A stretch of DNA of 32,332 nucleotides from Bacteroidales bacterium. Lineage in GTDB: Bacteria > Bacteroidota > Bacteroidia > Bacteroidales > UBA932. The stretch is from positions 1 to 32,332 of the forward strand of contig JABUTN010000006.1 of the NCBI GenBank assembly GCA_021443665.1, in the 5' to 3' direction. Below, piece after piece: positions 1 to 32,332 of this stretch (the stretch's first letter is position 1; every line of letters begins with the position of its first letter). Made by a program: the position numbers and the translations under genes. A model generated the notes under the pieces. It saw nothing but the letters and a program-made list of their open reading frames with translations, was not told the origin of the DNA and did not search any database.

Positions 1-5
1 TATCC

Positions 6-57
6 CGTCATTCTGAGACGCCGGCGAAAAATCCTTCGGCTTCGCTTCAGGATGACG
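6..57. repeat. REP-like imperfect palindrome
   Basis: The outer arms cgtcattctgag and cttcaggatgacg are near-perfect inverted copies, and the interior is GC-rich. The form is typical of short dispersed extragenic palindromes. It lies directly beyond the terminator of the tRNA gene. Only one copy is present in this window, so its repetitive nature is inferred from its form. Confidence 0.5.
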
Positions 58-58
58 C

Positions 59-90
59 AAAAAAAAGACGACCAAGATTGGTCGTCTTTT
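59..90 (-). terminator. Rho-independent terminator of the tRNA-Ala gene
   Basis: On the minus strand AAAAGACGACCA pairs with TGGTCGTCTTTT around a four-base loop, and a run of eight T follows. It starts four bases after the 3' end of the tRNA, so it ends that short transcript. Confidence 0.85.
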
Positions 91-93
91 CTG

Positions 94-166
94 TGGAGCA
101 CAGGAGAATCGAACTCCTGACCTTTTGAATGCCATTCAAACGCTCTACCAACTGAGCTAGTACCCC
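94..166 (-). tRNA. tRNA-Ala (anticodon GGC)
   Basis: The minus strand folds into a complete 73-base cloverleaf. The acceptor stem is GGGGTAC/GTGCTCC, the D arm holds AGCTCAGTTGGTAGAGC, and the anticodon stem TTTGA/TCAAA encloses the loop ATGGCAT with anticodon GGC. The T arm AGGAG-TTCGATT-CTCCT is intact. The acceptor stem contains the G3-U70 wobble pair, the known identity element of alanine tRNA, which agrees with the anticodon. The 3' CCA is not encoded (the discriminator A is followed by CAG), so it must be added after transcription. The gene has its own promoter and terminator. Confidence 0.96.
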
Positions 167-167
167 G

Positions 168-198
168 TTTGACGCTGCAAATATAACAATTATTTTCA
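168..198 (+). promoter_or_regulatory. Possible weak promoter of the MacB-type operon
   Basis: TTTG at 168-171 is followed after 19 bases by TATTTTCA at 191-198, a degenerate form of TAnnTTTG with two mismatches. It overlaps the opposing tRNA promoter and would give a leader of about 40 bases before the ATG at 245. No better candidate is visible between the tRNA and the ATPase gene. Confidence 0.25.
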
Positions 199-208
199 AA
201 TGCGCAAA
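178..208 (-). promoter_or_regulatory. Promoter of tRNA-Ala, Bacteroidota type
   Basis: The minus strand carries TTTG (208-205), a 19-base spacer and TATATTTG (185-178). This is an exact match to the -33 TTTG / -7 TAnnTTTG consensus of the Bacteroidota housekeeping sigma factor. Transcription would begin only a few bases before the mature tRNA 5' end at 166. Confidence 0.8.
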
Positions 209-244
209 CAACATACGGCACAATAATTGAGAAACGCGTGTGTT

Positions 245-970
245 ATGCAAATAGAATTAAAGGGAGTTCACAAGACATACAATAACGGACAGCCGCTGCA
301 TGTGCTCAAGGGCATAGACCTGAGCATAGATAAGGGTGAGTTCGTTTCCATAATGGGCACTTCAGGGTCGGGCAAGTCCACGCTGCTGAACATACTCGGA
401 ATCCTTGACAACTACGATGAGGGCGAGTACCGCATAGACGGCAGGCTGATAAAGGGGCTTAGCGAGCGTACGGCCGCCGATTACCGCAACCGCACCCTCG
501 GTTTCATCTTCCAGTCCTTCAATCTGATTTCCTTCAAGACAGCAGTTGAGAATGTGGAACTGCCCCTTTATTATCAGGGTGTAAGCCGCAAGAAACGCTA
601 TAAGCTCGCGATGGAGTGGCTGGAAAGGCTCGGACTTTCGGCTTGGGCCACCCATTATCCCAACGAGATGTCGGGAGGTCAGAAGCAGCGTGTGGCGATA
701 GCGAGGGCACTTATTTCCCATCCAAAGATTATCCTTGCGGATGAGCCTACGGGTGCGCTTGACAGCAAGACCACGGTAGAGGTTATGGACCTGTTGGCAC
801 AGATACACAGGGAAGAGGATGTGACGCTCATAGTCGTGACCCACGAGAACGGAGTGGCCTGCTGTACGGACAAGATTGTCCATATCAAGGATGGGCTGAT
901 AGGGGAGATAGAGACTGTAAACCACCTTGGAGGTCTCAACATAGATGAACAGACCATAAAAAGCAAATAG
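245..970 (+). CDS. MacB-type ABC transporter, ATP-binding subunit
   Basis: This is the nucleotide-binding subunit of a tripartite ABC efflux system; it hydrolyses ATP at the inner membrane to drive the two permeases downstream. Walker A is GTSGSGKST (residues 38-46), the signature is MSGGQ (142-146), Walker B is IILADEP (162-168, with D166 and E167), and the H-loop histidine is H200. The 241-residue length is normal for the LolD/MacB class. An upstream TTG at 227 is in frame, but the ATG at 245 directly precedes the conserved start of the domain, so I chose it. The first permease starts six bases after the stop, which indicates an operon. A C-terminal extension of about 20 residues after the nucleotide-binding fold is not distinctive. 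The transported substrate cannot be told from sequence. Confidence 0.93.
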   Translation: MQIELKGVHKTYNNGQPLHVLKGIDLSIDKGEFVSIMGTSGSGKSTLLNILGILDNYDEGEYRIDGRLIKGLSERTAADYRNRTLGFIFQSFNLISFKTAVENVELPLYYQGVSRKKRYKLAMEWLERLGLSAWATHYPNEMSGGQKQRVAIARALISHPKIILADEPTGALDSKTTVEVMDLLAQIHREEDVTLIVVTHENGVACCTDKIVHIKDGLIGEIETVNHLGGLNIDEQTIKSK

Positions 971-976
971 GCTCTG

Positions 977-2251
977 ATGCTCGACCTGTTCACCGAAATA
1001 TCAAGATCCATAAGAAGAAACAAGCTGCGCACAGCCTTGACCGGCTTTGCCGTCGCCTGGGGCATCTTTATGCTGATGGTCCTGCTCGGAGCGAGCACGG
1101 GCATCAACAATGCCACAAACGCGAGTATGGGCGATATGCCCACCAATACCATGGAAATCTGGCCCGGTTTCACTTCAATGCCGTACGACGGACTGAAGGA
1201 GGGACGTCCGATAAGGCTGAAGGCTGCGGATCTGGATATCCTGGAGGAGCCGTCCTTTTCGAAATACATAGACGATGTGTCCACTACCTTGAGCACTTCC
1301 GGGCTGTCGCTTGTCTATGACAACAAGAAACTCAGTGACGAAGTGGAAGGAGTGTATCCCCTCACAAAAAGTATGTGGATGATCAGGCTGAGCGCCGGCC
1401 GCTTCCTGAATGAGACGGATCTGAAGGAACGCCGCAAGGTGGTGGTGCTGTCAGAAAAATCCGTGAAACATTTTATGGATTCGGACGAGCCGGATTATGA
1501 ATCGTTTATAGGCGAGAGAATCAAAATCGGCAACCTTTCCTTCGTCGTGATTGGAATATATGCATCGCGTGAAAATTCCTGGGGACAGTCCGCATACATC
1601 CCCTTTACCACGCTCAGGGAAACATTCAAGAAAGGAACGGACGACATAGAGTCGCTATCCTTCACTTTCCACGGGCTGAAGACCGAAGAAGACAATGAAG
1701 CCTTTCAGGAGAGGCTCCAAGCGGCGATAAACCTCAGGCACAGGGCTAACCCGACCGACCAGAGGACTTTGTGGATGGAGAATGCCTATACCCGCAACAT
1801 ACAGATCAAGAAAAGCACGGCCGTCCTTCAGATAGCGTTCTGGATCATCGGCCTGTTCACACTTGTCAGCGGAGTTGTGGGCGTGTCCAATATTATGCTC
1901 ATCTCCGTGAAGGAACGCACGCACGAGTTCGGCATCAGGAAGGCCATAGGGGCACGCCCCGGCTCGGTGGTGAAACTGATAATTGCGGAAAGCGTTTCCA
2001 TAACGACCGCCTTCGGCTATATAGGGATGGTACTCGGGATGCTCGCCTGCGAGTTGATGGGCTGGTATTTCGCGAACAACAAGCTGAGCGTGATGGGAAT
2101 GAACGTAACTCCAATCCTGGATCCCTCCGTGAGTGTGGATATGGCGCTTGAAGCTACACTTGTATTGATAATAGCAGGCACCATTGCCGGTCTTGCCCCT
2201 GCGGTAAAGGCTGCAATGGTAAGGCCTATAGAAGCATTGAGGGCAGAATGA
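977..2251 (+). CDS. MacB/FtsX-type ABC transporter permease, first copy
   Basis: This inner-membrane permease is expected to couple ATP hydrolysis to movement of its periplasmic domain. The layout is MacB-like: one transmembrane segment near residues 18-40, a large periplasmic core domain (about 45-280), then three C-terminal transmembrane segments. The FtsX-family motif ERTHEFGIRKAIGA lies near residues 313-326, just after the second membrane segment. The length of 424 residues fits permeases that lack a fused ATPase, and the ATPase is the separate gene just upstream. The stop overlaps the start of the second permease by four bases (ATGA), so the two are probably translationally coupled and may form a heterodimer. 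Export of a drug, peptide or lipid-like molecule is possible; the cargo is unknown. Confidence 0.9.
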   Translation: MLDLFTEISRSIRRNKLRTALTGFAVAWGIFMLMVLLGASTGINNATNASMGDMPTNTMEIWPGFTSMPYDGLKEGRPIRLKAADLDILEEPSFSKYIDDVSTTLSTSGLSLVYDNKKLSDEVEGVYPLTKSMWMIRLSAGRFLNETDLKERRKVVVLSEKSVKHFMDSDEPDYESFIGERIKIGNLSFVVIGIYASRENSWGQSAYIPFTTLRETFKKGTDDIESLSFTFHGLKTEEDNEAFQERLQAAINLRHRANPTDQRTLWMENAYTRNIQIKKSTAVLQIAFWIIGLFTLVSGVVGVSNIMLISVKERTHEFGIRKAIGARPGSVVKLIIAESVSITTAFGYIGMVLGMLACELMGWYFANNKLSVMGMNVTPILDPSVSVDMALEATLVLIIAGTIAGLAPAVKAAMVRPIEALRAE

Positions 2252-3483
2252 GACTGGACATAAACACCTTCCGTGAGATTGGGATGACCCTCACACGCAA
2301 CCGCAGCCGCTCGATTCTGACGGGTTTCGGTGTGTTCTGGGGGCTCTTTATGCTGCTCTTCATGCTCGGAGGCGGCGACGCCTTGAGGGGCATACTGAAC
2401 AAGAACTTCGAGGGTTTCGCGTCCAACTGCATAATAACGGCCTCAAACACCACGACCAAGCCCTGGAAGGGACTCAAGTCACAGCGTTACTGGAGCATCG
2501 TGGACAAGGACATAGAGAGACTGCAGATGATGATACCCGAGTTGGAACTGGTGACGCCGATGATTTCCAGAAGCGGCAATCTGGTCTATGGTGATTACTC
2601 CATGAACGGCACTGTCAAGGGAATGACGCCCCAGTGGGCGAAAATCGAGGCCCCAAGCATAAAGTACGGCCGTTACCTCAACAATATAGACCAGGAGCAG
2701 GAACGCAAGGTCTGCGTCATAGGAAAGAGGGTGTATAAGGAACTGTTCCCCGAAGGGGGAGATCCCTGTGGCAAATACATCAAGGCCGGGGGCGTACAGT
2801 ATCAGGTGGTGGGCGTGGATTTTCGCGAGAGCAATATGAACATCAACGGCTCTGCCGTAAGTTCGGTATGCATCCCGATTTCGGTCGCGAAGAAAATCTA
2901 CAACCGCGGGAATGTGGTGGATATGCTCTGCCTTTTGGGACGCCCTTCGGTGAAGATGGGGGACATAGAGCAGAGGGTGCGCCAGGTTATGTCAAGGGAA
3001 CACCTTTTCGACCCTACTGACGACCAGGCGATGTTCATGCTGAATATGGATGAGATAACGGGTGTCGTGAACACCATCTTTTCCGGTGTGGAGATTCTGA
3101 TATGGCTTGTTGGTCTGGGAACTTTGCTGGCCGGAGCGATAGGCGTGAGCAACATTATGATGGTGACGGTGCGCGAGCGCACTGTGGAGATAGGCATACG
3201 CAGGGCTATAGGGGCGACTCCCTCAGACATTCTTTCGCAGATTATGCTTGAGTCCGTAACCCTGACCACCCTTGCCGGAATGCTGTCGATAGTGTTTACG
3301 GTAGGGGTGCTGGGAGTGTTGGATATGGCCCTGAGGCAGTCGCAAGGTGTGGGATGCCAGTTGAGTTTCGGGACGGCCGTGATGGCGGCCGCTGTGCTTG
3401 TGCTGATAGGGGCGATAGCCGGAATAGCGCCGGCCCGAAGGGCTATGAACATCAAGCCCGTGGATGCGATGCGGGACGAATAA
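2248..3483 (+). CDS. MacB/FtsX-type ABC transporter permease, second copy
   Basis: This is a second permease with the same layout as its upstream neighbour: a transmembrane segment near residues 18-42, a periplasmic MacB core domain, and three C-terminal membrane segments. The motif ERTVEIGIRRAIGA near residues 310-323 is the counterpart of the motif in the first copy. The two proteins share their plan but differ across the periplasmic domain, which suggests two specialised halves of one pump and not a recent duplication. The ATG overlaps the stop of the previous gene (ATGA). The gene ends 28 bases before the periplasmic adaptor gene, with an A/T-rich leader in between. Confidence 0.9.
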   Translation: MRLDINTFREIGMTLTRNRSRSILTGFGVFWGLFMLLFMLGGGDALRGILNKNFEGFASNCIITASNTTTKPWKGLKSQRYWSIVDKDIERLQMMIPELELVTPMISRSGNLVYGDYSMNGTVKGMTPQWAKIEAPSIKYGRYLNNIDQEQERKVCVIGKRVYKELFPEGGDPCGKYIKAGGVQYQVVGVDFRESNMNINGSAVSSVCIPISVAKKIYNRGNVVDMLCLLGRPSVKMGDIEQRVRQVMSREHLFDPTDDQAMFMLNMDEITGVVNTIFSGVEILIWLVGLGTLLAGAIGVSNIMMVTVRERTVEIGIRRAIGATPSDILSQIMLESVTLTTLAGMLSIVFTVGVLGVLDMALRQSQGVGCQLSFGTAVMAAAVLVLIGAIAGIAPARRAMNIKPVDAMRDE

Positions 3484-3511
3484 ACATTTGAAAACAAATA
3501 AATTATAGTAT

Positions 3512-4612
3512 ATGAAACGTGTCATCAAGTATTTTCTGCTGATTTTGGCCTTTGCCGTGTTCATCGGCACCTTCCTGTATCTGTACTCCAAGTCAAAGCC
3601 CAAGGAACTGCGCTACGAGGAAGTGACGGCTTCGGTGATGGACATCAACCGCACCACAGTCATAACGGGCAAGATAGAGCCGCGCAACGAGGTGAATGTC
3701 AAGCCTCAGATCAATGGTATCATTGCGGAACTCTACAAGGAGGCCGGCCAGACCGTAAAACAGGGCGATGTGATTGCCAAACTGAAGGTGATTCCCGATA
3801 TGAACTCCCTCAGTTCCGCCCAGAGCCGTGTGCGCCTTGCCGAGCTGAACCTCAAGCAGGCCGAGGTCAATTACAGCCGCGAGAAGGCCCTCTATGACCA
3901 GAAACTCGTGAGCGCGGACGAATATGACAAGATTCGTCAGGCGCTCGAGCAGGCGAAGGAGGAACTCATAGGTGCGCAGGATGCTCTGGAAGTGATTCGG
4001 GACGGCGTTTCATCCTCGAACGCGACATCTTCAAGCACCCTTGTGCGTTCGACCATCACCGGCCTTATCCTCGATGTGCCCGTGAAGGTGGGAAACTCCG
4101 TGATACAGGCGAACACGATGAATGACGGTACCACGGTGGCCACCGTAGCCGATATGAACGACCTGATTTTTGACGGCTACATAGATGAAACCGAGGTGGG
4201 CAACCTCCGTGAGGGTATGGTAGTCCTCATTACCATAGGTGCAATCCCGGAATACCGCGCAGAGGCGGTGCTTGAGTTCATCTCGCCCAAGGCGGTGGAG
4301 AACAACGGCGCCAACCAGTTCCAGATCAAGGCGGCAGTACGTCCCTCAGAGGGGCAGACCATACGCTCGGGCTACAGCGCCAATGCCGAAATAGTGCTCA
4401 AAAGCGTCAAACAGGTCCTGACCCTTCCCGAAAGCACTCTCGAATTCAGCGGCGATTCGACCTTTGTGTATCGCAAGGGAGCGGAGGGTAAGTATGAGCG
4501 CAGGCATATAAGCACGGGTCTGAGTGACGGCATCAACATAGAGGTGCTCAGCGGAGTGGATTCGACAGACGTGATCCGCGGGGCGCAGATAATTGAGGAC
4601 AACAGCAAATAA
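3512..4612 (+). CDS. Periplasmic adaptor (membrane fusion protein) of the MacB-type pump
   Basis: This protein should bridge the inner-membrane permeases and the outer-membrane channel. An N-terminal membrane anchor (residues 7-25, a leucine- and phenylalanine-rich stretch) is followed by a biotinyl-lipoyl half (VNVKPQINGIIAELY, then EAGQTVKQGDVIAKL). An alpha-helical hairpin follows (about 90-155, rich in E, Q, K and A), then the second lipoyl half (TGLILDVPVKVGN) and beta-barrel and membrane-proximal domains. The 366-residue length is usual for MacA/HlyD-like adaptors. No lipobox is present, in contrast to the second adaptor in this window. It sits between the permease pair and the TolC-like gene, whose start is nine bases after its stop. 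Confidence 0.9.
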   Translation: MKRVIKYFLLILAFAVFIGTFLYLYSKSKPKELRYEEVTASVMDINRTTVITGKIEPRNEVNVKPQINGIIAELYKEAGQTVKQGDVIAKLKVIPDMNSLSSAQSRVRLAELNLKQAEVNYSREKALYDQKLVSADEYDKIRQALEQAKEELIGAQDALEVIRDGVSSSNATSSSTLVRSTITGLILDVPVKVGNSVIQANTMNDGTTVATVADMNDLIFDGYIDETEVGNLREGMVVLITIGAIPEYRAEAVLEFISPKAVENNGANQFQIKAAVRPSEGQTIRSGYSANAEIVLKSVKQVLTLPESTLEFSGDSTFVYRKGAEGKYERRHISTGLSDGINIEVLSGVDSTDVIRGAQIIEDNSK

Positions 4613-4621
4613 TCCGCGCTT

Positions 4622-5944
4622 ATGAAAAAGATTCTTGTGGGCATATCGCTGATGCTCGCCTTCGCATCCGGCCTGAGGGCCCAGGAAACTCAGTTGTGGA
4701 CTCTTACGGGCTGCATAGACTATGCCCTGGAGAACAGTATAACGGTGAAACAGAGCCAGGTGCAGGTTTCCCAGAGCGAACTTGACCTGAGTTCCGCCAA
4801 GTTCAAGTTTCTGCCCGGCCTGAGCGGTTCTGCACGCCAGGGTTTCGATTTCGGTCGAGGCTTGACCGGGGACAATGTATATCAGAATTCCGGAACAATC
4901 TCCTCCACTTCCTTCAACCTTGGCGCGGACATCACCGTTTTCCAGGGGCTCCAGCTGGTCAACAACCTGAAAATCAGTAAACTCAACCTTGCTGCCGCCA
5001 CTGCGGACCTCGACAAGATAAAGGATGACATCAGGGTGAATGTCGCTGCCGCTTTTGTGAAGATACTCTATGACAAACAGATTTTCGCCGTGGCCCTTGA
5101 CAAAATCAAGATAGACTCTATGCAGGTGGCCCGCCTGGAAAGTATGGTGGAAAACGGAATGGCCTCGGCCTCGCAGGTCTCTTCACAGAAGGCCACCCTC
5201 GCGCAAAGCCGCTTGTCCGCCGTTCAGGCTGAGAACAATATGAAACTTGACATCCTGAGTCTCACGCAGTTGTTGGAGTTGACCTCTCCCGAGGGCTTCG
5301 ACATAATAGAGCCCTCATTGGATTCGTTCAAGGAAGCGATGCTGATGACTCCTGAGGAAATATTTGCTGAGGCAGTGGAAATCAAGCCCGTGATTGCCGC
5401 CTCAAAATACAGGCTGCAGAGTGCGGAACTGAACATCAAGTATGCGAAGGGTGCTTATTCTCCCACGCTTTCGGCCTCTGCAGGAATAGGGGCAAACTAC
5501 AACTCTGCGGGCAGCACCTCTTTCGGGGAGCAGATGAAGAACAATTTCAGCCAGTCTGTGGGTCTTACCCTCTCTGTCCCCATTTTCACGAGGATGCAGA
5601 CCACCAATAATGTGAAGGCCGCCAAACTGCGCTACCACAATGAGGAACTCTCTCTGGCGAAGGCGAGGAAAGATCTGTATCAGGAAATCCAGCAGGCCTA
5701 CTACAACGCTGTAGCCTCCCAAAGCAAGTACAACAGCTGCGACCAGGCCGCCGCCAGTTCATACGACGCATTTGTGCTGACCAAGGCCAAGTACGAAAAC
5801 GGCAAGGCGAATATCACAGAGTTCAATGAGGCTGAAAACCGCTATGTGAGCGCATCGGCTGACCTTGCACAGGCCAAATACGAGTATCTCTACCAGACAG
5901 CCCTGCTGAATTTTTACAGGGGTGTGCAGTTCACGGACTTTTAG
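4622..5944 (+). CDS. TolC-family outer-membrane efflux channel
   Basis: This is the predicted outer-membrane channel of the MacB-type pump. A signal peptide (MKKILVGISLMLAFASGLRA, cleaved before QE) precedes two repeated outer-membrane-factor halves. Each half is mostly long helices rich in A, S, Q, K and E, with short beta segments such as SGSARQGFDFGRG and ASAGIGANYNSAGS. The 440 residues match the family. It is the last gene of the five-gene operon and stops three bases before the end of the convergent TamB-like gene, so there is no room for a separate terminator in between. Confidence 0.9.
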   Translation: MKKILVGISLMLAFASGLRAQETQLWTLTGCIDYALENSITVKQSQVQVSQSELDLSSAKFKFLPGLSGSARQGFDFGRGLTGDNVYQNSGTISSTSFNLGADITVFQGLQLVNNLKISKLNLAAATADLDKIKDDIRVNVAAAFVKILYDKQIFAVALDKIKIDSMQVARLESMVENGMASASQVSSQKATLAQSRLSAVQAENNMKLDILSLTQLLELTSPEGFDIIEPSLDSFKEAMLMTPEEIFAEAVEIKPVIAASKYRLQSAELNIKYAKGAYSPTLSASAGIGANYNSAGSTSFGEQMKNNFSQSVGLTLSVPIFTRMQTTNNVKAAKLRYHNEELSLAKARKDLYQEIQQAYYNAVASQSKYNSCDQAAASSYDAFVLTKAKYENGKANITEFNEAENRYVSASADLAQAKYEYLYQTALLNFYRGVQFTDF

Positions 5945-5947
5945 CAG

Positions 5948-8900
5948 TTATTCTTCGGTATCTTCGTCTTCAGTCTCTTCCGCAGTTTCTGAAGCCTTGT
6001 TTCTGCCTCTGCCTCTGGTCCTGTTCTTTTTGGTTCCGCTCTTGCTGACGCCCGCCTCAGCGGCACGCTCTCGGAGTTCGCGTTCAGCATCTTCCATCAG
6101 TTTGAGTTCCCATTCCTTGCGCTTCTTCTTGCTCAGGAAGATGTTGCGCCAGAACTCTCCGAAGGTGTTGAACTCGTCCTGGAAGTTGACACCTATGCCG
6201 TGACGTTGCGAGTTATCAAGGAAGTTGGTGTAGGAGTCCGAACTCTTGGTAAAGACGGAGACACGGAGTTTGCCTTTCTGATCGACCTTGTATTCCACGC
6301 TCAGGTCGCCTTTCCAGTTGTTGTTCAGATGTGAATTGCCAACACTGCCGTTGATTATCAGACGGTTGTTAAGGGCCTGGTATGATATGGCGACATCGAA
6401 CAAGTCGCGTCCGGATTGGTCGCGGGAGTAGTTCAGACCCATATCCAGAGGAATTTCCAACTGCCGGAAAATGTTGTTCACCTGGTTCGAGAGAATTTCG
6501 CTGGCGTTGGAGAAGAGGATGTTGTTGTCGTTGATGATTCCTCCCTGCTCGTCAGGCACGAAACTTCCGGAGATGAGCAGAGCCATAAACTGTTTCTGAA
6601 TCTTGTCGGCTGTGCTGAGGGCGCTTTCCACACGGCCTTTGGTGATGGGGTCGAGATCGGGGATGTCTATCTTGAATCCCAGACGGGGGCTTTCCAGAGT
6701 TCCCGACAGGGTCACGCCGCAGCTCACGTTGCGCCTTTGTCCCACAGAGGTCGTGTCGGCAATCAGAGTGGAAACGGAAGCCTTGGTGTGGTAGCTTGCA
6801 CCGGCGTTCAGAGCAGTCCTCCGCAACTCTCCGTTGAAGGTGACATTGCCCCCTTCGTCTATGGTGAAGTCTTTGCCCGTGATGCCGAGAATGGAGATGT
6901 GGCAGTTTCCTTCGGATACGGTGAAGTCGCCCTTCAGGTCAAGCAGGTTCTTGTGGGGGATGAGGGTGACTCCGATGTCCCCGTTTCCCCTGATTTTGGC
7001 CACGCTGCCCATTTCCTTCTGTATGTCCACCACCAGTTCCGCATCCCTGTTGATTTCGGCGTTGGCTCTCAGCGTAAGGCGGGAGCGCTTCTTTTTCGCG
7101 TTGCTGGCATTCCTTGCCGCCATTAGAATCTCATAGGGGTCGGCATCTTCATCATAAATGACCTTGTAGGTAATCAGATCCGATGTGCGGGCGGACAGGG
7201 AGTTGGAAAGGGGTATATGGATGGATGTGTTGTCTTCTGTCTTGAAGCGCACGTCGATGCCTAGTTCCGAAGGCGGGCCGGAAAGGCCTATTTCTCCGGA
7301 TCCGAACACCCTGCCGAAAAAACTGCTGTTGTCTTTGATGGTGGTATTGAGGCACATCAAGTTGCTGAAGTTCAGTTTTGTATCCAACCTTATGTTTTTG
7401 AAATACCTGTGTCTCACGGCTCCTGAAAGCGATGCCTGGTGTCCGAGAGTGTCGGCAAAGGTGATCTGGGAGACGTTTATGGAGCGTTCGTCCAATATGA
7501 TGGGACCGTTCAGAATGTATGGTACACGGGTTACCACAGGCACGAATGTGAAGTCTTTGAAGACGCAGTCGTCACTCTTGATGGCGAGTTTCTTGAAGGG
7601 GCCCTCGATGCTTACATTTCCGCTGAGAGAACCGCTCCTGATGTCCATCACGTTTTCAAGAATGGGGGAGAGGTAGGCCATCGAGAACTGGTCAAGAGAG
7701 GCGTTCAACTTGATGAACTTCCGCTTGGGACTGTAGTAACCGGAGATACTGAAGGGTTTGCAGTCCGGCTTGATGTTCTCCGCGATGATGCCCAGATTCT
7801 GACTTTCGGGGTCGATTTCGCTCTTGATGAAGAGGGAGTCTATGTCTTTGCCGAAGGCTTTGAGGCCGGAGCCGGTGAAGAGAGCCCTGATGTCGGGGGT
7901 GGAGAAGAATTGGGTCACTCTGGCATTCCCGTTGAGCACTCCGGAGAACTCTGCGTTTTTCTTGGAGAAGGGATTCAGCACGGCGAGTCTGAAATTCTTG
8001 AGGACCACGTCCATAGTGTCGCCCGCAAGGGCGGAAAGCTTGCCGTCCGCCATCAGATACTCATCCCTGCCGAGTATCCGCAGGCTGTCTATCCTGATGT
8101 CCTTTTTTCTGAACAGGATGTCGGAGGGGGGAATCCTCCATACGGTGTCCTTCAGCGTGACGTTTGAACTGTCAATATGGATGGATGTGGTCAGGATGTT
8201 CCTGCTGTCCCGTTCAAAATGCAGTTTTGATTTGAAGTCGGCGCTTGAGATCTGCTCATCGTCATTGTAGAATCCCAATCCCAGGTCGATGTGGGAGGGG
8301 TGGAGGTGGAGATCCAAGCGGTTGTTGTCGGCACGCATATTGCCCAGATGGATGGTGTCCGTACGGAAGATGCATTTGAGGCTCGTGTCGGAGTTGGAAC
8401 ATTTGAGGGATACGCCTCTGAGGTATTTCCCTTTGTGGGCAAGGCGGTTGGATTTGAGAACAAGATCCAGGGAGTCCTGGTCGGAGAGGGCTAAGGACAT
8501 ATTTGTCCCGGCGGCAATATAGAAATCGGGCGCGAAGATGTCAAATAACTGTATCAGACTCCGGGTGGTGAGGTCAAGCCTGCAGTTGCCGTTCTCTTCG
8601 TCCTCCTCCACCGGGCTCTTCTTGATGAATTCGGGCAGAAAACCGGCGACAAGGTTCTTCAGGCGTTTGACAAAGGGCATCGGCGGGGTGTCACCGGAAT
8701 ACTTGAGGTCTGCAACGGGAGACTCCAGGTCTATGGTGTAAAGTCCCTGGTCAAAGGAGGAAAGCAGGAACAGGTCGCCCAGGTTGTTTGCTCCCTCAAT
8801 GTTCCGGTAGCCGAAGTCCTTTATGGTGGCCGAGCCGAGAATGCCGTCTTCCTTGTCAATGACCACGTCAGCGTGGGCTGACAGGGTGACGACTGCGCTG

Positions 8901-10558
8901 TCAGATGATTTCGTCAGCTTTGTGGCTTGGAGGTCTATTCCGGGAGTGGTCAGGTATGCCTTTATGCCCGTATGCCCCTGTTGGGACATATCCAAAATGG
9001 CCTGGGCCATCAGCATCGCGCTCGTGTCGCGGCTGAGCAGACGGAAATCCACTATGCTGGAATCCATCTCGCAGTGGGCGCTGAGGCCTGTATAGTCGTA
9101 GCCTTTGAAGCCGATGCGGCTGATGTTCAGGGAGTCGATACGGGCCTTGATGCCGCCGTACTGTTTCTTGCGCATCCTCAGGTCAAGATCCGTGTCCATA
9201 GTCAGTTCGGAGAGTATGTCCTTGGCGAGGATGCTGCCTATGGGGAAATCCGTGGTCTGGAGCCGGCCCTTTACACCGAGTCCCACAGTCGGAACGGAGG
9301 GGTTGTTCACCTTCAGCTCGTGGTGGAGGGACTGCCCGTCTCTGCTCAGGGTGCCGTTCAGCTGAAAGTCTTTCCAGGAGCCTTTCGCTTCCACATCGTA
9401 GTTGAACACCATCCCTTTCCCGGCGCGTTCGAGGAAAGCTATGGGCTTGCCTCCGGTAAAGTCGGCGATGGCACCGGCGAGCCCCTCGAAGGTCGTGCTC
9501 AGGTTCTTTATGCTGAGGTTGAAGTCAGAGTTGCGGATTTTGGGAAGCCCCGTCAGGTCCGTCGCAAGGAGGAGGGATGTGCCGTAATCGGTGCTTACTT
9601 CAAGACCGGTGCTGTGCAGGTCCGCAACGGGGCCGTTTACGTGGCCCTGGAGATTGAGGGCGAGTTTGCTTTTGTTCAAAGAGGGGGAAATCCTGCCGAG
9701 GGTGCGGAAATCAAACCTTGAGCCCTCGTTGAACCAGCAGTCGAGAATGATTTTCTCACAGAACTGGCTGATGTCGCGGCCCCTGTTGTATCCGAAACTG
9801 ATGCGAGAGGCGTCAATGTGCGTGTAGTTGTCTTCGATGATCGGATTGTTCAGAACGAGAACCTTTGCCCCTATGCTGACATCTGTGGTGAGCCTCCTGA
9901 CGCCCCAACCGGATTTGTCCATAGCCTCCAGATTGCGTATGCGGCACTCGAGGGTCTTTTTGTCCCAGACGATATTGGTGATCTGGAGGTTTATGTCCCG
10001 GATGTCCATATCGGCGAAATCGATGCACCCCGTCCCCTCTTTCGAACCGAAATTGCGGGAATAGGGGTTGTGGAGGACAAAATGGGCGTCTTTCAGCCTC
10101 AGACTTTTTATGGTCATTGGAGGAATGCCTATCGGCTTAGGCTCATCTGATTTGGGCTTGCGCTCATATACCCCGAGGGCGTGGTTGAGGGAGGTGAAAC
10201 GCTCCTCGTTTACGGTGATGAGGCGGAAATCGGCACCATCGATGGACAGGTTTTCCACACCGAGATTGCCCCTGAGAATCTTGAAGGGCCTGAATGTCAG
10301 GGACAGTTTCCTGAACGAGGCGACTGTGTCTCCCTGAGGGTCCTTCAGGGCCGCGTTGAAAATGAGTATGCGGTTGTAGAACACTATCGCGAGCCTGTCT
10401 ATCTCTATGGATCCGTCAAGGCCCATGGGAATCTTCTCTACTGCGTATCTGGCCGCTTTGCTCTGGACGGAAGGCAACTGCATTGCCACGAAAAATACGG
10501 GTGGACAGAAGGCCAGCAGAAGGACAAGACCGAGTAATATTTTTTTGAAGATTTTCGT
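5948..10558 (-). CDS. TamB-like translocation/assembly module protein, apparent ACG start
   Basis: TamB-family proteins span the periplasm from an inner-membrane anchor and are linked to outer-membrane protein assembly or lipid transport. The conventional reading frame opens with GTG at 10489 (1513 residues). Extending the frame upstream to an ACG at 10558 adds 23 residues and yields a typical anchor: KIFKKILLGLVLLLAFCPP. The in-frame TAG at 10570 limits any further extension, and a promoter -7 box at 10581-10588 would give a leader of under 20 bases to the ACG, so I prefer that start. The body is a very long repetitive beta-strand series (AsmA/TamB-like), and the conserved TamB C-terminal domain fills roughly the last 450 residues, ending with a hydrophilic tail rich in K, R, E and T. 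I know of no catalytic residues in this family. A bam-type partner is not adjacent. Confidence 0.85.
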   Translation of the reverse strand, partial: TKIFKKILLGLVLLLAFCPPVFFVAMQLPSVQSKAARYAVEKIPMGLDGSIEIDRLAIVFYNRILIFNAALKDPQGDTVASFRKLSLTFRPFKILRGNLGVENLSIDGADFRLITVNEERFTSLNHALGVYERKPKSDEPKPIGIPPMTIKSLRLKDAHFVLHNPYSRNFGSKEGTGCIDFADMDIRDINLQITNIVWDKKTLECRIRNLEAMDKSGWGVRRLTTDVSIGAKVLVLNNPIIEDNYTHIDASRISFGYNRGRDISQFCEKIILDCWFNEGSRFDFRTLGRISPSLNKSKLALNLQGHVNGPVADLHSTGLEVSTDYGTSLLLATDLTGLPKIRNSDFNLSIKNLSTTFEGLAGAIADFTGGKPIAFLERAGKGMVFNYDVEAKGSWKDFQLNGTLSRDGQSLHHELKVNNPSVPTVGLGVKGRLQTTDFPIGSILAKDILSELTMDTDLDLRMRKKQYGGIKARIDSLNISRIGFKGYDYTGLSAHCEMDSSIVDFRLLSRDTSAMLMAQAILDMSQQGHTGIKAYLTTPGIDLQATKLTKSSDSAVVTLSAHADVVIDKEDGILGSATIKDFGYRNIEGANNLGDLFLLSSFDQGLYTIDLESPVADLKYSGDTPPMPFVKRLKNLVAGFLPEFIKKSPVEEDEENGNCRLDLTTRSLIQLFDIFAPDFYIAAGTNMSLALSDQDSLDLVLKSNRLAHKGKYLRGVSLKCSNSDTSLKCIFRTDTIHLGNMRADNNRLDLHLHPSHIDLGLGFYNDDEQISSADFKSKLHFERDSRNILTTSIHIDSSNVTLKDTVWRIPPSDILFRKKDIRIDSLRILGRDEYLMADGKLSALAGDTMDVVLKNFRLAVLNPFSKKNAEFSGVLNGNARVTQFFSTPDIRALFTGSGLKAFGKDIDSLFIKSEIDPESQNLGIIAENIKPDCKPFSISGYYSPKRKFIKLNASLDQFSMAYLSPILENVMDIRSGSLSGNVSIEGPFKKLAIKSDDCVFKDFTFVPVVTRVPYILNGPIILDERSINVSQITFADTLGHQASLSGAVRHRYFKNIRLDTKLNFSNLMCLNTTIKDNSSFFGRVFGSGEIGLSGPPSELGIDVRFKTEDNTSIHIPLSNSLSARTSDLITYKVIYDEDADPYEILMAARNASNAKKKRSRLTLRANAEINRDAELVVDIQKEMGSVAKIRGNGDIGVTLIPHKNLLDLKGDFTVSEGNCHISILGITGKDFTIDEGGNVTFNGELRRTALNAGASYHTKASVSTLIADTTSVGQRRNVSCGVTLSGTLESPRLGFKIDIPDLDPITKGRVESALSTADKIQKQFMALLISGSFVPDEQGGIINDNNILFSNASEILSNQVNNIFRQLEIPLDMGLNYSRDQSGRDLFDVAISYQALNNRLIINGSVGNSHLNNNWKGDLSVEYKVDQKGKLRVSVFTKSSDSYTNFLDNSQRHGIGVNFQDEFNTFGEFWRNIFLSKKKRKEWELKLMEDAERELRERAAEAGVSKSGTKKNRTRGRGRNKASETAEETEDEDTEE

Positions 10559-10580
10559 GGCAGTGTACTATATATTATGG

Positions 10581-10611
10581 CAAATATACGGATGTTTTGT
10601 TATTTTTGCAA
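10581..10611 (-). promoter_or_regulatory. Promoter of the TamB-like gene
   Basis: The minus strand shows TTG (10611-10609), a 20-base spacer and a perfect -7 box TATATTTG (10588-10581). Transcription should begin near 10575, about 17 bases upstream of the ACG at 10558. The -33 element sits right beside the -7 box of the opposing GH2 promoter. Confidence 0.65.
10601..10608 (+). promoter_or_regulatory. -7 box of the GH2 gene promoter
   Basis: TATTTTTG matches TAnnTTTG exactly and lies 21 bases before the ATG at 10630, a normal leader length. No clear TTTG is visible about 20 bases upstream, so the promoter may be weak or need an activator. Confidence 0.5.
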
Positions 10612-10629
10612 GACACACAAATACATAGT

Positions 10630-12867
10630 ATGAAAAAGATCCTTATCCTTTTTGCCCTCCTGTCGGGCTTGATGTCGGGTTTCACCGCAAACGCACAACG
10701 TATGTCCCTGGACAAGGGCTGGAAATTCGCCTTCGGCAACGCTTCAGACCCCGCAAAGGACTTCGGATGCGGCACCGAGTATTTCAATTACCTGACCAAG
10801 GCCAATTCGGTTCATAACGAGGGCCCTTACTCTCTCAGGTTCGACCCTGCGGTCTGGCCCGTGCAGTGGGTGGACGTGGATCTGCCCCACGACTGGGTGG
10901 TGGACCTTCCCTTCGCCCCTGAGGCGAGCCACAGCCACGGCTACAAGTGCGTGGGATACAAGTATCCGGAAACATCCGTGGGCTGGTACCGCAAGACCAT
11001 AACGCTCGACCCCGCCGACAAGGGCAAGCACTTCATACTGAGTTTTGAGGGTATTTTCCGCGATTCGAGAGTGTGGGTGAACGGTTTCTATATGGGAGGG
11101 GACCCGAGCGGATATGCCTGTCAGGATTATGACATCACAGACTATCTGATTTTTCCCGAGGATGGCAAGAGCGCAGAGAATGTGATTTGCGTGAGGGCAG
11201 ACGCCACCCTGGAGGAAGGCTGGTTTTATGAGGGTGGCGGAATCTACCGTCACGTGTGGCTGACCAAAAGCGAACCCGTGCATATCGCGCCCTACGGGGT
11301 GTGGAGCCGCTGTGAGTTCCCCGATGGCCTGGATGCTGCAGACCTTGTGGTGGAGGCGAAGGTGGAGAACGATTCGAAGGCGGATGCCGCCGCACAGCTT
11401 GCCTTCAGTCTCTATGCTCCCGATGGCAGGAAGGTGGCGGAACGCATCAGCCGCACGCGGAGCATTGTGCCCGCCGGGCAGGGAACATTTAGCCTTTCTA
11501 TGCACATCGACAAACCCGATTTGTGGTCCGACACCAACCCGGCGCTATACAGGCTTGTGTCACAGGTGATTGTTGACGGTAAGCCTCTGGACTGCACGGA
11601 AACTGCAGTCGGCATCCGTCAGATTGTCTTCAGCGCCGACAGCGGTATGATAGTGAACGGACGGAAAGTGATTCTGAAGGGAGTGGACCTCCACCAGGAC
11701 CACGCCGGAGTGGGGGCCGCCATACCTGACGGGCTCATCAAATACCGCCTCAGCCGCCTGAAATGGCTGGGTGCGAATGCCATCAGGGGCTCGCACAATC
11801 CCGCTTCGCCCGCCCTGTTGTCCCTTTGCGATTCGATGGGTTTCTATATCATAGACGAGAACCGTCTCCTGGGTGTGAACGATTATTTCAAGGACCATCT
11901 CCGCAATATGATCGAGCGCGGACGGAGCCATCCGAGCGTGATAATGTGGAGTATGGGAAATGAGGAGTGGGGAGTGGAATGGGACCCCAGAGGGGCTGCC
12001 ATAGTGGCGACGATGACCGCATACGCCCATACCATCGACCCTTCCCGTCCCACGACAGTGGCGACTTCCGGTGGCCCGGAGCCGATACTCGGAGCCGACA
12101 TCGCCGGTTACAATTACTTCAGACAGAATCCCATAGACAAATACCGTGTGGAATACCCCTCAAGGCTTGCCTATTTGAGTGAGGAGACCACAGGCTGCGG
12201 TACCAGAGGAGTGCACGTTCACGAAAAGGATGCCGAAAAGCTGGAGGGTATGAGCGACCACGACTATTTCAAGGCCCGCAATCCCTCGGGTTTTATGCCA
12301 GCCTGGAACGATGTTCCCGACTACAAGACAGACGAGATTTTTTCCAGAACGCAGACAGGCTGGGAGTTCGTGCTTGAAAGGCCCTGGCTGGCCGGAGTGT
12401 TCTACTGGACCGGCTTTGACTACAGGGGCGAATCCAATCCTATGGTTTATCCAGCTACAGGCTCGCCTTTCGGACTGCTTGACTATTGCGGCAATCCCAA
12501 ACAGGAGGCCCTTTATCTGAGGCAGGTCTGGGGCGGTTCCAAGGAACCCTGGCCCTTCGACAGCCGCAAGGTGGCAAAAAATGCCGGACTGCACATCGAG
12601 TCAAGCCGCTACAATGACATCACCGTCTATGTGATTTACGCCGTGGACGCCAAAAGGCGTTTTGACGAATCGGCTATGAATATGCTGGATGTGAAACTCG
12701 AGGGTGAGGGCAGAATTATAGGCGTGGGCAACGGCGACAATACCTGGAAGGCTAAGGAAAGGCCTCTTCCCGGCGAGGATCCCCGCGTGATGTCCGTGCC
12801 CCTCTTCCACGGCATAGCCCAGGTGTATGTGCAGGGCGAAGGAAAACTGGAAGTCAGTGCAAGGTAG
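10630..12867 (+). CDS. Secreted glycoside hydrolase family 2 (beta-galactosidase-like)
   Basis: GH2 enzymes hydrolyse terminal beta-linked sugars (galactose, glucuronic acid or mannose) by a retaining mechanism. A signal peptide (cleavage near TANA-Q, residue 23) is followed by a jelly-roll sugar-binding domain (about 30-210), an immunoglobulin-like domain (about 215-325) and a TIM barrel (about 330-600). A C-terminal beta domain ends the protein. The acid/base glutamate is E445 in SMGNEEWG, and the nucleophile is E519 in LSEETTG. The barrel also shows GVDLHQDHAGVG and RGSHNPASP, which are typical of Bacteroidota GH2 enzymes. I chose the ATG at 10630 because it starts the signal peptide; an upstream TTG at 10597 would add 11 polar residues. 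The exact sugar specificity cannot be read from sequence. No SusC/SusD pair is nearby, so it is not in a classical polysaccharide utilisation locus here. Confidence 0.92.
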   Translation: MKKILILFALLSGLMSGFTANAQRMSLDKGWKFAFGNASDPAKDFGCGTEYFNYLTKANSVHNEGPYSLRFDPAVWPVQWVDVDLPHDWVVDLPFAPEASHSHGYKCVGYKYPETSVGWYRKTITLDPADKGKHFILSFEGIFRDSRVWVNGFYMGGDPSGYACQDYDITDYLIFPEDGKSAENVICVRADATLEEGWFYEGGGIYRHVWLTKSEPVHIAPYGVWSRCEFPDGLDAADLVVEAKVENDSKADAAAQLAFSLYAPDGRKVAERISRTRSIVPAGQGTFSLSMHIDKPDLWSDTNPALYRLVSQVIVDGKPLDCTETAVGIRQIVFSADSGMIVNGRKVILKGVDLHQDHAGVGAAIPDGLIKYRLSRLKWLGANAIRGSHNPASPALLSLCDSMGFYIIDENRLLGVNDYFKDHLRNMIERGRSHPSVIMWSMGNEEWGVEWDPRGAAIVATMTAYAHTIDPSRPTTVATSGGPEPILGADIAGYNYFRQNPIDKYRVEYPSRLAYLSEETTGCGTRGVHVHEKDAEKLEGMSDHDYFKARNPSGFMPAWNDVPDYKTDEIFSRTQTGWEFVLERPWLAGVFYWTGFDYRGESNPMVYPATGSPFGLLDYCGNPKQEALYLRQVWGGSKEPWPFDSRKVAKNAGLHIESSRYNDITVYVIYAVDAKRRFDESAMNMLDVKLEGEGRIIGVGNGDNTWKAKERPLPGEDPRVMSVPLFHGIAQVYVQGEGKLEVSAR

Positions 12868-12870
12868 GGC

Positions 12871-14223
12871 CTAACGGCACAGGGAAATATACCTCTGCAG
12901 GGCAAGGATGTAGTCTATGCGGGCTGAGGTGAGGGATTCGCGGGCGCTGACGAGCAGTGTCTGGGCCTCAAGCAGTTCGGTGGTGGTGGCAAGCCCTGCG
13001 GAGAAGTTCTGGCGCACATTGTCCATATTGCTTTCTGCATCAGTGACAGTGAGTGAGGCCACATCGACAAGATCCCATTGCTGCAGGAGCTGGTCCCAAC
13101 TTTGGCTGCACTGGAGCCTCATCTGGGTCAACAGATCGTCGCGCCTAACGCGGGCCTTCTCTATTTCGAGACTCTGTTTCCGTATGCTGTGCGAAGCGCC
13201 CCACCAATCCAGAATCGGGATGTTCACGGAGGCGAAGGCAAGAGCGTTCGCCGTGTTCTTGTCTATGATGTTGGCATAACTGATGCTGCCGCCTACGGCA
13301 ATCTGTGGCAGGGCCTCTCCGATTGTCATCTTGCGCTTGAGGTCTTCCGCCTTGATGCTCAAATCCAACAGTTCGGCCTCGGGACGCCTCATAGTGGCTT
13401 CTTCGGGGTCTGTCCAGTAGGCATCGGGGGATTCCAAAAGATGGGGAACCGTGTCCAGGGGACATAATTCGGCACTGTAGGGTACACCGCTTTCGCGGCA
13501 TAGGTTCATAGTGGCGAGAGTGATGCCGTGGTCGAGTTTGACCAGGTTGGATGCCATCTCCCCACGGCGCACCTTGACTTTCAATATGTCGCTGCGGGTG
13601 GCGAGTCCCGCCTCTATGGCGAGGTTGAGGTCGTGTTCTATGGCATCCAGAAGCCCGATGGCCTCTGTCACTGTATTGCGTTTCTCGCGAAGTGAAACCA
13701 CCAGCCAGTAGTTCTCCTGCACGCTTTGCAGCAGGTCGCGGACAGTGATCTCGCTCTTGATTGAGGCCGCCTTCTTGCCGACTGCGGCAAGGGCGTTGCC
13801 GTTGACGATGCGGCCGCCGGCATAGATGGGCTGGGTGGCCATCACTCCGGCGGTGATGCCACGCTTGAAGAGCGAGATGGTATTGTCCAGACCATAGTAG
13901 GCCCCGTTGTCCGCAAACCAGTTGTAGAGTTCCTCGCGCAGTTCGGCATTATCTATGTCTGAAATGCCCCACTCCAGCAGAGGGTTGACGGCGGAGAATC
14001 CGTATGAGTAGGCCTTCAGGGAAGGGAAGTATTTTGTAAGGGCCTCCATCTTGGTATGGTGGGCCTGCTCCTGCTCGAGTCTGGAAATCACCACGGCGGC
14101 GTTGTGCAGCATAGCGCTGTCAAGACATTCCTGAAGCGATACTGCGCGTACCGGTGCCTGTTGCGCCCGCAGGGGGGCACACAACAGCAGAAGTGCAAAT
14201 ATGATTGTCGCGCTCTTTCTCAT
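12871..14223 (-). CDS. TolC-family outer-membrane channel of the RND system
   Basis: A signal peptide (MRKSATIIFALLLLCAPLRA, then QQAP) precedes an outer-membrane efflux protein of 450 residues. It has two helical halves with the usual A-, Q- and E-rich helices, for example SLQECLDSAMLHNA at the start and TTTELLEAQTLLVSARESL near the end. Its ATG overlaps the RND pump stop by four bases (ATGA), so it is the last gene of the lipoprotein-adaptor-pump-channel operon. It ends three bases from the stop of the convergent GH2 gene. It is clearly different in sequence from the TolC-like protein of the MacB-type operon, so each pump probably has its own channel. Confidence 0.9.
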   Translation of the reverse strand: MRKSATIIFALLLLCAPLRAQQAPVRAVSLQECLDSAMLHNAAVVISRLEQEQAHHTKMEALTKYFPSLKAYSYGFSAVNPLLEWGISDIDNAELREELYNWFADNGAYYGLDNTISLFKRGITAGVMATQPIYAGGRIVNGNALAAVGKKAASIKSEITVRDLLQSVQENYWLVVSLREKRNTVTEAIGLLDAIEHDLNLAIEAGLATRSDILKVKVRRGEMASNLVKLDHGITLATMNLCRESGVPYSAELCPLDTVPHLLESPDAYWTDPEEATMRRPEAELLDLSIKAEDLKRKMTIGEALPQIAVGGSISYANIIDKNTANALAFASVNIPILDWWGASHSIRKQSLEIEKARVRRDDLLTQMRLQCSQSWDQLLQQWDLVDVASLTVTDAESNMDNVRQNFSAGLATTTELLEAQTLLVSARESLTSARIDYILALQRYISLCR

Positions 14224-17200
14224 TTATAGACCCTCCAGTATATTACGGGCATCACGCTCAATACTATTATAAGCGAAAGCACCACTCCGAAACAGATGAC
14301 CACGCCCATAGGCATCCACAGGGGATTGTGCGAGATGATCATGGGCAGCACTCCGAGAGCTGTGGTGGCGGAGGTCAGGAAAATGGGCCTCATCCTGCGG
14401 GAACCGGCCTTCATGGCAGCCTCTCGGGCTGACAGGCCCTGTTTGCAGCGCAACTCCTCCGCATATTCGTACATCACTATGCCGTTGCGGACTATGATGC
14501 CAATCAGGGAAACGACCCCCAGTACCGAGGTCATTCCGAAGTCGAGATTGAACAGCCATTCTCCGAGGAAGGCCCCGAAGAAGCAGAGCATACTGGCCGC
14601 GAGGGTTAGCAGTGAGATGCTGATTTTCTTGAAATAGAGAACCAGGAAGAAGAGCAGGATGAGCACGGCCACCACGAAACTGGTGCCGATTTCGGGAATC
14701 ACACCGCTGTTGAGTGTGTCCAGACCGCCGTACTTGATGCTGACTCCTTCCGGAAGGGTGGGGAGGATCTCCTCATCCACGAACTTTCTTATCTGTTTGG
14801 AGGCCCGGATTTGGGATTCCCAGAATTTCATATCGGCAGACACGCTTATGCAGCGGGAACCGTAGCGCCTTTCCACACAGGAACGCTCCCAGGAGGGGCT
14901 GATGTCCGCCACTTCGCGCAGAGGCACGCTCACTCCGGGGAAGGCTGTGGCGACAAGTCTGTCGGAGATGTTGTCAAAGGAGTTCTGCTCTCCGTAGTCA
15001 AGATACAGTTGCACAGGAATGGACTTGTATCCGTCCTGAATGCCGGTCAGGGTGATGGGGGAACTGTCGCCGTGAAGGGTCAGCGAGAGCGCGAGGGGAC
15101 TGATGCCGAGGGCTGCGCACTGTTCGCTTTTGGGACTGATTCTGATGGATGAGGTGACATCGTCGTCGGAGGAATGCACCCAGCGGAGGCGGTCTCCTTC
15201 CATCGTTTTCATATAGTCCCTGATTTTTCTTGCCACGGGTGCCGTCTGCTGCAGGTCGTCGCCAAGCACGAACACCTCGATGGGGCAGGCGCAGGCCTGA
15301 TAGTCCATCTGGCGCACCCTGACGTGGGCGTTGTTGAAATGATATGAGTAGAGGCTGTCCACCAGGGGCAGGAGCTCTTCCGTGGCCTCGATGGACGTGG
15401 TGGAAACAATCAGTTGGGCGAGGTTGCTCGAGGGCATGCTCGGCGCGTAGGTCACGTGGAAACGGGGTGCCGTCTCCCCCACGAAGGCACTCACCGCGGT
15501 GATTCGCGGGTCCTTAAGGAGCATCTTCTGGAGCGAATCGGCCGCCGCAGTGGTCTCTTCCACCGTACTGCCTTCGCCCAGGCGCATTTCAATGGCGAAA
15601 AGATCGCGTTCCGCCATAGGCATCATCTGTACATTAAGTTGCAGGAACATCAGGATTCCCAGGGCGATGGAGCCCAGACCGACCGCGATGGTCTTGAAGG
15701 GATGGCGGAAACAGAGCGCCTGCAGGGAATCGTAAAGGGCCTGCAGTTTGGTGAAGAAACGCCTTTGGACGCGGGTGAATGCGTTGTCCTTGGGTTTGGA
15801 CTTGATGAACCGTATCTCCATACCGGGAATCACGAGCATCGCGTAAATCAGCGACCAGGCCATCGCGAACAGGATGGTCCAGGGGAAGAGCTGCACGAAA
15901 TCGCCCAGCGGGCCCGTAATCAGCACTTTGATGGGGAAGAACATCGCGCAGATGGCTGTCGTGGCGATGAACATCGGCATGAAAAGAGTCCTCGCGGCGG
16001 TCACAGCGCTGTCAAAGGGTTCCATCCCCTTCTCAAGATTGTCCACATAGCCGTCTATGTTGATGATGGAGTCGTCCACGACCATTCCCAGGACCACAAT
16101 CAGCGCCGCCAAAGTCACGGTATTGAGTTCGATGCCGAAGAAATACATCGAGGCTATGGCTGCGGCGGTGCATACGGGGAGGCTCGATGAGGCCACGATG
16201 GCCGTGCGTATGGGGAAGAGCAGCATCATCACGGCGATGACCACAAGCATCGAAATCACAAGGTCACGCAGGAAGGAATAGACGCTCTCGCTGACGACTT
16301 TCGGCTGGTCGGTGATGCGGTGGAGGCGGACGCTCGAGGGCAGTTCTTCCTCGAAACTGTCAAGCACTTCGTTCACTTCCTTGCCGTAGGACACTATGTT
16401 GTTGCCTTTCCTCATCTCCACGGAAATAATCAGGGCATTGTCCGTGTCATAGTTGACGACTTTATTTGCCTTCTGGTAACGGCGCTCCACGGTAGCGATG
16501 TCGCTCAGGCGCACGCTTTCACCGCCGGGGGTGACGCATACCACCTGAGAGGCAATCTCCTCTTCCCAGGTGTGGATGCGGTCGAGGTGGAAGGGATATT
16601 TGTGCCCCCTGTGCTCGAAACTGCCGGCCGTGGTGGTGATGTCGGAAGAGGCGTATTGGGCCATCAGCGTTGTGGGCGTGACTCCGTAGAGGGAGGCACG
16701 CTCAGGGGCGAGTTTCACGGCAATCTCTTCCGTGCGCTCTCCGAGAATCTTGACGGCGGATGTGCGTTTCAGGCTGCGCAGTCGGCTGCACAGGGTCTCG
16801 GCATAGTCCTGCAGCTCGCGGTAGCTCTTGTCCCGGCTTTCCATCGCAATCAGCAGGGTGGAGGTGTTGCCGAAATCATCTATCACCGCAACTGCCAGGA
16901 CTCCTGGCGGCAGCGAGAGAGTTGTGCTTTCGTTCAGGCGGTGCCGGAGTTTGCTCCAGAAGGCGTCCTTGTCCTTGACGGAATTCTCCAGGGCCACATA
17001 TATATAGGACATACCCTCCTTGGAGAAGGAGCGGGTGTTATTGCGGTTGACCTCGCTCATCGCGAAGATGATGTCCTCGAGGGGCTTGGTGAGTTCGCGT
17101 TCCACCGTCTCGGCATCAGCGCCGGGATAGACGCCGGCCACGATGCCCTCACGTATGGTGAAGGAAGGGAATTCATCCTTCTGCATTCGTGCAAGGGTGA

Positions 17201-17294
17201 AGATGCCCAGGAATGCGATGACGAAAACCGCGGCCCTGACAAGGCCGGGATTGGCTATCGCTCCTGTTATTATGTCACCTTTACCCTTTGTCAT
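14220..17294 (-). CDS. RND-family efflux transporter, AcrB-like
   Basis: This is a proton-driven inner-membrane pump of 1024 residues, a typical size. The N-terminal membrane segment (about 15-35) is followed by a porter domain with PLEDIIFAMSEVNRNNTRS. Transmembrane segment 4 carries the proton-relay pair D407 and D408 in GMVVDDSI, the same numbering as in AcrB. A second half repeats the layout, with a long periplasmic loop (about 540-870) and a C-terminal membrane bundle ending in MPVIYWRVYK. The CxC in QACACPIEVFV (porter region) is unusual and may be a disulfide or metal site. Substrates are unknown. The pump starts 10 bases after the adaptor and overlaps the channel gene by four bases. 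Confidence 0.93.
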   Translation of the reverse strand: MTKGKGDIITGAIANPGLVRAAVFVIAFLGIFTLARMQKDEFPSFTIREGIVAGVYPGADAETVERELTKPLEDIIFAMSEVNRNNTRSFSKEGMSYIYVALENSVKDKDAFWSKLRHRLNESTTLSLPPGVLAVAVIDDFGNTSTLLIAMESRDKSYRELQDYAETLCSRLRSLKRTSAVKILGERTEEIAVKLAPERASLYGVTPTTLMAQYASSDITTTAGSFEHRGHKYPFHLDRIHTWEEEIASQVVCVTPGGESVRLSDIATVERRYQKANKVVNYDTDNALIISVEMRKGNNIVSYGKEVNEVLDSFEEELPSSVRLHRITDQPKVVSESVYSFLRDLVISMLVVIAVMMLLFPIRTAIVASSSLPVCTAAAIASMYFFGIELNTVTLAALIVVLGMVVDDSIINIDGYVDNLEKGMEPFDSAVTAARTLFMPMFIATTAICAMFFPIKVLITGPLGDFVQLFPWTILFAMAWSLIYAMLVIPGMEIRFIKSKPKDNAFTRVQRRFFTKLQALYDSLQALCFRHPFKTIAVGLGSIALGILMFLQLNVQMMPMAERDLFAIEMRLGEGSTVEETTAAADSLQKMLLKDPRITAVSAFVGETAPRFHVTYAPSMPSSNLAQLIVSTTSIEATEELLPLVDSLYSYHFNNAHVRVRQMDYQACACPIEVFVLGDDLQQTAPVARKIRDYMKTMEGDRLRWVHSSDDDVTSSIRISPKSEQCAALGISPLALSLTLHGDSSPITLTGIQDGYKSIPVQLYLDYGEQNSFDNISDRLVATAFPGVSVPLREVADISPSWERSCVERRYGSRCISVSADMKFWESQIRASKQIRKFVDEEILPTLPEGVSIKYGGLDTLNSGVIPEIGTSFVVAVLILLFFLVLYFKKISISLLTLAASMLCFFGAFLGEWLFNLDFGMTSVLGVVSLIGIIVRNGIVMYEYAEELRCKQGLSAREAAMKAGSRRMRPIFLTSATTALGVLPMIISHNPLWMPMGVVICFGVVLSLIIVLSVMPVIYWRVYK

Positions 17295-17304
17295 AGCGTG
17301 AATC

Positions 17305-18324
17305 TCAGTATGTCACCCTGTCGCCTGTGCCGACTTTCTGGTAGCCCTTGACGATAATCCTGTCGCCCTCATCCAAACCTCCGGTGATGATTACACCCTC
17401 GGGCGCGAAACCACCGACGCTCACTTTCCGCCTTTGGGCGCATCCGCTTTCGACCACCCACACGAAACGGCTGTTGTCCGTGTTCAGAAGCACCGCCTCA
17501 GCGGGAATCACGAATGCCTCGCTGCCGCTGTCGGAAACTCTGACCTTGCAGAGCATTCCCGGCAGAAGTTTGTGGCCGGGGTTGGGAATCTTTACTTTTA
17601 CGGGATAACTGTGGAGGGTGGGATTGGCGTGGAGGGATTTTTCGCTGACACGGCCTGCGGTTCTGATGCCGGCCGCCGTGATTTCCACATCACATCTCTG
17701 CCCCGCTTCAAGCGAACTGATGTCGCTTTCGGGAATCATTATGGATGCGAGCAGGGAATCTATGTCAAGCAGGGAAACGACTTCGGCACCCGGCACGGCG
17801 TTTTCTCCCGTGCGCAGGGACACTCTGCCCACAAAGCCGTCCTTGGGCGCCGTAAGGGAGCAGTCTTCAAGACTTTTCTTCGACAGTTCGTAGGAGGAGC
17901 GGGCCTTTTCAAGGTCTGTCTCCATTTCCACCCAGCGCACATCGCTGACGGCTCCGCCGTCGTGGACCTTCTTGAGTCTGTCATAGCCGTCGAGCGCCTG
18001 CCTGTAGGAGGCAAGTGCTCCGTGATAGAGGTTCGCCGCCTGAGTGCTGTCAATCGTGGCGATGAGCGCTCCTCTGCGGACAAAGTCCCCTTCGGAAACG
18101 TTGATGGTCTTTACGGTGCCGGGGGAAAGGAAACTGACCGAGGTGGCCTCCATTTCCTTAAGGGTTCCTATATATTCTCGGACACCGGCATTGGAATTGA
18201 GCCTTGCCTGAAGCACCTCCACCTTTATTGCGGTTTTGGAGACGCTGGCGTCATCAGTGGAACGGCTGCCACAGGCACACAGCAGGCACAGCGCAAGGGG
18301 TATGAGAGAAAAATGCGTCTTCAT
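17305..18324 (-). CDS. RND periplasmic adaptor lipoprotein
   Basis: This membrane fusion protein has a lipoprotein signal (LALCLLCAC; the probable lipidated cysteine is residue 18). The first lipoyl half contains GTVKTINVSEGDFVRRGALIA, a helical hairpin spans about 90-150, and the second half contains SLTAPKDGFVGRVSLRTGE. Beta-barrel and membrane-proximal domains follow, ending in a typical YQKVGTGDRV. The length of 339 residues is normal. It should link the RND pump to the TolC-like channel. The start ATG lies six bases downstream of the stop of the preceding lipoprotein gene. Confidence 0.9.
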   Translation of the reverse strand: MKTHFSLIPLALCLLCACGSRSTDDASVSKTAIKVEVLQARLNSNAGVREYIGTLKEMEATSVSFLSPGTVKTINVSEGDFVRRGALIATIDSTQAANLYHGALASYRQALDGYDRLKKVHDGGAVSDVRWVEMETDLEKARSSYELSKKSLEDCSLTAPKDGFVGRVSLRTGENAVPGAEVVSLLDIDSLLASIMIPESDISSLEAGQRCDVEITAAGIRTAGRVSEKSLHANPTLHSYPVKVKIPNPGHKLLPGMLCKVRVSDSGSEAFVIPAEAVLLNTDNSRFVWVVESGCAQRRKVSVGGFAPEGVIITGGLDEGDRIIVKGYQKVGTGDRVTY

Positions 18325-18330
18325 ATCCCT

Positions 18331-18984
18331 TTAGTTGCGTTCAGCGACAGTGAGAATGCCCTTTCCGCTCACGGTCATAGGCACGCGCTTGTTTGTCTTT
18401 TTCTTGGTGGAGTCCCTTTTTATGTCGATGTCGTCATCGCTCACATTGATGTCATAGTCGGAATCGGGGTTGTAGGACTCGTAGTAGATGTCTGTCGGGG
18501 TCTCGCCGCCGAGACGTTCCCTGAAGGAAACGGCGTCTTTTCCGACCATACGGCCGCAACCCTCTATCAGGACATTGATGGTGGCGTTGACGGAGTCGTT
18601 CACGAAGATGGACATACGCTTGTAATAGGAGTCCATCACCAGGGAGTCCGCACTGAGGACGGCGGGAATCTCGAGCACCTGACCCGCACGGGTCTTGCGC
18701 AGAATGGTCATTTTGCCGTTGTTGTGGTCCACAATGGTCATCTGGCCGCGCTCGTCCTCAAGGTGGTGGGCGAAGCGCATAGTGTCTATCCAGCTTGTGT
18801 CGCGGACTGTGCCTGTGATCTCATCCTTGATGGTCTTTTTGACCGTGTCCCTGATGGTGACCACCACCTCTCCGGATGATACGAATGAATATGAGCCGCG
18901 GAAGGCGGCTGTGCCCGTTTTGGCGCAGGCACCTGCGAGCAGGATGCCTGCGGCCATGGCTAAAATGATAAGTCTCTTGTCCAT
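18331..18984 (-). CDS. Putative lipoprotein of unknown function, first gene of the RND operon
   Basis: I do not recognise this 217-residue protein. The N terminus (MDKRLIILAMAAGILLAGAC) is a lipoprotein-type signal with cysteine at residue 20; the lipobox AGAC is slightly off consensus. The mature part looks beta-rich, with repeated threonine- and valine-rich strands such as SGEVVVTIRDTVKKTI and GTVRDTSWIDTM. A highly acidic, disordered-looking segment (DSDYDINVSDDDIDIKRDS, then KKKTNK) lies near residues 170-200. It leads the efflux operon and is six bases from the adaptor gene, so it may assist pump assembly or sense envelope stress; this is inference from position only. A near-leaderless promoter lies just upstream. 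Confidence 0.75.
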   Translation of the reverse strand: MDKRLIILAMAAGILLAGACAKTGTAAFRGSYSFVSSGEVVVTIRDTVKKTIKDEITGTVRDTSWIDTMRFAHHLEDERGQMTIVDHNNGKMTILRKTRAGQVLEIPAVLSADSLVMDSYYKRMSIFVNDSVNATINVLIEGCGRMVGKDAVSFRERLGGETPTDIYYESYNPDSDYDINVSDDDIDIKRDSTKKKTNKRVPMTVSGKGILTVAERN

Positions 18985-18991
18985 AGGGCGG

Positions 18992-18999
18992 CAAAGGTA
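18992..18999 (-). promoter_or_regulatory. -7 box of the RND operon promoter
   Basis: The minus strand reads TACCTTTG, an exact TAnnTTTG match, ending seven bases before the ATG at 18984. The transcript would start within a few bases of the start codon or on it. No obvious -33 TTTG is found, and the box lies in the 27-base gap after clpB. Confidence 0.5.
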
Positions 19000-19011
19000 A
19001 AAAATTTTCCT

Positions 19012-21066
19012 TTACTGAGCCTGAGTTATTATGGTCTGGGAGTCTTTGCTGTCCACCGTTATGGCTGCGCCCTTGTGGATGTTGCCCTTCAGGATTTCGC
19101 GTGAGAGCTGGTTCACCAGTTCCTTCTGTATCAGCCTCTTCACCGGACGGGCTCCATATTCGGGATCATAGCCGTTCTCGACCATATCGTCCTCGAAGGC
19201 GGGGGTGTAGCGGAGTTCCACATTCTCTTGCTCGAGTTTGGCGCGGAGAAGTTCCATCTGGATGCGCACTATCAGCCTGATGTCCTCCTTGCCGAGCTGC
19301 TGGAAGCGGATGATTTCGTCTATGCGGTTGAGGAACTCGGGACGCATCCTGCTGCGAAGCTCCTCCTCCTTGATGTTGGAGGTCATCACGAGGATGGTGT
19401 TTTTGAAATCCACGGTGCGGCCCTTGTTGTCGGTCAGACGGCCGTCATCAAGCACCTGCAGGAGGATGTTGAACACATCCGGGTGGGCCTTCTCTATCTC
19501 ATCGAGCAGGATGACGGAGTAGGGCTTGCGCCTTACGGCCTCGGTGAGTTGGCCGCCCTCGTCATAACCCACATAGCCCGGAGGCGCTCCCACGAGCCGG
19601 CTGGAACTGAAACTCTCTTGATATTCGCTCATATCGATGCGTGTCATCATACTCTCGTCATTGAACAGAAACTCCGCGAGTGCCTTTGCAAGTTCGGTCT
19701 TGCCGACACCGGTGCTTCCCAGGAAAAGGAAGGAACCGATGGGGCGGTGCTCGTTGGCCAGACCTGCCCTGCTGCGGCGCACGGCGTCACAGACTGCCTC
19801 CACGGCCTTGTCCTGCCCTACCACGCGCTTGTGCAGTTCTTCTTCCATACGCAGGAGCTTGTCCTTTTCGCTTTCGAGCATCCTGCCCACAGGAATGCCT
19901 GTCCATCGCGCCACAATTTCCGCGATGTCCTCGGGAGTCACTGACTCGGTGATGATGGGCTTCTCAATCTTGGACTGGCGGCTCTGGAGTTCCTTCACGC
20001 GCTCCTCGGCCTGACTGATGCGGCCGTAGCGGATTTCCGCCACTTTGCCGTAGTCTCCCTCGCGTTCTGCGACGGCGGCCTGCTGCTTGTAGTCTTCTAT
20101 CTTGGCCCTGAGCGTGTTCAGTTCGGCGATTATGCCTTTCTCGTTGTTCCAGCGTTCGTTCAGCTGCGCGAGCTCGTCCTTGGCCTCCTTGAGCTGCTGG
20201 TCGATTTTCTCGCTCTTGAGGGATGTGCCTTCGCGTTTGATGGCCTCCTTCTCAATCTCCAGCTGGGCAATCCTGGAATTGAGTTCGGCTATGGGCTCGG
20301 GCACGGAGTTCATCTCCAGACGCAGTTTGGAGGCGGCCTCATCCACAAGGTCTATGGCTTTGTCCGGGAGGAAACGGTTGTTGATGTAGCGGTGGCTGAG
20401 GTTCACGGCCGCGATGAGGGCATCGTCCTCGATGCTGACGCGGTGGTGGTTCTCATAACGCTCTTTCAGGCCTCGCATAATGGCTATGGACTCGGCGGGG
20501 GAGGGCTCGTCCACCATCACTTTCTGGAATCTGCGCTCAAGGGCCTTGTCCTGCTCGAAATACTTCTGGTATTCGTCAAGGGTGGTGGACCCGATGGTGC
20601 GCAATTCTCCTCGGGCAAGGGCGGGCTTGAGGATGTTGGAGGCATCCATTGCGCCTCCGCTGCGGCCCGCACCCACAAGGGTGTGAATCTCATCTATGAA
20701 AAGGATTATGCGGCCGTCACTCTCCACCACTTCCTTCACCACTCCCTTGAGGCGCTCCTCAAATTCGCCCTGGAACTTGGCTCCGGCGATGAGGGCTCCC
20801 ATATCGAGAGAATAAATCTTGCGGTCCTTAAGGTTTTCAGGCACCTGGCCGTTGATGATTTTTGCAGCGATGCCTTCCGATATGGCTGTCTTGCCCACTC
20901 CCGGTTCACCGACCAGGATGGGGTTGTTCTTCGTCCTGCGGCTCAGAATCTGGAGCACGCGGCGGATTTCGTCGTCCCTTCCGATTACGGGATCGAGTTT
21001 GCCTTTGCCGGCGGCCTCATTGAGATCGACGGCGTACTTGTTCAAAAATTCGTAGTTTTTATTCAT
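19012..21066 (-). CDS. clpB: ClpB-type disaggregase lacking the N-terminal domain
   Basis: ClpB is a hexameric AAA+ chaperone that threads and solubilises aggregated proteins with DnaK. AAA1 has Walker A GEPGVGKT (residues 53-60) and Walker B ILFIDEIH; the arginine-finger region is [10 protein letters not shown] full coiled-coil middle domain follows (about 245-370, rich in E, K, Q and L), which distinguishes it from ClpA and ClpX. AAA2 has GSTGVGKTE and [10 protein letters not shown]. The usual Clp_N domain of about 140 residues is missing: the protein begins at the linker just before AAA1. About 20-25 residues between TSNI and RPEFLNRID are also shorter than in E. coli ClpB. I chose the ATG at 21066 because AGGAGG lies just upstream; an in-frame ATG at 21114 would add 16 residues. 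No N-domain sequence is found upstream, where the paralog operon begins. Confidence 0.88.
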
Positions 21067-21075
21067 ACCCCTCCT
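21067..21075 (-). promoter_or_regulatory. Shine-Dalgarno-like site of clpB
   Basis: AGGAGGGGT directly precedes the ATG at 21066. A strong anti-16S match is uncommon in the Bacteroidota and the spacing of three bases is short, but it supports this start over the upstream ATG at 21114. Confidence 0.45.
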
Positions 21076-21136
21076 ATGGGCAAACATTATGCCGACTGAC
21101 AAAATGGCAGACATTGTGTGTTTTTTTACAACATAT

Positions 21137-21166
21137 TTTGATTATTCCGTTTTTTTTTTTTCTTTG
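21137..21166 (+). promoter_or_regulatory. Likely promoter of the DUF2589-like operon
   Basis: TTTG at 21137-21140 is followed after 18 bases by TTTCTTTG (21159-21166), a degenerate -7 box lacking the TA. The leader to the ATG at 21205 would be about 35 bases. The spacer and the first bases of the -7 box consist largely of a 12-T run, so slippage would change promoter spacing. Confidence 0.4.
21150..21161. repeat. Homopolymeric 12-T tract in the operon promoter
   Basis: Twelve consecutive T on the plus strand lie between the probable -33 and -7 elements. No hairpin precedes it on either strand in the position expected for a terminator. Confidence 0.8.
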
Positions 21167-21204
21167 TAGAGTTAAGACTTTAACCCCCAAATAACTATAA
21201 AACT

Positions 21205-21834
21205 ATGAGTGCAAACAGCAACACCATTCAGGCTTTGAATGGAATCCCTTTTGACAATCTGATCGGAAGTCCCCTCAACGCGTGCATCAAGGCACAGGCA
21301 CAGGCAGCGGAAACCACAGTATCCTTCATTCAGGAAGTCGGCTTGAAAGCCAAAAAAGACTCTGATGGAGAAGATACCGATGACAGAGAGGCCGTTTATG
21401 TGACATTCTCTTACACTGTAAAAGGCCAGGAAGTCAAACTCTCAGTTCCCTTGCTTACCATCATCCCTATTCCCTACATCGCCATTGAGTATGTTGACAT
21501 CAAATTCTTGTGTAAGGTAAATGCCATCGAGGTGGACAAGGACGAGTATGAGAATAATGATGAAAAGAATGAGAATGAGAATACCTCTAAAAGCAAAAAG
21601 TCCTGGTGGTCAAAAAACAAGACATCGACCACGATGCAGACCTCTGTTTCCTCCAAGAGTTCATCCAAGGGAACCCAGGAATCCCAGTACAGCATTGAAT
21701 CTACCATAGATGTGCACGTGCATGCCAAGTCTGACGGAATGCCTGCAGGTATGGCGAAGGTGCTTGAGATGCTGAACAGTTCCATCGAGTATATGCACAC
21801 TTCTGCTACTGCAACGACAGGTGAGAGTAAATAA
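21205..21834 (+). CDS. DUF2589-like paralog A
   Basis: This is the first and shortest of the core paralogs (209 residues). Residues 14-46 form an amphipathic helix with NLIGSPLNACIKAQAQAA. A beta-strand and motif VPLLTIIPIPYIAI (81-94) follow, then an acidic and serine/lysine-rich linker (about 105-150). The third motif is IESTIDVHVH with MPAGMAKVLEMLN (179-191). From memory this matches the uncharacterised DUF2589 family; I did not verify it by profile search. It has no signal peptide or membrane segment, so it should be cytoplasmic. Unlike paralogs B, C, D and H it lacks a C-terminal beta domain and ends shortly after the third motif. It shares an 80-base near-identical segment with paralog B. 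Confidence 0.8.
   Translation: MSANSNTIQALNGIPFDNLIGSPLNACIKAQAQAAETTVSFIQEVGLKAKKDSDGEDTDDREAVYVTFSYTVKGQEVKLSVPLLTIIPIPYIAIEYVDIKFLCKVNAIEVDKDEYENNDEKNENENTSKSKKSWWSKNKTSTTMQTSVSSKSSSKGTQESQYSIESTIDVHVHAKSDGMPAGMAKVLEMLNSSIEYMHTSATATTGESK
21688..21767 (+). repeat. Direct repeat copy 1, shared by paralogs A and B
   Basis: This 80-base segment, in frame in paralog A, is about 80 percent identical by eye to 22320-22399 in paralog B. It begins tacagcattgaat and ends aaggtgcttga in both copies, and encodes the YSIESTIDV and MPAGMAKVLE region. Confidence 0.8.
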
Positions 21835-21840
21835 AATTTA
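21832..21840 (+). promoter_or_regulatory. AAAATTT leader element before paralog B
   Basis: TAAAATTTA lies five bases before the ATG at 21846. Related A/T-rich elements precede paralog D, the zinc-ribbon gene and paralog H, and may take the place of a Shine-Dalgarno site. Confidence 0.3.
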
Positions 21841-21845
21841 TTGGT

Positions 21846-22694
21846 ATGAGCAGCGTTGCAGACAAGGCGATAGGCGCGCTCAGTGCCATCCCCTTTCATG
21901 ACCTCATAGGTGGGCCTTTGAATGCCTGCATACAGGCCCAAAGCCAGGCGGCAATGTCAACCGTCTCCTTTATCCAGAGTGTGGGACTTACCACTACCGT
22001 TGATGATAAGGGAAACGAAAAGTATGATGCCGTATATGTCCATTTCTCTTTCATTCAGGCCGGCAAGAAACTCAACATCAGTGTTCCTCTGCTTACCATT
22101 GTCCCCATACCCTATATCGCCATAAGTACAATCGATATAGCGTTCAAGGCAACGGTGACCGGTGTGGACACTACCTCTGATACCAGCAGTGAGAGTTACG
22201 AGAAGAGCACTAATGAGGAGAAAAAAAGCGGGAAATTAGGGTGGTTCAAGGCTTCGTCAAGCAAGATGACCACTTCCATCTCTTCGAAAAGGGATTCCAA
22301 GTCAACCCAGGAGTCATCCTACAGCATTGAATCCACCATAGACGTGAATGTGCACGCCGGTCAGGACTCTATGCCTGCAGGTATGGCAAAGGTGCTTGAA
22401 TTGTTGAATTCTGCGGTAAGCACAAGCAGCCCGGACGGAGAACTTACAGTGAGCGATACCAATCTGAAGATCACTGACAAGACAGTCCTGCTGACGGCTT
22501 CATATAAGAATCCCAAAGGCTTGCTTGAACCTGAGAAGATCGTGATTTCTCCGGAACCCCAGGCGAAAAACGTAAACAAGACCGCCGGCATTATGGAGTA
22601 CACTATCAGTCAGGCAAATACTTACAAGATTTCCGTTACTGACAAAGATAATGGCAGTGATGTCGGTACTGTAGAAGTTGTTGTTAAAAAATAA
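21846..22694 (+). CDS. DUF2589-like paralog B with C-terminal beta domain
   Basis: This 282-residue paralog is close to A in the core: LIGGPLNACIQAQSQAA (about 20-36), VPLLTIVPIPYIAI, then a serine/lysine-rich linker, and ESTIDVNVH with MPAGMAKVLELLN. After the third motif there is an extra segment of about 85 residues, rich in alternating V, T, S and I and ending VGTVEVVVKK. It reads like a small immunoglobulin-like beta sandwich. It has no signal peptide. It starts 11 bases after paralog A. The fold of the C-terminal part is inferred from pattern only. Confidence 0.8.
   Translation: MSSVADKAIGALSAIPFHDLIGGPLNACIQAQSQAAMSTVSFIQSVGLTTTVDDKGNEKYDAVYVHFSFIQAGKKLNISVPLLTIVPIPYIAISTIDIAFKATVTGVDTTSDTSSESYEKSTNEEKKSGKLGWFKASSSKMTTSISSKRDSKSTQESSYSIESTIDVNVHAGQDSMPAGMAKVLELLNSAVSTSSPDGELTVSDTNLKITDKTVLLTASYKNPKGLLEPEKIVISPEPQAKNVNKTAGIMEYTISQANTYKISVTDKDNGSDVGTVEVVVKK
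22320..22399 (+). repeat. Direct repeat copy 2, shared by paralogs A and B
   Basis: This is the counterpart of 21688-21767. It has the same length and reading frame, with about 15 mismatches counted by eye. It supports a fairly recent duplication or gene conversion of this part. Confidence 0.8.
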
Positions 22695-22706
22695 GAGTGA
22701 ACGCTT

Positions 22707-23531
22707 ATGGCAGAAGTAGATACCAGTGCGGCAAATGTTGCCAATAACGCACTGCAGGCACTGCCCTTCGGGCAGATTATAGGCGGTCCCCTGAAAGCGT
22801 GCATCGATGCACAGACCGAGGCTGCGCTCAGCACCTGGAACTATATCAACAATGTGGGCATCCAAAAGAATGAAGACGATGTGCCCACGGCTGTGTATGT
22901 GAAGTTCTGTTACCGCAGCAACGGACGGTATTGTTCGCTTTCCATCCCTCTTCTCACCCTTGTTCCCATTCCGTACATAGCCATAAAGGATATCGACATC
23001 GCTTTCAAGGCCAACATTTCTGCCGCCTCCTCGGTGGCGGAGACAAAGTCGGAATCTCTGTCTGTCGGTTTCGGCATGAAGACGAAGGCCGGTTTCCATA
23101 TGGGCGTCGCTTCGGCCTCTATGGAAATGAACGTGAATGTGTCCAGCAAGAAAGACTCTACGGCAACACGGGACTCCAAGTACAGTGTGGAATACACTAT
23201 GGATGTGGCTGTGAAGGCCGGACAGGAAGATATGCCGGCGGGAATGCTCAAGGTGCTTGAATTGCTCAACAATTCGATAGACACCGTGGATACAAACGGT
23301 GAACTGAGCATCTCGGCTTCCTCTGTCAGCCTCGTTGACGGCAAGGCTTCCGTGTTTGTAATATATAAGAACCCTGACGGGATTTATGAACCCAAGAAAA
23401 TCACCGCTCCATCCGGTGCCACGAAAGAGGAGAAAGGCAACGGAGCAATGCTGACTTTCGCTACAGCAGGCAGTTACGAGGTGACAATCAGCGGCAATAA
23501 AGAACTGAAGGAAAAAATTGAAGTAAAGTAG
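22707..23531 (+). CDS. DUF2589-like paralog C with C-terminal beta domain
   Basis: The 274-residue protein has the same plan: LPFGQIIGGPLKACIDAQTEAA near residue 18, VYVKFCYRS followed by SIPLLTLVPIPYIAIKDIDIAFKA, then MNVNVSSKKDSTATRDSKY and MPAGMLKVLELLN. The final 85 or so residues are a beta-rich segment ending LKEKIEVK. The region between the motifs contains glycine and phenylalanine (GFGMKTKAGFHMGVA) where A and B carry a lysine/tryptophan-rich linker. No signal peptide. It is 12 bases downstream of paralog B and 10 bases upstream of paralog D. Confidence 0.8.
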   Translation: MAEVDTSAANVANNALQALPFGQIIGGPLKACIDAQTEAALSTWNYINNVGIQKNEDDVPTAVYVKFCYRSNGRYCSLSIPLLTLVPIPYIAIKDIDIAFKANISAASSVAETKSESLSVGFGMKTKAGFHMGVASASMEMNVNVSSKKDSTATRDSKYSVEYTMDVAVKAGQEDMPAGMLKVLELLNNSIDTVDTNGELSISASSVSLVDGKASVFVIYKNPDGIYEPKKITAPSGATKEEKGNGAMLTFATAGSYEVTISGNKELKEKIEVK

Positions 23532-23540
23532 AATTTTAAT
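23531..23540 (+). promoter_or_regulatory. AATTTTA leader element before paralog D
   Basis: GAATTTTAAT lies directly before the ATG at 23542 and is one of four similar A/T-rich elements at gene starts in this operon. Confidence 0.25.
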
Positions 23541-23541
23541 T

Positions 23542-24861
23542 ATGGCAGCTGATAAAAAAATAAATATGGATGAATTGAAGGGCCTGTCCAAAGATGATCT
23601 GAAGGCCAAAGGGAAAGATTATCTCTCAAAACTGAGTGATGATCAGTGGAAGGAACTGGGTACGAGTCTGAATGAGCTGTTCCCGGCTGAAGAGGTGATA
23701 AAGCCTGAAGTAAAACCTGAAGTGATTTCCGAAGAAGAGAAGAGATTCAATTATGAGCAGGAGTCCTTCAACTGTGTGAACAATGCCTACAAGGAGATGT
23801 CCGCCCAGACAACGGTCGCCTCAGCATCAGAACTGAATAAAGAACTGTCTTCGGTGACTGCTGACTCGTCAATCCAGGCAGCGGCTCTCAACACTCTGTC
23901 ATCCTTGCCCTTTGACAAACTTATAGGAGGTCCGCTTGAGGCAGCCATCGCAGCCCAGAGCAAGGCCGCCAAGTCCACTCTGCAGTACATTCAGGCTGTG
24001 GGTATGAGAAACGACAAAGTCATTGTGGTCAGTTTTGAATACGTGGTCAATGGCGTAATCAAGAAGTTCCAGATACCCCTGTTGACGCTCGTCCCGATAC
24101 CCAACTTTGCCATCAAGACAATGGATTACACCTTCAAGGTGAAGGTTAATGCGGAATCAAAAGCATCTGCCTCAATGTCAACTTCCATTGCAAACACCTG
24201 GAATGCCGGTTTCAATGCGTCTGCTCCCGCTGCAGCGGCCTCTGCTCCCAAGGCTGCGGAGACAAAAGCTGCGGAGGCGAAGCCTGCGGAAAACCTGACT
24301 GAGGAGAAAAAAAAGGAGGAGGCTGCAAAACAGGTCCAGGCGGCAAAGGACCAGCAGACGCAAAAGGCAGACGAAAAGAAGGCCCAGAGCGCGGAAGCCG
24401 CATCCAAGGCTGCAGAAACGGCCGCAAGCACCAAGTCAAGCGGTATGTCCCTCAATGCCACAATTTCCACTAAGAAAGACTCATTGGCAAGCCGTGAGTC
24501 CAAATACAGCGTGGAGGCGAACATGGACATCACCATTTCTGCCGGCCAGGATGACCTGCCTGCAGGCGTGCTCACTCTCCTGGAGGTGCTCAACAAGTCG
24601 AACGCCATATTCGATCCGGACGGAGAACTCACGGTTTCACCCTCAGACACCATTACTCTTGGCACCAATGGCAAGGCTACGGCAATCGTGCAGTATCTGA
24701 ATGAAGAGGGAGTATATGACCCCACAAGTGTTGTCTGCTCGGATGCCGGATGCACCAAGGATATCATAAGCCGCGAGTCCGTGAGACTTACCTTCTCACA
24801 AGCCGGTGTCTATACGGTTACGGCCGGACTCCAGGTTGCATCAATCACCGTAAAAGAATAA
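23542..24861 (+). CDS. DUF2589-like paralog D with helical extension and Ala/Lys-rich insert
   Basis: This is the longest core paralog without a fused enzyme-like module (439 residues). The first 115 or so residues are a charged, helical-looking extension (for example MDELKGLSKDDLKAKGKDYL). The core begins with LPFDKLIGGPLEAAIAAQ near 121-140, where alanine replaces the cysteine seen in the other paralogs. VPIPNFAIKTMDYTFKVKV and DLPAGVLTLLEVLN follow. Between them lies a long insert (about 227-300) of alanine, lysine, glutamate and glutamine, likely a helical coiled coil or flexible spacer. The last 80 or so residues are beta-rich and end VASITVKE. It could act as a scaffold or spacer subunit; this is inferred only from architecture. 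Confidence 0.78.
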   Translation: MAADKKINMDELKGLSKDDLKAKGKDYLSKLSDDQWKELGTSLNELFPAEEVIKPEVKPEVISEEEKRFNYEQESFNCVNNAYKEMSAQTTVASASELNKELSSVTADSSIQAAALNTLSSLPFDKLIGGPLEAAIAAQSKAAKSTLQYIQAVGMRNDKVIVVSFEYVVNGVIKKFQIPLLTLVPIPNFAIKTMDYTFKVKVNAESKASASMSTSIANTWNAGFNASAPAAAASAPKAAETKAAEAKPAENLTEEKKKEEAAKQVQAAKDQQTQKADEKKAQSAEAASKAAETAASTKSSGMSLNATISTKKDSLASRESKYSVEANMDITISAGQDDLPAGVLTLLEVLNKSNAIFDPDGELTVSPSDTITLGTNGKATAIVQYLNEEGVYDPTSVVCSDAGCTKDIISRESVRLTFSQAGVYTVTAGLQVASITVKE

Positions 24862-24867
24862 CAGGCT

Positions 24868-25458
24868 ATGGCAGAGTCCGATCTTCAATCACTTGGCTTG
24901 GTAGAGTTCCTGCAGGATACCCTTGAGTCCACCCTGCTGGCAGATGCAAAGAGTGTTGACAGTCTTTTGGATACACTCAGCGAATATGCGAATGAGGCCC
25001 CTCTGGAGTTTGCGGTTTCCGATTCTTCAGGGGAGCAGCACGTGGTCAAGATTCCCAAACTTGCAATATCACCGATGCCCTTGCTGCGAATCCAGGAGGC
25101 GGATTTCGAGTTTTCCGGGCAGATAGAGATCTCATCGGCGGAAACAAAGGAAACTGCATCAGGTGCTGCTGCCGTTAAATCTGTTGCAGGAGCCAAGACT
25201 TTAGCCGCCAAAAGAGTCGCATTGCCTGCAACACAGATGCTGACTTCTGCCCTCAGGCTTCAAGAACTTAAAAGCAGGATAAGGATTACACCCACGAGCA
25301 CGAGTACTACTTCAAACGACGAGTCCAAGAAAACGATTGCGATGAAGATGCACGTCAAACTCGGTCAGGCGGACATCCCGGCAGGCCTTACCTCGCTTTT
25401 GCAGATAGCGGCAAGCAATCTGCAGATAGACAACCAGAAACCTGAAAGTGGAGAGTAG
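24868..25458 (+). CDS. Divergent DUF2589-like relative E
   Basis: This 196-residue protein keeps the outline of the family. PKLAISPMPLLRIQEADFEF corresponds to the second motif, and GQADIPAGLTSLLQIA corresponds to the third. The first motif and the conserved cysteine are lost; the N terminus reads VEFLQDTLESTLLADAKS. No C-terminal beta domain is present. The gene starts six bases after paralog D and overlaps relative F by 11 bases. I regard it as an eroded or specialised family member. Confidence 0.7.
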   Translation: MAESDLQSLGLVEFLQDTLESTLLADAKSVDSLLDTLSEYANEAPLEFAVSDSSGEQHVVKIPKLAISPMPLLRIQEADFEFSGQIEISSAETKETASGAAAVKSVAGAKTLAAKRVALPATQMLTSALRLQELKSRIRITPTSTSTTSNDESKKTIAMKMHVKLGQADIPAGLTSLLQIAASNLQIDNQKPESGE

Positions 25459-25909
25459 CGAGCAGACAATATCAATGTTGCTGATGTCTATGCTGGGTTC
25501 GCTGGCACAGCTGGACCGGCTTACCGCGGACACGCATTGCCGGCAGATAGAGACCCTGTTGTCGGAAGATTTTGTCTGCAGTATGACGGATGCGGCGGGA
25601 AACACTGAGAACGCTACTTTGCCTGCGCTTGCCCTTATGCCGCCCTCGCTCCTTTATCTGTCAGAGTTTTCGATAGAGATAAAGGGGAACGAACAGTTGG
25701 GCGGCATCGGGGAAAGGTTGCGTTCAGCGGACGCTGAGGACCTTTCGCAGGAGGGCAGGGAATTGCGGCAGCTCATTGCGGAACTCGGATTCAATGCCGA
25801 CTTCATAGTGAGCGGGAGCGGGAATGACACGACCTTGAATTTCGTTGTATATAAGGACTCGTCAACGATGACCGACTACATCGAGAACTGGCTTGAAGAA
25901 ATGGAATGA
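25448..25909 (+). CDS. Highly divergent relative F
   Basis: This 153-residue protein shows only PALALMPPSLLYLSEFSIEI as a likely counterpart of the second motif; the third motif is absent. The N terminus (LLMSMLGSLAQLDRLTADTHC) is hydrophobic but does not look like a signal peptide. I chose the GTG at 25448, which overlaps the end of gene E; an ATG at 25475 is the alternative. The overlap indicates translational coupling. Its family membership rests on position and one motif, so it is uncertain. Confidence 0.55.
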   Translation: MESSEQTISMLLMSMLGSLAQLDRLTADTHCRQIETLLSEDFVCSMTDAAGNTENATLPALALMPPSLLYLSEFSIEIKGNEQLGGIGERLRSADAEDLSQEGRELRQLIAELGFNADFIVSGSGNDTTLNFVVYKDSSTMTDYIENWLEEME

Positions 25910-25920
25910 AAGCAAATACC

Positions 25921-25930
25921 TTTAAAATTT
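25921..25930 (+). promoter_or_regulatory. AAAATTT leader element before the zinc-ribbon gene
   Basis: TTTAAAATTT lies seven bases before the ATG at 25938. The 28-base gap before this gene is the longest in the operon. Confidence 0.3.
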
Positions 25931-25937
25931 AACTGAA

Positions 25938-26153
25938 ATGGCACAACAAACACCCGGAATGAAATGCCCCCAGTGCGGGATGTTCATTCCAACTACGATA
26001 AACGATATTCTGACACAACCCGCTCTCATCTGCCCTTATTGCGGGCTCTGCCTGACCATCAACCGTGAGGAATCCAGGCGTGCGATGGAGATACTCAAGG
26101 ATGTGAACGAGGCTCAGCAGAATCTCAACGAAACTGCCAATCGTTACAAGTAA
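25938..26153 (+). CDS. Small zinc-ribbon protein
   Basis: This is a 71-residue protein with CPQC (C10, C13) and CPYC (C32, C35) knuckles plus C38, the pattern of a zinc ribbon. A helical, polar C-terminal tail (about 43-71, rich in E, R and Q) follows. It does not resemble the DUF2589-like core. It lies between relative F and paralog H, 12 bases from the latter, so it is a fixed member of the operon. It could bind nucleic acid or act as a structural clamp; the function is unknown. Confidence 0.75.
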   Translation: MAQQTPGMKCPQCGMFIPTTINDILTQPALICPYCGLCLTINREESRRAMEILKDVNEAQQNLNETANRYK

Positions 26154-26160
26154 AATTTTA
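26151..26160 (+). promoter_or_regulatory. AAAATTT leader element before paralog H
   Basis: TAAAATTTTA begins at the stop codon of the zinc-ribbon gene and ends five bases before the ATG at 26166. It is the clearest copy of the A/T-rich element. Confidence 0.3.
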
Positions 26161-26165
26161 TCAAG

Positions 26166-26888
26166 ATGGCTATAGAAAACAATGATATCAAAAGTCTTGC
26201 GAATGCGGCGAAGGCTTTGCCTCTCCAGTCCCTTATAGGCGGGCCGCTTGAGGCCTGTGTGCAGGCTCAGGCCCAGGCCGCGGAAGCCACGCAGCGGTAT
26301 ATCTGGGGGACGGGCTTCAGACCGGTCGATGCTGCAAACACAGAGTTTGAGGCGGTGACCGTCAGTTTCTCCTTTACCCAGAACGGGGTCCTGAAAATGC
26401 TGACAGTGCCGCTCCTGACGATTGTTCCCATACCCTATATGCAGATTGATACCGTCAAGATACGGTTCAATGCGGATATGTCCGTTGACAATAACGGCAA
26501 TCTGATGGCAAAGTATTCCACCGATACGGCCACCATCGAGAAGCAGAGCGTGTCCAAATACTCCCTGCACAACAACCTTAACGTGGAGGTGGTCGCTTCC
26601 GGCCATTCCATGCCCGAAGGAGTGAACAAGATGCTCGAATTGCTCGGCAACTGTATGGAGATAAAGGACATTCTGCCTATTTCCGCACGTGTTATTTATC
26701 TGGATGAGAAAACAAAGTCGGCCATTGTATATGTGGGAGATGTTGAGAGCGAGGATAAACTGACATGTGATGGCGCCTATAAGAAGTCGTGGAACAAATA
26801 TAAGGGAATGGCTATGCTGGAGTTCAGGGAAAAGGGCGATTTCGTGATTACTTCAGGAGGCCGCAGCGCAGTTGTGACTGTAAAATAA
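26166..26888 (+). CDS. DUF2589-like paralog H with C-terminal beta domain
   Basis: This 240-residue paralog has LPLQSLIGGPLEACVQAQAQAA (about 18-39), VPLLTIVPIPYMQIDTVKIRF (about 81-101), then VEVVASGHSMPEGVNKMLELLGN (about 140-162). The glutamate in MPEG replaces the alanine of MPAG. A beta-rich C-terminal segment ends SGGRSAVVTVK. No signal peptide. It begins 12 bases after the zinc-ribbon gene and ends seven bases before gene I, with which it shares a V-T-V-S-F-S-F-x-Q-N-G-x-L strand. It is probably the closest core relative of gene I. Confidence 0.8.
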   Translation: MAIENNDIKSLANAAKALPLQSLIGGPLEACVQAQAQAAEATQRYIWGTGFRPVDAANTEFEAVTVSFSFTQNGVLKMLTVPLLTIVPIPYMQIDTVKIRFNADMSVDNNGNLMAKYSTDTATIEKQSVSKYSLHNNLNVEVVASGHSMPEGVNKMLELLGNCMEIKDILPISARVIYLDEKTKSAIVYVGDVESEDKLTCDGAYKKSWNKYKGMAMLEFREKGDFVITSGGRSAVVTVK

Positions 26889-26895
26889 TCTTAAG

Positions 26896-28362
26896 TTGAA
26901 GCAGGCTGATCCACAAGCGATAAAAGACCTTATCGGTATGCCTGTCAATTCCTGCCTGCAAGCGCAGAAAAGGATAGGCCGTACTGTTGTGCGTTATATC
27001 CAGGATACCGGTTTCAGACGCTCGATGGAGTTTGCCAATCTGTGTGAAGTGGTGACCGTGAGTTTCAGCTTCCGGCAGAATGGCCTGCTGCGCGTTTTGA
27101 CGGTTCCCCTGCTTTCGCTTGTGCCTATGCCTATGCTGCAGATAGACCAGGCCAATCTGAAATTTATCGCCAACCTCGAAGGACGGGAAAACGGCCATCT
27201 GCAGGCCAGATACGGCAATAGTACTGGCAATGGTTGGGGCTATAGTTCGGAAACCAGGTATGCGGGGCAGATGAAGATAAATGTCTCGCTCCGGCGCTAT
27301 GGCATTACCAGCGGTCTGGGCAAATTGCTGGATCTGGTCAACAACCAATGCATAAATTCAACACCGCTCGACCCTTCCAAACTTCCGAAGATAGACTGGG
27401 AGCAACGCAGGGCCGTGGGTGAAGTGGTGATGGGCATCCGTGATGCGAACGAACGGAATATGTCGGCGATACTCTCCGCCCTTGAGAAGAACGCACCGCT
27501 GGAGCGCGTCGAGCCTGAAGAGGTTGTGGAGGAGGTTCCGGAGGAAGTTGCAATAGACCTCTCAGCCCTGCCATACGATATCGCCGACCCGGAGGATCTG
27601 GTGCTTCTGGAGACAGAGGCTATGGACATATTCTCCTTCCTTGGCTCTCTTGCCGGCAAGGGGAATGGCAAGGCCGAATTGAACAGTGCCATCAGGAAAA
27701 TCTTTGGCTCTCTGGGTTATGGAACTGTCATCGACCTTGAGAAGGACAGCGATGATGCCGTTCTTATGTTTTATGTCAGGAGACCGATGTTCCTCAGGTG
27801 CGTCGCGATAGAGAGGTCGGATGTCAAACGCAAGGTCGCTGTCATCCGGAAGTCCCCTTACGATGTGCTTACAGTAGAGAGGTCTCTTGTATTCAGCAAT
27901 CCCCGTTTGGTCGAGAGCATGCTGGCGGCAAAACTGAGATTATGCACTCGGGCGGCGTATCCCGGCAAATTCAGCGTCGTGGAGCTGCAGAAGGAAGTGG
28001 CGGAACTGTTCCTTCGTGCATATACTGCCACAGGAGCGCAGGAGGCGGATTATTACATCGGCGTAGTCAATGAGAACAAGTTGGTCCAGGTAATGACCGT
28101 CAGGAGGCTTGGCAATGAAGGGGATTATGAACTTATGCAGCTTGCCACCCGGCACAGATACAGCGTGAGAAACGGATTGTTCAGCATGCTGAGGTTTTTC
28201 ACCAAGATTAGCGGATGGATTAGCCCGAACTGCATAATCGTTTACAACGAACTGAACACCAGCAGTGGCAGCATCCTCGACGCCCTGGGCTTCAAGCGTC
28301 AGGATAACGCCCCCATCCCCTCTGACCGATTCCCCTTCGGCGCCGAATGCTGGCGTCTCTGA
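26896..28362 (+). CDS. DUF2589-like core fused to a nuclease-like and GNAT-like C-terminal module
   Basis: This is the last gene of the operon (488 residues). The start is a TTG at 26896; the first ATG (residue 15) would cut into the conserved IGMPVNSCLQAQ helix. Residues 1-155 keep the family motifs (VPLLSLVPMPMLQI, SGLGKLLDLVNN). An acidic linker (about 205-218) leads to a region at about 235-345 that recalls the PD-(D/E)XK/Vsr-like part of some homing and phage endonucleases. In FYVRRPMFLRCVAIE the glutamate is kept but the usual first acid is absent. Residues 384-488 (YYIGVVNENKLVQVMTV, YSVRNGLFSMLRFFTK, PNCIIVYNE, ILDALGFKR) resemble the GNAT-like tail found after such nucleases. The similarity is by eye and from memory. 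It may be an effector or a domesticated, catalytically reduced nuclease. Confidence 0.75.
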   Translation: MKQADPQAIKDLIGMPVNSCLQAQKRIGRTVVRYIQDTGFRRSMEFANLCEVVTVSFSFRQNGLLRVLTVPLLSLVPMPMLQIDQANLKFIANLEGRENGHLQARYGNSTGNGWGYSSETRYAGQMKINVSLRRYGITSGLGKLLDLVNNQCINSTPLDPSKLPKIDWEQRRAVGEVVMGIRDANERNMSAILSALEKNAPLERVEPEEVVEEVPEEVAIDLSALPYDIADPEDLVLLETEAMDIFSFLGSLAGKGNGKAELNSAIRKIFGSLGYGTVIDLEKDSDDAVLMFYVRRPMFLRCVAIERSDVKRKVAVIRKSPYDVLTVERSLVFSNPRLVESMLAAKLRLCTRAAYPGKFSVVELQKEVAELFLRAYTATGAQEADYYIGVVNENKLVQVMTVRRLGNEGDYELMQLATRHRYSVRNGLFSMLRFFTKISGWISPNCIIVYNELNTSSGSILDALGFKRQDNAPIPSDRFPFGAECWRL

Positions 28363-28380
28363 GCTTTCAGACAACTGGCA

Positions 28381-29100
<720 letters not shown>

Positions 29101-29122
29101 TAAATCTGTGCTTAGGATTATG

Positions 29123-29130
29123 CAAAAGTA
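29123..29130 (-). promoter_or_regulatory. -7 box of the ftsE promoter
   Basis: The minus strand reads TACTTTTG, an exact TAnnTTTG match, 22 bases upstream of the ATG at 29100, which is a normal leader length. No TTTG is seen at the -33 position. Confidence 0.55.
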
Positions 29131-29142
29131 GTAACTTTTTCA

Positions 29143-29150
29143 TAATTTTG
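29143..29150 (+). promoter_or_regulatory. -7 box of the TPR gene promoter
   Basis: TAATTTTG matches TAnnTTTG exactly but ends only four bases before the ATG at 29155. The transcript would be leaderless or nearly so. No TTTG is seen at the -33 position. Confidence 0.45.
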
Positions 29151-29154
29151 CATT

Positions 29155-31533
29155 ATGCATCTTCGCGGGGCGATATTGTCTGTGCTTCTGGCTCTGGCAT
29201 TCTGTGCAGAGGCCTTTCCCTATGACGGAAAGGAGGCCCCGCTGCAGCATTGCGAGTCCCTTATGGCCGGTCAGAACTATGCGGCTGTGATAGAGTATTG
29301 CGACCGGTTTCTGAACAGCCCGGCGGCGGAACTGACTCTTACCGGGCGCACAAAACTGGCCGAATACAGGGTGCTGTGCGCTGCACTGCTCGGACGGGCG
29401 GACATTGACGCTCTTGTGGATGAGTTCGTGGGGGCATACCCTTGGTCGGGCCGGATTCCCACAATCATTTTCAGACAGGGGGCTTACTATTTCTCAAAAG
29501 GAGATTACGCAAAGGCCTGCGGGATTCTCAGCGGCATAAATTCCAAGGACTTGCCCCTGGACTGCCGAAATGAGATGCTTTTCGAACTTGCCTTCAGCAA
29601 TATGAGGGTGGGCAACGATGAGGAGGCACTTGCGCATTTCAGCCGCTTGGCGGACAAACCCCTGGCCCCGCAACGCAGCGCCGCTGCATACTATGCGGGC
29701 TATATCCTTTACAAGTCCGCCGATTTCGCCGGCTGTGCCGGAATGATGGAGAAAGTGCAGGACAACGAGTTGTATAGCCCCCACGCGTTGTTCTTCCTAA
29801 TGGAGTCCCGCTTTATGCTTAAGGACTATGCGTATGTGGTGGAGCATTCCGCAGATGTGGAGAAAATGGCCCAGGAGTACCGGCACAAGGCGGCAAGGTT
29901 TGTGTCATCTTCCTATATGGAGCGCAACGAACCCGCCCCCGCCCAGAAGTGGATGGAGAAATACCGTGCCCGGGGTGAATCGTTCTCGCGCCGCGATGAC
30001 TACTACGCCGGCATAATCTCATATTCGGCAGGGGACTATCCGTCGGCAATCAAGTGCTTTCAGAATGTGGCTTCGGATAGCGACTCCCTGGGACACAGCG
30101 CCTGGGTGTACATCGGCAATGCCTACCTGAACCTGAAGAACAAGCAGGCGGCACATGAGGCCTTCGGCAAGGCCGCTGAAATCGGGATAGACCCCAATCT
30201 GAAGAAGGAATCGTATTTCCTGTGGGCGAAACTCTCCTTCGACCTCTACAGGGACATATCCAAATTCGAGGAGTTCATAAAACTCTATCCCGACTGGCAG
30301 GAAGCGGATGAAATCTATTCCTATATGGCAAGTTCCTGCCTGCTCAACAAACAGTACAGGACAGCCATCATCAATCTGAACAAAATCAGCCACCTCACCC
30401 CGGAACAGGCACGGAACCTCCAGAAGGCTGCCTATCTCCGCGGAATGCAGCTCTACAGTCGCGGTAATTACAGCGGGGCCGTGTCAAACTTCAGGATTTG
30501 CGTGCGATATACAAGGATGGATGTCCCTCTGGGTCTGGATTCTCACTATTGGATGGCGGAATCCTTCTACAGGATCGAGCGTTATGATGACGCGAAGAAG
30601 TTGCTTGAAAGCGCCTTTGCAAACAAAACTTTCGCCTCTATGGATGTGTATGCGGATGCGCGGGCACTGTATGACCGCTGCATCGAGGCCGGACGGCCCC
30701 TGCAGGATGAAGCCGGCGAGGCTGAGGACGAGCTCGCGGATCCCGCATACTCCAAGGCGGAACAGTTATATGTGTCCGGAGACTGGCGCGCTTGCATCAC
30801 TTCGTTCAAAAAGTATCTGTCTTCGCAAGCCGACCGGCCGAACGCTGCGACTGCACGCTATTATATGGCTGAATCATACAGGAATCTTGGGGAAATGGAG
30901 TCCGCGCTCGATCTTTACAGGAAGGTGATGGACGGCAGTGAGGGGGACCTTCTGGAACTTGCCGCCCTCAATTATGCCCGGACAGCCTATTCGATGGAGC
31001 GTTATGAAGATGCGGTGGAAGGCTATGAAATCCTGGCGCAGAACTCGCTTATTGGCAACAACAGGCGCGAGGGGCAGAGGGGACTTATGCTCTCATATTA
31101 CCGCCTCGGCCTGTTTGAAAAGAGTCTTGACAATGCGAAGGCACTCGATGAAACCCTGCTTTCCAATCTGTATGCCGCAAAATGCCTCCTGCGTATGGGA
31201 CGCAGCGCGGAGGCGGAGCCCTATCTCAGGGAACTGGCGCGTGAAGCCGATACGGAGGAGGGGGCGGAGGCGCGTTTCCTCCAGATCAAGGATGCATACG
31301 AGAAAGGCGAGTTCGACCGTATGAGAACCTTGGCCTATGACTTTGCCGACACTCAGACACCGCACCACAAATGGGTAGCGCAGTCGTTTATGCTTCTGGG
31401 AGACTCACAGGCGGAATCGGGCGATACGGAGTCAGCTTTGGCGATATGGCAGGGCATACTGGACAGATACGGTCCGACATCCAAAGACGATATAGTGGAA
31501 CAGCTTAAACTCAGAATATCCGAAGCGAAATGA
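29155..31533 (+). CDS. Secreted tetratricopeptide-repeat protein
   Basis: The 792-residue protein has a signal peptide (MHLRGAILSVLLALAFCAEA, residue 20). Many TPR-like helical repeats fill the rest. Examples are YYFSKGDYAKACGIL, YYAGIISYSAGDYPSAIKCF, AWVYIGNAYLNLKNKQAAHEAF, and near the C terminus YYMAESYRNLGEMESALDLY and FMLLGDSQAESGDTESALAIW. TPR proteins bind partner proteins, and this one should act in the periplasm. Its stop overlaps the start of the beta-barrel gene (ATGA), so the two are coupled and probably work together at the outer membrane. The exact partner is unknown. Confidence 0.85.
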   Translation: MHLRGAILSVLLALAFCAEAFPYDGKEAPLQHCESLMAGQNYAAVIEYCDRFLNSPAAELTLTGRTKLAEYRVLCAALLGRADIDALVDEFVGAYPWSGRIPTIIFRQGAYYFSKGDYAKACGILSGINSKDLPLDCRNEMLFELAFSNMRVGNDEEALAHFSRLADKPLAPQRSAAAYYAGYILYKSADFAGCAGMMEKVQDNELYSPHALFFLMESRFMLKDYAYVVEHSADVEKMAQEYRHKAARFVSSSYMERNEPAPAQKWMEKYRARGESFSRRDDYYAGIISYSAGDYPSAIKCFQNVASDSDSLGHSAWVYIGNAYLNLKNKQAAHEAFGKAAEIGIDPNLKKESYFLWAKLSFDLYRDISKFEEFIKLYPDWQEADEIYSYMASSCLLNKQYRTAIINLNKISHLTPEQARNLQKAAYLRGMQLYSRGNYSGAVSNFRICVRYTRMDVPLGLDSHYWMAESFYRIERYDDAKKLLESAFANKTFASMDVYADARALYDRCIEAGRPLQDEAGEAEDELADPAYSKAEQLYVSGDWRACITSFKKYLSSQADRPNAATARYYMAESYRNLGEMESALDLYRKVMDGSEGDLLELAALNYARTAYSMERYEDAVEGYEILAQNSLIGNNRREGQRGLMLSYYRLGLFEKSLDNAKALDETLLSNLYAAKCLLRMGRSAEAEPYLRELAREADTEEGAEARFLQIKDAYEKGEFDRMRTLAYDFADTQTPHHKWVAQSFMLLGDSQAESGDTESALAIWQGILDRYGPTSKDDIVEQLKLRISEAK

Positions 31534-32332
31534 GTCTTGCGAGAAAAATATCCCTGATTTCGATTCTGGCGGCGGGCTGCCTGTCCGCGCAGGTGCCGGA
31601 TTCTCTGCTGAAGTTCGAACTCCGCTTCGATTATGACACTTTCGAGCAGCCGCTGAAGGATATCTACGAGTTCTCGCCCGTAGGTTCCGCAGACCTTTTC
31701 AGGCTTGGCAAAAAACGTTATCCGGTATTCCGTCTGGAGGCTGCCGGAGCATACCCTTGGGCGGCTGATGCGGAATTGGATGTCCGGCCTGTGCTCGGGG
31801 AAAAGTTCGGCTTCGCCCTGGAGGGAGCCCATCACAGCTATTGGGGCAGATTATGGGGACAGGACACCCTGCTGTATGCCCCAGGTATGCGCAATGCCGT
31901 GGGTGCCGACATCAGTTATGTCTGGAAAAAGGGCGAACTGCACGCCTCAGGGGGCTGGGACCACAACAAGTATGACTTCACATACCAAAGGGCTTCCGCC
32001 GCCCTCAGCGCGAGGTCTGTGAATGCCTCTCCGACCTCCTTTCTGTGGAGGGCCGATGCCTCGTATCAGCATTATTCGCTTTTTGGGGACCTGCGCTGTC
32101 CCCAGAACAGGGGACAGGTGGATATCGCCCTTGGCGCGGTAATAGCCGGCAAACACAAGGTTTATGTGGAGATTGGCGCGGATGTGTCCGGCTCCGTCAT
32201 CGGCGGAAGGGACTCTGTCACCTATTCCTTCAGTCTTAGCCCCCAATACAGGTTCGAGACCGACAGGCTGAAGCTAAGGGCCGGGATAGGCCTGGTCTAT
32301 GCGGGTCCGGACACCGCCCCTCCCGGGCAGAT
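31530..32332 (+). CDS. Outer-membrane beta-barrel protein, partial (runs off window)
   Basis: The frame is open from the ATG at 31530 to the last base, giving 267 codons so far. A signal peptide (LARKISLISILAAGCLSAQ) is followed by mostly short, alternating polar and hydrophobic segments with frequent aromatic residues. Examples are KFGFALEGAHHSYWG, FLWRADASYQHYSLFG and HKVYVEIGADVSG. This is the pattern of transmembrane beta strands. No TonB box or plug domain is visible in the part seen. It is translationally coupled to the TPR protein. The C-terminal end lies outside the window, so the family cannot be named. Confidence 0.72.
   Translation, partial: MSLARKISLISILAAGCLSAQVPDSLLKFELRFDYDTFEQPLKDIYEFSPVGSADLFRLGKKRYPVFRLEAAGAYPWAADAELDVRPVLGEKFGFALEGAHHSYWGRLWGQDTLLYAPGMRNAVGADISYVWKKGELHASGGWDHNKYDFTYQRASAALSARSVNASPTSFLWRADASYQHYSLFGDLRCPQNRGQVDIALGAVIAGKHKVYVEIGADVSGSVIGGRDSVTYSFSLSPQYRFETDRLKLRAGIGLVYAGPDTAPPGQ

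Follow-up and report, generated by a model that had tools for sequence, protein, structure and literature searches.

A run of 12 T residues upstream of a row of DUF2589 genes in a Bacteroidales genome is probably the unusually long A/T-tract spacer of a primary-sigma (TAnnTTTG-type) promoter serving these genes. The run lies at 21150–21161 on the forward strand of the window (the whole 32,332-nt stretch of DNA analysed here), exactly where an earlier note had reported it, and occupies most of the putative promoter's spacer. A gap of 43 bp separates it from the start of a nine-ORF unit at 21205. This co-directional unit (21205–28362, forward strand) has gaps of <30 bp or overlaps between its ORFs, all of which are intact. 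Seven of the nine (D1, D2, D3, D4, D5, D7, and D8) match PF11655 (DUF2589), and the paralog operon claimed downstream of the tract is therefore real. The genes of the unit are as follows.

21205–21834, forward: D1, DUF2589 protein, 209 aa, first gene of the unit
21846–22694, forward: D2, DUF2589 protein, 282 aa
22707–23531, forward: D3, DUF2589 protein, 274 aa
23542–24861, forward: D4, DUF2589 protein, 439 aa, with an N-terminal extension
24868–25458, forward: D5, partial DUF2589 match, 196 aa
25448–25909, forward: D6, 153 aa, no family match
25938–26153, forward: small CxxC zinc-ribbon-like protein, 71 aa, weak matches only
26166–26888, forward: D7, DUF2589 protein, 240 aa
26896–28362, forward: D8, DUF2589 protein, 488 aa

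D1, 55% identical to D2, appears to be an additional, D2-related copy; other Bacteroidales also have D2, D3, and D4 in a row. Rows of divergent DUF2589 paralogs together with a small CxxC protein were also seen in Bacteroidales and Akkermansia contigs. A structure search revealed no solved relative, the AlphaFold model of a DUF2589 protein was poor (pLDDT 59.6, pTM 0.40), and a fold search with this low-confidence model returned no match (best E 2.5). In a defence library, the DUF2589 proteins had no match and the 71-aa protein matched weakly.

Within the assembly of 1,786,855 bases (1.79 Mb), T12 is the sole A/T run of at least 10 on either strand. The same holds for the window, where the only other A/T runs of at least 8 are two A8 runs (59–66 and 24307–24314), in agreement with the earlier remark that the window has no comparable tract in a promoter; none of 100 dinucleotide shuffles equalled its count of overlapping T10 matches. 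A/T runs of length 5, 6, 7, 8, and 9 numbered 1125, 317, 115, 35, and 7, respectively, in a 978-kb sample of the host genome, with T12 on top, and T12 exceeds every spacer tract in this sample, the next longest being 9. Geometric extrapolation of the run-length decay gave 4.8–9.4 runs of at least 10 and 0.3–1.6 runs of at least 12 expected per genome. Long runs are, if anything, scarce in the host genome, and by the latter figure a single 12-base run is not unlikely. Since errors in length arise easily in long homopolymers and the draft metagenome-type assembly is in 44 contigs and 96.28% complete, the true tract length could differ from 12 through a homopolymer error. We consider this very improbable, however, as the flanks of T12 are normal unique sequence and similar T10–T16 tracts occur in many assemblies of the family.

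To score promoter sites, a two-box model was trained on 274 upstream regions of the host genome; the same regions were scored, and its numbers are therefore indicative only. The best intergenic site was at 21159, which ranked 50 of 274 upstream regions and above all mononucleotide shuffles, which preserve base composition alone. Its elements are the following.

21136–21140, forward: T-rich −33 region TTTTG, in which either TTTG (spacing 18) or TTTT (spacing 19) can be read
21159–21166, forward: putative −7 box TTTCTTTG (host consensus TAnnTTTG), overlapping the last three T of the tract

The promoter-like site that scores best ahead of the DUF2589 unit thus holds the tract in its spacer, as had been claimed. 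The 18-base spacing proposed in the earlier note corresponds to a possible register, with TTTG (21137–21140) as the −33 element and 11.2 bits against 11.3 bits for the shuffles' 95th percentile, but the TTTT register (21136–21139) at spacing 19 outscores it with 15.7 bits. In the upstream regions used for training, TTG ended 19 or 20 bp before TAnnTTTG most often (7 and 10 of 80 sites, respectively). TAnnTTTG itself was the dominant −7 motif 15–75 nt before ATG, with 79 forward and 57 reverse occurrences in the 274 upstream regions, many of which are divergent; the 15 other dinucleotides ahead of nnTTTG gave 2–21 forward occurrences each. The box TTTCTTTG agrees with the consensus at five of six positions and departs from it at the conserved A, which is missing because T12 runs into the box, so that the last three T of the tract stand inside it (TTTC) and T replaces the usual A. 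In the model, this costs about 3 bits, and TTnnTTTG displayed no clear enrichment before genes (21 forward, 18 reverse). Positioned 46 nt before the ATG, the box falls inside the genome's peak bin of 25–50 nt. Judged by its letters, the 21159 site is promoter-like, short of a consensus member of the Bacteroidota primary-sigma class.

The TT in place of TA could also mean that the −7 box has decayed, that the tract reflects neutral drift, and that the unit is transcribed weakly or from elsewhere. A relative with a D1-like first gene (L023) carries TTTTTTCTTATCTTTG at the place of the window's TTTTTTTTTTTTCTTTG, which would fit an A lost by substitution. Nevertheless, such a loss of function appears quite unlikely: the 21159 site is still the region's best and stands above all shuffles, no better alternative was found when the intergenic region before the unit was scanned, and expression has probably been kept because all nine ORFs are intact. 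Other placements of the tract were considered and rejected. A −7 box at 21134 (TATTTTG) would put the tract in the 5′ leader, but TA.TTTG was unenriched before genes (8 forward, 5 reverse), and the site mismatches the Flavobacterium psychrophilum variant TAnnTTGY (PMC9723704) by an A after the G. A terminator was dismissed since the genes on either side point away from each other and, by eye, no G+C-rich stem is seen ahead of the tract.

A/T runs in the host genome are biased towards promoter spacers. Counting a T-run or, on the opposite strand, an A-run in the spacer, we observed runs of 4, 5, 6, 7, and 8 or more just upstream of TAnnTTTG in 74 of 4064, 52 of 1125, 24 of 317, 17 of 115, and 14 of 43 cases (978 kb), compared with 63, 32, 11, 3, and 0 in the control orientation. 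The share of runs with a spacer-placed −7 box therefore climbs with run length; T12 is counted among the 43 runs and outside the 14, for want of the −7 A. Runs of at least 6 with a downstream box end 1–3 bp before it in 23 of 42 cases. Across the family, the pattern TTTG..T10+..TTTG was found in 57 of 299 genomes at about 78 places (some overlapping) vs 28 for the reversed pattern; these sums were totalled by hand, and hits require T10 or longer, which misses shortened tracts. Inspection of 30 of the T10+ loci disclosed TAnnTTTG in 21 and a nearby gene start in 19, the latter defined as an ORF that begins no more than 150 bp away and spans at least 80 aa, or at least 60 aa where the locus end truncates it. 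Spacers of the 21 TAnnTTTG loci measured 17 (2), 18 (3), 19 (5), 20 (4), 22 (2), 23 (1), and 11–12 bp (4). A/T-rich spacers have also been described in Bacteroides thetaiotaomicron (PMC7366714). Taken by sequence, A/T tracts in the spacer are ordinary promoter design in the host genome and its family. Because one third of the host's long A/T runs sit in spacer position, it is unsafe to class such runs as contingency loci by sight when they occur in Bacteroidales spacers.

We infer from these observations that, in a genome whose spacers are A/T-rich and often carry an uninterrupted stretch of T or A up to 1–3 bp from the −7 box, the run at the DUF2589 promoter may have grown to 12 and into the box, so that the usual A is now T. 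Transcription would start near 21170–21175, leaving a leader of about 30–35 nt. The run would act as A/T-tract DNA, through its shape or easy melting, and would set the spacing to 18–19, while one-T changes would bring modest tuning of strength over evolutionary time and leave the operon unswitched. Among the closest known systems is the Bacteroidota primary-sigma (sigma-ABfr) promoter, with its AT-rich spacer, as presented for B. thetaiotaomicron (PMC7366714) and F. psychrophilum (PMC9723704). The window differs from it in its pure T12 spacer tract and in the T at the conserved −7 A.

The DUF2589 operons of 16 relatives were scanned for promoters at spacings of 17–22; of the first 15 loci, all entered the scan except four from Akkermansia, another phylum, and of the loci found later, only L024–L026, L150, and L151 did. 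Eight relatives had a strong −7 box, with spacers of 19 bp in L011, L012, L013, and L023 and 20 bp in L014, L024, L025, and L026. Their spacer runs were T9, T8, A7, A6, T5, or at most 2; none reaches 10, and a long tract is thus not conserved at the same promoter in these eight operons. Operons with a T8, T9, A7, or A6 run in a 19-bp spacer share the layout seen at T12. The −7 boxes of L020, L150, and L151 were weak. No convincing site preceded the operons of L010, L015, L018, and L019 in the scan, and in L009 the nearest 180 nt held none; farther upstream, a CTTG..20..TAAATTTG site was seen by eye. The congeners G001 and G002 yielded no D1 homolog, and searches of phages and of viral contigs (with a flexible-gap pattern and with protein) gave no match to the region.

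According to the earlier note, slipped-strand mispairing at T12 would shift the −33/−7 spacing and turn the DUF2589 unit on or off, as in porA or opc. A homopolymer of at least about 9 in a promoter spacer, as in porA/opc-type loci, is present here, the run is the only A/T run of at least 10 in the genome, and T13–T14 would yield the 19–20 bp spacing kept in relatives. One-T differences were also seen at comparable tracts of the family. In G150 (T11) and G196 (T10), the promoter is otherwise identical and the spacer measures 19 and 18, respectively. In the congener G002, two almost identical upstream copies stand 1.6 kb apart, and over 180 aligned columns they differ solely in having T12 or T13, both tracts likewise running into a TTnnTTTG box; this difference could be an assembly error. 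The two G002 tracts (L098, A12 at 2127–2138 and A13 at 3742–3754, T on the gene strand) precede lipoprotein-like genes that begin to diverge some 40 codons in. In contrast, T10 was constant before an rfbD-like gene in three genomes of one genus (six more were without an exact-flank match) and before another gene in two genomes (37 more without one). Searches for orthologous tracts in three genera matched only genomes already known and required exact flanks, which biases them to near relatives. L011 (T8) and L012 (T9) differ by a substitution, with spacing fixed at 19 in both. Since two other family tracts differ by one T, slow, graded change of tract length in the host family is plausible, as far as these comparisons indicate.

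An on/off effect of one or two T found no support. The two-box model scored T11, T12, T13, T14, and T15 at 14.9, 15.7, 16.7, 17.0, and 14.0 bits, respectively, and this indicative prediction is of a small, graded rather than all-or-none effect across T11–T14, the −33 region being rich in T as well. Whatever the tract length, the −7 box stays without its A, and slippage could alter the spacing only. The host genome encodes two MutS_V proteins, MutS1-sized (886 aa) and MutS2-sized (858 aa), with the subtype assigned by size only; the presence of the former argues against a switch, as do the DUF2589 product, which is not recognisable as a surface antigen, and the related operons, which keep a 19–20 bp spacer with no long tract. 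The slippage target of the earlier note thus finds parallels in the one-T changes of the family, while the switch built on it is unlikely. Bacteroidales are known mainly for DNA-inversion switches; in this order, a true switch working by homopolymer promoter phase variation would be unusual, and it would bear on the role of DUF2589 proteins.

The porA promoter tract is a G tract. Meningococcal porA, fetA, and opc promoters carry a homopolymer between −35 and −10 (PMC2791445), and opc tracts vary from 11C to 12C/14C (PMC6389960). These loci resemble the window in that slippage in a spacer homopolymer would change the spacing, but their tracts are C or G and length variants with changed expression have been observed, whereas the window is known from a single T12 sequence. 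The poly-T of the Helicobacter pylori sabA promoter ranges from 13 to 19 T (PMC2715451). It shares with the window a T tract in the promoter region, but sabA encodes an adhesin, and cloning and AFLP have proven that its tract varies in length. The meningococcal nspA promoter has a 5A/6A tract adjoining the −10 box, in which one base alters expression; the authors of that study found no phase variation and excluded spacing (PMC6389960). That tract is likewise A/T and next to the box, but short. More speculatively, and improbable in our view, the spacer homopolymers of the family could be a widespread slippage-prone tuning device, in which spacing of 18, 19, or 20 resets operon strength heritably and the DUF2589 copy, the longest and most mutable in its genome, stands one or two T short of its relatives' spacing.

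By the usual rules, the poly-G/C runs of the host genome would be better slippage candidates than T12. They measure 11 at L063:5293–5303 (C9), 10 at L132:5188–5197 (C26), and 9 at L067:6441–6449 (C41); the last, a run of G, falls within an ORF (5374–6813 of L067), and those of 11 and 10 fall between ORFs.

On the other side of the intergenic region is a divergent gene.

19012–21066, reverse: ClpB-like ATPase without the ClpB N-domain, its start at 21066 inferred from the protein sequence

It is the only ClpB-like gene found in the host genome. Among the same-family relatives searched, short ClpB-like frames (714–761 aa) are common and frames of 863–888 aa occur in some members; outside the family the frames are 863–888 aa. 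The tract was rejected as a shared clpB promoter element, as the clpB upstream regions of 11 relatives were without an A/T run of at least 10, with runs of 7–8 within 400 bp in three of the 11. Sigma-54 promoters have a GG-N10-GC layout. The same layout is seen before the clpB-like gene of the window at 21080–21093 on the reverse strand (GGCATAATGTTTGC), where it would leave almost no leader, and similar GGCA..TTTGC or TTGC sites precede clpB in L190, L191, L192, and L194.
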